From positions 1 to 64,000 of the forward strand of contig NZ_AUAN01000004.1 in assembly GCF_000428745.1 (NCBI RefSeq): a stretch of DNA of 64,000 nucleotides, in the 5' to 3' direction. Below, piece after piece: positions 1-64,000 of the stretch. The position numbers were made by a program, and so were the translations under genes. Each line of letters opens with the position of its first letter. Position 1 is the first letter of the stretch. The notes under the pieces were generated by a model, which was given only the letters and a program-made list of their open reading frames with translations, ran no database searches and was not told the origin of the DNA. Source of the stretch: Veillonella magna DSM 19857 (lineage in GTDB: Bacteria; Bacillota; Negativicutes; Veillonellales; Veillonellaceae).

Positions 1-40
1 ACGAAGGGCATTCTTCATAGCTATCACGGTTGGTCTTTTT
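1..40 (+). terminator. Right half of a terminator hairpin cut by the window edge
   Basis: Bases 2-26 are the exact reverse complement of 1348-1372, which lies inside the fchA terminator, and 27-40 continue with 11 of 14 matches ending in a run of five T. By analogy this is the 3' half of a plus-strand terminator for a gene lying left of the window. The left arm is not visible, so this is an inference from the similarity. Confidence 0.45.
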
Positions 41-84
41 GCATTCATAACTACAATTCTATTTTTCTAATCACTAACGACATT

Positions 85-227
85 CGCAATCTTGAGCGGA
101 TGTCCCTTTCTGCGGGTTAGGACAAGCAGTCAGGTCTTACGGATGACGTGCCTACAATGGAGGTATCCCTCTTTTTTCTGTTATGACTTACGCAATCTTG
201 AGTGGATATCCCTTTCTGCAGGTTAGG
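85..227. repeat. Two direct copies of a 37-bp repeat
   Basis: Bases 85-121 and 191-227 are near-identical (starting CGCAATCTTGAG and ending GGTTAGG), 106 bp apart, with about four differences. The spacer between them is unrelated. There are only two copies, so this is not a CRISPR array. The stretch 41-255 holds no credible gene. Confidence 0.7.
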
Positions 228-255
228 GAAAATATAACTATTGGAATCTAATGTA

Positions 256-284
256 TTGATTTATTATAAATGTAACTTTACAAT
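256..284 (+). promoter_or_regulatory. Sigma-A-type promoter of the flavin reductase gene
   Basis: TTGATT (256-261), 17 bp, TACAAT (279-284), which would start transcription near 291, about 74 nt before the ATG at 365. Assigned by eye on consensus and spacing. Confidence 0.45.
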
Positions 285-364
285 ATAAAAGCGAGTTACT
301 TTTCTTATATGGTATCTCGTATTGAAAAAAGAGTTTGTTTGACGTAAAGAGAGGACGGTTTATC

Positions 365-895
365 ATGGTAGATTTCAAAGAAGAGGATTATAAAATTTTC
401 CAGCTATTCGATAAAGACTGGGCTTTGGTTACCGCCGGCTCCATGGATATCTATAATAGTTGCACGTTAAGTTGGGGTGCTTTAGGCTCCATTTGGAACG
501 GTCCCGGTCAAGCCCATCCGGCTGCTACAATTTATGTGCATCCGGCCCGTTATACCAGTGAGTTTTTGAAAAACAACGAGTTCTTTACGTTGAGCTTCTA
601 TGCTCCGGAGTATAAAAAAGCGCTTGCTTATATGGGATCTCATTCCGGTCGCAACGAAGATAAAGCTAAAGGCGCCGGGTTGACGCCAATTGCTTTCGGT
701 AACGGTGTTACTTACGAAGAAGCAAAGGTCACTTTCCTATGTCGCAAGCTGTACATGCATCAATTCAGTCGTGAAGACTTAGCCAAGAATATCCAAGACT
801 ACTATGCAGCTGCGCCCCAAACTTACCCAGACTTCAACGGTGGTTGGCAACCACATTATCAAATTATCGGTGACATAATCGACATCAAGCGCTAA
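365..895 (+). CDS. Flavin reductase-like (flavoredoxin-type) protein
   Basis: This 176-residue protein resembles the flavin reductase-like domain family (FMN-binding split barrel, flavoredoxin/DIM6-NTAB type), which binds FMN and passes electrons to or from small redox partners. Seen: the N-terminal GSMDIYNSCTLSWG segment, aligning with the FMN-phosphate loop of the family, followed by the YVHPARYTSEF and FFTLSFYAPEYKKAL segments typical of these proteins. No signal peptide or membrane segment. The ATG at 365 follows AAGAGAGGA at a good distance; an in-frame TTG at 335 has no ribosome-binding site. It is a single-gene unit with its own promoter and terminator, surrounded by repeats. The physiological substrate is unknown. 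Confidence 0.78.
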   Translation: MVDFKEEDYKIFQLFDKDWALVTAGSMDIYNSCTLSWGALGSIWNGPGQAHPAATIYVHPARYTSEFLKNNEFFTLSFYAPEYKKALAYMGSHSGRNEDKAKGAGLTPIAFGNGVTYEEAKVTFLCRKLYMHQFSREDLAKNIQDYYAAAPQTYPDFNGGWQPHYQIIGDIIDIKR

Positions 896-928
896 TACAG
901 TAAAAATAAATCCTATGTATAATAAAGC

Positions 929-984
929 CCATATATCTTAGCAGACCGATTAGTAAATAACCTGCTTCGATATATGGTTTTTTT
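929..984 (+). terminator. Terminator of the flavin reductase gene
   Basis: CCATATATC (929-937) pairs with GATATATGG (969-977), with an inner AGCAG/CTGCT stem, followed by seven T (978-984). Confidence 0.8.
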
Positions 985-990
985 CCTAAC

Positions 991-1354
991 GACCGGGCTT
1001 AAAACGTCGTATGCAAAAAAAGCCGACTATCTATGTCACTCCCTCTTTAATGACCTGACTAACAAAAGTCGAGGATATAAAAAGACCTCCCTTGATAGCC
1101 TTTCTCTTTATTCCTGACGACCGGGCTTAAGACGTCGTATGTAAAAAAAGCCGGCTATCTATGTCACTCCCTCTCTAATGCCCTGACTAGCAAAAGTCGA
1201 GGATATAAAAAGACCTCCCTTGATAGCCTTTCTCTTTATTCCTGACGACCGGGCTTAAGACGTCGTATGCAAAAAAGCCGGCTATCTATGTCACTCCCTC
1301 TTTAATGCCCTGACTGGCAAAAGTCGAGGATATAAAAAGACCTCCCTTGATAGC
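991..1354. repeat. 128-bp tandem repeat, three copies
   Basis: Units start at 991, 1119 and 1247, each with GACCGGGCTTAA, and are nearly identical; the third is cut at about 1354, where it merges into the fchA terminator. GACCGGGCTT appears a fourth time at 1376 inside that terminator's loop. Each unit carries AGACCTCCCTTGATAGC, the left arm of the fchA terminator, and GACGTCGTATG followed by an A-run and AGCCGGCT. The array therefore looks like amplified terminator-derived intergenic sequence. No open frame of note is present. Confidence 0.9.
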
Positions 1355-1408
1355 TATGAAGAATGCCCTTCGCAAGACCGGGCTTCAAAGAGCTATCAAG
1401 GGAGGTCT
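1338..1408 (-). terminator. fchA terminator (18-bp perfect stem)
   Basis: AGACCTCCCTTGATAGCT (1338-1355) is the exact reverse complement of 1391-1408; on the minus strand the hairpin follows the fchA stop and is followed by TTTTTATA. The 35-nt loop is long and itself contains the sequence repeated at the window's left edge. Confidence 0.85.
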
Positions 1409-1414
1409 AATCAT

Positions 1415-2035
1415 TTACAATACGACTTTTGAAAGTAAGGTCGTTTCCTTTGCATTCACTTCGCTTTCGATGGCTTCCATCTTAGCATTAAGCTCAGCTA
1501 CAAAGGCTTCATCCTTAATGGATCCCAAATTAATTTTTACATTAAGGAACGCACCTTTTACGGCGACCCGCGCATTCATTGCAGCCACGGCACCATCGGT
1601 TACCGCATTTTGATTGCCTTTAGTAATGACTTCCTCGGCTAAGGCAAACAATTCATTTGCCGCCTCACCTACATGGAACGGCACAAGTGCCGCTTCCTTG
1701 GTTGCCGTTTGAATAGCTTCGGAACGAACCGCCTTTTCTTCATCCGTTCCCTTCGGCAATTTAAAAGCGGCCATAATCTTATTAAAAGCATTACTGTCTT
1801 CGTCAATAAAATTAACGAACTTCGTTTTTAATTCGCTTGCCTTTGCCTGTACGGCTTTCATATCGGCTTCCACCGCAGCATACTTTTCTTTCCCGATAGT
1901 AAGAGATGCTACCATTTCTACCAATGCTGCTGCCGATGCCGCATTAAGTGCCGCAATACTACCGCCACCCGGAGCCGGTGAACTGGAACCGGTTTCGTTA
2001 ATAAATGCTTCTACGGATAATCCTTTTAATTCCAT
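1415..2035 (-). CDS. fchA: Formimidoyltetrahydrofolate cyclodeaminase / methenyl-THF cyclohydrolase
   Basis: This 206-residue cytosolic protein belongs to the FTCD_C (cyclodeaminase/cyclohydrolase) family. It converts formimino-THF to methenyl-THF with ammonia release, or hydrolyses methenyl-THF to formyl-THF. Seen: the diagnostic N-terminal SSPAPGGGSIAALNAA loop at residues 17-32 and the long helical body expected for the family; length is normal. It starts 24 bp after fhs, with GGGAGA before its ATG, and is the last gene of the ftcD-fhs-fchA group, ending in a strong terminator. With FtcD and Fhs it completes a route from formiminoglutamate to formate with ATP gain. Cyclodeaminase versus cyclohydrolase preference cannot be told from sequence; the ftcD neighbour favours cyclodeaminase. 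Confidence 0.9.
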   Translation of the reverse strand: MELKGLSVEAFINETGSSSPAPGGGSIAALNAASAAALVEMVASLTIGKEKYAAVEADMKAVQAKASELKTKFVNFIDEDSNAFNKIMAAFKLPKGTDEEKAVRSEAIQTATKEAALVPFHVGEAANELFALAEEVITKGNQNAVTDGAVAAMNARVAVKGAFLNVKINLGSIKDEAFVAELNAKMEAIESEVNAKETTLLSKVVL

Positions 2036-2059
2036 GAATATTCTCCCATTGTTTATATA

Positions 2060-3730
2060 TTAGAAAAGTCCGGTAATCTTGCCATCTTCAGTTACATCCA
2101 TAGCCAAAGCCGCCGGCTTCTTCGGTAACCCCGGCATAACCATAATATTACTGGTTTGGCAAACGATAAAACCTGCCCCGTTAGCTACGCGCACATCCTG
2201 TACAGTAATAGTAAAGTCCTTCGGTGCCCCCAATAAAGTAGGATCATCGCTTAAGGAATACTGTGTTTTAGCCATACAAACAGGCAGTTTATCTAAGCCC
2301 CATGCTTCCAACTGTTGAATTTGCTTCTTTGCATTTGGCGTAAATTCAACACCATTACCACCGTAAATACGTTGTACTACTTTTTCGATTTTTGTCGGAA
2401 TGGGCTCATTAACATCGTACATCATAACCGGTTTAATATCCGTACCTTCTACCATAGCTGCCACCTGTTTAGCCATGTCGATACCGCCGGCACCGCCTTT
2501 TTCCCAGCATTCGTTGAGGGTAACATCTACGCCATAGCTGTCACATTTTTGAAGCAGCATATCGATTTCTGCCGGTGTATCCGTAGCAAATTTATTGATA
2601 GCTACCAAAACCGGTAACCCAAAAGCACGCATATTTTCTACCTGTTTAGCTAAGTTTACAAAGCCTTCGCCAACAGCTTTCGGATTTTCAATACCGAGGT
2701 CCTTCTTTGCTACGCCACCATGCATCTTCAATGCCCGAATCGTAGCAACCAAAACGACCGCATCCGGATAAATATCACCGTAATGACATTTAATATCCAG
2801 GAATTTTTCAGCCCCTAAATCCGCACCGAAGCCGGCTTCCGTAATAACAATATCGCCTAACTTCAAGGCTAATTTAGTCGCCAAAATAGAGTTACAACCA
2901 TGAGCAATATTGGCAAACGGACCACCATGGACGATGGCCGGCGTATGTTCCAAGGTCTGCACCAAATTAGGTTTGATAGCATCCTTCATGAGCATTGCCA
3001 TCGCCCCTTCACAACCCAGTTGATGTACATAGACAGGATCGCCATCAAGATTGCAACCAATAACAATGTTACCGAAGCGGCGTTTCAAATCTTCCAAGCT
3101 CGTTGCCAAGCAAAGGATAGCCATAATTTCCGAGGCAACGGTAATCATAAAACCGTCTTCTCTGGGGAAACCACATACCTTACCGCCTAATCCCACCGTT
3201 ACATGACGAAGCGCCCGATCATTCATATCCATTACACGACGCCAAGAAACTTGACGCACATCGATACGCAATTCATTACCCTGGTGTACATGATTATCTA
3301 TCATGGCTGCCAATAAATTATTAGCCGCTGTAATTGCATGCATATCTCCGGTAAAATGAAGGTTAATATCTTCCATTGGTACTACTTGAGCATAGCCACC
3401 ACCGGCAGCGCCTCCTTTAATACCGAACACCGGTCCCAGCGATGGTTCGCGTAAAGCGATAATTGCGTTCTTACCTATTTTATTCAGCGCCTGACCGAGA
3501 CCAATGCTGGTCGTCGATTTACCTTCGCCGGCCGGTGTAGGCGTAATAGCCGTTACCAACACCAATTTACCATCCGGTCGATCCTTAAGACGATTAAAAA
3601 TATCCAAGGATACTTTCGCCTTATAATGACCGTACTGTTCCAGCTCTTCCGGTTTAATTCCGCAGTTGTCGGCAATGGTTGTTATCGGCTCCATTACGTT
3701 CTGTTGCGCAATTTCAATATCGCTTAACAT
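2060..3730 (-). CDS. fhs: Formate--tetrahydrofolate ligase
   Basis: Formyl-THF synthetase catalyses formate + ATP + THF to formyl-THF + ADP + Pi, and is reversible, so fermenters can use it to make ATP. Seen: the P-loop [18 protein letters not shown] near residue 65, and [20 protein letters not shown] and HFTGDMHAI typical of the family; 556 residues, the normal size for the homotetrameric bacterial enzyme. The frame is open 29 codons further upstream, but the ATG at 3730 has GGGAGGTG before it and matches the family N-terminus. It lies between ftcD and fchA on the same strand, placing it in formimino-group catabolism; it may also supply formyl-THF for purine synthesis. Confidence 0.97.
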
Positions 3731-3928
3731 GCGAGCACCTCCCATAATCTTCTCAATCTGAGTATCCACTGTAATAGTAACCACAAACAGTATCGGTGCC
3801 ATCCGTAAGAACGGCAATACACCTACGATAACCTTTCAAACAAAAGAGTATCATCTTAAAGCAAGTCCTACCGGATAGCACACCTATACATTGTCACATA
3901 TACAACATTGTATTACTAATTAACACGA

Positions 3929-4822
3929 TTAATCAAGTAGCTGTTTTTCTAAAATCTGATTAATATCAAAGTTTTCAATCTGTAGGTAATACTCAGCTGC
4001 CATCAAGAGGGATTTCATCGGTACGGTGCCGATAATTTCACTGCCCACTACGCTGACGCCATAGCGACGAGCTTCCATCTTAATCATTTCAAAGGCTTGG
4101 TATACAGCGGATTTTTCATAGTTAACAAGGTTCATCGATACCTGTACTTGGTTGCGTTCTTCCAGCATAACTCCCATGGCCTTCACATAGCGCAAGCCAC
4201 CGCCGATATGGCGCACCTTCTTAGCGATAGCATCGGCAATCGATAGGTCACTAGTGTTAAGATTTACATTAAACGCTACCAATGCAGCGCGTGCCCCTAC
4301 AGCAGAGCAGCCGGATTTTTCATTCATTTCTGCCGGTCCATAGTCCGGTACCCATTCGGGATCCTTAATTTTTTCAAAGAAGCCTTCATACTGGCCTTTA
4401 CGTACGGAAGCTAAGTTACGACGAGCTTCTTTCGTGCAAGCATCTTCATACAAATATACGGGAATGCCCATATCACCATACGCTTTGCCTACCGTATTGG
4501 CAATAGCCACACATTCTTCCATGGTTACTTCGGATACCGGTGTAAACGGTACAACGTCAACGGCACCAAAACGCGGATGAGCCCCTTCATGAGTGCGCAT
4601 GTCAATGAGTTCGATAGCTACCTTGGCCATGTTAATAGCTGCTTCCGTAACAGCTTCCGGCGAACCAATAATAGTCACTACCGAACGGTTATGGTCAGCA
4701 TCGCTGGAATAATCCAAAATACGAAGATTTTTAATTTTACGTGCTTCGTCAACGATTTTTTCCACCTTAGCCTTATCGCGGCCTTCACTGAAATTCGGGA
4801 CAAATTCAACTAGCTTTGCCAT
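3929..4822 (-). CDS. ftcD: Glutamate formimidoyltransferase
   Basis: This 297-residue protein corresponds to the formiminotransferase half of mammalian FTCD; it moves the formimino group of formiminoglutamate to THF, freeing glutamate. Seen: start VEFVPNFSEGRD, then the GAHPRFGAVDVVPF segment (around residues 80-93) that marks the family's active site, and MNLVNYEKSAVY. The ATG follows GGAGGATG. The cyclodeaminase half is encoded separately by fchA two genes downstream, with fhs between them. It is probably the first gene of the operon; a promoter with overlapping twin palindromes lies just upstream, and hutD is divergent. No hutH, hutU or hutI is visible here, so the formiminoglutamate source must be encoded elsewhere or imported. 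Confidence 0.95.
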   Translation of the reverse strand: MAKLVEFVPNFSEGRDKAKVEKIVDEARKIKNLRILDYSSDADHNRSVVTIIGSPEAVTEAAINMAKVAIELIDMRTHEGAHPRFGAVDVVPFTPVSEVTMEECVAIANTVGKAYGDMGIPVYLYEDACTKEARRNLASVRKGQYEGFFEKIKDPEWVPDYGPAEMNEKSGCSAVGARAALVAFNVNLNTSDLSIADAIAKKVRHIGGGLRYVKAMGVMLEERNQVQVSMNLVNYEKSAVYQAFEMIKMEARRYGVSVVGSEIIGTVPMKSLLMAAEYYLQIENFDINQILEKQLLD

Positions 4823-4867
4823 AATACTACATCCTCCAGTCTTTTATACAGGTTCAAATGATTCTTC

Positions 4868-4906
4868 ATACCGTATATCATACCGTATGTTCTTTGTTAC
4901 GTCTAA
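4868..4906 (-). promoter_or_regulatory. ftcD promoter with twin palindromic operator
   Basis: On the minus strand TTAGAC (4906-4901), 18 bp, TATGAT (4882-4877). Two copies of CATACCGTAT (4868-4877 and 4880-4889 on the plus strand), the second extending to the palindrome CATACCGTATG, overlap the -10 element. Their placement suggests a repressor site. The bound protein is unknown. Confidence 0.4.
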
Positions 4907-5045
4907 TGTTACATCAAATATCGACTAAAAAACGTCTATCACAATTTTGAATATTGATTTAATTTTTTGACCCATTTCAGACGTACGGGTTTTATAGTGT
5001 AGTCAGCGAGATAAGTTTGCTGATAATTATATTCGGGAGGGCTTC

Positions 5046-5633
5046 ATGGAAATTACTGTCATTCCCCGTCAACGGGCGTTTTCCTCAACTTGGTCCGGTG
5101 GCACTACCACCGAGTTCTTTATCTCTCCTCACCAAAGCTCTTATCAAAAAAGAGACTTTGACATACGGATAAGCTCGGCTACAGTAGACCTTAATGAATC
5201 AGAATTTACCGTACTTTCCGGATATGATCGCATAATTACTCCGCTAACCAATCAATTGTACCTTTCCTTTCAAGAGACAGCGGACACCTATCACCTACAG
5301 CCATTGGATTTGGCTTTCTTTGATGGGGCTCACCATACGCATTGCGTGGGACGGGCCACCGACTTTAATGTGATGGTCCGCAAAGGCTTGAAGGCAACGG
5401 CAGATGTCCTCACAACGTCTACCTATCTCAAACCTGCAGCACATAGCTTTATCTATGTGCCAAGCCTTCAGCCTTCCCCTCTGCGGGGATCGTATTTGGA
5501 GCACAAACGACTACAAGGTGACACACTATATCATTTCACGCGGCAAAGTTCTCCGGCCTATCTTCATTTAGAAGAGTCGGGCTTACGCATCCTCTATGTC
5601 ACAGTAGACAACGGTTCCGTTTCACTTCGGTAA
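5046..5633 (+). CDS. hutD: HutD/Ves family protein
   Basis: This 195-residue protein belongs to the HutD family of cupin-fold proteins found with histidine-utilisation genes; HutD is thought to limit or govern hut expression, but its biochemistry is unsettled. Seen: the N-terminal block FSSTWSGGTTTEFFISP (residues 12-28), characteristic of the family, then FDIRISSATVD and a central LDLAFFDGAHHTHCVGRATDFNVM segment matching the second cupin motif. The ATG follows GGGAGGGC. It is transcribed divergently from ftcD-fhs-fchA, so context links it to formiminoglutamate or histidine catabolism. It ends in a strong bidirectional terminator. Confidence 0.8.
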   Translation: MEITVIPRQRAFSSTWSGGTTTEFFISPHQSSYQKRDFDIRISSATVDLNESEFTVLSGYDRIITPLTNQLYLSFQETADTYHLQPLDLAFFDGAHHTHCVGRATDFNVMVRKGLKATADVLTTSTYLKPAAHSFIYVPSLQPSPLRGSYLEHKRLQGDTLYHFTRQSSPAYLHLEESGLRILYVTVDNGSVSLR

Positions 5634-5726
5634 AATTGCCGCAACGTTATAACCACACGCGTTGTTGTGCATTTTTATATATCGTATAGACTACCACTCT
5701 ATACATACTCCATCTTCTTTACAAAC

Positions 5727-5760
5727 AAAAGACCTCGGGCCTCCACGCTCGAGGTCTTTT
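5727..5760. terminator. Bidirectional terminator after hutD
   Basis: AAAAGACCTCG (5727-5737) pairs perfectly with CGAGGTCTTTT (5750-5760) around a 12-nt loop; A-run and T-run make it usable on both strands. Confidence 0.85.
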
Positions 5761-5876
5761 GTTGTATGTATGTGACCGATGCTTCACTGCTTAATTTTTC
5801 CTATAAAGAAATACGATACTATAAAGTAAAACGATATTCCATCTCCTCAAAAACGATGCATATATATTGAAGTCAT

Positions 5877-5951
5877 AAAAAATAGTAGCCCATCAACCTA
5901 AGTAATACTCTTCATAAGACTGAGCTTCCGCTGTCGATAGGCTACTTTTTT
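5877..5951. terminator. Terminator downstream of the TusA-like gene
   Basis: AGTAGCC (5884-5890) pairs with GGCTACT (5940-5946), flanked by an A-run on the left and a T-run on the right. It serves the minus-strand gene ending at 6011. The 49-nt loop is long. Confidence 0.6.
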
Positions 5952-6010
5952 ATCCCCATGTACAAAATATATGATCAACTATATGATCACTGTTTTATCT
6001 ACACATGCTT

Positions 6011-6235
6011 TTATTTTTTCACAGTAATTTTCCACCCGGTCTTCAGCTTTTCAAAGCTTACTACATCATGTCCGTGTTCCTGACAATAGTTTGGTAAATT
6101 CACCGTAGCCTCGGGGCAGGTAAATTCTACTTCTACGATATCTCCCGCCTGTAGCGGTTCTAATGCCTCTTTCATTTTCATCAACGGAACGGGACAATCC
6201 AAACCTTTCGTATCAATTGTAATCACTTGAGCCAT
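6011..6235 (-). CDS. TusA/YeeD-family sulfurtransferase
   Basis: This 74-residue cytosolic protein of the SirA/TusA family carries sulfur as a persulfide on a conserved cysteine. Seen: the family signature LDCPVPLMKMKEAL with CPxP at Cys14, and further cysteines at TCPEA and YCQEHGH. The ATG at 6235 is chosen because AAGGAGG ends 8 nt before it; upstream in-frame ATGs are too close to the site. It lies 104 bp downstream of a YeeE-type membrane protein on the same strand. That pairing matches the TsuA-TsuB (YeeE-YeeD) thiosulfate uptake system, in which the TusA-like partner takes the sulfur after import. A role in selenium handling is the main alternative. Confidence 0.88.
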   Translation of the reverse strand: MAQVITIDTKGLDCPVPLMKMKEALEPLQAGDIVEVEFTCPEATVNLPNYCQEHGHDVVSFEKLKTGWKITVKK

Positions 6236-6339
6236 TATCATAACCTCCTTATTACACACCTAATTTATTACTCATTTGTATTACTTGTTCTCTCAAAATT
6301 ATTATTTACTGCATACCCATAGATATAACGTCATTGCTG

Positions 6340-6978
6340 TCAGCTTTGCTGAACCTTATCGCGATTACGCATCAAATACAACCTGGTAGCCGTCCAAACA
6401 CCAAGATAAATGAACACCAATGAGTACCAAGCTTTCATTGAAAATTGCGATGTACCAACCATAACATTTCCTACAAAGCATCCCGATGCCCATACAGCAC
6501 CTATCCCCATCAATACACTACCGATGACAGTTAATACCATAGGTTTTGCTTTTGGACGTACAACAGCAATCGTATTAAGCTGTCCCGTAATTGATTTAAG
6601 TGCTCCCACTTTAGCCGTATAGGCGCTGACGGTAAATACGGCTACCGATAACCAGCCAATCAATCGGCCATCACCGCACTTTATCAACGAGGAAGCAATA
6701 CACCCATTACAAAGCACCGCACCGATACCGAACATCAGACTCCCCAAGGCAATTCGAAATAGCGAAAACGGTGCTAATGCCGGTGCCGCCACTGCTTCAC
6801 TGCCTACTAACCCAAAATACAAAAACGCTTCTGTAAAAATGATGGCCGGAATATAAATAAAATTATACGTCCGACCTTCCATCACGATATCGCGTGTAAT
6901 CCCTGTAGCACAAAATCGACTGCGTTTTAAGAAGTATCCAAACAATACACCGAACAACAATCCCGATAATAAATGCAT
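6340..6978 (-). CDS. YeeE/YedE-type (TsuA-like) sulfur transport membrane protein, compact
   Basis: The family (sulf_transp, YeeE/YedE) forms a membrane channel that admits thiosulfate through conserved cysteine gates. Seen: an N-terminal hydrophobic segment followed by KRSRFCATG, then LMFGIGAVLCNGCIAS and LMGIGAVWASGCFVG, the two cysteine-bearing pseudo-repeats of the family, and five to six hydrophobic segments. At 212 residues it is far shorter than the usual 350-400, so it is a compact form; both pseudo-repeat halves are represented and the frame is intact. The ATG follows GGAGGAG. It is paired with the downstream TusA-like gene, supporting thiosulfate or related sulfur uptake. Substrate is inferred from family and context only. 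Confidence 0.8.
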   Translation of the reverse strand: MHLLSGLLFGVLFGYFLKRSRFCATGITRDIVMEGRTYNFIYIPAIIFTEAFLYFGLVGSEAVAAPALAPFSLFRIALGSLMFGIGAVLCNGCIASSLIKCGDGRLIGWLSVAVFTVSAYTAKVGALKSITGQLNTIAVVRPKAKPMVLTVIGSVLMGIGAVWASGCFVGNVMVGTSQFSMKAWYSLVFIYLGVWTATRLYLMRNRDKVQQS

Positions 6979-7025
6979 CCCATCTCCTCCTACCTATGCT
7001 TAATTGTTTATTAGCTTGTATTATC

Positions 7026-7054
7026 ATAATAACCGATACTCCAAGTAATCACAA
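7026..7054 (-). promoter_or_regulatory. Promoter of the YeeE-TusA pair
   Basis: Minus strand TTGTGA (7054-7049), 17 bp, TATTAT (7031-7026), about 45 nt before the start codon of the transporter. Confidence 0.35.
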
Positions 7055-7238
7055 TTTTGAAATTCAAATAAGAGCTTAGCATTTATTATACTTTCCTATA
7101 AATCACACAACCTTACCGATTACGCAAAAAAGTGTATCTACACTGACAAAATATAAATACGCTCTTCATATATCTTTTGTTATCCATCCGTGATATGATA
7201 GTACGTAAGCGTAACCATTGTTAGAAAGGATGTATATC

Positions 7239-8126
7239 ATGAATACGTTAACTCGCACCACAGTGAAGGATTTTCTAATTCCTTATGTGGCCACTTTTGT
7301 CGGTTGTTTACTGGTTGCTATTGCAGTAAACGCCTTTTTTGTTCCATTCCAACTCTTAAGCAGTGGCATCAGTGGGGTAGCTATTATCATTTATTATATT
7401 TTCAATATGCCTATCGGCATGGCTATCTTTCTTCTCAATATCCCAATCATGATTGCTTGCTACAAATTTATGGGGCGCAGCTATACCATCGTAAGTATCG
7501 TCGGCACCGGTATCTTATCCGTGCTCGTTGATGCTACCGCCTTTTTATCCGAGTGGCATCTCATCCACGATGCGATGACTTCCTGTATTACCGGTGGTTT
7601 ACTCTCCGGTATTGGCTTTGGGATTATTTACAAGTACGACGGCAACAGCGGCGGTCTCGACGTAGTAGGGGCCATTGTCAAAAAATTTTATTCCTTAGAA
7701 ATGGGTACGGCCGTCATGATTATCAACACGGTTATCCTTTTCTGGGCGGCCTATTTATTCTCCTTGGAAAAAGCAATTCTTACCTTTGTATCCATTTATA
7801 TTACTGCCGTCATTACCAACAAAGTGGTCTTGGGCATGAAACAACGCAAAGCGATCATTATCATTTCCAGTAAGCCGGAAAAAATTGCACAGCTCCTCAT
7901 TCACTATGTCGGACGCGGCGTTACCTTCTTTCACGGCGAAGGTGCCTACACCAGCCAGGAAAAGCAGGTCATCTACAGCGTAATTAAGTTGACCGAGGTT
8001 GCCAAGGTAAAAGCTATCATCAACCGCGTAGATCCTCAAGCCTTTATGACAATCAGCGATGCATCGGAAGTTGTGGGACAAGGCTTTACACTTCCTTTAG
8101 CACCACCGCCGACAAAACATATTTAA
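7239..8126 (+). CDS. YitT family membrane protein (DUF161 + DUF2179)
   Basis: This 295-residue protein has five to six hydrophobic segments in the first two thirds (DUF161) and a soluble C-terminal domain from about residue 205 (DUF2179, KAIIIISSKPEKIAQ onward). Seen: SSGISGVAIIIYYIFNMPIG and DGNSGGLDVVGAIV, typical of YitT proteins. The family is widespread in Firmicutes; its transported substrate or function is not established. The ATG at 7239 has GAAAGGA before it. It forms a single-gene unit between the sulfur transporter promoter region and a bidirectional terminator. A paralogue lies at 45210-46265. Confidence 0.88.
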   Translation: MNTLTRTTVKDFLIPYVATFVGCLLVAIAVNAFFVPFQLLSSGISGVAIIIYYIFNMPIGMAIFLLNIPIMIACYKFMGRSYTIVSIVGTGILSVLVDATAFLSEWHLIHDAMTSCITGGLLSGIGFGIIYKYDGNSGGLDVVGAIVKKFYSLEMGTAVMIINTVILFWAAYLFSLEKAILTFVSIYITAVITNKVVLGMKQRKAIIIISSKPEKIAQLLIHYVGRGVTFFHGEGAYTSQEKQVIYSVIKLTEVAKVKAIINRVDPQAFMTISDASEVVGQGFTLPLAPPPTKHI

Positions 8127-8257
8127 AGGCTGTAGGCATACTGCTTGATGAATTGTATTGGAATCACATGGACTACTCCTCATCCACGCTATATATCCAA
8201 CTTTTATGTGCCGGCCTTTACTCCATATAAATTATATGACTAATGAAAAAATTATAA

Positions 8258-8302
8258 TGAAAAAGATAGGTCACGAAATTATTTTCATGACCTATCTTTT
8301 TT
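8258..8302. terminator. Bidirectional terminator after the YitT gene
   Basis: AAAAAGATAGGTCA (8260-8273) pairs perfectly with TGACCTATCTTTTT (8288-8301), loop 14 nt. Confidence 0.88.
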
Positions 8303-8437
8303 ATATCGGTGACTACAGTTCCATCAGCGACTATAGCTACCATTCACATTTCATTATATCGCGATACACCTACACATTATATCGCAGTGCAATTACACAT
8401 TCTATCACGGTGCAATCGCAGCATCGTCGTGTACTAG
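8303..8437. repeat. Degenerate about 22-bp direct repeats between convergent genes
   Basis: The stretch after the terminator holds two to three degenerate copies of CACATTATATCGCAGTGCAAT (clearest at 8373 and 8395). I see no gene or further signal here. Confidence 0.4.
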
Positions 8438-8896
8438 TTAATTAACAGTGCCTTCTTCTTCCTTGCGGCCCCATACTTTTTCCATCAACTGCGGATAGTA
8501 TTCTTCCACATGAGGCAACAAAATCTGGCCGATTAAGTACAATACCAATTCCGGATTAAACTCTTCTACCAAGGATGGGATACTGATATCCATGTATACG
8601 CCACCGTCTTCGGCAATATAATATTTAAAGATTTTAAATTTGCCGTTCAACTCACTAAGATATTCAGCAACTTGACCGCGGCGTTCAGCTGGTACGGCAG
8701 CGGACACAGCAATCATCCGTGCCATGGTGAATACCGTATCATCCAATACGATAAAGAGAGGGAAACGCTGCGAAGCTGCTTCCAGGAAACCTCGGTACAC
8801 AACGGAATTAAATTCATCCGTCATTTCCTCTTTAGTGAACCACTGTAAATTACGTTCTTCCAAAAAGGCATCAAATTTTTTTGCTTTCTCGTTCAT
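8438..8896 (-). CDS. YbjN-like hypothetical protein
   Basis: A 152-residue acidic soluble protein without signal peptide or membrane segment. The order FDAFLEERNLQWF, FPLFIVLDDTVFTMARMIA, RRGQVAEYLSELNGKFKIFKYYI and DGGVYMDISI resembles the YbjN fold (bacterial sensory transduction regulator family, chaperone-like), but I assign it only by resemblance. The ATG at 8896 is preceded by GGTAAGGTG; the open frame extends upstream without a better site. Last of a minus-strand group with xpt and a LysR gene, separated from xpt by about 104 bp. Function not known. Confidence 0.6.
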   Translation of the reverse strand: MNEKAKKFDAFLEERNLQWFTKEEMTDEFNSVVYRGFLEAASQRFPLFIVLDDTVFTMARMIAVSAAVPAERRGQVAEYLSELNGKFKIFKYYIAEDGGVYMDISIPSLVEEFNPELVLYLIGQILLPHVEEYYPQLMEKVWGRKEEEGTVN

Positions 8897-9000
8897 TATA
8901 CACACCTTACCTCTCCACCGACATTGTCGGCTACAGATATAACACACCACACGGCATTGTCATATCTACCCTATTACACATGCACAACGTAGTGCAAATA

Positions 9001-9576
9001 CTAGTCTTCCATAAATACGCAATGGTTATCTTCGAATGCCTTAATGCGCACTAAGGACTGTACGTTATAACCGGCGCGTTCCAAACGTTCACGACCGGGC
9101 TGGAAAGATTTTTCGATAACGATAGCAATCCCTTCTACCGTATCGCCGGCACTTTCTACCAATTTAGCCAATCCCATCGCTGCTTCACCACTGGCCAAGA
9201 AATCGTCGATAATTAAGACTTTTTCGCCGGCCGGCAAGAACCGTTTGGAAATGGTCACATCATAATTTTCTTCCTTTGTATAGGAATATACTACGGAATG
9301 ATACACATCATCCGTCATAAGAATTGATTTTTTCTTGCGAGCAAATACAAGGGGCACATCCATTTCAATAGCTGCCTGCAAGGCAATGGCAATCCCTGAT
9401 GCTTCGATAGTTACAATGCGTTCTATGCCGGCATCCTTAAAACGAGCGGCAATTTCCTTACCGATAGCAACAAACAGCTTAGGATCAATTTGATGATTTA
9501 AAAAGCTATCTACTTTCAATACGCGATTGTTGAGTACAATCCCTTCTTCGTTGATTCGCTGCTTTAATATATCCAT
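9001..9576 (-). CDS. xpt: Xanthine phosphoribosyltransferase
   Basis: Converts xanthine and PRPP to XMP in purine salvage, in the cytosol. Seen: 191 residues, the normal length; start MDILKQRINEEGIVLNN as in other Xpt proteins; the PRPP-binding loop VLIIDDFLASGEA at residues 120-132; and the TIEASGIAIA segment. The ATG follows GGGAGGTT. Unlike the Bacillus gene it has no purine riboswitch in front: only 41 bp separate it from the upstream LysR gene, so it may be cotranscribed with that regulator. Confidence 0.96.
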   Translation of the reverse strand: MDILKQRINEEGIVLNNRVLKVDSFLNHQIDPKLFVAIGKEIAARFKDAGIERIVTIEASGIAIALQAAIEMDVPLVFARKKKSILMTDDVYHSVVYSYTKEENYDVTISKRFLPAGEKVLIIDDFLASGEAAMGLAKLVESAGDTVEGIAIVIEKSFQPGRERLERAGYNVQSLVRIKAFEDNHCVFMED

Positions 9577-9617
9577 GTTGCTTATAACCTCCCTATGCTT
9601 GTCTTATTAATGTATCA

Positions 9618-10496
9618 CTATTTTACCAAGAGGTCAATAAATTTCGACGCCGCCCGTGAAATCGGAGTCAAACGCGAACGAACCAAGACGGTCTTTCTCT
9701 CCGGTACTACAATATTTGTTTTAATTTCTACGACCTTGCCTTCCTTCAAGCGATTCTTGAGAAGCATATCCGGTACTAAAGAAATTCCCATGTTGATTTC
9801 CACCAAATCCAGCAATACGTCAAGGCTTCCCAATTCGAAGGCCGGCTTCTTGCAGCGATGATTCGTAATTTCATCGAAGAAGGTGCGACTGGCTGCGCCC
9901 TGCGATAAAAGAAGCAGCGGCTCCTGCAATAAACGCTCTTCGTCGAATTCGCCCGCATTCGCATACGCCGGACCGCCTACAAAGACATCGCGCATCGGTG
10001 CCAGCTCAATAACCTCTAACTGCGGATCCGCCATCAATTCATCATAGTTATTAACCACTGCCAATTGTGCTTCGCGGTCCAGCACCATTTGCACGCACTG
10101 AGGCGACGGACGGTTTGTAATCTGCAAACCCGTTTCTTTTTCTTGCTCCTGCCATTCTTTGAAATACGGCAACAGGAAGTGACGGCATAATGTGTCCGTA
10201 GCAGCCAGCTTCAGGCTTTCCTGTTCATGCGTAACCCGTTCCTGCAGCTGTGTGACACCATTGTCTAAAATAGAAAACGCTTTCGCTACAGTATCAAATA
10301 ATTCCTTACCTTCCGGTGTAAAAGCAACCGACTTAGTGGTACGCTCAAATAATGTAATTTTTAATTCCTTTTCCAGCTGCTTAATGCTCTGACTGATCGC
10401 CGACTGCGATACGCCGATATCCTTGGCTGCCTTAGAAAACGACAAGTGGAGACCCACTCCAAAAAATGTGCGGTATAAATCTGTAGATATGCTCAT
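9618..10496 (-). CDS. LysR-family transcriptional regulator
   Basis: A 292-residue LysR-type regulator: N-terminal winged HTH (residues about 5-62, with FSKAAKDIGVSQSAISQSIKQLEKELKITLFER) and a C-terminal effector domain. The ATG at 10496 lies 12 nt after AAGGA; an ATG four codons earlier overlaps the ribosome-binding site. It is divergent from purL and directly upstream of xpt, so purine metabolism is the natural regulatory target, though the effector is unknown. LysR proteins usually bind the region between themselves and the divergent gene; here that is 10497-10648. Confidence 0.92.
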   Translation of the reverse strand: MSISTDLYRTFFGVGLHLSFSKAAKDIGVSQSAISQSIKQLEKELKITLFERTTKSVAFTPEGKELFDTVAKAFSILDNGVTQLQERVTHEQESLKLAATDTLCRHFLLPYFKEWQEQEKETGLQITNRPSPQCVQMVLDREAQLAVVNNYDELMADPQLEVIELAPMRDVFVGGPAYANAGEFDEERLLQEPLLLLSQGAASRTFFDEITNHRCKKPAFELGSLDVLLDLVEINMGISLVPDMLLKNRLKEGKVVEIKTNIVVPERKTVLVRSRLTPISRAASKFIDLLVK

Positions 10497-10648
10497 TTTG
10501 ATTACCATTCCTTAATTATTATATTCTAAGATTATCTTTACTTATAAGTCTAAACCGTATATACTAATATTGTCAATACACCTACTTAAATTTTATTTAA
10601 AATGCTAATAGGTTTATTCTTGTGTTGCTCTCATACGAGGAGGTCATC

Positions 10649-13600
10649 ATGTCAATTTACCGTCTTTATGTCCGTAAACGTTCCGCCTTTGCCCAGGAAG
10701 CGGCTCGTGTGCTCCGTACCATTCAAACCGAACTAGCCGTTCCGGCTACGGCTGTTACAATTTATGAACGCTATGATATCGAAGGCATTTCGCCGGACGC
10801 ACTGGCTAATGCACAGCGTCTTATTTTTTCCGAACCACCGGTAGATGAAGTCTTCACCGAGCTTCCGGAAGAAGCGTCCACACGTTTGCTCATCACCGAG
10901 TATGTGCCCGGTCAATACGATCAGCGTGCCGATTCTGCCGAACAATGTCTGGCCATGTTGACTCTCGAAGCCGGTGCCACTGTTCGCGTAGCTCGTGTCT
11001 ATGCTATCCAAGGTACTATCAGCGATACCGATTTTGACGCTATTAAATCATATTATATAAATCCCGTGGATTCTCGCGAAGGTACCAAGGAGTTGCCTGC
11101 GTCCTTACAACTTGCTGTAGAACCGGCAAAACCGGTGGCCCGTCTTACCGGTTTTTGTGCCGCCGATACCGCCGGACTGCAAGGCTACATTGATGACTTA
11201 GGACTTGCTATGACCTTGGCCGACTTGCAGTTGATTCAAAACTACTTCGCCAACGAAGAGCATCGCGAACCGAGCTTAACGGAAATCCGCGTATTGGATA
11301 CATATTGGTCCGATCACTGCCGTCATACCACTTTTATGACGGAACTGACGGATATCACCATTGAAGACGCTCCGCTGACAGCTCCCATTAAAGCGGCCCT
11401 TGCCGAATACACCGACGGTCGTACCGCCATATACCAATCGCGCCACAAAGCACGAACGCTAATGGATATGGCAACTCTTGCCGTCAAAGAACTTCGCGCC
11501 CAAGGCGGTCTTACTAATCTTGATGTATCCGACGAAATCAATGCCTGCACTATTATCGTACCGGTCACTGTTGACGATCACGAAGAGGAATGGCTGCTGC
11601 TCTTTAAAAACGAAACCCACAATCATCCGACGGAAATCGAACCGTATGGCGGTGCCGCTACCTGTCTCGGCGGTTGTATTCGCGATCCTTTGAGCGGTCG
11701 TGCCTATGTATACCAAGCGATGCGCGTTACCGGCTCCGGTGATCCGCGCACACCGCTTGCGGCTACGCCGGCCGGCAAATTACCACAGTATAAAATTACC
11801 ACCGGCGCTGCCAAAGGCTATAGCTCTTACGGCAACCAAATCGGTCTTGCTACCGGTGAAGTGCGTGAATACTATCATCCCGGTTATGTAGCCAAGCGCA
11901 TGGAAATCGGTGCCGTTGTCGGTGCCGCTCCTCGTCATGCCGTGCGCCGCGAAGCACCGCAGCCCGGCGATATCGTCGTTCTCTTAGGCGGTCAAACCGG
12001 GCGCGACGGCTGCGGTGGTGCTACCGGCTCCTCCAAAGCCCATGACGTAACCTCCCTCAGCACGTGCGGAGCGGAAGTTCAAAAAGGTAACCCCTTAACG
12101 GAGCGCAAGATTCAACGCTTATTCCGTCGACCGGAAGTAACGACCCTCATCAAACGTTGCAACGACTTCGGTGCCGGCGGTGTATCCGTAGCCATCGGCG
12201 AACTCACTGACGGTCTTCGCATCAATCTTGATGCCGTACCTAAAAAATATGAAGGCTTGGACGGTACGGAGCTTGCCATCTCCGAATCGCAAGAACGCAT
12301 GGCTTGCGTCATTGAAGCCGCTTCATGGAGCACCTTTAAGTCCTACTGCGACGAAGAAAACGTTGACGCTACTATCGTTGCCGATGTAACCGATCACAAT
12401 CGCCTCACCATGACATGGCAAGGGGATACCATCGTAGATATTAGCCGCGACTTTTTAAATACCAATGGTGCCAGCCAAAAGCAATCGGCTCACATTACAG
12501 CTCCTTCCGGTTCTTTCTTTGCTGCTCCAACCGGTGTGATTGGCAATGTCGATGAATTAGGCACTGCCTGGAAAGCAACCATGGCAGACCTTTCCATCGC
12601 CTCGCAACAAGGATTGAGCGAATGCTTCGATAGCACCATCGGCGCCGGCACAGTGCTTATGCCATTCAGCGGTCTTTATCAAAAGACACCGGTACAGGGT
12701 ATGGCGGCTAAACTGCCGGTACTGAATGGAGAAACTACGACGGCCAGCCTTATGACTCACGGCTTCCAACCGTACCTATCCGCCTGGAGTCCTTTCCACG
12801 GTGCACAATACGCCATTCTCTTATCTGTGGCTAAACTCGTTGCCTTAGGTGGTAAACGTGAAACGGCGTATCTTACTTTACAAGAATATTTTGAACGTCT
12901 TGGGGCAGACCAAACAGCCTGGGGCAAACCAACCGCTGCATTACTCGGTGCCTACCACGCTCAAAAGGAATTAGGCATTGGTGCCATCGGCGGCAAGGAC
13001 TCTATGTCCGGTACCTTTATGGACTTAACCGTACCGCCTACCTTGGTATCCTTTGCGGTAACAACGGCTCACGTAGACGATATTCTCACACCTGATTTAA
13101 AAGAGGCCGGTCATGCTCTTGTTATGCTGCGAGTACCGCGCCAAGCCGATGAAACCCCGGACTGGGATGTATTTAAAGCCCATTGCGATACGATTGCTCG
13201 CCTCAACACCGACCGCCGTATCAGCGCTGCCTATGTCATCGAAGATGGCGGTATCGCTGCTGCCACAGCAAAAATGGCCTTCGGTAATCGCTGCGGTGTA
13301 TCGTTTGATCCGGCTCTCAGCCCAAGCGATCTCTTCGCACCGCACTACGGTTCTTGGCTGCTTGAAGTCGATGTGCCTACTGCCGATGAACTAACAGAAG
13401 ACGCTCACACCATTCGCATCGGTACCGTTACCTATGCCGCTGCTATGACCCTGGGCAACGAAACAGTCTCACTTGACGAACTTGAGCGCGCCTATGACGC
13501 CACCTTGGATCCTATTTTTCCGCAACACGCACCGTCCGGTCAGGGCGAAGCCGTTGCCTATATTTATGATCGTCGGCCGCAGCCGCGAAGCACCTCCCTT

Positions 13601-14407
13601 GGTGCCTCGCCGCGCATTGTGATTCCTGTCTTCCCCGGTACAAACTGCGAATTCGACTCCGCTCGTGCCTTTGAACGCGCCGGCGGTATTGCCGATATTG
13701 TGGTTATTCGCAATCGCACCGCACAACAGTTAGCCGACTCCATTCAAGTGATGAAGGAAAAAATCGACAACGCACAAATTCTCTTCTTCCCGGGCGGCTT
13801 CAGTGCCGGTGATGAACCGGACGGTTCCGGTAAATTTATGGCTACCCTCTTCCGCAATCCCTATCTGACGGAAGCACTGGAGAATTTATTATATAAACGC
13901 GACGGTTTGGCACTCGGTATTTGCAACGGCTTCCAAGCACTCATTAAGCTCGGCCTCTTGCCGTACGGCCACGTGGCTCCGTTAACCGCCGACAGCCCTA
14001 CGTTGACCTATAATACTATCGGTCGCCATTTATCCGGTATGGTCCGCACTAAGGTCATCTCTACTCATTCCCCATGGATGTGTGAAGCCAAAGCCGGCGA
14101 TATTTACACCGTACCGATTTCTCACGGCGAAGGTCGTTTTATCGCTTCACCGGCACAGGTAGTAGAGTTTAATCGCACCGGTCAAATTGCTACGCAGTAC
14201 GTAGACATGGAAGGTATTGCTTCTTATGATGCACGCTTTAATCCCAATCAGTCCGTGGCTGCCATCGAAGGTCTTTTCAGTCCCGATGGTCGTGTCTTCG
14301 GCAAAATGGCTCATGTAGAACGCGTTGGCTACGGCGTAGCTAAAAATATCCCCGGTGAAAAGGTAATGCCTATCTTTACCTCCGGCGTTAATTACTTTAA
14401 AGCTTAA
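10649..14407 (+). CDS. purL: Phosphoribosylformylglycinamidine synthase, single chain
   Basis: FGAR amidotransferase, step four of purine synthesis: FGAR + glutamine + ATP to FGAM. This 1252-residue form joins synthetase and glutaminase. Seen: the N-terminal region, the ATP-binding HNHPTEIEPYGGAATCLGG segment around residue 330, the second synthetase half near GIGAIGGKDSMSG, and a C-terminal class I glutaminase with FPGTNCEFDSARAFERAGG, the nucleophile in LGICNGFQALIKLG and the catalytic His/Glu in SHGEGRF. This is the large clostridial-type enzyme, so purS and purQ are not needed. The ATG at 10649 has GAGGAGG in front. It stands alone, divergent from a LysR gene. Its last codons are the first unit of a 16-bp tandem repeat. 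Confidence 0.97.
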   Translation: MSIYRLYVRKRSAFAQEAARVLRTIQTELAVPATAVTIYERYDIEGISPDALANAQRLIFSEPPVDEVFTELPEEASTRLLITEYVPGQYDQRADSAEQCLAMLTLEAGATVRVARVYAIQGTISDTDFDAIKSYYINPVDSREGTKELPASLQLAVEPAKPVARLTGFCAADTAGLQGYIDDLGLAMTLADLQLIQNYFANEEHREPSLTEIRVLDTYWSDHCRHTTFMTELTDITIEDAPLTAPIKAALAEYTDGRTAIYQSRHKARTLMDMATLAVKELRAQGGLTNLDVSDEINACTIIVPVTVDDHEEEWLLLFKNETHNHPTEIEPYGGAATCLGGCIRDPLSGRAYVYQAMRVTGSGDPRTPLAATPAGKLPQYKITTGAAKGYSSYGNQIGLATGEVREYYHPGYVAKRMEIGAVVGAAPRHAVRREAPQPGDIVVLLGGQTGRDGCGGATGSSKAHDVTSLSTCGAEVQKGNPLTERKIQRLFRRPEVTTLIKRCNDFGAGGVSVAIGELTDGLRINLDAVPKKYEGLDGTELAISESQERMACVIEAASWSTFKSYCDEENVDATIVADVTDHNRLTMTWQGDTIVDISRDFLNTNGASQKQSAHITAPSGSFFAAPTGVIGNVDELGTAWKATMADLSIASQQGLSECFDSTIGAGTVLMPFSGLYQKTPVQGMAAKLPVLNGETTTASLMTHGFQPYLSAWSPFHGAQYAILLSVAKLVALGGKRETAYLTLQEYFERLGADQTAWGKPTAALLGAYHAQKELGIGAIGGKDSMSGTFMDLTVPPTLVSFAVTTAHVDDILTPDLKEAGHALVMLRVPRQADETPDWDVFKAHCDTIARLNTDRRISAAYVIEDGGIAAATAKMAFGNRCGVSFDPALSPSDLFAPHYGSWLLEVDVPTADELTEDAHTIRIGTVTYAAAMTLGNETVSLDELERAYDATLDPIFPQHAPSGQGEAVAYIYDRRPQPRSTSLGASPRIVIPVFPGTNCEFDSARAFERAGGIADIVVIRNRTAQQLADSIQVMKEKIDNAQILFFPGGFSAGDEPDGSGKFMATLFRNPYLTEALENLLYKRDGLALGICNGFQALIKLGLLPYGHVAPLTADSPTLTYNTIGRHLSGMVRTKVISTHSPWMCEAKAGDIYTVPISHGEGRFIASPAQVVEFNRTGQIATQYVDMEGIASYDARFNPNQSVAAIEGLFSPDGRVFGKMAHVERVGYGVAKNIPGEKVMPIFTSGVNYFKA

Positions 14408-14468
14408 TTACTCCAAAGCTTTATTACTTCAAAAGTTAATTACTTCAAAAGTTAATTATTTCAAAAGC
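14389..14468. repeat. 16-bp tandem repeat copying the purL 3' end
   Basis: Five head-to-tail units of exactly 16 bp: 14389-14404, 14405-14420, 14421-14436, 14437-14452 and 14453-14468, each close to TAATTACTTCAAAAGT. The first unit covers the last purL codons (N-Y-F-K-A) and the beginning of the stop, so the array duplicates the stop region downstream. Below it, to 14536, I see nothing. Confidence 0.9.
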
Positions 14469-14535
14469 TAATTATCTGCATATAAGCGTATATGTAGATA
14501 GCTATATGCCCTATGTAACACAATCCTAACGATGC

Positions 14536-14569
14536 AAAACACGGTTTCCCCCATCGGTAACCGTGTTTT
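14536..14569 (+). terminator. purL terminator
   Basis: AAAACACGGTT (14536-14546) pairs with AACCGTGTTTT (14559-14569), followed by CTTCT. Perfect 11-bp stem. Confidence 0.82.
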
Positions 14570-14654
14570 CTTCTGATTGACTCTAATGCATGAAAGTCAC
14601 GCATAATTTATATACCACTTGACCAGAAAATTATGAGATTTGTTGCCGTAAATA

Positions 14655-14683
14655 TTGATTATCCCGAAAAATACGGGTATCAT
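14655..14683 (+). promoter_or_regulatory. Flavodiiron gene promoter with dyad in the spacer
   Basis: TTGATT (14655-14660), exactly 17 bp, TATCAT (14678-14683). The spacer holds CCCG (14663-14666) and CGGG (14674-14677), a dyad centred between the two promoter boxes, where a repressor would block the polymerase. The regulator is not identifiable. Confidence 0.4.
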
Positions 14684-14748
14684 AATGGATAGCGAATAAT
14701 TTTAGGGGCATAACAAGCTCTTCTTATTCTCATGAAAGGATGTATACC

Positions 14749-15987
14749 ATGCATTGCGTACAAAAATTGACAGATAATATCTATTGGATCGGCAGTAACG
14801 ATTGGGACACCGAACGTTTTGAAAATTTATTTCCCATTCCCTTAGGCGTTAGCTATAACTCCTATTTCATCGACGATGAAAAAACTTGTATCGTCGATTC
14901 CGTTGACGACAGCATTCGTCAAGAGTTCTTTGACAATGTAGAACATTTACTGAACGGTCGTCAGTTGGACTACCTTATCGTAAACCACATGGAACCGGAC
15001 CATTGCTCCACCTTGGTGGAACTCATCGACCGCTACCCGAACGTAAAAATGGTAGGTAACCGTACTACCTTCCGCCTGTTTGAACAGTTCTACGGTCGTC
15101 CGTGCCCGGATAACTACTATGAAGTAAAAGAAGGCTCCACCATCGAGCTCGGCAAACACACCTTGCATTCCTACACAATGCCGATGGTACATTGGCCGGA
15201 AGTAACCTGTACCTTTGAATCCACTACAGGTATTCTTTTCTCCGCCGATGCCTTCGGTACTTTCGGTACGATTAACGGCAACATCTTTGCAGACCAGCTT
15301 GATTTTGAACGCGTATACGAAGACGAAGCACGTCGCTACTACACCAATATCGTAGGTAAATACGGTGTTCAGGTACAAAACGCGATTAAAAAAGCGTTGC
15401 CGTTGGGCATTAAAATGATTGCTCCGCTTCACGGCCCGATTTGGCGTACACCGGAAAGCATTAACTACATGATTCAAAAATACATGCACTGGAGCACATA
15501 CTCCGCCGAAAAGAAAGGCGTTGTTATCGCTTTTGGTTCCATGTACGGCAACACCGCCGAAATGGCACAACAGCTTGCCAAGCTATTATCCTTACGCGGC
15601 ATTACGGACATTAAAATTTATGACGTATCCAAGACCAACGCATCCTACATCATTGCCGATGCTTGGAAATACAGTCATCTCGTTTGTATGGCACCGACCT
15701 ATAATCTTGCCTTGTACTTAACTATGGAAAACCTTCTTTATGAATTGAAGGCATTGAACTTCCACAATCACAAGGTATCCATCGTCGGTAATCATTCTTG
15801 GGCCTCCGCAGCCATGAAACGCATGGTGGATTACTTCACCAACGAATTCAAGGATATGGAAATTGTCGGTACACCGCTCGACATTCGCGGTGCTCTTCAT
15901 CCGGCACAGCGTCCGCTTTTTGAAAAATTGGCTGACGATATCGTTGCTTCCATTAACGCTACTGAAATTAAAACATTCAGCCTCTAA
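14749..15987 (+). CDS. A-type flavoprotein (flavodiiron protein, FprA/ROO type)
   Basis: Flavodiiron proteins reduce O2 to water, or NO to N2O, in the cytosol of anaerobes. Seen in 412 residues: an N-terminal metallo-beta-lactamase-like domain with the diiron ligands H80-x-E82-x-D84-H85, then H148 (MVHWPEV), D167 (SADAFG) and H228 (PLHGPIW); and a C-terminal flavodoxin domain from about residue 260 with the FMN loop SMYGNTAEMAQQ. All canonical ligands are present. The ATG at 14749 follows GAAAGGA. Length is that of the basic A class without fused rubredoxin, so an outside rubredoxin or similar donor is needed. Single-gene unit with its own promoter and terminator. O2 versus NO preference cannot be read from sequence. 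Confidence 0.95.
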   Translation: MHCVQKLTDNIYWIGSNDWDTERFENLFPIPLGVSYNSYFIDDEKTCIVDSVDDSIRQEFFDNVEHLLNGRQLDYLIVNHMEPDHCSTLVELIDRYPNVKMVGNRTTFRLFEQFYGRPCPDNYYEVKEGSTIELGKHTLHSYTMPMVHWPEVTCTFESTTGILFSADAFGTFGTINGNIFADQLDFERVYEDEARRYYTNIVGKYGVQVQNAIKKALPLGIKMIAPLHGPIWRTPESINYMIQKYMHWSTYSAEKKGVVIAFGSMYGNTAEMAQQLAKLLSLRGITDIKIYDVSKTNASYIIADAWKYSHLVCMAPTYNLALYLTMENLLYELKALNFHNHKVSIVGNHSWASAAMKRMVDYFTNEFKDMEIVGTPLDIRGALHPAQRPLFEKLADDIVASINATEIKTFSL

Positions 15988-16040
15988 GAATCCTTTCTCG
16001 GCTGACAGACAAAAAATATAAATCGTTCATCTTACACACA

Positions 16041-16078
16041 TCACGCGTTACCTGCAAACCTGTGCCGGTAACGCGTGA
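16041..16078. other. 12-bp hairpin without T-run
   Basis: TCACGCGTTACC (16041-16052) pairs perfectly with GGTAACGCGTGA (16067-16078) around a 14-nt loop, directly before the real terminator. It may protect the transcript 3' end. Confidence 0.6.
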
Positions 16079-16083
16079 TACAT

Positions 16084-16123
16084 AAAAAAGGGGCTACTTT
16101 TCCAATAGAGTAGCCCCTTTTTT
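16084..16123. terminator. Terminator after the flavodiiron gene
   Basis: AAAAAAGGGGCTACT (16084-16098) pairs perfectly with 16109-16123, ending in six T. Strong 15-bp stem. Confidence 0.92.
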
Positions 16124-16211
16124 AGTTACTTCTTTCACCATAGCCTTTATTTCGTTAGGGATGCATGACAAATTTATATAACTCATGTCTTTTCTAACGA
16201 GAATAACGTGA

Positions 16212-16240
16212 TACAATAAAGAGTACCTATTTACAGGTAC
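16212..16240 (+). promoter_or_regulatory. Promoter and dyad upstream of the Lrp-type gene
   Basis: An extended -10 (TG-A-TACAAT, hexamer 16212-16217) lies before the perfect dyad GTACCT (16223-16228) / AGGTAC (16235-16240), which would sit at the transcription start. GTACCTATT is also repeated directly (16223 and 16237). Probably an operator; autoregulation by the Lrp-type protein is a plausible but unproven reading. No clear -35 seen. Confidence 0.35.
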
Positions 16241-16303
16241 CTATTCCATTGCTATGTATTCGGAATATCGTTTCCGGATCTACAAGAAAGGAGATTTGAC
16301 ACA

Positions 16304-16816
16304 ATGACTACGTCCAATGTAACAGCTTCAGACAGAAAGCTTCTCGACCTTTTGGCGGATGACGCCAAACTTACTGCCGCGCAACTGGCGGCCATGCTCA
16401 ATACTACGGAGGAAGCCGTCGCGGCACGCATTGCCGAATTTGAAGCGGACGGTATCATCCGTGGCTATCAGGCGATTGTAGACTGGGAACGCGTCGATGC
16501 TAATAAATCCATGGCACTCATTCAATTACAGGTAGTGCCCGAACCGGAACAGGGCTTCGATAAATTAGCACACCGCATCATGCAGCTCGACCAAGTAGAA
16601 GGGGTGTACCTCATGTCAGGCGGCTACGACTTAACCGTTGTCGTGCAAGGGGAAAGCATGCGTGACATCGCCCTTTTCGTAGCTCGTCGCCTATCCACCC
16701 TCGATGGCGTCCGCGCTACAATGACCCACTTTATTTTGAGCCGCTATAAAGATAGAAATGTAATCTATCATGATGAGGCTGTTCGCGAAACAAGGAGCTA
16801 TGTATTCGATGATTAA
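16304..16816 (+). CDS. Lrp/AsnC-family regulator
   Basis: This 170-residue protein has an N-terminal HTH (residues about 8-55: RKLLDLLADDAKLTAAQLAA, EEAVAARIAEFEADGIIRGY) and a C-terminal RAM/AsnC ligand domain from about residue 70 (MALIQLQVVPE, GVYLMSGGYDLTVVVQG). Such proteins form octamers and sense amino acids. The ATG follows AAAGGAG. It overlaps the start of the following aminotransferase gene by 8 bp, so the two are translationally coupled and the regulator probably senses the aminotransferase's amino acid. This gene pair recurs in Firmicutes, to my knowledge. Confidence 0.92.
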   Translation: MTTSNVTASDRKLLDLLADDAKLTAAQLAAMLNTTEEAVAARIAEFEADGIIRGYQAIVDWERVDANKSMALIQLQVVPEPEQGFDKLAHRIMQLDQVEGVYLMSGGYDLTVVVQGESMRDIALFVARRLSTLDGVRATMTHFILSRYKDRNVIYHDEAVRETRSYVFDD

Positions 16817-17984
16817 TTATTCCGACTTTTTAAATAAAGAAGTGGCTGCTATCAAGCCTTCCGGCATTCGCCGTTTCTTTGATATTGCCAGCGAAATGGA
16901 CGATGTGATTTCTCTTAGCATCGGAGAACCTGATTTTTCTACACCATACCATATCCGTGAAGCCGGTATCGATGCGTTAGAGCAAGGGAAAACTTGGTAC
17001 TCCCCTAACCGCGGCTTTATGGAACTGCGCAATGAAATCAGTCACTGGTTCTCTCGCAAATATCAGGTAGACTACGACCCGTCTACGGAAGTACTCGTAT
17101 CCGTCGGCGGATCGGAAGCTATTGATTTATGTCTGCGCACCCTAGTCAATCCCGGCGATGAAGTACTCATTGTCGTCCCCAGCTTTGTATGCTACATACC
17201 TATGACCGAACTGGCTATGGGCATCCCCGTGCCGGTACAAACCACGGCAGAAGATAATTTCCGACTCACTGCCGAAAATCTTCGCCGTCACATTACGCCG
17301 AAGAGTAAGGTATTGGTGTTCCCCTTCCCGAACAATCCTACCGGTGCCGTTATGCGCCGCGAACATTTAGAAGAAATCGCTGCCGTTGTTAAAGAACATA
17401 ATCTCATGGTTCTTTCCGACGAACTATACAGCGAGCTCACTTACGGCGATGAACCGCATACCACTATCGCTTCTTTGCCGGGCATGAAGGAACGCACTAT
17501 CGTCATTAACGGTTTCTCCAAAGCCTATGCCATGACGGGTTGGCGCCTTGGTTTTGCCGTAGGACCGGAACCGATCATTACACACATGACCAAGGTTCAT
17601 CAGTACGCTATTATGAGCGCACCTACCATGGCACAATATGCTGCCGTCGAAGCTTTGCGCAACGGTGACAAGGATATCGTCTACATGCGCGATCAATATG
17701 ATTTGCGTCGTCGCCTTTTAGTAGACACACTGAATCAACTGGGATTAACCTGCTTCGAACCGGAAGGGGCCTTCTATGTGTTCCCTGACATTCGCAGTAC
17801 CGGTTTAACCTCGGAAGAGTTCTGTGAAAAATTATTGTATTCGCAACACGTCGCCGTTATACCGGGCAATGCCTTCGGCGATTGCGGTGAAGGCTTTGTT
17901 CGTATCGCTTATGCTAATTCATTGGAAAATGTAAAAGAAGCATTGCGGCGAATTAAAGTATTCTTAGATACGCTAGAAAAATAA
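16809..17984 (+). CDS. Class I/II PLP-dependent aminotransferase
   Basis: Fold-type I aminotransferase of 391 residues. Seen: SIGEPDFSTP near the N-terminus, VSVGGSEAIDLCLR, FPFPNNPTGAVM (substrate/PLP contacts), LSDELYSELTYG (PLP-binding Asp and Tyr) and NGFSKAYAMTGWRLGF with the PLP lysine, then the C-terminal PGNAFGDCGEGFVRIAYA with the carboxylate-binding Arg. The family includes aromatic, alanine and aspartate aminotransferases; the substrate cannot be fixed. The ATG at 16809 is preferred because AAGGAG ends 11 nt before it; the ATG at 16800 is only 2 nt away. It overlaps the Lrp-type gene and ends in a strong terminator. Confidence 0.93.
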   Translation: MINYSDFLNKEVAAIKPSGIRRFFDIASEMDDVISLSIGEPDFSTPYHIREAGIDALEQGKTWYSPNRGFMELRNEISHWFSRKYQVDYDPSTEVLVSVGGSEAIDLCLRTLVNPGDEVLIVVPSFVCYIPMTELAMGIPVPVQTTAEDNFRLTAENLRRHITPKSKVLVFPFPNNPTGAVMRREHLEEIAAVVKEHNLMVLSDELYSELTYGDEPHTTIASLPGMKERTIVINGFSKAYAMTGWRLGFAVGPEPIITHMTKVHQYAIMSAPTMAQYAAVEALRNGDKDIVYMRDQYDLRRRLLVDTLNQLGLTCFEPEGAFYVFPDIRSTGLTSEEFCEKLLYSQHVAVIPGNAFGDCGEGFVRIAYANSLENVKEALRRIKVFLDTLEK

Positions 17985-17995
17985 ATACTGTTATA

Positions 17996-18068
17996 AAAAG
18001 TGATTGCCCTATATCGCAAGCGCGTCATTCGTAAGACTTGACCGCTAAGATATAGGGCAATCACTTTT
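17996..18068. terminator. 20-bp bidirectional terminator shared by convergent genes
   Basis: 17996-18015 is the exact reverse complement of 18049-18068 (core GTGATTGCCCTATATC); loop 33 nt. The stop codon of the minus-strand gene ending at 18067 touches its right arm. Confidence 0.9.
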
Positions 18069-18666
18069 AATGATTTTTCAGGGTATCTTCATACTCATTC
18101 ATATAGTCTTCCTGCGTATCAATAGGTGCTTCTTTCGGTGGCACCCGATACGATGAGGTATCTTGCTCATAATAGCGCATATCCTCCGGCCAATCCCCCG
18201 GACATAACCCCTCCGGTGCATAGGCGGCTTGTACCTTCGGCGCTACCGCAAAAGGCCATCCGCGATAGTCCTTGAGGCGCCACAGATGAAGATCATCCAG
18301 AGTAGCCCCGCTATGTGAGCAATCATGACTCTTCCAAGCTGCATACTTATTTACATACTCATCCAACATATCTTTGTCATAGGTCTTTCCCGTCATGCAC
18401 ACGGTACCGCTTTCAATAACAATCGGCAATATACTTTCACCATACGTTTCCAGGAGTGCTCTCGCCAAGGTATCGTAAATCATACGCAACCAAACTGTCA
18501 TAGCCTCCTGTGTATACAGGTCTACATAATATCTACAGGTAATGCGCTCTTCATCTGAACCAAACCAGTGATGAATGGTTTGGCGTGTCCTATCGCAGCC
18601 AATAACATATAGATTTTTTAATTTACAAAAGCTCCTTTGGTCGATAGATTCGCTTTGCATTTTCAT
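18067..18666 (-). CDS. Unrecognised protein, overlapping the amidohydrolase gene
   Basis: A 199-residue soluble protein I do not recognise. It is rich in aromatic and acidic residues, with several cysteines (CKLKNLYVIGCDR, RITCRYY, SHDCSHSG) and a proline-rich C-terminal part (PEGLCPGDWPEDMRYYEQD). The ATG at 18666 follows GGGAGG at 9 nt, inside the 3' end of the amidohydrolase gene, giving a 44-bp overlap in another frame; the good ribosome-binding site argues that it is real and translationally coupled. No membrane segment or signal peptide. Function may relate to the amidohydrolase. Confidence 0.65.
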   Translation of the reverse strand: MKMQSESIDQRSFCKLKNLYVIGCDRTRQTIHHWFGSDEERITCRYYVDLYTQEAMTVWLRMIYDTLARALLETYGESILPIVIESGTVCMTGKTYDKDMLDEYVNKYAAWKSHDCSHSGATLDDLHLWRLKDYRGWPFAVAPKVQAAYAPEGLCPGDWPEDMRYYEQDTSSYRVPPKEAPIDTQEDYMNEYEDTLKNH

Positions 18667-19441
18667 AGAATACAGCCTCCCACGCTTCTTCCGGCACAAT
18701 ATGCTTTGTAAAGTTAATGTAATCCCCATAATTTGCCAGCGGCCAATCCGTCCCGAACATAAAACGCGAATAATCTTGCAAAATTGTCAGCTGACCTTTC
18801 AGTTGCTCTACAAAATACGCATTCTTACGATAGAAGGCTTCCTCATCGGGAAGCTTACCGGCCAAAATTCCGGATAAGTCGGCAGCTACGTTTTGATTTT
18901 TCATCATAACTGCTACAGCATCCATAAACCACGGCTCACCCATGTGGCACATGACAAATTGTACATGAGGATGACGTACCGCCGCATCATCCAATACCAT
19001 GGGGTGACTGTATTTTAATAGTGCCGTATCCGTTGCCGTAAGACCGGTATGGACTGCTACGGGTTTATTATACTTCTCTGCCAATTCATAAATCGGATCA
19101 AATCGGAACTCATAAATATAAAAATAGCTGTAGCCGGGATAAAATTTAATTCCCACACAGGTATCACGTCTGAGGTGTTCTTCCAATAGCGGCATCTGCT
19201 CTTCAATACGATTAAAATCAAAGGTTTGATGGCCAATGCCTACACAGTAGCTCAAGTGCTGTGGATACTCACAGTTCGTCTCCGTAATCGGCTTGTTCCC
19301 CATTACAATCCCGTGTACTACATTATGTTCTTTATAGGTATCGGCCAAATGTGCCGCTGTATTTACATGACCTGCCTCTTCGGCAATCACATCCCAATAG
19401 CCCCCTTGCTCAAAATGAAGGTGGGCATCAATAATTTTCAT
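18623..19441 (-). CDS. Amidohydrolase-2 family metal-dependent hydrolase
   Basis: This 272-residue protein has the TIM-barrel amidohydrolase (PF04909-like) layout: the metal site DAHLHF at residues 5-10, GIKFYPGYSY after strand three, PVAVHTGLT, FVMCHMGEPW and the C-terminal FGTDWPLANY with the conserved Asp. Relatives hydrolyse or decarboxylate cyclic or aromatic substrates; the substrate here is unknown. The ATG follows GGAGGTT. It overlaps the downstream 199-residue gene and is separated from the his operon by a large hairpin, so it is probably transcribed separately. It is not a PHP-type histidinol phosphatase, as the PHP motifs are absent. Confidence 0.85.
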   Translation of the reverse strand: MKIIDAHLHFEQGGYWDVIAEEAGHVNTAAHLADTYKEHNVVHGIVMGNKPITETNCEYPQHLSYCVGIGHQTFDFNRIEEQMPLLEEHLRRDTCVGIKFYPGYSYFYIYEFRFDPIYELAEKYNKPVAVHTGLTATDTALLKYSHPMVLDDAAVRHPHVQFVMCHMGEPWFMDAVAVMMKNQNVAADLSGILAGKLPDEEAFYRKNAYFVEQLKGQLTILQDYSRFMFGTDWPLANYGDYINFTKHIVPEEAWEAVFYENAKRIYRPKELL

Positions 19442-19496
19442 CTATGATAACCTCCATTGTGTACAATATATTTCTATCCTTATTATAGCATAGCTG

Positions 19497-19595
19497 TAAA
19501 GTAAGAAACGGCAGCCTTGTGATGACAGGAACACTTTTCATCATCGTCCCTGTCATCACAATGACTGCCGTCATCATAACTACTATCTTACTTTA
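19497..19595 (-). terminator. Large three-tier hairpin at the his operon end
   Basis: Three nested stems: TAAAGTAAG (19497-19505)/19587-19595, ACGGCAG (19508-19514)/19565-19571 and TTGTGATGACAGG (19517-19529)/19549-19561, together about 29 bp. It separates the his operon (ending at 19647) from the amidohydrolase gene. There is no clean T-run, so it may be a processing or attenuating structure rather than a simple terminator. Confidence 0.6.
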
Positions 19596-19646
19596 TATTT
19601 AACTGTCCATGTAATTCCGCATCGGAGTGTATAGTCAGCCACCTAT

Positions 19647-20762
19647 TCATCCTATAAGTTCACGTACCTTGGCAATGGCTTCCAATACATCCGCCACAAT
19701 ATAATCAGCACCGGCGGCTTTAAGCTCATCCCGTGCCGCTTCACCGGTAAGACCGGTCAAAGTAGCCACGCTGATGGCATCTATTTCTTTGGCCGCCAAT
19801 ATATCGGCTACACTGTCACCGATAATATACACGGTATCCTCTTTACGATACCACCGCTCCGGTTCCGTTGCATAGGATACATAGTTTGCCGGCGTATTGC
19901 CCCACCAAGCTGCTTGGTAGGTAAAAGGATTTGGCTTGTCCCACCGGCCATAGCCCAATTGTGTTTCTACCATTGTGGCATCATCCTTGGTTCCTACATG
20001 ATTTTTTGCAAAGAGTGTCCACAGGCCAAGATCCGTAAGCGGCGTTTTTGCTTCGTGAAGTGTCCGCCCCGTACCAATCCCGATAACGACGCCTGCCTGC
20101 TTCAATTCTTCTAAGGCTGCTCGCAACGTAGGTATATCGGCTAAGGGTGTTTCTCGATGTAAAAAGCCCGGTTTCCCCGTCGCCTCGTCCCCGAGATACC
20201 AATTCTGAAACAGGCGTACATGCATATCCCATAAGGCTCCGCCCAAATCGGCCCAACCTTGACCGCCCATGCGTTCTTCCGCCAGCTGCGCCAAGGCGGT
20301 AAATACGCCGTCCTTATCCGTATCAGCGGGGATGTGTGACTGTAGCCAGTGCAAGACTTCCTGTGGCTCCGGTCGCCGACTGGTGGCAAAATAGTCCCGC
20401 CAACGGCATACTACCGCATCGGTAATGACACGTACGCCGTCACAGGGAAGTGCTGCTTCCGGCATAGCTTTTCGCTTTTCCTCGGTCATCATCGCCATAG
20501 TAGCTACAATGTGTGCGTGATCCATATCCCAATTCGAATTAATTCCGAATTGTTTAAGCCATGCCAACAGACGATCATTGTCCCAGTAATACGTTCGCAA
20601 ATGCCGCACCGTTTCCTCCGGCGGATTCGTATTGATGGATTCATCAAGACGACCTAAATAGGCCGGACTTTTATACCATTCCCATACGGTTAACGCCGAT
20701 ACGTCAAAGCAACGCTCCTCACTGAGCAGTACACCATCCACATCAAACAACGCATAGTTCAT
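19647..20762 (-). CDS. HAD-superfamily phosphatase, candidate histidinol-phosphatase
   Basis: This 371-residue protein carries a full HAD catalytic set: motif I FDVDGVLL (D7, D9), motif II GIGTGR (T231), motif III DKPNPF (K276) and motif IV GDSVAD (D316, D320). About 190 residues between motifs I and II form a large C1-type cap, so the substrate is probably small. It is the last gene of the his operon, 27 bp after hisIE. That operon encodes every step except histidinol-phosphate dephosphorylation, and no PHP-type or HisB-N-type phosphatase is seen, so this is the best candidate for that step. The family alone only says phosphatase or related hydrolase; the specific role is inference from context. 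Confidence 0.85.
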   Translation of the reverse strand: MNYALFDVDGVLLSEERCFDVSALTVWEWYKSPAYLGRLDESINTNPPEETVRHLRTYYWDNDRLLAWLKQFGINSNWDMDHAHIVATMAMMTEEKRKAMPEAALPCDGVRVITDAVVCRWRDYFATSRRPEPQEVLHWLQSHIPADTDKDGVFTALAQLAEERMGGQGWADLGGALWDMHVRLFQNWYLGDEATGKPGFLHRETPLADIPTLRAALEELKQAGVVIGIGTGRTLHEAKTPLTDLGLWTLFAKNHVGTKDDATMVETQLGYGRWDKPNPFTYQAAWWGNTPANYVSYATEPERWYRKEDTVYIIGDSVADILAAKEIDAISVATLTGLTGEAARDELKAAGADYIVADVLEAIAKVRELIG

Positions 20763-20789
20763 ATATATATCTTATTGCCTCCTGTTATA

Positions 20790-21473
20790 TCAAAAAGTTT
20801 TATCGAGGTGACCCACTTCTTTCTTATTACCTTGTTTATGACTGCGGCGGCTTAATTCCGCCATCACATCTTGTAATGTAACGCCACGGTCTTCCCACAA
20901 TACAGCCAAATGATACAACAAATCTGCAGATTCTGCAACAATTTCTTGTTTATTGCCATTTTTTGCCGCAATAATTACCTCTGCACTTTCTTCACCAATC
21001 TTTTTCCCTATTTTATCGATGCCGGTACGTAGTAAATATTCTGTATATGATGTTTCACTATGCGTATGTCTAGTCGCTTCAATGCGCCGCACCAGGTCGG
21101 CTAAAACATGCGGCCCTTCCGCTTCGCCGTCTGCCGGAAGCAATGTATCGTAAAAGCACGATTCCGCCCCGGTATGACAGGCCGGTCCGTCTGCTTTCAC
21201 ACGCACCAACAATGTATCTGCATCACAGTCGGTGGCAATGGATACGACCTGCTGCGTATGTCCCGACGTACCGCCCTTATGCCACAGTTCTTGACGACTG
21301 CGACTATAGAACCACGTTTCACCATCTGTTAAGGTTCGACGCAGGGACTCTTCATTCATGTATGCTACCATAAGTACCTTATCGGTGCGCTCCTCTTGTA
21401 CGACTGTCGGAATCAATCCTTGTTCGTTATAAGTCAATTGCCGTACAATTGCCGTTATCTCCTCACTTGTCAT
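20790..21473 (-). CDS. hisIE: Phosphoribosyl-AMP cyclohydrolase / phosphoribosyl-ATP pyrophosphohydrolase
   Basis: A bifunctional 227-residue fusion for histidine steps two and three. The HisI part (about residues 1-118) shows [32 protein letters not shown], the zinc/magnesium DCDAD motif and GPACHTG. The HisE part (about 125-227) shows [20 protein letters not shown], the metal-binding [12 protein letters not shown] and [10 protein letters not shown]. Both halves look complete. It lies between hisF and the HAD gene, 64 bp after hisF. Confidence 0.96.
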
Positions 21474-21537
21474 ATCTATCGCCCTCTTCTCTCTTCGAAA
21501 ATCTATGCCCGTCTATGTCCGAGACACTGTCATCAAT

Positions 21538-22293
21538 TTATAGCCGTACCGGTATACCCTTACTCTTCAACAATCGTTTAATATCTCTGATGGCAACGCG
21601 TCTAAAATGAAAAATCGACGCAGCCAAGGCAGCGTCAACCTGTGCCTGTGTAAATACGTCTACAAAATCTTCTGCTTTACCGGCCCCTCCGGAGGCAATA
21701 ACGGGTATATGCAATTCCTTCGTAAGTCGCCTGCACAGCTCAATGGCAAAGCCCTCCGTTTCACCATCCTGGTCCATGGCATTAATGCATATCTCTCCGG
21801 CCCCCAATGCTTCGCCTTGCTTGGCCCAGGCAATGGCATCGAGGCCCGTATCTTCTCGACCGCCCTTCACATATACATGCCAGCTGTCGCCATAACGCTT
21901 CGCATCAATGGATAGTACCACACATTGGCTGCCATATACTTCAGCCGCTTCGCGAATCAATGCCGGCCTTTGTACGGCTGCGGAATTAACAGATACTTTA
22001 TCGGCACCGGCTTTTAAAAGGGCATCAAAATCTTCCAACGATCCTACACCACCACCGACGGTAAAGGGGATGGTAATTGTCTCCGCTACCGCTCTGACTA
22101 CATCTAGAAAAATACTTCGTCCCTCGTAGGAGGCGGTAATATCATAGAAAACGAGTTCGTCTGCACCTTCGTCGCTGTAACGTTTCCCCAGTTCTACCGG
22201 ATCGGCTACATCCTTTATATTCTTAAATTGCTGTCCCTTTACTACGCGCCCATTGCGTATATCAAGACAAGGTACGATACGCTTTGCCAGCAT
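21538..22293 (-). CDS. hisF: Imidazole glycerol phosphate synthase, cyclase subunit
   Basis: HisF receives ammonia from HisH and makes imidazole glycerol phosphate and AICAR from PRFAR. The 251-residue TIM barrel starts [19 protein letters not shown] with the catalytic Asp (D11), and has [13 protein letters not shown] and [13 protein letters not shown] with the second catalytic Asp, then [13 protein letters not shown]. Length is normal. The ATG follows GGAGGAAG and the gene starts 21 bp after hisA. Confidence 0.97.
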
Positions 22294-22314
22294 ACGCTTC
22301 CTCCTTTGTAATCA

Positions 22315-23037
22315 TTACTTTTCATTCTGTAGCTGCCGAATGTCTGCCATTGTTACGGCGCCTTCGTAAAGAGCCCGCCCCGTAATGGCACCGTAAAGGC
22401 CTACGTTACGACACTGCTCCAAATCGGCTACACGGCTGATACCGCCGGAAGCGATAATGTTTATACCACCCAATGCATGTGCCGCCGTAAGCGCCGGTAT
22501 ATTAGGGCCCGTCATCATGCCGTCACGACTAATGTCTGTATAAATAAAGGTCGTTACACCACGATGCTTCATCGCATCAATAACGTCCAATGCCCGTTGC
22601 TCGCTGGTAGCTACCCAGCCGTGTGTGGCTACAAAACCATCACGGGCATCTACGGATACGGCAATAGCTTCGCTGCCGTAACGCTGCACTATCGTTTCAA
22701 CCCAATCCGGATCGGCTACGGCTTTAGAGCCGATAATCACACGACGCACACCGCTTTCTAAATAATCCGCCACTGCTTCCTCACTGCGAATGCCGCCGCC
22801 TACTTCAATGGGAATCGTTACGGTCTTCGCAATACGAGCTATACAATCACGACTGGTTCTGGTCCCCGCAAAGGCTCCGTCTAGATCAACGATATGGAGC
22901 CAAGCGGCACCTTCGTCAGCTAACTTCTGTGCCATCGCCACCGGGTCATCGCCATATACAGTGACCTTGTTCTTTTCTCCTTGTTTAAGTCGTACACATT
23001 GTCCGCCCTGTATATCTATGGCCGGAAATACAATCAT
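22315..23037 (-). CDS. hisA: Phosphoribosylformimino-AICAR ribotide isomerase
   Basis: HisA isomerises ProFAR to PRFAR. The 240-residue TIM barrel shows the catalytic Asp in VFPAIDIQGGQCVRL (D8), IPIEVGGGIRSEE, FIYTDISRDGMMTG with the second catalytic Asp, and IIASGGISRV. The ATG follows GGAAGAG. A 181-bp gap, long for this operon, separates it from hisH; I see no gene in that gap. Confidence 0.97.
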   Translation of the reverse strand: MIVFPAIDIQGGQCVRLKQGEKNKVTVYGDDPVAMAQKLADEGAAWLHIVDLDGAFAGTRTSRDCIARIAKTVTIPIEVGGGIRSEEAVADYLESGVRRVIIGSKAVADPDWVETIVQRYGSEAIAVSVDARDGFVATHGWVATSEQRALDVIDAMKHRGVTTFIYTDISRDGMMTGPNIPALTAAHALGGINIIASGGISRVADLEQCRNVGLYGAITGRALYEGAVTMADIRQLQNEK

Positions 23038-23218
23038 AGGTACTCTTCCTTTCTACGCGCTTCATACACATACATCTATCTGCGCACATCTACATCCAAT
23101 ATCTATATACGCTTCATTATTTATCTGCCTTTCTGGATTCATGTGCAGGTCTAGCTCTACATGCATTTCTACTCTTTCTCGATTCATCATGGCAACTACC
23201 TTTGCTTCGCAATCACGG

Positions 23219-23827
23219 CTATAGACACTGCCGCAAATTTACCAATAGCTGATGACCAACGGCACCGCTTTTTTCCGGATGAAATTGCATGCCAATGAGT
23301 CCTTCGCCTGTTACAATGCCCGGTATGGGCTGACTGTTGTAATCCGCATACGCCAGGACATCATCGGACAGCGGTGGTGTTTTACCATAGGAATGAACAA
23401 AGTACACATATGGTGACGATGGCAGGTTCTCGGCCAGTGGATGTTCGTCACGAAACACCAACTCATTCCAACCCATATGAGGAATCTTTGGCACATTCGT
23501 TAGTTTTTCAATACGCCCCGGCAAAAAGCCTAAGCATGGAACCGCACCATCCTCAAAGGAAATATCATATAGCAGTTGCATTCCCAGACAGATACCGACC
23601 AATAACTTCTTAGCTTCAACCCGCTCACGCAGTACCGGCACTAGACCGGTAGCTTCCAACGCAGCCATTGCCGGTGCCGCCGCCCCTACGCCGGGCAATA
23701 CTACGATAGGTGCTTTCTTAATTTCGGCCGCCTCCTTAGTGAGTACCGGTTCATAGCCGGCCCGCGTCAATGCATAGCCTACATTGGCTACATTGCCGAC
23801 ACCATAATCTACAATGGCTACCTTCAT
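23219..23827 (-). CDS. hisH: Imidazole glycerol phosphate synthase, glutaminase subunit
   Basis: Class I glutamine amidotransferase that feeds ammonia to HisF. In 202 residues the catalytic triad is Cys80 (GICLGMQLL), His183 and Glu185 (QFHPEKSG); the start VAIVDYGVGNVANV is typical, as is VLPGVGA, which forms the oxyanion region. Gene start is one base after the hisB stop, implying translational coupling. Confidence 0.97.
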   Translation of the reverse strand: MKVAIVDYGVGNVANVGYALTRAGYEPVLTKEAAEIKKAPIVVLPGVGAAAPAMAALEATGLVPVLRERVEAKKLLVGICLGMQLLYDISFEDGAVPCLGFLPGRIEKLTNVPKIPHMGWNELVFRDEHPLAENLPSSPYVYFVHSYGKTPPLSDDVLAYADYNSQPIPGIVTGEGLIGMQFHPEKSGAVGHQLLVNLRQCL

Positions 23828-23828
23828 C

Positions 23829-24425
23829 TTACAGTACTCCTTTCGACGATAACACAGCCGTTGAGTTAACCCGCGTTACTGCTTGACGCACTGCATGTGC
23901 CCAGCTTTTGAATACCGCTTCCGCCTTATGATGGTTATTAGTTCCATAAAGGCAACTGATGTGAAGATTACAAGCGCTGTGCACGGCAAATGCATAGACG
24001 AATTCACGAACCATCTCGGCTTCCATCGTCCCCAAATACGGTACGGTAAATTCTACATCGAACACCATATACGGTCGCCCGCTGAAATCAATAACCGTGC
24101 GTACCAAGGTTTCGTCCATAGGGCAATAGAAGTGACCGTACCGTGCGATTCCTTTTTTATCGCCCAATGCTTCTTTGAATGCTTCACCCAGCACGATACC
24201 GATATCCTCTACCGTATGGTGCGTGTCAACATCCAGATCCCCGGTTGCCTCTATCTGTAAGGTGAAACCGCCGTGTACGGCAAACAAGGTCAGCATATGA
24301 TCTAAAAAGCCAATGCCCGTCGTTCCTATAAAACTTCCGTCGCCATCTAGTATCAGCGTCAGCGCAATATCTGTTTCTTTTGTTGTTCGCCGCAGCGATG
24401 CTTGCCGTACGGCTGTATCTTCCAT
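23829..24425 (-). CDS. hisB: Imidazoleglycerol-phosphate dehydratase
   Basis: HisB (IGPD only, no phosphatase half) converts imidazole glycerol phosphate to imidazole acetol phosphate at a dimanganese site. Seen: RRTTKETDIALTLILDGDG, FLDHMLTLFAVHGGF, DVDTHHTVEDIGI, RYGHFYCPMDE and HKAEAVFKSWAHAVRQA, the two HHxxE-type metal clusters of the family. The frame is open to 24500, but the ATG at 24425 follows AAGAAGGGAG and gives 198 residues, the usual size. The phosphatase activity of E. coli HisB is absent, which is why the HAD gene in this operon matters. Confidence 0.93.
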   Translation of the reverse strand: MEDTAVRQASLRRTTKETDIALTLILDGDGSFIGTTGIGFLDHMLTLFAVHGGFTLQIEATGDLDVDTHHTVEDIGIVLGEAFKEALGDKKGIARYGHFYCPMDETLVRTVIDFSGRPYMVFDVEFTVPYLGTMEAEMVREFVYAFAVHSACNLHISCLYGTNNHHKAEAVFKSWAHAVRQAVTRVNSTAVLSSKGVL

Positions 24426-24526
24426 AGGTCTCCCTTCTTTCTTCATAACCATGTTGTTACTCTGCTTTGCCATCTCTGTTACCGTGCCAATAGTATGCAT
24501 TATCTATTGACTTCTTGTCATTAACG

Positions 24527-25615
24527 CTATGGCTTTACTACCTTTGCCAAGGTTTTTAAAATACGCGTATTGACAGACTCGGTTGTTACTGTAATGCGTA
24601 GACCTCCGTGTAGCGGATGACCGGCACCGTAATACTTCACCAAGATTCCTTCTTCCAACAAAGCTTCATAGATAGCTGTTGCTTTCGGCGAAGTAACAAA
24701 TAAAAAATTCGTCTTGCTAGGCACCACGGCAATATCCGACAACGCCTCAATGTCCGCTATCATGCGATCTCGTTCGCTACATACTGTGCTTACTCCGGCC
24801 AACACCGCATCCTTGTACCGCAAAGCTACACGCCCCAAGGCTTGGCTAAAGGCATTCAAATTATACGGCGGCTTTACGCGACTCAATAAATTTATATTTT
24901 CCTTTTGACTGACAATATATCCCAATCGTGCGCCGGCAAGGCCGAAGGCTTTTGACAAGGTACGAAGCACAAAAAGATTATCATAGGTATCAATCGCCGG
25001 AATAAGGGACACTTCAGGAGCGGCAAACTCCATGTACGCTTCATCAAGGAGCACAATGCCCGGTGCTGCTTCGATAAGTCGTTCTAACTCTTCACGCTGC
25101 CACGGTCGTCCCGTAGGATTATTCGGATTGCAAAGATATACAATCTTAGGTTGCTCTTTGGCAATCGCTGCCAACATACCTTCTACATCATGTTCATAGA
25201 ATCCCGTATCAGGTACGGCTACCACACGTCCCCCCATACCGGTAACACCCAGCTGATACATTTCAAAGGTAGGCGTGTGGATCAGTGCTGTATCACCGGG
25301 GGCAATAAACGCCTGTGCCATGAGACCCAAAATATCGTCACCGCCATTAGCCAAAAGCACCTCGTCCTGTGTGCGGACTACGTAGTCGGCAACGAGGCTG
25401 CGCAGTTCATCGGCATAAGGTTTTGGATAATGCTGAGGTGCCGTGTTTTGTAATTCCTCCAGCAGCGCCTGACGTATTTCAGGCAAGTCCCAAAGAGACT
25501 GCGCACTTTCATTGGCATTGACCGCTACCGGTACAGTGATGGGGCTAACCGCATAGGGTATCAATTCTCTCAGCTCCGGACGGAGCCACGCTAAACGTTC
25601 TGTTTCAGTTTTCAT
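24527..25615 (-). CDS. hisC: Histidinol-phosphate aminotransferase
   Basis: PLP enzyme converting imidazole acetol phosphate and glutamate to histidinol phosphate. In 362 residues: NANESAQSLWDLP, LANGGDDILGLMAQAF, YLCNPNNPTGRPW, VLLDEAYMEF and the PLP lysine in RTLSKAFGLAGARLGY, with GLRITVTT carrying the carboxylate Arg. It overlaps hisD by 11 bp, indicating translational coupling. Members of this subgroup sometimes also use aromatic amino acids. Confidence 0.95.
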   Translation of the reverse strand: MKTETERLAWLRPELRELIPYAVSPITVPVAVNANESAQSLWDLPEIRQALLEELQNTAPQHYPKPYADELRSLVADYVVRTQDEVLLANGGDDILGLMAQAFIAPGDTALIHTPTFEMYQLGVTGMGGRVVAVPDTGFYEHDVEGMLAAIAKEQPKIVYLCNPNNPTGRPWQREELERLIEAAPGIVLLDEAYMEFAAPEVSLIPAIDTYDNLFVLRTLSKAFGLAGARLGYIVSQKENINLLSRVKPPYNLNAFSQALGRVALRYKDAVLAGVSTVCSERDRMIADIEALSDIAVVPSKTNFLFVTSPKATAIYEALLEEGILVKYYGAGHPLHGGLRITVTTESVNTRILKTLAKVVKP

Positions 25616-26909
25616 TCGTTACCTCCTCACTGTGACGCACGGCCACCGATGCAGCATGACCGTAAAGACCTTCGGCCTTAGCCAATGCTTCCACCTTATG
25701 TGAAATAGCTGTTAAGGCTTGTTTATCATAAGACAAAATACTACTTCGTTTACTGTAGTCATATACGCCTAAAGGCGATGAAAAGGCAGCCGTTCCCGAA
25801 GTAGGCAATGTGTGATTGGGACCTGCAAAATAATCCCCCACCGGTTCCGGCGTATAGTGCCCCATAAAAATCGCACCGGCGTTTTCTACTTTAGGAAGCC
25901 ATATCTCCGGATTATCCAAGGCAAGCTCCAAATGCTCCGGTGCAATACCATTCATAACTGCCACTGCTGTTTCGATATCCGGGGTAACGAAGACACGCAT
26001 CCAACGTTCCACGGAAGACCGCATAATTTCTTCTCGCGGCGCTCCCATCATTTGTCGCTCTACTTCCGCCACTACCTGCTCTGCCAGTGCTTTATCCGGT
26101 GTTGCTAAATAGACGGCTGCCATCGGATCGTGCTCTGCTTGTGCAAGCAAGTCGGCCGCTACCCAAGTAGGATTAGCCGAGCTGTCGGCAATAACGCCTA
26201 CCTCACTGGGACCGGCAATCATATCAATGCCAACCGTGCCAAACACCTGTTTCTTTGCCGTCGCTACATACATATTGCCGGGCCCTACAATTTTATACAC
26301 CGGACGAATCGTTTCCGTACCGTATGCCAAGGCAGCAATCCCCTGCGCACCGCCAACGCGATACATTTCATCCACACCGGCTACATGAGCAGCCGCTAAA
26401 ATATATGGATTAATGCGCCCGTCCTTATTCGGAGGGCTAATCATAACTAACGAGGGAACACCGGCTACCTTTGCCGGCACTGCATCCATCAATACCGTAG
26501 ACGGATACGCAGCTCGGCCGCCGGGTACATATAAACCTACGCGGCGAATCGGTGTAATATGTGTGCCTAGGCGTACACCGGGACGAAATTCTTTGAGCCA
26601 GCTTTTCATAATTTGTTCTTCATGATACACGCGAATATTATCGGCTGCCTCTTGAAGAATCACCACCATCTCCGGTCCTACTTCCTGCAGTGCCGCTTCT
26701 ATCTCGGCTTTACTGATACGAAGGTCTTTACAATTACAACCGTCAAATTTTTTATTGTACGCCAACACCGCTGCATCACCGTTTGCCTTCACATCGGCAA
26801 GGATAGCCGCTACGGTGGCTTCTACATCATTTTGTTCCGTTTCCGATCGCGCCGTCACCTTGCGCAAACTCTCTGCATCCCAATCTGCTGTAATTTCAAT
26901 CCATTCCAT
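25605..26909 (-). CDS. hisD: Histidinol dehydrogenase
   Basis: NAD- and zinc-dependent, oxidises histidinol to histidine in two steps. In 434 residues: VGLYVPGGRAAYPSTVLM, IAGPSEVGVIADSSANP, LAQAEHDPMAAVYLAT and FMGHYTPEPVGDYFAGPNH, with the zinc ligands and catalytic Glu/His of the family. The ATG at 26909 has AAGGAGG 8 nt before it; the nine codons upstream in frame lie before that site. Overlaps hisG by 14 bp and hisC by 11 bp. Confidence 0.97.
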   Translation of the reverse strand: MEWIEITADWDAESLRKVTARSETEQNDVEATVAAILADVKANGDAAVLAYNKKFDGCNCKDLRISKAEIEAALQEVGPEMVVILQEAADNIRVYHEEQIMKSWLKEFRPGVRLGTHITPIRRVGLYVPGGRAAYPSTVLMDAVPAKVAGVPSLVMISPPNKDGRINPYILAAAHVAGVDEMYRVGGAQGIAALAYGTETIRPVYKIVGPGNMYVATAKKQVFGTVGIDMIAGPSEVGVIADSSANPTWVAADLLAQAEHDPMAAVYLATPDKALAEQVVAEVERQMMGAPREEIMRSSVERWMRVFVTPDIETAVAVMNGIAPEHLELALDNPEIWLPKVENAGAIFMGHYTPEPVGDYFAGPNHTLPTSGTAAFSSPLGVYDYSKRSSILSYDKQALTAISHKVEALAKAEGLYGHAASVAVRHSEEVTNEN

Positions 26910-27528
26910 CTTCGGTTCCTCCTTTAGTACAGGCAATTATCCGATCTATAGCCTTGCGTTTAAACCGAAAAGCCCCTTTATTTACAATCAAGCGCGCACT
27001 TAAGTCCATAAAGAATGTCAACGCTTCCAATCCGTTTTCACGCAGTGTGTTACCTGATTCTACAATATCAACAATGACATCGGACAATCCTACAAGAGGT
27101 GCGAGCTCCACGGACCCGTTAAGCGGTACGATATCTACTCGTTCCCCCAAGGATGCATAGTATTTTCTGGCAATGGCAGGGTACTTCGTGCCTACTACCA
27201 GCCGCCGTCCCATCGGTAAGGAACGCCCCTTAATGCCGGCTACTGCCATGCGACATCGTCCTACACCTAAATCACATATTTCATACAAGCTGTAGCTATG
27301 CTCTTCCAATATATCCTTCCCCACCACGCCGACATCGGCAGCACCGCGCTCTACATAAACAGGTACATCCGGTGATTTGACTAAGGTAATTTTAAAAGAG
27401 TCCGTGTCATCGACAAAAATGAGTTTACGACTTGTTTCGTTATACTCGGGAAAGTGGATTCCCGCTGCTTCTAAAAAGGCAATGACCTGCTCACTTATGC
27501 GGCCCTTTGCCAATGCTATATGTAACAT
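26896..27528 (-). CDS. hisG: ATP phosphoribosyltransferase, short form
   Basis: First enzyme of histidine synthesis, joining ATP and PRPP. At 210 residues it is the short HisG, lacking the C-terminal ACT-like regulatory domain, and so needs HisZ, encoded just upstream. Seen: HIALAKGRISEQVIAFLE, DVPVYVERGAADVGVVGKDI and the PRPP loop region VDIVESGNTLRENGL. The ATG at 27528 is preceded by GGGGGT; the ATG at 27540 has no site. Feedback inhibition by histidine is expected through HisZ. Confidence 0.96.
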   Translation of the reverse strand: MLHIALAKGRISEQVIAFLEAAGIHFPEYNETSRKLIFVDDTDSFKITLVKSPDVPVYVERGAADVGVVGKDILEEHSYSLYEICDLGVGRCRMAVAGIKGRSLPMGRRLVVGTKYPAIARKYYASLGERVDIVPLNGSVELAPLVGLSDVIVDIVESGNTLRENGLEALTFFMDLSARLIVNKGAFRFKRKAIDRIIACTKGGTEDGMD

Positions 27529-27582
27529 ATATACCCCCATATGACTGTTTTACTTGTCCAACTACTGTACGTCGACTCCATA

Positions 27583-28854
27583 TCACCGATAATCTGTGTG
27601 CTCATCGACTGCGTCTCGATATTCTGCAGTCGTTAGCCAAAGTAGTTTTTGCATTGACATATCCGATTGTCCGGTAAAACCGGCTTCATCATAAGTAAAT
27701 ACCCAACGTGCTTCATTTGTATGTATCGGCGTGCCTTCCTTCACAGCTATTGTGCGCCATCCGTTATGACGAAGTATTTCAACACTGCGCCAAATAGTAG
27801 CATCCGATTTGCTATAAAAGATAAGAATATCCAAATCCTTGTCTTCTGCTTTTTTCTCGCCGTATAGTTCGATATACTCTCGCAATAATTGTAAATTTAG
27901 ACCAAAACCACAAGCCGGCCGCGCCTTACCGAATTTACCGGCCAACTCATTATAACGACCACCGGACACCAGTGCATAAGGTGCTCCCAATGCGTAAATT
28001 TTAAACATCATATCTGTGTAATAGTCCAGATGATTTGAAGCAATAAATTCTAAGTAAATGCGTTCCTGCGGACGTATCCAACGCAACTCACGCACAATCC
28101 GGTCCAAACGTTCCAACGCATTACGCATAGTATCGTTCTTGCAAAAACTGCGCACCGTTTCGATTACATCCTCATAAGGACCGCCGGACATGACCAATGT
28201 TTCCAATATGGTAACGTATTCCTCGTCAATATGCCAACGCGCAGACAATTCTCGAATGGCCATACCATTACGAGCTTCCATGGCCAGTTCAAAAGCTTCT
28301 TGCTGCTCCTTCGTCAGGTTCATTGCCTCGTAAAGCCCTTTCATATATGCTACGGAACCAATCGCTGTTTGACATTGAGTCACACCAAGTGTTTCCACAA
28401 TCTTTAGTGCCATATCCAATAATTCACTGTCACAATCCGTTGCATCACTGCCAATAATTTCTGCCCCGGCCTGCAAGAATACATGTCCTGCCGAGTGCTT
28501 TCCTTGGTAAGGTAAAAACACCGGAGAAATATATGCATATTTAGCATATACATCACGATTCTTATACTCCTGTGCCACCGATTGAATTAAGGATAACGTA
28601 ATATCCGAACGCAATGCCAGCACTTCACCGTCCCTATCGATCGTCTTAATACAATCTTTTTTTATGTGTGGTGCATATTGACTATATAAATCGTACGACT
28701 CAAATAACGGTGTATCAATCATCCGGTATCCATGTACCGCAAAGATATCCCAAATTGCCGTCTGCATGGCACTGATTGCCAAAAGCTCTTGATGATTACT
28801 ATTCTTTGCTGTCTCTAATAAGGTATCCATCCATATCACAACTTTCTCTTTCAT
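27583..28854 (-). CDS. hisZ: ATP phosphoribosyltransferase regulatory subunit
   Basis: HisZ is a catalytically dead histidyl-tRNA-synthetase-like protein that assembles with short HisG and gives histidine control. Seen in up to 423 residues: the class II aaRS-like core GYRMIDTPLFESYDLYSQY, LRSDITLSLIQSVA and LVSGGRYNELAGKFGKARPA with CGFGLN. The C-terminal part beyond residue 330 diverges. The start is uncertain: ATG at 28854 or at 28830, neither with a strong ribosome-binding site. First gene of the his operon, about 55 nt behind a good promoter. I see no T-box or histidine leader in front. Confidence 0.93.
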   Translation of the reverse strand: MKEKVVIWMDTLLETAKNSNHQELLAISAMQTAIWDIFAVHGYRMIDTPLFESYDLYSQYAPHIKKDCIKTIDRDGEVLALRSDITLSLIQSVAQEYKNRDVYAKYAYISPVFLPYQGKHSAGHVFLQAGAEIIGSDATDCDSELLDMALKIVETLGVTQCQTAIGSVAYMKGLYEAMNLTKEQQEAFELAMEARNGMAIRELSARWHIDEEYVTILETLVMSGGPYEDVIETVRSFCKNDTMRNALERLDRIVRELRWIRPQERIYLEFIASNHLDYYTDMMFKIYALGAPYALVSGGRYNELAGKFGKARPACGFGLNLQLLREYIELYGEKKAEDKDLDILIFYSKSDATIWRSVEILRHNGWRTIAVKEGTPIHTNEARWVFTYDEAGFTGQSDMSMQKLLWLTTAEYRDAVDEHTDYR

Positions 28855-28916
28855 TTCTCAAGATTAGCTTACTTACTGTTACTCTTTTTCTCTTTATTAT
28901 GATAAAGTACGAAATT

Positions 28917-28944
28917 ATTATAACATACTCCATTCAAATTGCAA
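28917..28944 (-). promoter_or_regulatory. his operon promoter
   Basis: Minus strand TTGCAA (28944-28939), 16 bp, TATAAT (28922-28917, perfect). The -35 box abuts the T-run of the metY terminator. Confidence 0.6.
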
Positions 28945-28948
28945 GAAA

Positions 28949-28985
28949 AAAAGCTTCATTACCGCTATTCGGCAATGAAGCTTTT
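28949..28985. terminator. metY terminator
   Basis: AAAAGCTTCATT (28949-28960) pairs with AATGAAGCTTTT (28974-28985), extended by CCG/CGG; on the minus strand it runs into a T-tract at 28950-28946. Confidence 0.88.
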
Positions 28986-29032
28986 CTATATCTACTATAA
29001 TTTTACATCATAAGACAACAAAGTAATGAATC

Positions 29033-30310
29033 TTACACACGATCCAATGCCTGTGCCAAATCATCAATCAAATCATCGGCATTTTCAAGACCGACGGAGA
29101 TACGAATCATATCTTCCGATACCCCGGCTGCCTTCTGCTCTTCCGCATTCAACTGCGCATGTGTTGTGCTGGCCGGATGGATCACAAGAGATTTCGCATC
29201 GGCTACATTAGCCAGATTAGAGAAGATTTGCAATGCATCTACAAAAGCAATTCCTTCCTTTACGCCGCCTTTAATGCCAAAGGTAAAGATACCGCCTACA
29301 CCCTTCGGATAGTATTTATCAGCCAAAGCTTTATAAGGACTATTCGGCAATTCAGGATAGTTTACCCAAGCTACTTTCGGATGTTTGCTCAAGAAATCAA
29401 CTACCTTACGCGCATTTTCTACATGCCGTTCCACGCGAAGCGACAATGTTTCAATGCCCTGCAGGATAAGCCATGCTGCCAACGGAGTCAGGGTGGCACC
29501 GGTATCACGAAGGAGCTGAGCCCGTGCTTTTACGGTGAACGGAATCGGTAGATCACCATACACAAGACCATTGTAATGCGTATCCCCTTCTACAAAGCCC
29601 GGATAATGGCCGCTGGCTTTATAATCAAACTTACCGCTTTCCACAATAATACCAGCAATAGTCGTACCGTGACCACCGAGGTACTTCGTAGCGGAATGAA
29701 CAACTACATCCGCACCATGTTCAAACGGTCGAATCAAGTACGGCGAACCGAAAGTGTTATCTACGATAAGAATAATACCGTGCTTATGCGCAATGTCGGC
29801 AACAGCTTGAATATCTACCAGATTAATATTCGGATTACCAATAGATTCAATATACAATGCCTTCGTATTATCATCGATAGCCGCTTCAAATTCATCAAGT
29901 ACATCCGGATTTACAAATTTTGTAGTAATACCAAAACGTGGCAATGTAGCACTAAACAAATTGTAAGTGCCTCCATATAGCGTAGAAGCAGCTACAATGT
30001 TATCGCCGGCAGAAGCAACATTTTGAATAGCATAGGCAATGGCAGCCGATCCGGAGGCAACAGCTAATGCACCGGCACCACCTTCAAGTTCAGCCACACG
30101 AGCTTCCAAAACATCATTGGTTGGATTGCCGAGGCGAGAATAAATACCGCCGGCATCCTTTAATGCAAAACGGTTAGCTGCTTGTTCTGCACTTTCAAAA
30201 ACATAACTGGTAGTCTGATAAATCGGTACTGCACGCGATCCGGTAGGATCTAATTTATGACCTGCATGTAATTGGATGGTTTCAAATTTGTACTGTTTAT
30301 TGTTGCTCAT
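29033..30310 (-). CDS. metY: O-acetylhomoserine sulfhydrylase
   Basis: PLP enzyme that makes homocysteine from O-acetylhomoserine and sulfide. In 425 residues: [20 protein letters not shown] and [13 protein letters not shown] at the N-terminus, [31 protein letters not shown] and the PLP lysine in [16 protein letters not shown]. This is the Cys/Met-metabolism family, OAH-sulfhydrylase branch, with its usual length. The ATG at 30310 follows AAGGAGAG. It sits 52 bp after metA, under the same methionine T-box, and works with the acetyl-type MetA encoded there. Confidence 0.95.
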
Positions 30311-30362
30311 AATTCTCTCTCCTTCTCGCCGGTTTCTCACGCCGGCTAATAAAAAATATCTC

Positions 30363-31316
30363 TTATTGGCCACAACTGTGACTAACTTTGTCCTTCATTT
30401 TTTTAATTTGCTCTATGATGTACGGCGTTTCTTGATACACATAGTAATTTAACCAATTAGTAAATAATAATGTACCTGTAGAACGCCATCTAACAATGGG
30501 GTCTCTGCGGGGATCATCATTGGGATAATAATTTTTAGGTACCTCAATATCCAGCCCTAATGCCACATCGCGTTCATATTCCTTTTGCAGTGTATCTCTA
30601 TCGTATTCAGCATGACCAAACACAAAAATATGCTTATTATCTAAGCTGCGAACTACTGCTGCCCCTGTTTCTTCTGATTCTGCGAGGATTTCCAGTTCTT
30701 TTTGTTCACGAATGCGCTCGATAGGTACTGTCGTATGACGGGAATGCGGCATGTAGAATACTTCATCCATACCTCGTAAAAGCATGGGCCGTGTATTGTT
30801 TACCTTATTTTCAAAAACACCGAACAACTTCGTCGGCAATGTTTCCTTATCAATCCCGAAATGATAATAAATACCTGCTTGCGCTCCCCAGCATATATAG
30901 AGAGTGGAATATACATGACTCTTACTCCATTCCATAATATCGGTAAGCTCATCCCAGTAATTTACCTCTTCAAAGGGCATCAATTCCACCGGTGCACCGG
31001 TAATAATCATCCCATCAAAATAATTTTCCTTAATAGCATCAAAAGTACGATAGAAGGTTTGTAGATATTCCTTCGTCGTATTAGCTGCCTTATGGGAGGC
31101 CGTATATAACAGTGTAATTTCCAGCTGTAACGGCGTATTGCTAAGCGCTCGTAAAATCTGTGTTTCCGTTGCTTCCTTCGTAGGCATTAAATTCACAATT
31201 AAAATCTGTAACGGTCGGATATCTTGCGTTTCCGCACGCTTTGTATCCATCACAAAAATATTTTCCTCCGCCAGCTTCTCAATGGCCGGCAACTGTTTGA
31301 CTACCGTTATCGGCAT
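30363..31316 (-). CDS. metA: Homoserine O-acetyltransferase (MetA type)
   Basis: Acylates homoserine at the start of methionine synthesis. The catalytic residues sit at canonical positions: Cys142 (YICWGAQAG), His235 and Glu237 (FGHAEYD). Residue 111 in TGAPVE is Glu; in MetA enzymes Glu111 is associated with acetyl-CoA use and Gly111 with succinyl-CoA, so this should be the acetyltransferase despite the common succinyltransferase label. That agrees with the O-acetylhomoserine sulfhydrylase next door. The ATG at 31316 follows GGAGGGAG, giving 317 residues. Expression is expected to respond to uncharged tRNA-Met through the T-box at 31624-31930. Confidence 0.95.
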
Positions 31317-31623
31317 GTCTGCTCCCTCCTGCCTCAATATATGTTCTCTTTGTCTTTCTCAACCCCTTTAATTTCTATCGGGCAAAGGTCTCTCACCTCT
31401 TCGCACCGATTATCTCTCTTTTGTTCTCAATGTAAACACGTTATATATCTTCGTTGTTCTCTCTGCTCTCTTATCTTTCTCTTCTTGTTATAACTCTCTT
31501 CTGTTCCTCATTAAGCTCCTTTATATACCTTTTTCTAATCGTTATGCACTCACCTCTTAACCAGTTTCTCTCTAATCAAAACCATAACGCTTGCCACGGT
31601 TATCGCTAAGCTGTACCTCGTAA
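31317..31623 (-). other. Purine-rich stretch between the T-box and metA
   Basis: About 300 nt separate the T-box terminator from metA. On the coding (minus) strand it is very rich in A and G. It contains a hairpin CATAACG/CGTTATG (31540-31546 with 31583-31589) and a seven-codon ORF at 31511-31488 (M-R-N-R-R-E-L) behind AAAGGAG, at a short 4-nt spacing. I see no gene and no SAM riboswitch here. Confidence 0.5.
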
Positions 31624-31930
31624 TAAAAAAAACGTCCTCATTCGCTTTCGCGAACAAGGACGTCATACTCATTGTAACGTGTTACCACCTTGCTTCAGAT
31701 AAAGCTCACACTCTATCCCTCAACCGGTACGTCTTCCCCCGGGAAGATTATACCGCGGCACTGTAACGGTTGCATCCGTCAAGACTAAAGCTTTCGCATT
31801 CCGCCTTGATGACTCCCGGACCATTTTCACCGCATTCCTTTGCATCCCCTTTCACCTAACGGGACTCTCTGTGCCAACACCCTGCGGGTACTTATCCATT
31901 CATTGTCTCTACATTGTGTTATTGTTTCGA
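31624..31930 (-). promoter_or_regulatory. Methionine T-box leader
   Basis: The T-box sequence AGCAAGGTGGTAACACG lies at 31694-31678, followed by the terminator hairpin ACGTCCT.../AGGACGT (31632-31663) and a T-run. In the Stem I region, CCGCA pairs with TGCGG and the strand then reads GAAAATGG, placing ATG (Met, 31824-31822) as specifier with a purine after it. The TGGT bulge fits a tRNA with discriminator A73, as in tRNA-Met. Uncharged tRNA-Met should favour readthrough into metA-metY. Confidence 0.93.
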
Positions 31931-31937
31931 TGTGATA

Positions 31938-31966
31938 ACTATAGCAGTTATTTCCCACGCTGTCAA
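31938..31966 (-). promoter_or_regulatory. metA-metY promoter
   Basis: Minus strand TTGACA (31966-31961), exactly 17 bp, TATAGT (31943-31938). Near-perfect consensus just ahead of the T-box. Confidence 0.85.
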
Positions 31967-32004
31967 CAGGATTTTTATATTTTTTCTCGTCCCAGCTGAC
32001 AGAC

Positions 32005-32418
32005 CTACTTATATTTTGCTACATCAAGACGCATCAACGCCCGTGCTAATGCTAATCTAGCCCGGTCGATATCGATATCTTCCGCACGTTCCTTTAATCG
32101 TTTTTCCGCACGTTCCTTAGCACGTTGTGCGCGATCCACATCAATTGAGGCCGGTACCTCACAATTAGGGGTAACAATCGTAACTTCGTCGGGTTGCACA
32201 TCCATAAAGCCACCGAACACAGCAAAATAATGTGACCCACCGTCTGCAGTATCAACTCGTAGCGGCCAAATCGAAAGAGCAGCTACCATCGGTGCATGCT
32301 TTGGTAAAACACCAAGCTCACCGCCTACGGAGCGTGCTACAATAAAGCTCGCTTCACCGCTGAAGACGGTTTCATCGGGGGTTATGATATTTAAACGCAC
32401 TGTGCGCGCACTACTCAT
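32005..32418 (-). CDS. atpC: ATP synthase F1, epsilon subunit
   Basis: Central-stalk subunit. 137 residues: beta-sandwich domain with VRLNIITPDETVFSGEASF and GELGVLPKHAPMVAAL, then two C-terminal helices (DVDRAQRAKERAEKRLKERA and DRARLALARALMRLDVA) able to regulate ATP hydrolysis. Last gene of the atp operon, three bases after atpD. I see no clear terminator before the T-box promoter region. Confidence 0.96.
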   Translation of the reverse strand: MSSARTVRLNIITPDETVFSGEASFIVARSVGGELGVLPKHAPMVAALSIWPLRVDTADGGSHYFAVFGGFMDVQPDEVTIVTPNCEVPASIDVDRAQRAKERAEKRLKERAEDIDIDRARLALARALMRLDVAKYK

Positions 32419-32421
32419 AGC

Positions 32422-33864
<1,443 letters not shown>

Positions 33865-33874
33865 TTATCGACTG

Positions 33875-34738
33875 CTATTGCAGCGCATTCGCACCGCCGA
33901 CAATTTCTGATATTTCGTTAGTTATGCCGGCTTGGCGTAATTTATTGTATTCCAAATTAAGACTGCTGATTAGCTCACCTGCATTGTCCGTTGCCGATGT
34001 CATCGCCGTCATACGTGCCCCGAGTTCACTGGCTGCTGCCTGCAATAATGCGTTATATACCGTAATTTCCAGATACTTAGGCAACAGCTCTTTGAAAATT
34101 GCTCCTTCATCCGGCTCAAATAAGTATAAGCCGGTACTGCCGCGCTTTTCTTCCGGTGTCTCTACCGGTAGTAATCGACGGCTCGTTACCGTTTGAGTAA
34201 GCGAATTCACAAAGTGAGTGTAAATCATAATAACTTCATCTACTTCTCCTGCTATAAACCGTGCTGTCACATCGCGTACAATGGCTACGGCGTGCGCATA
34301 CTCCGGCTTATCGGAAAATTCTGCGTAAGAGTTATAAATCGGGTATTTATGATGCTTCAAGTGCTCTTGTGGTTTACGGCCCACAGTAAGAACGTCATAT
34401 TCATTACGTTCCTTACCTTCTACGGCATGTACGAAATATTTTACTATGTTACTCGTATATGCTCCGGCCAACCCCTTATCTGCACCGATAACCACATAGG
34501 CCGTTTTTTTCACCGGCCGAACTGCCATCAGAGGATATGCTTTCATAGCACCTGCATCAATACCGGAGGCTACATTTTGTAAAATGTGCCCCAATCGTTC
34601 CGCATAGGGCTCCGTAGATTTTGCTTTCATCTGTGCACGGCGCAATCGAGCAGACGCTACCATTTTCATGGCCTTCGTAATCTGCTGCGTATTTTTAACG
34701 CTTTTGATACGCTTACGTAAATCCTGTGCACTGCTCAT
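33875..34738 (-). CDS. atpG: ATP synthase F1, gamma subunit
   Basis: Rotor shaft, 287 residues. The N-terminal helix DLRKRIKSVKNTQQITKAMK and the C-terminal helix ASELGARMTAMTSATDNA with LNLEYNKLRQAGITNEI form the coiled coil that turns inside the alpha-beta hexamer. Gene starts three bases after the atpA stop. Confidence 0.98.
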   Translation of the reverse strand: MSSAQDLRKRIKSVKNTQQITKAMKMVASARLRRAQMKAKSTEPYAERLGHILQNVASGIDAGAMKAYPLMAVRPVKKTAYVVIGADKGLAGAYTSNIVKYFVHAVEGKERNEYDVLTVGRKPQEHLKHHKYPIYNSYAEFSDKPEYAHAVAIVRDVTARFIAGEVDEVIMIYTHFVNSLTQTVTSRRLLPVETPEEKRGSTGLYLFEPDEGAIFKELLPKYLEITVYNALLQAAASELGARMTAMTSATDNAGELISSLNLEYNKLRQAGITNEISEIVGGANALQ

Positions 34739-34741
34739 CTA

Positions 34742-36277
34742 CTAGGCCTCCTCTGCTACTAATGTATGGGTAGCACCGAAGGCCTGAATGCATTCGGTAA
34801 TTGCTTTTTTTAGCTGTTCTTCCGTAGCTTCGTCAAGCTTTTTACTCGTAGCAATAGACGTCAGAATATCTGCGTAGTTACTGTGAACATAGCGCAAAAG
34901 CTCTGCTTGGAATGCCGGTACATCGGCTACCTGGATAGTAGCAAAATAGCCGTTAGTGCCCGCATACAAACATACTACCTGCTCTTCTGCACGGAGTGGA
35001 GAGTACTGTGGCTGTTTGAGCATTTCCGTCAAACGTTCACCGCGATCAAGCTGCGCTTTCGTCGACTTATCAAGATCAGAGCCAAACTGAGCAAACGCTG
35101 CCAACTCACGATATTGAGCCAAATCAAGACGAAGCTTGCCGGCTACCTGTTTCATCGCTTTAATCTGTGCACTACCGCCAACACGAGATACGGAAAGGCC
35201 TACATCAACGGCCGGACGAACACCGGAGTAGAACATATCAGTGCCTAAGAAAATCTGACCGTCCGTAATAGAAATTACATTGGTCGGAATGTATGCCGAT
35301 ACGTCGCCGGCCTGTGTTTCAATAATAGGCAACGCCGTAATGGAACCGCCACCGAGTTCATCGGACAGCTTAGCTGCACGTTCCAACAAACGGGAATGTA
35401 AGTAAAATACATCGCCCGGGTATGCTTCACGCCCTGGCGGACGACGAAGAAGCAAACTCATTGCACGATATGCAGCTGCCTGTTTAGACAAGTCATCGTA
35501 TACGCAAAGCACATGTTTACCTTGATACATGAAGTGTTCACCCATAGCTACCCCGGCATACGGTGCCAAGTACTGCATTGGTGCCCCTTCGGATGCCCCG
35601 GCAGATAACACAATGGTATAATCCATTGCACCGACTTCTTCCAGTTTTTGTACAACACGGGCTACAGTCGATTCTTTCTGACCGATAGCAACGTAAATAC
35701 AAATAACATCCTGTCCCTTTTGGTTCAAAATAGTATCAAGAGCAATCGCAGTTTTACCGGTGCCACGGTCACCGATAATAAGTTCACGCTGACCACGACC
35801 AATTGGTACCATTGCATCAATCGCCTTGAGCCCTGTCTGCAACGGTTCGAATACGGACTTACGATCTGCAATCCCTGGTGCAGGATATTCTACCGGTCGA
35901 TACCCATCATTTTTAATATCGCCTTTACCGTCAATCGGCTGTCCTAAGGCGTTAACAACACGTCCGATAAGGCCGTCCCCTACCGGAACCTGCATGATAC
36001 GTCCCGTACGACGTACCTGGTCGCCTTCCTTAATAAGGAAGTCATCCCCTAACAGCACGGCACCTACGTTATCCAATTCAAGGTTCAGTACCATACCATA
36101 TACACCATGGGGCAGTTCCAACAACTCGCCGGCCATGGCTTTTTCAAGACCGTATATATGCGCAATACCATCCCCGACTTCGAGAACAGTACCTACATCA
36201 TCAACGTTAAGTTCCACATTGTAGTCCTGAATCTGCTGTTTAATTATGGCAGTGATTTCTTCAGGCTTCATTTTCAT
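34742..36277 (-). CDS. atpA: ATP synthase F1, alpha subunit
   Basis: Non-catalytic nucleotide-binding subunit, 511 residues. Seen: P-loop [16 protein letters not shown] near residue 170, [18 protein letters not shown] and the [20 protein letters not shown] segment. Two in-frame ATGs lie at the start (36277 and 36271). The gene starts two bases after atpH. Confidence 0.99.
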
Positions 36278-36279
36278 AC

Positions 36280-36846
36280 TTAACCATTCACCCCAATCTC
36301 TGTCGTACCTGCCTTAAGCAAATATGTTTTCAAATCTTCAAGGCGCCGTGCCATGCTGGCATCAATACGCGTATCTCCGATTTTGATGACAAAACCGCCA
36401 ATAACAGACGGATCTACTTTGACATCGAAAATATACTGCTTGCCTGTTATGGCTTTTAGCTTGTCCTTCAGTTTTGTTTCCAATTCATCAGACAATGGTT
36501 CCGCTACCGCCACCGTGGCTTCCATAATACCGCGAGCTGCCCACGACTTACGCAGGTATTCTCGGATTGTAGCACTCAGGTAACGACCACGACCACGCTC
36601 TACCATAACATACAAGAAATGGAGTGCCAATGCGTGGATGGCCGTCCCAAAAACTTTTCCCAGCACATCACATTTCTTCTTGGCATCCAACGCCGGATAT
36701 ACAAGCAGTGCTTTCAGTTCCGGCTGACTGTCCAATACTTCCTTAACATAAGAAAGATCTGTTTCCATTTGCTCGAGAATATGATTCTCTTCAGCCAACT
36801 CAAAGATGGCGGTGCTATATTTGTCTGTTATAATATCTACGCTCAT
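36280..36846 (-). CDS. atpH: ATP synthase F1, delta subunit
   Basis: Stator cap linking b to the alpha-beta head. 188 residues with the N-terminal helical bundle ([33 protein letters not shown]) and the C-terminal region ending in [20 protein letters not shown], a clear family signature. Normal length. Confidence 0.96.
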
Positions 36847-36850
36847 AGCA

Positions 36851-37345
36851 TCACAACCCTATCGCTTTGCCGTCAAGCTTTTCAATCGCATCATTAATCA
36901 ATGCCGCATTCGCTTTGCTATCTATTTCCTTAGCTACCACCTTACCAGCAATGGCCACGGAAAGAGTAACCACTTCTTCACGAAGCTGGCGCATTGCCTT
37001 TTCTCTTTCGCGTACGATATCCTGACGGGCTTGTTCTTTTTCACGTGCCAACTGTTCACGCAACTCTTTGATCTGTGCTTGCGAATCGGCTTCCGCCTGT
37101 TTTACCGCTTTTTCAATAATCATCTGTGCTTCGCGACGTGCATCGGCTAACTGTGCTTCGTATTCAACGCGAAGAGCCTCTGCCTTAGCCTTTGCTTCTT
37201 CCGCACCTGTCAAATCGCGGGCAATACGTTCGCTACGCGCTTCCATCACCTTTAACAGCGGTTTATAGGCAAATTTTGCCAAAATAGCTACCAGAATGAA
37301 GAAGTTTATGAACTGCACAAGCAATGTACCGTTTAATTCTACCAA
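36851..37345 (-). CDS. atpF: ATP synthase F0, b subunit
   Basis: Peripheral stalk, 164 residues: one N-terminal membrane helix (VQFINFFILVAILAKFAYKP) followed by a long charged coiled coil (residues about 45-140, rich in A, E, K, R). The start codon is TTG at 37345, with GAGGGGG 8 nt before it; no ATG or GTG is better placed. A weak start may help set b-subunit stoichiometry against the many c subunits, but that is speculation. Confidence 0.95.
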   Translation of the reverse strand: MVELNGTLLVQFINFFILVAILAKFAYKPLLKVMEARSERIARDLTGAEEAKAKAEALRVEYEAQLADARREAQMIIEKAVKQAEADSQAQIKELREQLAREKEQARQDIVREREKAMRQLREEVVTLSVAIAGKVVAKEIDSKANAALINDAIEKLDGKAIGL

Positions 37346-37375
37346 CGGTCAAACCCCCTCTGCTTAGGTGATAAA

Positions 37376-37633
37376 TTAGAGTAAATCAATCAGCGGATTA
37401 GCAAATACCAATACAATGGCAATAACGGCAGCAATAATCGGCACGGATTCAATCAAACCAACCGAAATAAGCATGTTCGTTAACAATTTACCTGCATTTT
37501 CAGGCTGACGAGACATGCCTTCCAATGCTTTTCCCGTAGCCAAACCGTCACCGATAGCGGCCCCGATAGCGGCAAAACCGATTGCCAAGCCGGCGCTGAT
37601 AGCCGAGATAGCGAGTACAAATGCTTTTTCCAT
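37376..37633 (-). CDS. atpE: ATP synthase F0, c subunit with two carboxylates
   Basis: Rotor-ring hairpin of 85 residues with two membrane helices joined by the loop SRQPENAGK. The ion-binding carboxylate is E62 (LIESVPII), followed by S63 as in sodium-type c subunits. Helix one has D29 in GAAIGDGLATGK, at the position (33 residues before the Glu) where sodium-type rings such as Ilyobacter have Gln32. A second membrane carboxylate at this position is known from Fusobacterium nucleatum (Glu32/Glu65). The Thr67 and Tyr70 equivalents are not kept. Hence a sodium-capable or mixed ring is likely but not certain. The ATG at 37633 follows GAGGAGG. Confidence 0.97.
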   Translation of the reverse strand: MEKAFVLAISAISAGLAIGFAAIGAAIGDGLATGKALEGMSRQPENAGKLLTNMLISVGLIESVPIIAAVIAIVLVFANPLIDLL

Positions 37634-37657
37634 AATAAGATTCCTCCTCAAATGTAA

Positions 37658-38329
37658 TTAATGTTCTTCACCTATACTCATGCCCAAATAGGACGTTACT
37701 AAGATTGTGAATACAAATGCCTGAATGATACCTACCACCAAGCTGAAAGCAAGCCAAATTATCGGCGTCAAATACGGCGATAAGTAATTGAGTACTTCCA
37801 ACATGATTTCACCGGCCAAAATATTGCCAAACAAACGGAAAGACAGCGTAATCGGTTTTGCCACTTCTTCCAGTAGGTTAATGACAATAAACGGCGCAAA
37901 CGGTTGTAAGTAGTGTTTAAAATACCCCGGCCCGTGGGCCTTAATACCGACAAACCAAACGATGACCGAACTGGTCAAAGCTAATCCTAATGTCGTATTT
38001 AAGTCATTTGTCGGCGATGCCAAAATGTGCGGACTCGGAATTAATCCCAACTCATTACTGATGAGCAAAAACAAGAAATACGTAAACAGAATTGAACTAA
38101 CCAATCCCCAATACTTGCCTAAACTTGGTTTAAGCTGTCCTGCCAAGCCTTCCAAAATGAGTTCCATCACATTTTGTGTCCCTCGTGGCACCATGGCGCG
38201 TTTACGCGTAGCCAACCAACCGATAAGTATAACTATAGCCATAACCAGCCAAGTCATATACAACGTGTCCATATTAAAGGACATTCCGGCAAAATGGGCT
38301 ATAGTATGGTGCCCTGCGTGCAGTTCCAT
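37658..38329 (-). CDS. atpB: ATP synthase F0, a subunit
   Basis: Stator channel subunit, 223 residues, five to six membrane helices. The essential Arg is in PITLSFRLFGNILAGEI and the C-terminal helix reads GIIQAFVFTILVTSYLG; NELGLIPSPHILASPT and the GTQNVMELILEGL segment are also typical. Between atpI and atpE. Confidence 0.98.
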   Translation of the reverse strand: MELHAGHHTIAHFAGMSFNMDTLYMTWLVMAIVILIGWLATRKRAMVPRGTQNVMELILEGLAGQLKPSLGKYWGLVSSILFTYFLFLLISNELGLIPSPHILASPTNDLNTTLGLALTSSVIVWFVGIKAHGPGYFKHYLQPFAPFIVINLLEEVAKPITLSFRLFGNILAGEIMLEVLNYLSPYLTPIIWLAFSLVVGIIQAFVFTILVTSYLGMSIGEEH

Positions 38330-38364
38330 ACTTCCACCTCCCTCCTATGCACCTAATCTACTAG

Positions 38365-38745
38365 CTAACGGGGCAATGACTTGCGCCTCTGTCCCAACCA
38401 ATAATCAAGATATTGTAACGGTGTGAGTAATATCATCCCTGCCAGTACCCCCAGCATATGCACACCCGGTATGCGGGTAGCAATCGCTGTCATAGCCAGA
38501 ACCAGAATGAATCGGCTCACTACTGTCATTCGAATTTTATTTTTCAACTTTTCCGGTGGTATATCCGGCCAACGTCTCACTTGTGCTGCTAAAATAACGA
38601 AATACACACAATTTGTACCTCCGCCCCACAGCCAGCCACCAACGAACCGCGCTCCGCCACCGACATAAAGAAGTACGGCTATGACGATTGTCGTAATGAC
38701 CAATAATTTGAGCATGCGCTGCACATACTGTTGATATACTTCCAT
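38365..38745 (-). CDS. atpI: ATP synthase subunit I-like protein
   Basis: A 126-residue protein with four predicted membrane helices (KLLVITTIVIAVLLYVGGG; WGGGTNCVYFVILAAQVRR; FILVLAMTAIATRI; LGVLAGMILLTPLQYLDYWL). Position between a short AtpZ-like gene and atpB matches AtpI, which helps assemble the c ring and may take part in ion (magnesium) handling. Sequence similarity in this family is weak, so the name rests on topology plus location. Confidence 0.85.
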   Translation of the reverse strand: MEVYQQYVQRMLKLLVITTIVIAVLLYVGGGARFVGGWLWGGGTNCVYFVILAAQVRRWPDIPPEKLKNKIRMTVVSRFILVLAMTAIATRIPGVHMLGVLAGMILLTPLQYLDYWLGQRRKSLPR

Positions 38746-38770
38746 GCGTACCTCTCAAATAACTTACGTC

Positions 38771-38983
38771 TCATCGTCGCCCCGCTGCTTGCTTGATGAT
38801 AGACCACAAACCGGTTATGCCGCCCCATAGACCACCTATCAACAAACACCACGGTGATGATCCCAGCCAAGCATCTGCCCGACTGCCCAGGAATAGGCCA
38901 AGAGCAATGCAGACAACCATAGTCATACCCGCAGTGGCCGCCACACTGACAGCCTGCCATATATCAGACCTATCCTGTTTCAT
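38771..38983 (-). CDS. atpZ: AtpZ-like small membrane protein
   Basis: A 70-residue protein with two membrane helices (VAATAGMTMVVCIALGLFLG and LLIGGLWGGITGLWSIIK) split by the short polar stretch SRADAWLGSSP, the layout of the AtpZ/AtpI family (F0F1-ATPase subunit). It heads the atp operon. In other bacteria AtpZ and AtpI together are proposed to form a Mg or Ca channel or aid assembly. Start ATG preceded by GGGGTGA. Confidence 0.85.
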   Translation of the reverse strand: MKQDRSDIWQAVSVAATAGMTMVVCIALGLFLGSRADAWLGSSPWCLLIGGLWGGITGLWSIIKQAAGRR

Positions 38984-39345
38984 GACGTCACCCCGTTTAT
39001 TGTCGCACTATTTCGTCCTCGTATAGTAATAGTGTCACACATTCTACGATGTGTTTTACTATACCACTATTAATACTGTACTATTATAGCATTGTTCTTC
39101 AAATAAACTCTAATTACTTAAACTGATAGAAAACTAGATTTTTTGATATAACAATCAATTATAGCTAGTGTATTGATAAATAAATGTCTTATTTTATCGC
39201 ATTCATACTGTATATGCAAAAAAATCATCATTTATCTTATTTCGTCTTCGACAGATGGATATATTCTTTCATCTCACTATTCCCTGACAATATAATACAG
39301 CTTTCTATCAGCCATGATTTTCAACCTATTAGTTCTACCGTTCAA
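38984..39345 (-). promoter_or_regulatory. atp operon leader and promoter region
   Basis: No gene in this 362-bp stretch. A minus-strand TATAAT lies at 39088-39083 with no good -35. Downstream of it is a two-tier hairpin: GTATAGTAA (39021-39029)/TTACTATAC (39056-39064) and ACACAT (39037-39042)/ATGTGT (39049-39054), which would lie in the 5' leader about 40 nt before atpZ. No clear terminator for wecB is seen in the AT-rich remainder. Confidence 0.4.
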
Positions 39346-40491
39346 TTAGTAGCCAAATCGATCAGGGCGCTTACCACTGTTCAACAATTCAAAACGCAAT
39401 GCTTCAATAATACGCCGCGAAGCCTCCCCGTCACCATAAGGATTAACGGAGTTCGCCATAGATGCATAAGCTTCCTTATCCGATAATAAACGTCGAGCCG
39501 TCATAAACACTGCTTCCTCATCAGTACCTACCAATTTAACGGTTCCCGCTGTTACCGCTTCCGGTCGCTCTGTCGTATTGCGTAATACTAGTACAGGCTT
39601 CCCCAACGCCGGTGCCTCTTCCTGTATGCCCCCGGAGTCAGTCATCAGTAAGTATGAACGTGCCATCAAATTAGCGAATGGTTCGTATTCCAAGGGATCA
39701 ATAAGATGTACTCTTTCTGTATCGCCTAGTTCTTCGGCCACTATGCTCCGTACCTTCGGATTGCGATGTACCGGGAAAACTACCTCAATATCATCAAATT
39801 CATGTACCAATCGACGGATAGCTCGATATACGTGACGCATCGGCTCGCCTAAATTTTCACGGCGATGTGTTGTCACGAGAATAATGCGTTTCTGTTCATA
39901 ATCAAGACTATTCAGCAGTTCTTCTTCAAAATGGTACCCTTCCTTCACAGTTGTACGCAGCGCATCAATAACTGTATTCCCCGTCACATACAGGTGTTCG
40001 GAAGAAATATTTTCTTTTAGAAGATTCTTTTCCGCACTGCTGGTAGGCGAAAAATGGTATGTAGTTAAAGAGCCGGTCAATTTTCGATTCATTTCTTCTG
40101 GGAAAGGAGAATAAATGTTGCCCGTCCGCAGGCCTGCTTCTACATGACCTACAGGGATTTCCTGATAAAATGCAGCCAATGCTCCGGCAAAAGTTGTTGT
40201 CGTATCGCCATGCACCAATACCACATCAGGCTTTGCTTCTTCCAACACGTCTTTAAGCCCTAATAAGGCCTTCGTCGTCACGTCATATAAAGTCTGGCCG
40301 GCACTCATAATATTGAGATCATAATCCGGTGTAATAGAAAATAAATGCAATACCTGATCTAACATTTCTCGGTGCTGTGCCGTTACCGTCACAATCGCCT
40401 CCATATCCGGCGCTGCTTCCAAGGCTTTTACTACTGGTGCCATTTTGATTGCCTCCGGCCTAGTACCGAATACCGTCATTACTTTTAACAT
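39346..40491 (-). CDS. wecB: UDP-N-acetylglucosamine 2-epimerase (non-hydrolysing)
   Basis: Interconverts UDP-GlcNAc and UDP-ManNAc for surface polysaccharide or teichoic-acid-like linkage units. In 381 residues: FGTRPEAIKMAPV at the N-terminus, VLVHGDTTTTFAGALA, VGHVEAGLRTGNIYSPFPEE and the nucleotide-binding MTDSGGIQEEAPALGKPVL. All catalytic segments look intact. The ATG follows GGGAGGT. It follows the tagO/wecA-type gene by 129 bp, consistent with one pathway. Confidence 0.96.
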   Translation of the reverse strand: MLKVMTVFGTRPEAIKMAPVVKALEAAPDMEAIVTVTAQHREMLDQVLHLFSITPDYDLNIMSAGQTLYDVTTKALLGLKDVLEEAKPDVVLVHGDTTTTFAGALAAFYQEIPVGHVEAGLRTGNIYSPFPEEMNRKLTGSLTTYHFSPTSSAEKNLLKENISSEHLYVTGNTVIDALRTTVKEGYHFEEELLNSLDYEQKRIILVTTHRRENLGEPMRHVYRAIRRLVHEFDDIEVVFPVHRNPKVRSIVAEELGDTERVHLIDPLEYEPFANLMARSYLLMTDSGGIQEEAPALGKPVLVLRNTTERPEAVTAGTVKLVGTDEEAVFMTARRLLSDKEAYASMANSVNPYGDGEASRRIIEALRFELLNSGKRPDRFGY

Positions 40492-40587
40492 GATATACCT
40501 CCCACCTGTGCTTAACTTCTATGCATAGTCTCTTTTACATTAGAAAAGTCAGCTACCTTGATTTATAAAAGCTATCCTATATGTGAT

Positions 40588-40620
40588 GAAGGCGCCTGCC
40601 CCTAATGGGGCAAGGCGCTT
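40588..40620. terminator. Hairpin between tagO and wecB, weak terminator
   Basis: AAGGCGCCTGCCCC (about 40589-40602) pairs with GGGGCAAGGCGCTT (about 40607-40620) with one bulge; on the minus strand no good T-run follows, so it may only attenuate or process the tagO-wecB transcript. Confidence 0.45.
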
Positions 40621-41688
40621 TTATTTGTTGTCCTTCCCGGCCATTTGCGCTCGCTGTCGATCCAAAGCTAATACCGCTTTATCCTTTGCGATAACACCTA
40701 GTTTGGTCGCCACAATGACACACGCAAGCAGAATTGCCGCTACCAGCGCAATTCCAACCAGAATATTTACTTTTGCCACGATAACCGCTACACAACCGAG
40801 TACCGTCGTCACTGCATACATCAATAACACTGCCTGTTTTTGTGTAAGCCCCATGGCCAATAGGCGGTGATGTACATGCCCCTTATCCGGTTTAAATACC
40901 GGACGATTGTTAATTTTACGACGAATAATCGCAAAGGTAGTATCCAAAATCGGAAGCCCCAATACAATAACCGGCACCACTAAAGATACGGTTGCCGCTG
41001 TCTTTACTGCGCCAATAACCGATACGGCCGCCATCGTGTAACCAAGGAGCATACTTCCGGTGTCGCCCATAAAAATCTTGGCAGGGTTAAAATTATAGCG
41101 TAAAAAACCACAAGCTGCTCCGGCCAATGCCATTGTTACCAAAGCCAAATCGCTTTGACCAATTTGCAGAAGTACCGTAAAGATAGCAATACAGGAAATC
41201 AAAGAAATTCCTGCAGCCAAACCATCAAGCCCATCAATTAAATTCACAATATTTGTAAAGCCTACAATCCAAAAAATTGTTAACGGAATAGAGAAGTAAT
41301 CGAGATAAATCATTTGCCCCCATGGATTGGTAATAAACTCTACTTTATCGCCGAAGGCTACCAATACTGCTGCTGCCAATATCTGCCCTAATAATTTAGT
41401 TTTAGGACCAATTTGCTTAACATCATCCCATACGCCAACGGCAATCAAGATGATTGAGCCCACAATAAGACCCATCACCGAAGACAGATCTGACACAGTA
41501 GCAACTACAGCTACAATATAACCAATAAAGATTGCTAACCCACCTAAACGTGGGATGGAGCCATGATGCACTTTACGGGCATCCGGCACATCCATCGCAC
41601 CTACGCGTACTGCCAATCGTTTAATTATCGGTGTCAAGACATAGGTAACGAACAATGCCGTTACAAATGCTAATACGTACACCGTCAT
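40621..41688 (-). CDS. tagO: Undecaprenyl-phosphate GlcNAc-1-phosphate transferase (TagO/WecA type)
   Basis: Membrane enzyme that loads GlcNAc-1-P onto undecaprenyl phosphate to begin surface glycan synthesis. In 355 residues with about ten hydrophobic segments: DVPDARKVHHGSIPRLGG, NIVNLIDGLDGLAAGIS (catalytic Asp-rich loop), NPAKIFMGDTGSMLLGY and KPDKGHVHHRLLAMG, the HHR motif that separates TagO/WecA from MraY. The ATG at 41688 follows GAGGAGGTG; the seven codons before it precede the ribosome-binding site. Works with wecB downstream. Confidence 0.93.
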   Translation of the reverse strand: MTVYVLAFVTALFVTYVLTPIIKRLAVRVGAMDVPDARKVHHGSIPRLGGLAIFIGYIVAVVATVSDLSSVMGLIVGSIILIAVGVWDDVKQIGPKTKLLGQILAAAVLVAFGDKVEFITNPWGQMIYLDYFSIPLTIFWIVGFTNIVNLIDGLDGLAAGISLISCIAIFTVLLQIGQSDLALVTMALAGAACGFLRYNFNPAKIFMGDTGSMLLGYTMAAVSVIGAVKTAATVSLVVPVIVLGLPILDTTFAIIRRKINNRPVFKPDKGHVHHRLLAMGLTQKQAVLLMYAVTTVLGCVAVIVAKVNILVGIALVAAILLACVIVATKLGVIAKDKAVLALDRQRAQMAGKDNK

Positions 41689-41712
41689 TTGAGCACCTCC
41701 TCGTGCCACCCT

Positions 41713-43071
41713 TTAGTTCGTCAAACTACGTACGGGCGCCGGAATCCGGCCGCCTCGATTGATAAATTCCTCAGCACTGAACGGGCTGACTTCAATAATC
41801 GGACAATACCCCAATAGTCCACCAAACTCAACAACATCGCCTACTCCTTTTCCCGGTACGGGAATAAGACGTACTGCTGTTGTCTTATTATTTATCATGC
41901 CAATAGCTGCTTCATCGGCAATAATCGCCGATATCGTCGCTGCCGACGTATCGCCGGGCACAGCAATCATATCAAGACCTACCGAGCATACGCAGGTCAT
42001 TGCTTCTAATTTCTCAAGGCTTAGACTTCCTACCGATACAGCATCAATCATGCCTTTATCCTCACTGACTGGAATAAATGCACCACTGAGTCCGCCTACG
42101 TGAGAGGACGCCATAAGACCACCCTTTTTAACGGCATCATTTAAAAGCGCTAATGCAGCCGTCGTACCATGCGCTCCGCAAGAAGTAATTCCCATCTCCT
42201 CCAATACATGAGCCACCGAATCACCGACTGCCGGTGTCGGGGCTAAGGAAAGATCAATAATACCGAAAGGCTTTCCTAAACGGCGCGATGCCTCCTGTGC
42301 TACCAATTGCCCTACGCGGGTAATTTTAAAAGCCGTACGCTTAATCGTTTCCGCTACTACATCAAACGGCTTACCACGTACCGCTTCCAACGCATGTTTT
42401 ACTACCCCCGGGCCACTGACACCGACGCTGATGGTCGTATCACCTTCCGTAACGCCGTGGAAGGCACCGGCCATAAACGGATTATCTTCAACGGGATTGC
42501 AGAAAATAACCAACTTCGCGCAACCAAAGGCATCTCTATCAGCAGTAAGCTCTGCCGTCTGCTTAACAACGCGTCCCATCTCAGCCACTGCGTCCATATT
42601 GATCCCCGCTTTAGTAGAACCGATGCCGACGGAACTGCACACTAAATCCGTCAAGGCCAATGCTTCCGGAATAGACGCTATCAAACGTCGATCTCCTTCG
42701 GTGTACCCTTTCGACACCAATGCGGAAAATCCACCGATAAAGTTAACACCAATCTCTTTAGCTGCTCTATCAAGCGCCTTGGCCACCGGTACATAATCTT
42801 TCAAGTCACTACCGCCGGCTACAATCGATATAGGAGTCACCGATACGCGCTTATTAATAATCGGTACACCGAACTCGCGTTCGATTGCTTCACCAGTAGC
42901 TACCAATTCCTTCGCTTCCCGTACGATATGATCATAAATATTATCGCAAAGGCGACGACCATCCGTAGCTGTACATCCCAACAAGCTGATGCCCATAGTA
43001 ATAGTTCGCACATCCAGCTTATTTTCGTGGATCATTGCATTAGTTTCCAAGATATTTTCTATACTTAGCAT
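41713..43071 (-). CDS. UPF0210 (PFL-like, DUF711) protein
   Basis: A 452-residue cytosolic protein of the UPF0210/DUF711 family, often annotated PFL family protein. Seen: [58 protein letters not shown] and [15 protein letters not shown], all typical. The biochemical role is not established. It follows the ACT-domain protein UPF0237 by 8 bp, the same pair found in many Gram-positive bacteria, so the two probably work together, the ACT partner perhaps sensing an amino acid. Confidence 0.93.
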
Positions 43072-43079
43072 AGTATCAC

Positions 43080-43349
43080 CTACCCTACGCGGTGCATGCT
43101 AAGAAAAATATCTGCATGCTGTGCTCGTACCTGCACACCTAATGCATCCCCTACCTTAGCCAAGGCCTGTTGAATATGCTCCAAATCAGATGCATCTGAG
43201 GCTTCACACATCATAATCATATTGAACATGCCATCTAAAATCGTCTGATTAATAGATACGATGTTCACTTCATTTTCCGCCAATGTTGTTGCCACACCGG
43301 CCGTTATCCCTACTCGATCCAACCCTACTACCGTCACTACCAGTTTCAT
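43080..43349 (-). CDS. UPF0237 ACT-domain protein
   Basis: An 89-residue stand-alone ACT domain: [43 protein letters not shown] domains bind amino acids and regulate partners. The ATG at 43349 follows GAAGGTGG; a GTG three codons earlier overlaps that site. Always a neighbour of UPF0210 in the genomes I know, here upstream by 8 bp and preceded by a promoter. Confidence 0.92.
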
Positions 43350-43429
43350 GTGATCCACCTTCTCTTTCCTCTCTAAAGGAAATAGGCCACTGTCAATACA
43401 AAGGCCTTATTTTCTCAAAATACAGGGTT

Positions 43430-43458
43430 ATTATATCACACTCGGTGCCGGTTGATAA
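43430..43458 (-). promoter_or_regulatory. Promoter of the UPF0237-UPF0210-tagO group
   Basis: Minus strand TTATCA (43458-43453), 17 bp, TATAAT (43435-43430) with an extended TG element (TG-A-TATAAT). Confidence 0.55.
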
Positions 43459-43528
43459 ACAAAAACACGCTATCTCTTTATCCGCAACCATTACCTGCCT
43501 CAATGCATTACTTTGCATGGTAGCTCTA

Positions 43529-45154
43529 TTACGGACGTGCCGCATCATCCACAATACGCTGACCTTCTTTGATTAACGCATCCAGCGTTGCCTCACCGGC
43601 AAAGGTTTCCGCATATATCTTGTACAGATTTTCTGTACCCGACGGTCGAGCTACCAACCAGCTATTAACCGTAGTCAGTTTAAGACCGCCAATATCTAGC
43701 GCCTCATGATATGCCGTTGTCCGCACTTCTTCCAGGGTCTCACCGGCTAAAGTATCTGCGACAACATCGTTACCGGATAAATGGGATAATACGTCCTTTG
43801 TTTCTGCATCACAAGCTGTATCCACACGTGTAAATATCGGCGTACCGTAGTCCTTCGTCAATGCCTCATATAACCGTGCCGGTGATTGACCCGTAGTTGC
43901 CAACATTTCCATAGCCAATAGTCCCATAATCATTCCGTCCTTGTCCGTAGTCCATACGGTGCCATCTTTTTTCAAGAACGACGCGCCTGCACTTTCTTCA
44001 CCGCCAATACCAATGGTTCCATCAAAGAGGAGCGGCGCAAAATATTTAAATCCTACCGGTACTTCATAAACGGGAATGTGCTTATCATTACAGAACCGAT
44101 CTACCAAGCCGGTAACTACTACCGTCTTGCCAAAACCTTTGCCTTGCCATGACCGCGTCCCAAACAAATACGCCCCTGCTGTCACGAGAAAATGATTAGC
44201 CGGCAACAAACCTTCTGCTGTTACAATCCCATACCGATCATAATCAGGGTCGTTTCCTACCGCTAAATCATACGCACCGATGCCGGCAATCACTTCTGCC
44301 ATCGCGTAGGCAGAGGAGCAATCCATCCGCACCACACCATCATGATCATAGGCCATAAAACTAAATGTGGGATCCGCTTCACTGTTGATAATTGTCAGGT
44401 CCAGCTGGTACATATCACGAATCGCTTCCCAATACGCACCACCGCTACCGCCCAAAGCATTAATCAACACATGGGGACGCGCCTTTTGAATCGCTGTCAT
44501 ATCAATAATTTGAGGCAATTCTTCCACATAGAGCCGCTTGAAGGGATATTCCACCTGCAGCTCCGGTGGAATTTCATCAACAGCAATACGTTTAATTCCT
44601 TTACCACCAGCCACAATATACGCATTGGCTTTTTCTTCGATGCGTTTTGTAATCGATGTATCCGCCGGTCCACCATTAAGAGGATTGTATTTAATACCGC
44701 CGTTATCGGGCGGATTATGAGACGGCGTAATAATCAGACCGTCTGACTTTTTGTCACGATTTTCATTATATCGGATAATAGCCCGCGATACACTAGGCGT
44801 CGGTACATAGCCTGCATCTTCATCCACGCCGGCTACAACACCGTTACCGGCTAACACCTCCAACACCGTAGCCAACGCCGGCGACGATAACAAATGAGTA
44901 TCGGCCCCTACAAAACACAGCGCCGTTGCGCCGAACTCGTTACGCAAATCACAAACAGCTTGTGCAATAGCCGCCACATGTAAGTCATTAAAACTTGTAT
45001 CCTGCGCTCGGCCACGATGTCCTGATGTTCCGAATGCCACACGCTGCCGCTTATCATCTGCCTCCGGTACCTTGCTGTAATAGGCCTCTACCAACTCATC
45101 TGGATTAATCAAATCTTCCTGTTGTACCTTCTTACCCGCCAACGGATGAATCAT
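43529..45154 (-). CDS. pgm: Phosphoglucomutase (alpha-D-glucose specific)
   Basis: Interconverts glucose 1-phosphate and glucose 6-phosphate. In 541 residues: RVAFGTSGHRG near the start, the phosphoserine loop LIITPSHNPPDNGG, the metal-binding VGNDPDYDRYG, the sugar loop GGEESAGASF and the phosphate-binding VARPSGTENLYKIY at the C-terminus. This is the complete alpha-PGM set. The ATG at 45154 follows AAAGGGG; the frame extends 18 codons upstream without a site. It begins 55 bp after the YitT gene stop and is probably cotranscribed with it. Confidence 0.95.
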   Translation of the reverse strand: MIHPLAGKKVQQEDLINPDELVEAYYSKVPEADDKRQRVAFGTSGHRGRAQDTSFNDLHVAAIAQAVCDLRNEFGATALCFVGADTHLLSSPALATVLEVLAGNGVVAGVDEDAGYVPTPSVSRAIIRYNENRDKKSDGLIITPSHNPPDNGGIKYNPLNGGPADTSITKRIEEKANAYIVAGGKGIKRIAVDEIPPELQVEYPFKRLYVEELPQIIDMTAIQKARPHVLINALGGSGGAYWEAIRDMYQLDLTIINSEADPTFSFMAYDHDGVVRMDCSSAYAMAEVIAGIGAYDLAVGNDPDYDRYGIVTAEGLLPANHFLVTAGAYLFGTRSWQGKGFGKTVVVTGLVDRFCNDKHIPVYEVPVGFKYFAPLLFDGTIGIGGEESAGASFLKKDGTVWTTDKDGMIMGLLAMEMLATTGQSPARLYEALTKDYGTPIFTRVDTACDAETKDVLSHLSGNDVVADTLAGETLEEVRTTAYHEALDIGGLKLTTVNSWLVARPSGTENLYKIYAETFAGEATLDALIKEGQRIVDDAARP

Positions 45155-45209
45155 AACCTGTACCCCTTTCATGGGCGACCTGCCGTCGCCACCGCTTTCA
45201 TCTATCACT

Positions 45210-46265
45210 TTATTTTTTCTCCGCAGCCGTAGCTGCTTCCTTATTTATTGGTTTTTCTGCAGCAATTGCCGATGTACTCTCTTGCTCTGCGTTTACCGCC
45301 ATGTGATTGTCTTGGGATTTTTCATAATCAGTCTTCACAGTATTGTGTTCATGACCACATTCCGTACAAACACCTTCGTGAAGAGCCTGCTGCACTGCCT
45401 GTTGCGGTTCCGGTAAACTGCCAAAGGTGAATCCCCGTCCGATAACCTCGGCCGCATCGGTGATGAGCAAGAACGCAGATGGATCCTCTTCTTGAACCGC
45501 TGCTTTTAACTTTGCCACCTGCATTAAGCCAACCACAACTAAAATGACCTGCTTATGCTGATGCGTATAAGCCCCTTCGCCATTTAAAATCGTCGCCCCA
45601 CGGCCGATATGATGAATAATCAAATCACAAATTTTATACGGCTTATAAGAAATAATAAAAATGGCTTTTCGCTGACTGAAACCAACGATAACCTTATTCG
45701 TAATAATCGCCGAAATATATAGGCTTACCAGAGTAATCGCCGCCGGTTCCACACCAACAATGGCCGCCGAAATCACGAGAATAACCATGTTAATGGCAAA
45801 GACGATACTTCCCATCTGCAAACCATAGTACTTACGAATAATCAATGCAATCGGGTCAAGACCACCCGTATTGCCGCCGGAACGATAAACAACCCCAAGG
45901 CCGAGTCCACATGTTATCCCGCCTAGGATAGCTCCGACCAACGGTTCTTGTGTTAAGCTATAGTCTTGCAAAAAGGCGAATTCATTAATCGTAAACGATG
46001 AAATAGCCGTACCAATGAGTGTAATCATCAAATGCCAGCGCCCCAGCCATCGATACGCAGCATACAAAATCGGTATATTTAAAACCAAATTCAGCGTACC
46101 AATAGGAACTCCGGTCAAATAGAACAGCATCAACGCTATACCGCTGATACCGCCGCCAACTAATTTATGCGGCACAATGAACGCATTAATACCGATTGCA
46201 AATAATACGGCACCAATGGTAATAAGCACTACTGTTCTCGCTGTGGGACCCCACTTTGTCAGCAT
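45210..46265 (-). CDS. YitT family membrane protein with cysteine-bearing tail
   Basis: A paralogue of the protein at 7239-8126. Five to six membrane segments (IGAVLFAIGINAFIVPHKL; GNTGGLDPIALIIRKYY), the C-terminal DUF2179 domain (KAIFIISYKPYKI onward), then a hydrophilic tail of about 68 residues absent from the first copy, starting SLPEPQQAV and including GVCTECGHEH, a possible metal-binding CxxC-H-H cluster. The ATG at 46265 follows AAGGAGG; 42 upstream codons in frame lie in the leader. The tail ends in low-complexity A/E/K sequence. Function unknown. Confidence 0.85.
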   Translation of the reverse strand: MLTKWGPTARTVVLITIGAVLFAIGINAFIVPHKLVGGGISGIALMLFYLTGVPIGTLNLVLNIPILYAAYRWLGRWHLMITLIGTAISSFTINEFAFLQDYSLTQEPLVGAILGGITCGLGLGVVYRSGGNTGGLDPIALIIRKYYGLQMGSIVFAINMVILVISAAIVGVEPAAITLVSLYISAIITNKVIVGFSQRKAIFIISYKPYKICDLIIHHIGRGATILNGEGAYTHQHKQVILVVVGLMQVAKLKAAVQEEDPSAFLLITDAAEVIGRGFTFGSLPEPQQAVQQALHEGVCTECGHEHNTVKTDYEKSQDNHMAVNAEQESTSAIAAEKPINKEAATAAEKK

Positions 46266-46411
46266 GATAACCTCCTTCAAGACTACCCATGTTACGTTGT
46301 GTTCGATCCGATAACTTGCTCGCAGACCGCCTACATATAAAAGTATATGCATCTGCGCCGCGTCGAGAGTACATCCGTAACTTCTTCGCATACGCCGATG
46401 CTTGCAAGTAC

Positions 46412-46440
46412 ATCATAATATAAACTGTCATATAAATCAA
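46412..46440 (-). promoter_or_regulatory. Promoter of the second YitT gene
   Basis: Minus strand TTGATT (46440-46435), 17 bp, TATGAT (46417-46412), leaving a leader of about 140 nt before 46265. The stretch 46266-46607 otherwise holds only this and the ispE promoter. Confidence 0.5.
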
Positions 46441-46491
46441 TAAAAACCAGTTATTATGCCCTTTCTCAGGATTATCACTATCCCTTTACTA

Positions 46492-46520
46492 TTGCAAATT
46501 TCATGTAGAATTGCTATATT
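46492..46520 (+). promoter_or_regulatory. ispE promoter
   Basis: TTGCAA (46492-46497), 17 bp, TATATT (46515-46520), about 80 nt before the ATG. Confidence 0.5.
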
Positions 46521-46607
46521 ACAAATAGATAAATATTAAGGTAGCTGTCCACGCGGATACGACACGAGGCCGCTACTTTAACAGATGACGTAAGAAGGAG
46601 ACCAGTT

Positions 46608-47501
46608 ATGAATTCGGTGGTTCAACACAGTATCAGTAAAATCAATATAGGCTTGGCCATTCTCAACAAACGCGCCGACGGATACCATGCGATTGATACA
46701 ATTTTTCAATCCATTCACTTAGGCGACACCATTTACTTTGCCAAGCATCACTCCGTAGTATTTAGCGGCATTGCCCCAGAACTTCCCCCGTATATGAACG
46801 ACATGATTCCTTACGATGAATCAAATTTAGCAATGAAAGCATTGCGCACTGTACAGAACTATACAGGATGTACCACCGGCGGTGCCATTCATTTGTTAAA
46901 ACGAGTACCGCCTGCAGCCGGACTGGGCGGCGGTAGCGGTGATGCCGCTGCCATGCTGTTAGGGCTTAATACATTTTGGGATTTACGCCTGACCGAAGCC
47001 GAATTATTCCAGCTTGCCAAAACGCTGGGCTCCGATGTCCCCTTTTTACTTAAAGGCGGTACCGCCCGCGGCACCGGCCGGGGTGAAGAGCTCCGCTATT
47101 TATCTACCGGCAAAGCACACTGGCTCCTTTTGGTAAAGCCGGAAATTTCCGTATCCACCGGTACAGCATATAATCGATTCAACGGAATATCTGCTTTTAA
47201 TAGCGCTACTATCGATGCCGTGGAAAAATCTATGAATGACGGTCGCATGGATGAAGCCATGCAGCGCAGCGGCAATACTTTCGAAGAGTTACTCTTCCCG
47301 AACAACGAAGAATTGGCACAGTGCAAAGCCTTCTTTGCCGATCGCGGTCATACTGTTGTCATGACCGGCAGTGGTCCTACCATGGCCGTTTATTTAAACC
47401 AGGCCCGAGATGCACTGGATTTACAAGAAGAAATTAAAGCAGCCGGACACAACTGGCTGTCACTTATTACTCGTACACATGCAAAGGAGGAACTTGCATG
47501 A
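46608..47501 (+). CDS. ispE: 4-diphosphocytidyl-2-C-methyl-D-erythritol kinase
   Basis: GHMP kinase of the non-mevalonate isoprenoid pathway. In 297 residues: SKINIGLAILNKRADGYHAI (catalytic Lys and substrate region), the ATP loop VPPAAGLGGGSGDAAAML, LGSDVPFLLKGGTARGTGRG and the C-terminal VVMTGSGPTMAVYL. The ATG follows AAGGAGA. It overlaps the downstream GntR gene by 4 bp (ATGA), showing translational coupling. Confidence 0.96.
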   Translation: MNSVVQHSISKINIGLAILNKRADGYHAIDTIFQSIHLGDTIYFAKHHSVVFSGIAPELPPYMNDMIPYDESNLAMKALRTVQNYTGCTTGGAIHLLKRVPPAAGLGGGSGDAAAMLLGLNTFWDLRLTEAELFQLAKTLGSDVPFLLKGGTARGTGRGEELRYLSTGKAHWLLLVKPEISVSTGTAYNRFNGISAFNSATIDAVEKSMNDGRMDEAMQRSGNTFEELLFPNNEELAQCKAFFADRGHTVVMTGSGPTMAVYLNQARDALDLQEEIKAAGHNWLSLITRTHAKEELA

Positions 47502-48193
47502 GTAAAGAAACATCACGGTTACAACCGATTCGTCTCGATGCGTATAAACCGTTGCGCGAAGTTGTCAGTGAAACCCTGCGACAAGCTATCCGCGACGGTA
47601 TCTTCAAGCCCGGCGAACGCTTAATGGAAATTCCTTTATCCGAAGAGCTTGGAGTGAGTCGCACACCTATTCGTGAAGCCATCCGCAAATTAGAGCTGGA
47701 AGGTTTTGTTATCATGATTCCTCGTCGCGGCACTTATGTGGCGGATATTTCGTTAAAAGATATTTCACAGGTCTTTGAAATTCGTTCCGCCTTGGAGGAA
47801 TTGGCAGGCGCACTTGCTGCCGAACGCATTACGGCCGAAGAAATTGAGTACTTGGAACGAATGCTTGTTGAAATCGGCACCTATATCGAAAAGAAAGACA
47901 TGGATAGGATTGTAGAAGCCGACGTAAATTTCCACGAAGTCTTGTATAAAGCATCACGCAATGAACGATTAGTAGAAATCATCCACAATCTACGCGAACA
48001 AACTTTACGCTTCCGTACTGTATCCATGAATCAACCGGGGCGTCTTGCAAAAACTTGGGAAGAGCATCGCCTCTTAGTAGAAGCCATCGCCGATCGAGAT
48101 GCTAATAAAGCTCGCAAGATTGCTCGCCTTCACATGGAACATTCTGAACAAGCTCTTCTGACGGGAATGAATATCGACAATAATCATAGATAA
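47498..48193 (+). CDS. GntR-family regulator, FCD subfamily
   Basis: A 231-residue FadR-type regulator: winged HTH in residues 15-80 (LREVVSETLRQAIRDGIFKP, EELGVSRTPIREAIRKLE), then an all-helical FCD effector domain with EADVNFHEVLYKASRNERL and metal-binding His residues (EEHRLLVEAI, RLHMEHSEQ). The family senses carboxylic acids or their CoA esters; the ligand here is unknown. Coupled to ispE by a 4-bp overlap and ended by a clear terminator. Confidence 0.92.
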   Translation: MSKETSRLQPIRLDAYKPLREVVSETLRQAIRDGIFKPGERLMEIPLSEELGVSRTPIREAIRKLELEGFVIMIPRRGTYVADISLKDISQVFEIRSALEELAGALAAERITAEEIEYLERMLVEIGTYIEKKDMDRIVEADVNFHEVLYKASRNERLVEIIHNLREQTLRFRTVSMNQPGRLAKTWEEHRLLVEAIADRDANKARKIARLHMEHSEQALLTGMNIDNNHR

Positions 48194-48316
48194 CAATCCG
48201 TTTATGTGTTAGTATTCTTATGCTAACAATACAGTGCATTGCCACTGTTCCCATAGTCTATTTATGGACTCGAACAAGTATTTTTATACGCAGACTTACT
48301 CCCCTTTCCATACAAT

Positions 48317-48368
48317 AAGCCGGTATACAAGAATGATGCTGATTTGTCATTCCATCGTATACCGGCTT
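48317..48368 (+). terminator. Terminator of ispE and the GntR gene
   Basis: AAGCCGGTATAC (48317-48328) pairs with GTATACCGGCTT (48357-48368), inner GAATGA/TCATTC, then TTATTTTTA. Confidence 0.88.
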
Positions 48369-48468
48369 TTATTTTTACTTTTGTTATTTCTTTTACTATG
48401 TATGGACAGGATTGCTTTTATTATTTGCTACCATTACATTTACTTTTTCTACACTCGGCGAAGCATGT

Positions 48469-50151
48469 TTACATACCTACTTCCACCAGCCCTTTCGTAG
48501 TAATACGTAAACTAGGAATTACCGACAATGCCAAAAAGCTGAGATTGATGAACGGATCAAAGGCTCGACTGATTCCCATGCCATAGGCAATTTCCTTCAT
48601 TGCCTTTACCTTTGCATCCACTTCTTCATGCGGGCGATTACTAATAAGACCCATAATTTCCAATGGTAACTCAGCTATTACCTTGCCTTCGGACGCAATG
48701 ACATAGCCACCACCGATGCGTACCATACGGTCGATAGCCACCATCATATCTGCATCATTGTCACCTATAACTACCACATTATGTGCATCATGAGCAAAGG
48801 AAGTAGCAATAGCACCATTATGTAAATTAAAGCCTTTCACCGCTGCCACACCATTACGACCGGATGCACGATACCGTTCAATACAGGTAATTTTATTGTA
48901 TACTGCGTTAGGTGTAAAGACATCATCTATAGTAGGTAGCTCTTCCACCGTCTTTGTCGTTACAATCTGTCCCGGAACCATTGTAATCACGGCCTGAGGC
49001 CCGTTGACAATCATCTGTAGCTTGTCTTCCGTAAAACGCCCAATATTAACGGTCTGTAATAATTCTACCGGTGCCGGCACATTTGGTCGACGCACACATT
49101 CCGAAACCGGCTTTCCCTGTATCCAAACACCGGCAATTGATTGTGCTCGTTCGTCATCGAGAATAACCATATCAGCCCGATATCCCGGTGCAACTGCACC
49201 GCGGCGCTGCAAATTATAACATATAGCCGTATTATACGAAGCCATCTTGAATGCATCAATAGGGGGAATTCCCAACTCGATAGCACGGCGCACATTGTAA
49301 CTGATATGCCCTTGTGCTTGAATATCTTCTATATGTTTATCATCCGTACAAAAACCATAGCGCGCTGTCGGTGCACCGTCAGCTACTAAACCTTTTACAA
49401 TAGCATCTAAATTATGCGCTGCACTGCCTTCTCGAATCCATACATACATGCCATTTGCTACCTGGTCCTTAGCTTCTTCATAGGTAACACATTCATGATT
49501 GGTAGTAATACCTGCCAAAGCGTATGCCTGCACCTGTACCGGTGATAAACCGATACTGTGCCCATCCTTTACTCGATGGGCAAACAATGCTAACTTATCC
49601 ATCATTCCCGGCTCCCCATCCAACACACTGGGGCAATCCATAACCTCACCGAGTCCCAGTATCCGCGGGTTATCCAGAAGCTTAGCTAAATCCGCCGCAT
49701 CTAATACAGCACCGTTATCTTCGCCGGCAATAGCCGGTACACATGACGGAGCCATGACATATACATCTGCTTCACACTGCGCTGTCGCATCCAACATATA
49801 TTGAATTCCTTTAAGCCCAGCTACATTTGCTGCTTCATGCGGATCCACTACAAATGCCGTCGTACCAAACTGCATGGCTTCATAGACAAGTTCCTGTGGA
49901 TTTACCAGCGTCGACTCCAGATGTAAATGGCTATCTATAAATCCCGGAACGATGTATTTTCCTGTACAATTGACGTTCTCTACACCTTCATAGGTACCGA
50001 TACCTACAATATACTCATCAGCAATCGCCACATCCGCAGTACGCCAACATTCATTAAACACGTCAAGCACATGCGCCCCGTGCAATACCACATCTGCTTT
50101 TTCCAAGCCGCGCGCAATCCGTGACAGTCGTCTATAGGTTTTGTAATTCAT
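48469..50151 (-). CDS. ade: Adenine deaminase
   Basis: Hydrolyses adenine to hypoxanthine and ammonia. In 560 residues of the amidohydrolase-type adenine deaminase: PGFIDSHLHLESTLVNP (metal-binding HxH), FVVDPHEAANVAGLKG, GLGEVMDC, the ATNHE-like ITTNHECVTYEEA and FCTDDKHIEDI. The C-terminal part has ATSFAHDAHNVVVIGDND, typical of Ade. Start ATG follows AAGAGGT. Cotranscribed with the purine permease directly upstream (36 bp gap), making an adenine import-deamination pair. Confidence 0.96.
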   Translation of the reverse strand: MNYKTYRRLSRIARGLEKADVVLHGAHVLDVFNECWRTADVAIADEYIVGIGTYEGVENVNCTGKYIVPGFIDSHLHLESTLVNPQELVYEAMQFGTTAFVVDPHEAANVAGLKGIQYMLDATAQCEADVYVMAPSCVPAIAGEDNGAVLDAADLAKLLDNPRILGLGEVMDCPSVLDGEPGMMDKLALFAHRVKDGHSIGLSPVQVQAYALAGITTNHECVTYEEAKDQVANGMYVWIREGSAAHNLDAIVKGLVADGAPTARYGFCTDDKHIEDIQAQGHISYNVRRAIELGIPPIDAFKMASYNTAICYNLQRRGAVAPGYRADMVILDDERAQSIAGVWIQGKPVSECVRRPNVPAPVELLQTVNIGRFTEDKLQMIVNGPQAVITMVPGQIVTTKTVEELPTIDDVFTPNAVYNKITCIERYRASGRNGVAAVKGFNLHNGAIATSFAHDAHNVVVIGDNDADMMVAIDRMVRIGGGYVIASEGKVIAELPLEIMGLISNRPHEEVDAKVKAMKEIAYGMGISRAFDPFINLSFLALSVIPSLRITTKGLVEVGM

Positions 50152-50187
50152 AATATACCTCTTTTCTGCCTATGCTAATCACATTTA

Positions 50188-51507
50188 TCACATGAATAAT
50201 TCTTTACCGATAAAAATTAAGCTTAATACATACATGATAAGCGATATATCCTTATGTTTCCCCGTAAGCACCTTAATAATCACATAGCTTACCAATCCCC
50301 ATTCGATGCCAATACCAATCGAATACGCAAAGGGCATCATAATAATTGTTAAAAATGCAGGGATGCCTTCCGATATGTCCTCAAAATCCACCCCTTTAAC
50401 AGCTGTTACCATGAAAAGCCCCACTACAATAAGCACCGGAGCCGTAGCTGCCGCAGGAATAATCATCAAGAGAGGCGCAAAAAATAAGGCAGCCAGAAAA
50501 AGAACGGCTGCCGTCAGGGCAGTCAAACCTGTACGACCTCCTTCAGCGATTCCCGCTGCTGACTCTACAGCCACAATATGGGCCGAGGTTCCCAATAAAC
50601 TAGCCACTACTGTCCCTAATGCAGCTGCTGCCATTGAACGTCCGTTGGTTTTTCGAGATTCTTCACCAGATACTTTTACTTGATCGGTAAGGCCAATGGT
50701 AACACCTACAACATTAAATAAATTAACAAATAAAAATGTAAATATTACGAATAGCATATCTGCTTGCATCATTTCATCCCAAGCAAATTTCCCCATAACC
50801 GGCCCCATGGATGGTGGCACAGCTACCACTTTATCTGGCAACTGAGTAAGACCGATACCCCACGCCAAACAAGTACAGATAATTACAGCCAAAAAGATTC
50901 CACCCTTTACTTGCCGTGCCGTAAATACAGCAATCAGTATAATGCCTATTAACGTTATCAAAACTGCCGGATTATGTAAAGAGCCTATCCCCACCATCGT
51001 ACCCGGAGTAGCTACGATAATACCCGAACTGCCTAAGCCAATCATCGTAATAAATAAACCAATGCCGGCCGTTACTGCCAGTTTAATATTCTGCGGTATA
51101 GCATTAAATAATAAATCTTTAAACGGTGTAACTGCAATTAGTAAAAATATAAGACCTGACAACAGCTGTGCGGTCAGTGCAAACATAAAACTATGTCCCA
51201 TCTGCACAACAACAGTATAAGCTAAAAATGCATTAATCCCCATGCCGGCTACCCCAACGAATGGCGCGTTTGCATATAAAGACAATACCAATGTCATAAT
51301 AAACGCAGATACTGCCGTCGCCGTAAATACGGCCCCCATATCCATACCGGCTTCACCTAAAATAATTGGATTTACCGCCAAAATATACGCCACACATAAA
51401 AAAGACGTACATCCCGCGAACAACTCCCTCATCACCGTACTTTGTCTCTCTTTTACTTTGAACAGCTTATCCCAAATTGCAGTCTGTTCCTGCTGTGACA
51501 CTGTCAT
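50188..51507 (-). CDS. NCS2 purine permease (AzgA/PbuG type)
   Basis: Proton-coupled purine base importer, 439 residues, 12-14 membrane segments. Seen: ELFAGCTSFLCVAYILAVNP, GMGINAFLAYTVVVQMG and TVVASLLGTSAHIVAVESAAG with the TSAH motif of the AzgA group; this places it with adenine/hypoxanthine/guanine carriers rather than xanthine/uracil ones. The ATG follows AAGGAGG. First gene of a pair with ade. I looked for a purine riboswitch in 51508-51690 and saw none. Confidence 0.92.
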   Translation of the reverse strand: MTVSQQEQTAIWDKLFKVKERQSTVMRELFAGCTSFLCVAYILAVNPIILGEAGMDMGAVFTATAVSAFIMTLVLSLYANAPFVGVAGMGINAFLAYTVVVQMGHSFMFALTAQLLSGLIFLLIAVTPFKDLLFNAIPQNIKLAVTAGIGLFITMIGLGSSGIIVATPGTMVGIGSLHNPAVLITLIGIILIAVFTARQVKGGIFLAVIICTCLAWGIGLTQLPDKVVAVPPSMGPVMGKFAWDEMMQADMLFVIFTFLFVNLFNVVGVTIGLTDQVKVSGEESRKTNGRSMAAAALGTVVASLLGTSAHIVAVESAAGIAEGGRTGLTALTAAVLFLAALFFAPLLMIIPAAATAPVLIVVGLFMVTAVKGVDFEDISEGIPAFLTIIMMPFAYSIGIGIEWGLVSYVIIKVLTGKHKDISLIMYVLSLIFIGKELFM

Positions 51508-51692
51508 GCCAAGACCTCCTTACCTAAACCCTAAAAGTAAAATACAATCCCGTATCATTACCCTCTCTATTTTATTTCTTAGTTATACTAATTAGACATA
51601 CATCTTATAATCTCCTCTTTTATTTTGTAAAATTATTATAATAAATATTCTTTTTAGTTATATATTTGCATAGAAAAATAGTTATATAATAA

Positions 51693-51733
51693 AAGCCCGT
51701 CACATCTATCTACATAACAGATGTGACGGGCTT
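51693..51733. terminator. Terminator of the TauE/SafE-type gene
   Basis: AAGCCCGTCACATCT (51693-51707) is the exact reverse complement of 51719-51733; a T-run follows on the minus strand. Confidence 0.9.
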
Positions 51734-51771
51734 CCTTTATCTACACAAAGATATTCCCTATAACTAATTTT

Positions 51772-52713
51772 CTAACGCGGTGTTACTACTTGTTGATCGA
51801 AAACCTGCTGCACGGCAGTAAATCCTATCGGCTCCGGTGCTACCAAATACAGACAAAGCACAGCAAGCACAGCCAACGCAATGGCTATATACGAGAAGGA
51901 ACCACCACGACTGAATTCATACACACCAAAAAAACGAATTCCTATAGCCGAACCAATAGCCGCAATAAGAGACGGCATAGAAAACTCATTGTACATAGCA
52001 AAGTACAGCATCATACCGGCAAAAGCTCCCATGGCCATGACAATGGATAGCACGCCATCAAAGCCGGTAGAAAAACTACGACGCAGTCCTTTATTATACG
52101 ACGATGCTTCGATACCAACGAAGCCAAGCACAAAAGCTAAGGCCGTCCAAATAGTCCCCCAAGAACCGCGAAAAGCATCACGATGTTTACCAGCATACCA
52201 AGCAAATGCGGTAACCGCTAAGATAGCTACACCTACAACAATGAAGAAGTACGGTGCCGGAATAAAGGGGAACAACAATACCCCGGCTATACATGCCACC
52301 ATCGCCGCCAAGCTATAATACACGACACTAGCCACTGTCGGACGCTGTTCCACCGGAATCCGACAATATAAAGCCGCAGCCAATTCCAGAATAAAACAGA
52401 AAATAAAAATTCCTACGCCTACATAAGGTAATACTAATCCAATCACCAATGATAAGATGACCGGTATAATCAATCGCCATCCCGGGAAGAACACCAAGTC
52501 CTTAGCACTCATGCGCACATCTTGCGTTTCTACAGTAAAGTTATTGTATAATACAAACGTAAGCATAAATGCTATCGTTTCTGCCGGTGTTGCGCCCATA
52601 TATAAAATAGTCGGCACCAACAGCATAGAAATAGCCACACCGGTGAATCGCGAAATAACGGCGCTCATAAACCCGGCCCCTAAAAAGGGTAACAACACTG
52701 TAATATATTCCAT
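51772..52713 (-). CDS. TauE/SafE-type membrane exporter
   Basis: A 313-residue membrane protein with eight or nine hydrophobic segments: ITVLLPFLGAGFMSAVISRF at the N-terminus, a large centre, and a repeat of the half-domain (FDGVLSIVMAMGAFAGMMLY). The layout fits the sulfite exporter TauE/SafE (DUF81) family, but the typical short motifs are weak, so I would not name the substrate. The ATG follows AAGAGGAG. It lies downstream of the five-HTH gene on the same strand and is ended by its own terminator. Confidence 0.72.
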   Translation of the reverse strand: MEYITVLLPFLGAGFMSAVISRFTGVAISMLLVPTILYMGATPAETIAFMLTFVLYNNFTVETQDVRMSAKDLVFFPGWRLIIPVILSLVIGLVLPYVGVGIFIFCFILELAAALYCRIPVEQRPTVASVVYYSLAAMVACIAGVLLFPFIPAPYFFIVVGVAILAVTAFAWYAGKHRDAFRGSWGTIWTALAFVLGFVGIEASSYNKGLRRSFSTGFDGVLSIVMAMGAFAGMMLYFAMYNEFSMPSLIAAIGSAIGIRFFGVYEFSRGGSFSYIAIALAVLAVLCLYLVAPEPIGFTAVQQVFDQQVVTPR

Positions 52714-52794
52714 AATAAAAACCGCTCCTCTTCAATGTTAGTATACAAGTCTATTTATAAGTATACGCATTTATCTGCTTCACGGCAAGAGCTG

Positions 52795-53610
52795 TTATAT
52801 GGATTTTGCCTTCTTCCGACCTCGATATAATCCTCGTCTCTCCAGGCGACAACGCACTGCTGTGTGCGAACATCCCTGATCTTTGGCGATAGCACTGACG
52901 CTGATTCCTTTAGCATACAATTCGCAAATTCGCACCTCATCCAACTGACGGCGATGCCCGCGCAGTGAAACTCCCGCATCACGTAAGCGCGATGCAATCG
53001 TACCTGATCGTACATGATATAAATTAGCCAGTCTTTCCGTCGACATATGAGCTACTGTATACAGATACACCAACTCGTCTTCGGAAATATTTTTGTACCT
53101 ACAGCTATGGCGAATCGTAATCTGGGCATGATGCAACACCTTCAATACATACCATCGTGATATCTTGAGATTTTTAGCAATTGCCGTAGCACTCGTGCCT
53201 GCCTGATAGCTCTTGATAATTTCTGCCGTCGGCAGACATGGCCGTGAAGCTCTCTTTCGACCGTCATTTTTATTAGCCGTAGCTTTGTTGGACTCCTTCA
53301 AACAATAATGTTCATGAAGGCGCTGACCAATTGTCGTATGTGAGCATTGATAAATAGTAGCGATTTCCTGCATACTTTTACCCTTCACCTCATATAGATA
53401 GACAATCTCATCGGTGGGAAGTGATTTTTTAATCCCGCGTACCGGAATACAATATTCGTGTAACCTCCGAACAACCGTATTTTGACTGCATTGCAGCTTT
53501 TCTGCCACTGCCCACGTTGTCATCTGCTTCTCCACATACAATGTCCATAACAAGCTTCGCGGAATAGTAATGCGTCGCTCTTCACTTATCTCTACTGTCT
53601 GTTGCTTCAT
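52795..53610 (-). CDS. Protein made of five tandem helix-turn-helix units
   Basis: A 271-residue very basic protein built from five related units of about 40 residues, at roughly 15-58, 64-104, 127-167, 176-217 and 223-263. Each reads LYxxxxS-x-IA-x-xxxCS-xx-TIxxRL followed by a G or P turn, the pattern of a small HTH like that of resolvases. Clear examples: SMQEIATIYQCSHTTIGQRL, STERLANLYHVRSGTIASRL, SVSAIAKDQGCSHTAVRCRL. No ligand or catalytic domain is seen. I do not recognise the family. Most likely a DNA-binding protein contacting several adjacent sites; nucleoid or regulatory roles are both possible. Upstream of the exporter gene by 81 bp. Confidence 0.8.
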   Translation of the reverse strand: MKQQTVEISEERRITIPRSLLWTLYVEKQMTTWAVAEKLQCSQNTVVRRLHEYCIPVRGIKKSLPTDEIVYLYEVKGKSMQEIATIYQCSHTTIGQRLHEHYCLKESNKATANKNDGRKRASRPCLPTAEIIKSYQAGTSATAIAKNLKISRWYVLKVLHHAQITIRHSCRYKNISEDELVYLYTVAHMSTERLANLYHVRSGTIASRLRDAGVSLRGHRRQLDEVRICELYAKGISVSAIAKDQGCSHTAVRCRLERRGLYRGRKKAKSI

Positions 53611-53919
53611 GCCATACCGCTTCCTTTCCGCCCTTTATTATAGTCACTAATATTACCTGTCTTCAAATAGGAATTTGACAATGGTGGTGTTGTTGTGCAT
53701 TGCAATATGATATACTATACAGACAGAGTAAAATTCGTTACAGTTGTTGTAGCACTACAAATTATCAACTCACATAGCGTTACGCATATACTGTTTATGC
53801 CGGTCTGTTGTTGACTTTTACTCCGCGTTACTTTTTATCTTCTTTAACTTTATACTATTTGCTTTATAGCATTATCTTATAGTTTTAATATTGCAGATAC
53901 TATCCCAAGGGAGATGACT
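53611..53919. promoter_or_regulatory. Divergent region between the five-HTH gene and the site-2 protease gene
   Basis: About 300 bp with no gene. On the plus strand an extended -10, TGATATACT (TATACT 53711-53716), is visible; TTGACA (53675-53680) lies too far upstream to be its -35. The remainder is AT-rich with no repeat that I can define. Confidence 0.3.
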
Positions 53920-54546
53920 ATGTTTAACTTTGATATAATCACCATGGCCGCTACATTACCGGCCATTATTATCTCTATGGCTGTTCACGAATATGCTCAT
54001 GCGCAAGTAGCCGACTGGCTCGGTGACGACACGCCTCGTCGCACGGGGCGTTTGACGTTAAATCCTTTTTCCCATATCGATATTGTAGGCATGATTATGC
54101 TCTTTCTTGTTCAATTCGGATGGGCTAAACCAGTTATGGTAAACCCTGCCAATTTCAAAGATAAAAAAACCGATGATATGTTGGTATCTATTGCGGGGCC
54201 ACTGGCAAATTTAATCGTTGCCTTCATTGCCTTAGCAGTACTGACAGTTATGCGCACACATCACATTGCTATATCCGACGGCTTATATCGCGTGCTTCTA
54301 TACACGATCATTTTAAATATTAACTTTGCTATTTTTAATTTATTGCCCATTCCCCCATTGGATGGTTCACGCCTTCTCATGCCCTTGATGAGTCCGGCAT
54401 GGCAAATGCGCTTTTTACAATGGGAACGTTTTAGTTTCCTTATCTTAATTATCTTTGCCTATTCTCCGCTGCTGGGTCACGTACTTATTCCATTACAACA
54501 CTCGATTCTAACGTTGTTTACATTCTTGCTATCACCACTAACCTAA
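53920..54546 (+). CDS. Site-2 protease family (M50) membrane metalloprotease
   Basis: A 208-residue membrane protein with the zinc site HEYAH in AVHEYAHAQVADWLGDDTP (residues about 22-40), the family block RRTGRLTLNPFSHIDIVG, VNPANFKDKKTDDMLVSIAG and the second active-site motif LLPIPPLDGSRLL with the catalytic Asp. It is the short, PDZ-less group of S2P, whose substrates are mostly unknown. The ATG at 53920 follows AAGGGAG; the ATG at 53914 overlaps the site. Confidence 0.93.
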   Translation: MFNFDIITMAATLPAIIISMAVHEYAHAQVADWLGDDTPRRTGRLTLNPFSHIDIVGMIMLFLVQFGWAKPVMVNPANFKDKKTDDMLVSIAGPLANLIVAFIALAVLTVMRTHHIAISDGLYRVLLYTIILNINFAIFNLLPIPPLDGSRLLMPLMSPAWQMRFLQWERFSFLILIIFAYSPLLGHVLIPLQHSILTLFTFLLSPLT

Positions 54547-54637
54547 AATAGCTAACAAAAATGCAATACGCATGCTGTTTTAATAATGTATCTAAGATTC
54601 GAACATTTTCCTAGATTATGTGTATTACAATATATTC

Positions 54638-54674
54638 AAAAAAAGAAGGTCTCATTAAGAGGCCTTCTTTTTTT
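54638..54674. terminator. Bidirectional terminator between the protease and larA genes
   Basis: AAAGAAGGTCTC (about 54642) pairs with GAGGCCTTCTTT (54659-54670) with one G.U pair; A-run and T-run flank it. Confidence 0.85.
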
Positions 54675-54686
54675 ACTTTTCATCAC

Positions 54687-55946
54687 TTATCGTAAAAGCG
54701 GCACCGTATATGATGCATACGGCATCAATGTAATTTTAGCGTCGCCACCATGTTTCTTATCCGCCAAAGCCACTGCCTCTTCCACAGAGTGTACCGGCGT
54801 GAAAAAAGCTTGTCGCGCATACGCATCATCCAAAGATGAAATAAGATAAAAATCAGCTTTTTTCATCAATCGCGTCACCGCATAGGCTTTGTGTCGTCCA
54901 ATTTGAAAATCAGCACGCACTGACTCCTCAATAGCATCAATACTGTCAAAGGTTCGCACCGTTTCATCGAGAATGGCTGACCCAGAACCTTCACGGCACT
55001 CCGCCATAAGAATGACCGTACCACCCGGTGCGACTGCCTTCACCGCATTATCCATAGTTTTTTGCATCTGATAAATATTAATATCCTTAGGATAACCACC
55101 ACAGGTAGCTATGACAATAGGCGTGCGCTCCGTAATGCGCACCCCATTTTGCGAGTCCACAAAGCGACAAGCCTCTTTATGGGCCTCAATATAATCGCCA
55201 CAGAATACTCCGGTGAATTCCGCCGCCTCATTCAGCACCACGTTAAGCAAGAAAGTAGGGCGACACATTTCCGTCCCCTCCACCTGATCCTCGTAAATCG
55301 GATTACCTTCAAGGCGACCAATTTCTGCTGCCGGGTTCAGCATCAAACTGTGGTTCTTTCGGATTGTTTCATACTCCGCACACCCCGGCAAAAGTGCCTT
55401 ACGTCCACCGCCGTAACCGGCAAAGAAATGATGAACTACCGACCCCGTACAGATGATATGATCGGCTTCCACACAAGCCTTGTGAAAGCGCACCGGTGTT
55501 CCAAAGGAGGTCGTCCCTAACTCCACAAAATCATCACTATCCTTGGCATAAGAGTTAATCATTTTCACACGCCCGGCTACCTCAGCTCCGACGGAGTCAA
55601 TCATCTCCTCTTCAGTCATACGACGATGCGTCCCCAATGCAAAGACAATCGTCATATGGCTATCCGGAATGCCCGCTTCATTAAGGTAATCTAATAATAC
55701 CGGCATAAATACATGCGAATTGGCTACTCGCGTAGGATCGTTTGCTAAAATAGCCACAGTTTCACCGGGATGTACCAGCTCACGTAAGGGTTTACTGCCA
55801 ATGGGGTGATCCAATCCATTCTTAACAGCTTGCACCGGATTATCCAGTACCGGTGTAGTTGCCATGTGCAATTCTGCGGCTATACGCCGTTCATCTATGG
55901 AGAACGTTAACTCTCCTTCACCATAATGCCATGTGTATTGTTTCAT
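54687..55946 (-). CDS. larA: LarA-type nickel-pincer racemase/epimerase
   Basis: In 419 residues it shows the LarA catalytic pattern: H107 (GTHRRMTEEE), H172 or H173 and K183 (VVHHFFAGYGGGRKALLPG), H199 (KNHSLML) and the later Tyr/Lys pair in GGYPKDINIYQMQK. LarA racemises lactate with a nickel-pincer nucleotide cofactor; family members also act on other 2-hydroxyacids. The cofactor genes larB, larC and larE are not in this window and no lactate transporter adjoins it. It is the last gene of the nfeD-floA operon, 16 bp after a small membrane-anchored protein. Substrate uncertain. Confidence 0.87.
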   Translation of the reverse strand: MKQYTWHYGEGELTFSIDERRIAAELHMATTPVLDNPVQAVKNGLDHPIGSKPLRELVHPGETVAILANDPTRVANSHVFMPVLLDYLNEAGIPDSHMTIVFALGTHRRMTEEEMIDSVGAEVAGRVKMINSYAKDSDDFVELGTTSFGTPVRFHKACVEADHIICTGSVVHHFFAGYGGGRKALLPGCAEYETIRKNHSLMLNPAAEIGRLEGNPIYEDQVEGTEMCRPTFLLNVVLNEAAEFTGVFCGDYIEAHKEACRFVDSQNGVRITERTPIVIATCGGYPKDINIYQMQKTMDNAVKAVAPGGTVILMAECREGSGSAILDETVRTFDSIDAIEESVRADFQIGRHKAYAVTRLMKKADFYLISSLDDAYARQAFFTPVHSVEEAVALADKKHGGDAKITLMPYASYTVPLLR

Positions 55947-55962
55947 AGTGTTCTTTATCTCC

Positions 55963-56517
55963 TTATCTCTTTCTCCTATACTGTCCTTGCTTAGCCAGCG
56001 GCGGTCCTAATACTACCGACCATAGGATACCGTCTCGCACAGTACCGGTCAGATGTTTCTTCGTCAAGACAGCACGCTGTGATGATGCAGCTTCACGATC
56101 ACCATACCACGTTAGTGCTTGCCGTCTTCTTCTGTCATCCCTTACTACCACGGTCTCATCACTTTGGTCATCCACTTTGCGATTCATATACCTGCGATAC
56201 CGTTCCACCTCTTTTGATAGGCCTGAGTCCTCGCCGTAACCGGATGTTTCCATTGACTGCCTGTGATTGGTGTGCATTACCGTATCGCCTTCTGATGTAT
56301 CTAACGTTAGCCTATCAGACTTTGCTGTATTTTCATTCGCTGTATTTTGTTCATTTGTACGCGGTTCCATAGAAAGTCCATAGTGTCGTTCCATCTCTTC
56401 CCATGTTATCGGTTCTTCTCCATTCGCAGTATCCTCCGGTGGAGCGGACTGCCTCTTTCTTTTACCGAAAATGGCCGACCCCAACAGAAAGAGTATAATC
56501 AATACGATGATATCCAT
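55963..56517 (-). CDS. Small membrane-anchored hypothetical protein of the flotillin operon
   Basis: A 184-residue protein with one N-terminal membrane helix (VLIILFLLGSAIFG, residues about 4-17) followed by KRKRQS, so the rest is probably cytosolic. The middle is polar and low complexity, rich in T, N, E and D. The C-terminus has DGILWSVVLGPPLAKQ, an LGPP motif I have the impression of seeing at the end of similar proteins in related bacteria. The ATG follows TAGAGGT. It lies 11 bp after floA and 16 bp before larA. Function unknown; a scaffold or flotillin partner is a guess. Confidence 0.75.
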   Translation of the reverse strand: MDIIVLIILFLLGSAIFGKRKRQSAPPEDTANGEEPITWEEMERHYGLSMEPRTNEQNTANENTAKSDRLTLDTSEGDTVMHTNHRQSMETSGYGEDSGLSKEVERYRRYMNRKVDDQSDETVVVRDDRRRRQALTWYGDREAASSQRAVLTKKHLTGTVRDGILWSVVLGPPLAKQGQYRRKR

Positions 56518-56528
56518 ACACAGTACCT

Positions 56529-57536
56529 CTATTTATTTCCATCACTACCGCTGGTAGATAATTCTTCATTGTCTCCGACTGCCAAGGTTTCACGCATCTT
56601 AGTGTCTGCCATAATATTATTCATATTGTAATAATCCATAACGCCCATATTACCTTCACGCAACGCCTGCGACAACGCCTGCGGTACCTCAGCCTGTGCT
56701 TCCACGACCTTCGCTTGCATTTCCTGTGTATACGCGCGCATTTCTTGTTCTTTAGCCACGGCCATGGCACGTCGTTCTTCCGCCTTAGCCTGGGCAATCT
56801 TCTTATCTGCCTCTGCCTGATCCGTCATAAGCTGTGCGCCGATGTTACGTCCTACATCAACGTCTGCAATATCAATGGACAAGATTTCAAATGCCGATCC
56901 CGCATCAAGCCCCTTAGTGAGAACCGTACGAGAAATATGATCCGGGTTTTCCAATACATCGGTATGTTCTTCGGATGAACCTACCGTAGTAACAATCCCT
57001 TCACCGACACGGGCGATAATCGTTTGCTCGCCTGCACCGCCTACTAAGCGATCGATATTAGCACGCACCGTTACCCGTGCCCGCACTTTTAACTCAATGC
57101 CATTCTTTGCGACGGCAGAAATAATCGGTGTTTCAATAACCTTTGGATTAACACTCATCTGAACCGCTTCAAGTACATCTCGTCCGGCTAAATCAATAGC
57201 CGCCGCCCGTTCAAAGGTAAGTGGAATCGCAGCGCGTTCGGCTGCAATAAGTGCATCTACTACACGGTCTACATCACCGCCGGCTAAGTAGTGCGCTTCC
57301 AACTGATTTACATTCACACCCAGTCCCGCTTTATTGGCTTTTACCAAAGGCAAAACTATTTGCGACGGCGAAACACGACGAAGCCGCATCCCTACCAATG
57401 TAAAAATACCTACATTGACACCGGCCGCCAATGCGGAAATCCATAAGCCTAACGGTACAAAATGAAGAAATAGTGACACGATTATAACAATGGCCACTAC
57501 AACAAAAATAAAACTGACATTCATTAGCTCAAACAT
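56529..57536 (-). CDS. floA: Flotillin-like protein FloA
   Basis: Membrane-microdomain scaffold of the UPF0365 family, 335 residues. Seen: an N-terminal hydrophobic hairpin ([40 protein letters not shown]), the family block [20 protein letters not shown], an SPFH-type domain and a C-terminal coiled coil rich in A, E and K ([20 protein letters not shown]). The ATG follows GAAGGAGG. It lies 39 bp after nfeD, the usual pairing. Confidence 0.95.
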
Positions 57537-57575
57537 AAAAGCCTCCTTCTACACTGTGCATAAACCTATCACTAT

Positions 57576-58040
57576 TTAGTCTGCATTGCGACGCACTACA
57601 ACGCGCCCGCCTGTTACATCCACTACACGGATTTTCGTACCTGGTTCAAAAAATTCACCGTCCGACACAACATCTACCGGTTCGCCGTCAATAATTGCTC
57701 GACCAGCCGGACGAAGTACCGATTGTACAACACCGGTTTTCCCCAGTAGATCCGCCTTAGGCTCACTGCCTACATAACCGTTATCCGTCGTCGACCGCCA
57801 TTGCAGGGTCAGTAGCTTACCAATGCGACTGTCGGGGAACTTTGATATAAGCCAAAAAGCAATTAGCATACAGGCAACAGCTAGCGCTGCCACCGTCATA
57901 GCTGCTTCCACCGTAGCACCTAACCACAAATACAATGCCCAAAGCAACGCACTGATACCGGCTACCCCAAACAATCCGAACCCCGGCACCAAGGCTTCAA
58001 TACTTACGAGGATAATACCCCCAATTACTAAATATAGCAC
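57576..58040 (-). CDS. NfeD family protein
   Basis: A 154-residue short NfeD: three or four membrane segments (LVIGGIILVSIEALVPGFGL, LLWALYLWLGATVEAAM, TVAALAVACMLIAFWLI) followed by an OB-fold (LLGKTGVVQSVLRPAGRAII, FFEPGTKIRVVDVTGGRVVV). NfeD proteins partner flotillins and act on membrane domain formation. The start is GTG at 58040, with GGGAGGTG 6 nt before. It heads the nfeD-floA-hypothetical-larA operon. Confidence 0.93.
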   Translation of the reverse strand: MLYLVIGGIILVSIEALVPGFGLFGVAGISALLWALYLWLGATVEAAMTVAALAVACMLIAFWLISKFPDSRIGKLLTLQWRSTTDNGYVGSEPKADLLGKTGVVQSVLRPAGRAIIDGEPVDVVSDGEFFEPGTKIRVVDVTGGRVVVRRNAD

Positions 58041-58107
58041 TACTTCACCTCCCTTTCATGCCAATATAAATATACTTTTTTGCTCTTTATACATTAAGTA
58101 TACACCT

Positions 58108-58136
58108 ATTATATAAAGCTATCATAAGCAACTAAA
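58108..58136 (-). promoter_or_regulatory. nfeD operon promoter
   Basis: Minus strand TTTAGT (58136-58131), 17 bp, TATAAT (58113-58108). The -35 is poor and adjoins the T-run of the neighbouring terminator. Confidence 0.4.
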
Positions 58137-58190
58137 AAAACGACGATGAAAATCTGTATTTTTACTACATTCGTTCTTCATCGTCATTTT
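58131..58190. terminator. Terminator of the multicopper oxidase gene
   Basis: GACGATGAA (58142-58150) pairs with TTCATCGTC (58177-58185); the minus strand continues into a T-run (58140-58134). Plus strand also has T after it. Confidence 0.75.
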
Positions 58191-58256
58191 TCCTTCTTTA
58201 CGTCGTATATAATTTGTATCTATGCGATATATCTATGGCATATGTTTATGTACCGT

Positions 58257-59927
58257 TTATTTAACTTCGAACTGTCCCATCATGCCATTTTCTTCATGTT
58301 CTAAAATATGGCAGTGGAACATGAATACTCCTTTCCGCTCATATCGTACCAATAATTCTACCTTTTCATCAGGATTAACCAGTACCGTATCCTTCCATCC
58401 CTGCTCCTGCGCCGGCGGTGTTTGACCATTGCGCGAAAGAATACGGAACTGTACACCGTGCATGTGGAAAGGATGAATCATGCCTCCCATCATCGTCGAT
58501 GGATTCGTCACTTCCCAAATTTCCTGTGTACCAAATACAGCCTGTTCATCAATTCGTTCCATAGAAAAGGTTCGTCCGTTGATGGATACCATCGGCCCCA
58601 TGCCTTGCAATTCAATATGCTTGCGCGGTAGCGTAGCTAATGTGTCTGACTCCGGCAACGGTGCTATCGTCGTCAGTGCCATATCCGGTGAAAAAGCAAC
58701 CGTATCAGCCACATCAGCTATGCGCACAGCTAGTGCCGTAGCACCATTTACCGTAACCTGTGCTGTTTCTCCCACCTTATACTGACTCATATCCACTACG
58801 ATTTCTGCCCGTTCTCCCGGACTGAGGCGAAGCGTTGTAAGCGATACCGGTCTTGTCAGCAAACCTCCGTCCGAAGCGACCTGATAAAAGTTATGGTGAC
58901 CGCTCAAAGCTACATCAAAGTTGGATGCATTCGATCCATTGACGATACGATAGCGCACCCAATGCGACTTTGTCGTAATATACGGTTTCACTGTACCGTT
59001 TACTATAAGCACATCTCCCTGTGTGCCATCCGGATTTGACACTGCATTGTAATCGATGCGTCCATCCTCCGTAAAATAACGGTCCTGTATCACTAAAGGT
59101 ATATCATCGACACCATACGTTCGTGGCAATGGTAAGGCAGTCTCTTGCGAATCCTCTACCAAAATAAGTCCTGCTAAGCCTTGGTATACCTGCCGTGCCG
59201 TATTCCCCATGTAATGCGGATGATACCACAAGGTAGCCGCCTGCTGATCGACGGTAAACTGTACTGTTTTACCTTCGCCGGGCTGCACTGCATTATGCGG
59301 ACCGCCATCAGCATCGCTATCTACTTTCAAGCCATGCCAATGAAATGTCGTCGGTTCGTCAAGCCGATTGGATAACTTCATCGTCACCTGCTGCCCTTTT
59401 GTTAACCGTAGTACCGGTCCCAGCATAGCTCCATTATAACCCAAGGTCTGTGTTCGATGCCCATCTAATAACTCTGTTTCGCCTTGCTGCGCTGTCAAAG
59501 AATAGGTTACATGATTCCCCTCTTGCTCTGTAGGTGTCAGAATAGGCGGAATTGCCAACGGCCGCTCTGCTTGAGCTGCATTTTTATATTGAATAGCTAT
59601 ATGCTGGTGCATCATGCCATGCATACCGGACATCATCGACTGCATCATACCTTGATCGTTGCCATCCATCATTGACTGATGCATAGTCTGCCCCTTCATC
59701 ATTCCCTGACCGTTGCCATGCATCATCCCCTGCATATATCCCATCATACGATTCATCATTGAACGATGCTGGGCATCGTTCATCGGTTGTCCGTTTGCTC
59801 CCGTCATACAGGAAACACCGGTTGTATCATTTGTATCCGCTAAAGCAAATCCTGCGGAGCCAATCACTAACGTTCCTGCCAAGGCACTCCCCAGTAGCCA
59901 TTGCATACGTTTACTTTTTTTCATCAT
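58257..59927 (-). CDS. Multicopper oxidase with Met-rich N-terminal region
   Basis: A 556-residue exported CueO/CopA-type oxidase. Signal peptide at residues 1-31 (KKSKRMQWLL core, cleavage after ALA). All four copper motifs are intact: FHWHGL, WYHPHYMG, HPFHMHGVQF and FHCHILEHEENGMM, with the axial Met of type 1 copper. Residues about 56-107 are extremely rich in Met and His (MMGYMQGMMHGNGQGMM), a likely copper(I)-binding segment. It should oxidise Cu(I) or phenols with O2, which is surprising in a strict anaerobe and suggests acquisition. The ATG at 59927 follows AAGGAG. Stands alone; no copper ATPase or chaperone neighbours. Confidence 0.93.
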   Translation of the reverse strand: MMKKSKRMQWLLGSALAGTLVIGSAGFALADTNDTTGVSCMTGANGQPMNDAQHRSMMNRMMGYMQGMMHGNGQGMMKGQTMHQSMMDGNDQGMMQSMMSGMHGMMHQHIAIQYKNAAQAERPLAIPPILTPTEQEGNHVTYSLTAQQGETELLDGHRTQTLGYNGAMLGPVLRLTKGQQVTMKLSNRLDEPTTFHWHGLKVDSDADGGPHNAVQPGEGKTVQFTVDQQAATLWYHPHYMGNTARQVYQGLAGLILVEDSQETALPLPRTYGVDDIPLVIQDRYFTEDGRIDYNAVSNPDGTQGDVLIVNGTVKPYITTKSHWVRYRIVNGSNASNFDVALSGHHNFYQVASDGGLLTRPVSLTTLRLSPGERAEIVVDMSQYKVGETAQVTVNGATALAVRIADVADTVAFSPDMALTTIAPLPESDTLATLPRKHIELQGMGPMVSINGRTFSMERIDEQAVFGTQEIWEVTNPSTMMGGMIHPFHMHGVQFRILSRNGQTPPAQEQGWKDTVLVNPDEKVELLVRYERKGVFMFHCHILEHEENGMMGQFEVK

Positions 59928-59998
59928 AATCTCCTTATCTGTGCTTCTGTACTCTCTCTTTTACAAAGGCACATGTTCTTACTTATTATTCTGTTTAT

Positions 59999-60046
59999 AG
60001 TATACAGATACTCGGTATAAATGTCATGAGGGGGGTATATACTGAA
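59999..60046 (-). promoter_or_regulatory. Multicopper oxidase promoter with possible copper-responsive site
   Basis: Minus strand ATGACA (60027-60022), 17 bp, TATACT (60004-59999). The dyad ATACCGAGTAT falls in the spacer, and TATATACCCCCC lies just upstream of the -35, resembling half of a CsoR-type operator. The operator reading is tentative. Confidence 0.5.
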
Positions 60047-60117
60047 CTACTTAAGAAGCATAGAAGCCATAGTAAGAACTCCTTATATCTCTACTACCAA
60101 CTTACATATTGCAAGAA

Positions 60118-60176
60118 AGGTCCATATATCAAAAGCGTATCATTCAATAAATATGACCACTGAGATATATGGACCT
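60118..60176. terminator. Hairpin between the multicopper oxidase gene and the transporter remnant
   Basis: AGGTCCATATATC (60118-60130) pairs perfectly with GATATATGGACCT (60164-60176), loop 33 nt; a weak T-rich stretch follows on the plus strand. It shares CCATATATC/GATATATGG with the terminator at 929-984. Otherwise I see nothing in 60047-60296. Confidence 0.5.
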
Positions 60177-60296
60177 CTCATTTTATAACAACATGGAGTC
60201 TGCCGCCTACCCAGATCAGCAGTTTCTATGTTCTTAGCAGTATATGTAATTCAAAATCAAAAGCATAATAAAAACTAATTATATCAATGACTACAG

Positions 60297-60705
60297 TTAC
60301 CAAAGGCCAAGTACACTCCACCATGCCAAGCCGACTACAAAGTACACTGCCATGGAGTAAAATGCAATGATATGACCTGTAAACCACCAACGACTTTCCG
60401 GTACATACCCGGCACCAAAGAGAAGCGGTCCTACAGCATTACCGTAATATGTCATAAGACTGGCTAGCTGTGCCGATGCCGCTACCAATAAAAGCAAAGG
60501 AATCGCCGGTAATCCAAACACCTGCCCCAGTATAAATATAACCGGTACCAAGGTAACAACATAGGCAATCGTAGATGCGAAGAAATAACGAATAAGCATA
60601 GTCAAAAGAAGTAATAGCGCCATTGCCACCAAAGGTGGAAATACGTGCAAATCCAAATGGGTGTGAAACCATTCACCGAGCCATAGAAATTTAGTAACCA
60701 TGCAC
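60297..60705 (-). pseudogene. 3' remnant of a DASS/CitT-family anion transporter
   Basis: About 135 residues matching only the C-terminal quarter of divalent anion:sodium symporters: ASLMTYYGNAVGPLLFGAGY, SRWWFTGHIIAFYSMAVYF and the ending WWSVLGLW, the classic last residues of the family. The N-terminal three quarters are missing. Upstream frame sequence beyond about 60705 overlaps the LysR remnant and does not resemble a transporter. It could still be translated from an internal start but cannot be a functional carrier. Confidence 0.82.
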
Positions 60706-60711
60706 CAACGG

Positions 60712-61112
60712 GTAAAAAAATTTTTCTTCGCTCCGAACCGATTTGCCTCGTCACATCGAAACACTGCAATCGCAATAGGTTGGCTTCCATCCCACAAATT
60801 CGATACACCACTGATCCTTCCCTATATGCCATCATGGATACTTGGTGGAAACAAAATTATACTACCCCTCCTAATAGTGGTTTGTATCTGGATACAATGG
60901 AAACCTGTCGCCGTTTTATTCAGAAAAATCTTGGTTGGTCTATTCTTCCATATACAGGATTGGAGTACTTTGCCGACGATATACGCATCAAACCGTTATA
61001 TTGGAACGATGGAACAGCGATTGAACGCGAAACAAATCTCTACTATCATCCGCGCAAACCACAGCGCAAAGCTGTTCAAGCCTTTATTGATTATGTACAG
61101 CAACACATATGA
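60712..61112 (+). pseudogene. 3' remnant of a LysR-family regulator
   Basis: About 133 codons matching only the C-terminal half of the LysR effector domain: KKIFLRSEPICLVTSKH, IPQIRYTTDPSLYAIMDTWW, ETCRRFIQKNLGWSILPYTG and NLYYHPRKPQRKAVQAF. The DNA-binding half is absent and no start codon with a ribosome-binding site is seen; the frame is open without stops. It lies head to head with the DASS remnant, so both lost their 5' parts at the same junction near 60700-60715. Confidence 0.8.
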
Positions 61113-61131
61113 CCAAGCAAACTATAAAAAA

Positions 61132-61204
61132 ATAAAAGGACGACTCATTTCACAGTATTTACATCTTACAAATAATCTGCTTTCGAAGTGAGTCGTCCTT
61201 TTAT
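61132..61204. terminator. 16-bp bidirectional terminator
   Basis: ATAAAAGGACGACTCA (61132-61147) is the exact reverse complement of 61189-61204; serves uraA on the minus strand and the former LysR gene on the plus strand. Confidence 0.88.
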
Positions 61205-61214
61205 CTTTTATTCT

Positions 61215-62495
61215 TTATTTTCTATTTAATTGCTTATTTCCTAAGCCGGTTTTGCGGAAAATAGTGAATGCTAAGCTAATAAGAATAGCTACTACCGTAG
61301 CAAGTCCCATCCCCTGTAATACTACCGGTCCAATAGCAACCTTTGCACCGCTTACCCCAGTAATAAGTACTACGGAAGTAAGAATTAAATTAGCCGGGCT
61401 TGTATAGTCTACTTTACGTTCTACCAGCATACGCAAACCGGAAGCTGCGATAATACCAAAAAGCAAAATGCTGACACCACCCATTACCGGTACCGGAATA
61501 GCATGGATAAGAGCTGCAATTTTACCTATAAAGGAAAAGAGAATGGCCAATACGGCCGCACCGCCGATAACGTACACACTGAATACGCGCGTGATAGCCA
61601 ATACACCGATATTTTCACCATAGGTCGTATTTGGTGTAGCACCAAAGAAACCGGATAACATGTTAGCAATACCATCACCCAACAAGGACCGTTTTAACCC
61701 CGGATCCTGCATAAGATCTCGACCTACAATGTTACTGGTTACCACTAAGTGCCCTACATGTTCTGCAAATACAACGAATAAAGCCGGCATAATCATAAGA
61801 ATTGCATTAAGATTATATTCCGGTGCGTAGAAATGCGGGAAAGAGAACCACGGTGCAGCTGCCACCGCACCAAAATCAATAACGCCCATAAAGGCTGCCA
61901 ATACATAGCCGGCTACTACACCGATAAGTACCGGTATAACAGCAAAGAAACCACGGAAAAGTACGGTACCGAGAATCGTCACTACTAAAGAGAACATAGA
62001 CAGCGTTACAACCTGCATATGTGTCATCCCCAAGCTTTGCCACTGATCACCGGTAATACCGGCCATCCCCATAGCTACCGGTGCCAGTTCCAAACCGATT
62101 ACGGCAACGATGGCTCCCATAGCTGCCGGCGGCAGAATAACATCAATCCATTTAATGCCGACGAAACGTACGATAATAGATAAGATAATGAAGGCGGCAC
62201 CAAAGGCAATAAAGCCACCTTGCGCTGCTTCATAGCTCATCCCGGCCGCCATAACCGATAGCACCGGTGCAATAAAAGCAAAACTAGAACCCAAGTATGA
62301 AGGAATCTTTCCCTGACATACAAAGAGATACAACAAGGTACCGATACCATTCATAAACAAGGCTGTTGCCGGATCAACTTTCAAAAGGAATGGTACCAAC
62401 ACCGTAGATCCGAACATAGCGAATACGTGCTGGAAGCTGAGTGGTAACAGTGCCCCAAACGACGGGCGTTCCTGCACATCAATAAAGTCTTTCAT
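61215..62495 (-). CDS. uraA: Uracil permease (UraA, NCS2)
   Basis: Proton-uracil symporter, 426 residues, about 14 membrane segments. Seen: SFGALLPLSFQHVFAMFGST, YLGSSFAFIAPVLS, ALFVVFAEHVGHLVVTSNIV and GFFGATPNTTYGENIGVLAI with the substrate-contact residues of UraA. This branch carries uracil rather than xanthine. The ATG follows AAGGGG. It lies 20 bp after the ftsW/rodA-type gene, an unusual pairing; no pyrR-type attenuator is seen in that gap. Confidence 0.94.
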   Translation of the reverse strand: MKDFIDVQERPSFGALLPLSFQHVFAMFGSTVLVPFLLKVDPATALFMNGIGTLLYLFVCQGKIPSYLGSSFAFIAPVLSVMAAGMSYEAAQGGFIAFGAAFIILSIIVRFVGIKWIDVILPPAAMGAIVAVIGLELAPVAMGMAGITGDQWQSLGMTHMQVVTLSMFSLVVTILGTVLFRGFFAVIPVLIGVVAGYVLAAFMGVIDFGAVAAAPWFSFPHFYAPEYNLNAILMIMPALFVVFAEHVGHLVVTSNIVGRDLMQDPGLKRSLLGDGIANMLSGFFGATPNTTYGENIGVLAITRVFSVYVIGGAAVLAILFSFIGKIAALIHAIPVPVMGGVSILLFGIIAASGLRMLVERKVDYTSPANLILTSVVLITGVSGAKVAIGPVVLQGMGLATVVAILISLAFTIFRKTGLGNKQLNRK

Positions 62496-62515
62496 GGATT
62501 AACTACCCCTTTCCG

Positions 62516-63826
62516 TTAGCGACTACGCGAAGTCGACGAACCTTCCACCGAAAACCGACTGAGTGTTTCTTCCCGAAGCGACGGAGCTTCACCCCGCGTA
62601 CCAACGCGCGGTGACTGTTGTGCCGCCAGGCTGTAACGCCCAATACTGGCCAAAATTCCAACGGCTCCCAGATTTAACATTAATGAAGAACCGCCATAGG
62701 ATACAAATGGCAACGGCACACCAGTAACCGGCATGGCTCCGCAAACCATCATCATATTAAACAGCGCTTGACCGCTGATAATTAACGTAATACCAAATGC
62801 CACAAATGCACCAAAGTAATCACGGGCCTGTTGTGCAATACGTAGCCCGTACCAAGTAAAGGTCAACACAATGGCAAGCAGTGCCAAAGAACCTACAAGA
62901 CCTGTCTCTTGAGACCACACGGCGAAGGCAAAGTCTGTATGCGCTTCCGGTAAGTAGAAATACTTGGCCGTGCCATTACCCAGGCCCTGGCCTAGCACAC
63001 CGCCGGAACCTACAGCTAATAGACTTTGCACAGTCTGATAGCCGATGCCTTGCGCATGACTCCATGGATCTATATAAGCAAGGATACGTTCCCATCGATA
63101 TGGTGATAAATACACCAAAGCACTTAAAATACCGAGTACCGCTAACGTTCCCCCCACTGCTACATACAGCATAGGACCACGTATGCGTCGAATGTAGCCG
63201 ATACCGCCAATAGCCGCCAGTATAGCACCAAAGCCCAAAATAAGCATCGCCGTACCCATATCAGGTTGTAAAATCGTAAGCAGTGCATATACTAAGGGCA
63301 TCAACAAAAAGCGTGCAAAAAAAGGTACGCGTCCATTACTTCCCGGACTGCGGCCAAATTCGTAATACTCAAAGAAGTGAATGTATTTCTGCTTCCATCG
63401 CTGCCGTTCTACGTAAGCTGCTGCCCAAATAACCGATCCCAGCTTGGCAAATTCTGAAGGCTGTAATGATACCGGGCCGAATTGTAGCCATCGCCGTGCA
63501 CCATTAACGACAGTACCACCAACGAGTACGGCCACCAGCAAGATAACCAACACCACTGCCATACCGTTAAGAACCTTTTGTGAGCGCAATCGCCGATAAT
63601 CCATACGATACATAGCCATTAGAATAATAAATCCCAATACTAATGACACCAAATGCTTAACGAAGAAGCCTGCCCATAAACTACCATCAATGGTGGCCTC
63701 CACATAGGTCGCACTATAGATATTGATGCTACCTATAATTACCCATAAAAATACGGCAAAGAACACACCTTGCACATCATTATGAAGCACACGGCGCAAG
63801 CCCTTAGCCCGACCGTCATCTTTCAT
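62516..63826 (-). CDS. SEDS-family cell-wall glycosyltransferase (FtsW/RodA)
   Basis: Membrane peptidoglycan polymerase, 436 residues, ten membrane segments. Seen: VVNGARRWLQFGPVSLQPSE, LLTILQPDMGTAMLI with the catalytic-region Asp, GGGVLGQGLGNGTAKYFYLP with AHTDFAFAVWSQETG, and TGVPLPFVSYGGSSL. Whether it serves division (FtsW) or elongation (RodA) is not clear; no cell-wall neighbours are visible. The ATG at 63826 follows AAGGAGG, which lies at the end of the upstream trmB, two bases away. A Ser/Arg-rich tail of about 40 residues follows the last helix. Confidence 0.93.
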   Translation of the reverse strand: MKDDGRAKGLRRVLHNDVQGVFFAVFLWVIIGSINIYSATYVEATIDGSLWAGFFVKHLVSLVLGFIILMAMYRMDYRRLRSQKVLNGMAVVLVILLVAVLVGGTVVNGARRWLQFGPVSLQPSEFAKLGSVIWAAAYVERQRWKQKYIHFFEYYEFGRSPGSNGRVPFFARFLLMPLVYALLTILQPDMGTAMLILGFGAILAAIGGIGYIRRIRGPMLYVAVGGTLAVLGILSALVYLSPYRWERILAYIDPWSHAQGIGYQTVQSLLAVGSGGVLGQGLGNGTAKYFYLPEAHTDFAFAVWSQETGLVGSLALLAIVLTFTWYGLRIAQQARDYFGAFVAFGITLIISGQALFNMMMVCGAMPVTGVPLPFVSYGGSSLMLNLGAVGILASIGRYSLAAQQSPRVGTRGEAPSLREETLSRFSVEGSSTSRSR

Positions 63827-63828
63827 GA

Positions 63829-64000
63829 TTATGCCTCCTTGGGCCTGATTGCTTCTAACCGGAAAATCGGCTGCCCTTTAGCGCTAAACTTCTCTTCATA
63901 CTCTGTTTTTACATTCGGTATATCCGTACTATGCAAATCATAGGACACATTTTTTAATGTCCAACCGGAGTTCTTAAACTCCTCTAAGGAAAACAGAAAA
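63829..64000 (-). CDS. trmB: tRNA (guanine-N7)-methyltransferase, C-terminal part
   Basis: Partial; the 5' end is beyond the window. The 57 visible residues include GWTLKNVSYDLHSTD, then the family's signature NVKTEYEEKFSAKGQPIFRL and EAIRPKEA at the end. This TEYExKF block is the SAM/tRNA-site signature of TrmB, which methylates G46 of tRNA. It ends two bases before the ftsW/rodA start, so the genes are probably cotranscribed. Confidence 0.9.
   Translation of the reverse strand, partial: FLFSLEEFKNSGWTLKNVSYDLHSTDIPNVKTEYEEKFSAKGQPIFRLEAIRPKEA

Follow-up and report, generated by a model that had tools for sequence, protein, structure and literature searches.

ComK, TfoX/Sxy, ComX/SigX, and ComR are known master regulators of natural competence. 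The role proposed here for HTH5, a chain of five helix-turn-helix (HTH) units encoded in the window (the whole 64,000-nucleotide stretch of Veillonella magna DSM 19857 DNA that was analyzed), is similar to theirs, with one box common to the promoters of comEA, the pilus genes, and dprA and with autoregulation. None of these regulator families is among the best 25 Pfam or the best 25 NCBIfam matches of HTH5. Veillonella parvula can be manipulated genetically by natural transformation (Knapp et al. 2017, PMC5397411); the available passages of that paper on the gspE locus name no regulator, and no regulator of Veillonella competence was found in the accessible parts of the open-licence full-text literature. 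With a candidate regulator whose target is a defined element of ~50 bp, competence control in Negativicutes would become directly testable, and HTH5 could serve as a model for the reading of long repeated DNA by HTH units in a chain.

Cbp1, the CRISPR DNA repeat-binding protein of Sulfolobales (NF040595; 2lvs), is, like HTH5, a chain of HTH units. The available part of one report suggests that its three units line up, one after another, on a single repeat (PMC10883916). The best PDB match of the HTH5 family profile was 2lvs (E = 8.6e-6). NF040595 matched three stretches of HTH5 with 43.3 bits, below its cut-off of 140; Foldseek comparison of HTH5 with 2lvs was not significant (rank 12, E = 0.3), and Foldseek of the HTH5 model against the PDB gave no match at E ≤ 0.001. 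Whereas Cbp1 is archaeal, has three units, and binds CRISPR repeats, the HTH5 family has four to six units and candidate sites at competence promoters. HTH5 also resembles the region 4-type HTH of sigma-70 factors (TIGR02937), which matches four stretches and passes its cut-off over the whole protein (47.9 versus 42.9). The best stretch, however, covers only profile positions 124 to 156 of 165, and HTH5 has five region 4-like units in a row. No sigma-70 region 2 was seen among the best 25 of 42 Pfam matches, where the sigma-type models were of region 4 only, apart from a weak ECF match at residues 69 to 99. Phage antitermination Q-like and HNH endonuclease HTH modules (PHROG 79 and 8446) are among the best PHROG matches of HTH5, but no nuclease or other domain was found in HTH5 among the best 25 of 42 Pfam matches, and its gene is chromosomal and conserved in all 28 genomes of the family.

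The HTH5 gene and its units lie in the window as follows.
52795..53610, minus strand: HTH5 gene (penta-HTH protein), 271 aa, ATG-to-stop ORF, stop codon within the coordinates
53455..53559, minus strand: HTH unit 1 (aa 18 to 52), three helices in the AlphaFold2 model plus unit HMM links
53311..53415, minus strand: HTH unit 2 (aa 66 to 100), AlphaFold2 model plus unit HMM links
53128..53229, minus strand: HTH unit 3 (aa 128 to 161), behind a low-confidence linker, AlphaFold2 model plus unit HMM links
52978..53082, minus strand: HTH unit 4 (aa 177 to 211), AlphaFold2 model plus unit HMM links
52837..52938, minus strand: HTH unit 5 (aa 225 to 258), AlphaFold2 model plus unit HMM links

Five related HTH units and no other domain had been read from the sequence in the original prediction, and Pfam, structure prediction, and single-unit comparison all bore this out. 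Pfam returned 42 families at E ≤ 10, and nearly all of the best 25 were of HTH type, headed by the resolvase HTH family HTH_7 (E = 2e-16, three stretches); HTH_23 matched four stretches (E = 9.8e-15). Among these best 25 of 42, the matches not named HTH (TnsD, UPF0175, and DUF6115) were weak and under their cut-offs and no ligand domain appeared; together with the AlphaFold2 model, they gave no recognizable domain other than HTH. The model, computed from 23 orthologues, contained exactly 15 helices, all inside HTH units, which form five tri-helical units (mean pLDDT 82, pTM 0.31). The individual units are well defined, while their arrangement relative to each other is not, and residues 108 to 124 form a low-confidence linker. 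HMMs of single units picked up other units at E ≤ 0.01, a level that 0 of 3,000 shuffled sequences reached for each HMM; units 3 and 4 are the sole pair without a direct link in either direction. By these comparisons, the five units are homologous to one another. The number of units among orthologues, counted by eye, is four in MAG G014, five in most, and six in G020 and in a second genus (g3).

HTH5 promoters in relatives of the window's genome share a DNA element with competence promoters. In six species examined from the genus-level group of the window's genome (group g1, species G001 to G006; the window's genome itself is G000), a GGTRTG unit occurs two or three times in the HTH5 upstream region, at a spacing of 20 bp in G001, G002, and G006 and of 33 to 39 bp in G003 to G005. 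The distance from the last unit to TATAAT is exactly 29 bp in all six promoters. The same spacing to TATAA is seen at topB of G005; at topB of G006 it depends on admitting a looser unit (GGGTGAGTC). A 17-bp pattern written from the g1 HTH5 promoters alone led to the comEA-ampS intergenic region, which is flanked, by Pfam, by Peptidase_M29 and by HHH_3 plus SLBB (ComEA); a gene at this locus has a weak match to DUF4131 (ComEC N terminus; 19.4 bits, under the cut-off).

A looser pattern was written after comEA had been found, with its degeneracy taken from HTH5 variants. At one mismatch or fewer, it had 34 matches in the six g1 genomes, compared with 7 for the reversed-pattern control; 18 were intergenic and 16 were in ORFs. 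Half of the intergenic matches (9 of 18) are HTH5 promoters, in six genomes. Another five are in comEA-ampS (one each in G003, G004, and G005 and two in G006, where one would be coding if the ampS ORF were read from further upstream), and the rest are at prfC/topB (two; G005 and G006) and at a DpnII operon (two; G003 and G005). The gene beside topB, to which Pfam gives GTP_EFTU, is presumably prfC. G002 is the fifth genome with the unit at comEA-ampS, where it differs from the 17-bp pattern by two mismatches. The unit was thus found upstream of comEA in five of six g1 species, of topB (Topoisom_bac and Toprim by Pfam) in two, of the DpnII operon in two, and of gspE (T2SSE by Pfam) in one.

The 17-bp pattern, allowed three mismatches or fewer, matched G002 at 49 places, 43 in ORFs and 6 outside genes; the latter are at HTH5 (two), comEA (one), and gspE (one) and upstream of a HAD-like gene (two). 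A match counted as in-ORF if it fell in an ORF of 80 aa or longer (60 aa or longer in one round); G002:C5:247704 was placed there from its sequence identity to a G001 coding match. Two of 19 further G001 sites lie outside ORFs, neither at a known competence gene nor at HTH5. The pattern exceeds its reversed control in G001 to G006 (38 to 65 versus 13 to 25 matches), an excess not used as evidence because so many of the G002 matches are in ORFs. An 18-bp matrix built from 14 HTH5-promoter sites scored 15 to 23 in the comEA region of five of the six g1 species and 7.8 in G001, with a background maximum of 12.5 in 128,544 positions. No site was found at comM in g1, and the secretin operons of g1 and g3 follow galE so closely that in most cases a site would not fit.

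In G005 and G003 (L318 and L321), the HTH5-type site lies ~100 bp upstream of a D12 methylase/DpnII restriction operon. Restriction is tied to competence in pneumococcus, and a site of this type would tie the two together here in a like manner.

The comEA and gspE promoters share a longer element, with 40 of 53 bases identical in G002 and 18 of 21 in G001, both ungapped. When 400 kb of G001 was scored with a 50-bp matrix from five comEA promoters, the best match was the gspE promoter (39.9 bits; next, -1.8). In the G001/G002/G006 lineage, the comEA and gspE elements carry TCAYAC and GTRTGA half-sites, which are inverted copies of each other, at offsets 1, 12, 20, and 31, and some elements do not have all four within one mismatch. 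A model of the first 38 bp, trained on comEA (G001, G002, and G006) and gspE (G001 and G002), scored 33.4, 19.1, and 33.4 bits out of lineage at the HTH5 promoters of G003, G004, and G005 and 14.2 and 31.4 at topB; the best score in the rest of 400 kb was 10.1. Against this background, the HTH5 promoters of G001, G002, and G006 scored -1.4, 10.3, and 4.3, and 50-bp models were negative there. The held-out 50-bp model was likewise negative for G004. Other matches of the 50-, 38-, and 31-bp models included no further clear target in the G001 stretches, and promoter scans, which are weak, detected no standard promoter at comM or comEA. A gspE-type locus was targeted as a competence locus in V. 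parvula (Knapp et al. 2017, PMC5397411). The first gene of that locus, as given in the available part of the paper, is resembled by gspE, and by gene content the gspE locus resembles the published one and may be its equivalent. At the gspE locus of G021, pilin-type genes come after those of two traffic ATPases.

In g3, the element common to HTH5 and competence promoters is weaker. Two TCCTACCAGT-like copies lie 19 bp apart in the HTH5 promoters of five of six genomes. Within the comM locus, the g3 HTH5 matrix had its best match at the yraN-comM promoter in four of six genomes, its second best there in G009, and none in G010; the scores in five genomes (9.3 to 13.2) are not above the best background of 13.4 (49,863 bases). 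The g3 HTH5 and yraN-comM-dprA promoters have CTCCTAMCAGTGWG in common. This pattern, written with the comM sequence already known, had 17 genome-wide matches at one mismatch or fewer: 5 at HTH5, 5 at comM, and 7 in ORFs (three of these placed by coordinates, one of them in a 62-aa ORF). The HTH5-comM local match beat 40 of 40 shuffles in all six g3 genomes, and in G011 and G013 that best match is the -10 region and not the repeat. With the same HTH5 matrix, g3 comEA was weak. The order yraN-comM-dprA was read in G018 by Pfam (UPF0102, Mg_chelatase, and DNA_processg_A); yraN-comM was observed in g3, where dprA presumably follows.

HTH5 upstream regions were compared with those of comEA or comM by shuffling in 23 of 28 genomes (40 shuffles each). 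For comEA, the number of shuffles reaching the observed match was 0 in G003, G004, and G005, 1 in G002, 10 in G006, 31 in G001, 2 to 21 in g3, and 0 to 19 in seven genomes of the V. parvula group (g4); it was 36 in G000, 17 in G007, 37 in G014, and 31 in G020. For comM, it was 0 in six of six g3 and seven of seven g4 genomes (a dispersed palindrome in g4), 1 to 40 in g1 (the 1, in G002, being a match without the repeat), 25 in G000, 11 in G014, and 1 in G020 (G007 was left out).

On balance, we lean toward HTH5 being a sequence-specific transcription regulator of natural competence that reads a 40- to 50-bp repeated operator. Its tandem HTH units would read repeated units of about two helical turns each. 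In g1, the operator would comprise TCAYAC and GTRTGA half-sites in alternating orientation, 8 to 11 bp apart and not all present in every element; such spacing along 40 to 50 bp would be compatible with binding by linked HTH units, in the manner proposed for Cbp1. The predicted operator lies in one genus at the promoters of comEA-comEC, the type IV pilus-like competence locus (gspE), and topB, in another at the yraN-comM-dprA promoter, and at the HTH5 gene itself, which would result in autoregulation. HTH5 would itself bind the element and may activate its target promoters, as suggested by the fixed position of the operator just upstream of -35 in HTH5 promoters. By orthology with these relatives, the same function is predicted for the window protein and its species. 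Indirect support for the original prediction of a protein that reads a long, repetitive DNA site comes from tandem units 19 to 20 bp apart (33 to 39 bp in three species) in the HTH5 promoters of two genus-level clades and from related ~40- to 50-bp elements at competence operons; the promoter of the window's own HTH5 gene lacks the element.

More tentatively, HTH5 might act as a DNA ruler, with its four to six HTH units lying along one face of the 40- to 50-bp operator, at roughly one per turn of the helix, and switching on competence family-wide. The programme would include the DNA uptake pilus, ComEA/ComEC, DprA, TopB, and, in some species, the DpnII system. Protein and operator would change together between genera, and HTH5 would represent a new type of master regulator.

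The sharing of promoter elements is symmetric as to which protein binds, and the inverted TCAYAC and GTRTGA copies make the half-sites partly palindromic, as would be expected of sites for a conventional dimeric regulator. HTH5 could accordingly be a member of the competence regulon and not its reader: another, dimeric regulator would bind the units at HTH5, comEA, gspE, and topB, and HTH5 would act otherwise in competent cells. We consider this alternative unlikely but worth weighing. It requires a second, unknown regulator, while the simplest reader of a repeated site is a five-HTH protein whose own promoter carries one, and both the form of the motif and the sequence of HTH5 differ between g1 and g3.

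HTH5 as a competence regulator must also be weighed against a local role, for which the neighboring genes are relevant.
51772..52713, minus strand: TauE-like permease gene (Pfam TauE, E = 0.019, under the cut-off), co-directional neighbor
53914..54546, plus strand: M50 site-2 protease gene (Pfam), divergent neighbor of HTH5

The TauE-like permease gene is located downstream of HTH5 and co-directional with it in 28 of 28 loci from four genus-level groups, as would fit a local regulator of the permease that responds to its substrate, with coincidental links to competence. This reading is improbable. No ligand domain of HTH5 appears among its best 25 of 42 Pfam matches, and the permease occurs without HTH5: of the 380 class genomes, 60 carry it, including 32 outside the family, all in the same order. 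No HTH5-type operator unit was seen by eye (unscored) in the HTH5-permease gap, which has promoter-like sequence of its own. Of the suggested regulation of the adjacent exporter, the conserved adjacency and direction stand, but no site was seen before the permease.

Regulation of the divergent site-2 protease, also suggested originally, is unlikely. M50 is divergent from HTH5 in six of six listed g1 to g3 loci and in zero of four listed g4 loci; because it is absent from the latter, a dedicated link is not expected, and the protease is probably not functionally tied to HTH5. At three g3 loci (L012, L013, and L016), the M50 homologue reads FNYAQ where the window protease has HEYAH and is probably catalytically dead, since the zinc-binding HExxH motif is lost.

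The tandem HTH architecture and the dispersed palindromes of the V. parvula group could also suit an architectural, chromatin-like protein that coats dispersed repeats in the manner of Cbp1 at CRISPR arrays. This is very improbable given that the intergenic sites found in g1 and g3 are few and mostly near promoters. Coating of DNA, the alternative offered in the original prediction, thus far finds no support. The g4 comEA promoter has a conserved palindromic element. The palindrome ahead of HTH5 and comM in g4 is part of a terminator-like element that is dispersed and also occurs at unrelated genes, and the g4 palindromes were set aside as HTH5 sites for this reason. A gspE promoter element was looked for in a single g4 genome, G021, where the g4 comEA matrix found none in 140 kb; g4 was not counted as support. 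A secretin operon site was seen only in g4.

Several g4 intergenic places (L175, L187, L188, and L189) contain a REP-like or terminator-like palindrome of ~40 bp (GAGGTTCCTATTGGTCACC..GGTGACTATTAGGAACCTC), often as neighboring copies around one gene, which we take to be MFS-like. Related palindromes in G018 and G021 lie upstream of two kinds of gene pair (L179 and L185; L180 and L186), presumably HicA-like/HicB-like and HigB/HigA-like.

In the window's own genome, the region upstream of HTH5 differs from that of several relatives.
53611..53913, no strand: divergent HTH5/M50 intergenic region, without periodic repeat and without match to the relatives' operator models
53666-53637, minus strand: promoter-like site for the HTH5 gene (promoter scan: 2 found, 1.6 expected by chance)

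Periodic target sites had been suggested for 53611-53919, and a search of this interval yielded just two-copy, chance-like repeats without periodicity. Operator models built from relatives found no operator upstream of the window's HTH5 gene; none was found upstream of HTH5 in G007 either. The 17-bp pattern is barely enriched in G000 (32 matches versus 22 in the reversed control). The comEA element of the window's genome scored 10.5 bits with the 50-bp model of five comEA promoters (best elsewhere, 3.0 in 387 kb plus the window) and, with held-out models, 2.9 (50 bp; background, 1.6) and -0.1 (38 bp). A weak match just ahead of the gspE ORF (-0.0) was second best in 260 kb. Upstream of gspE there is also an 18-bp periodic stretch (L408:16213-16313), which may represent either a coding repeat or an array with a regulatory role ahead of the competence pilus operon; it was left out of the evidence because its six-codon period would fit a coding repeat. 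Near G000:C1 329627 and 201075 (L410 and L404), repeats of ~20 bp (TTAACACYGRGAGCAT) resemble the genome's own comEA and gspE upstream sequence; the genes nearby are presumably Rpn-like.

An HTH5 orthologue with a continuous ORF was present in 28 of 28 genomes of the family (Veillonellaceae). Of 380 genomes searched across the class, 31 matched HTH5 at E ≤ 1e-10, comprising the 28 and three partial matches in one genus of another family; no full-length match was found in the other 352. On this survey, HTH5 is so far known only from Veillonella and its closest relatives. Each genome has one clear copy, with an additional partial match in G008 (E = 2.2e-15), and the 22 other orthologues aligned are 32 to 45% identical to the window protein. 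In five orthologues whose search rows reported internal stops, the ORF is continuous and the stop is the ORF end. The dN/dS ratio is 0.04 to 0.17 in ten pairs, in six of which dS is above 1. By these measures, HTH5 is not a relic and is strongly constrained across the family. That it is a degraded transposase (raised at the outset), resolvase, or phage protein, an alternative suggested by its top family (resolvase HTH_7) and by its phage HNH and antitermination Q matches, can be excluded for practical purposes, because the ORF is continuous, syntenic in 28 of 28 genomes, and under purifying selection family-wide, and no catalytic family was above cut-off among the best 25 of 42 Pfam matches. 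In another family of the class, open frames of 330 to 358 aa at two loci (L062 and L063, in G232 and G196) match weakly as tandem HTHs (E ~1e-11) and possibly encode independent tandem-HTH proteins.
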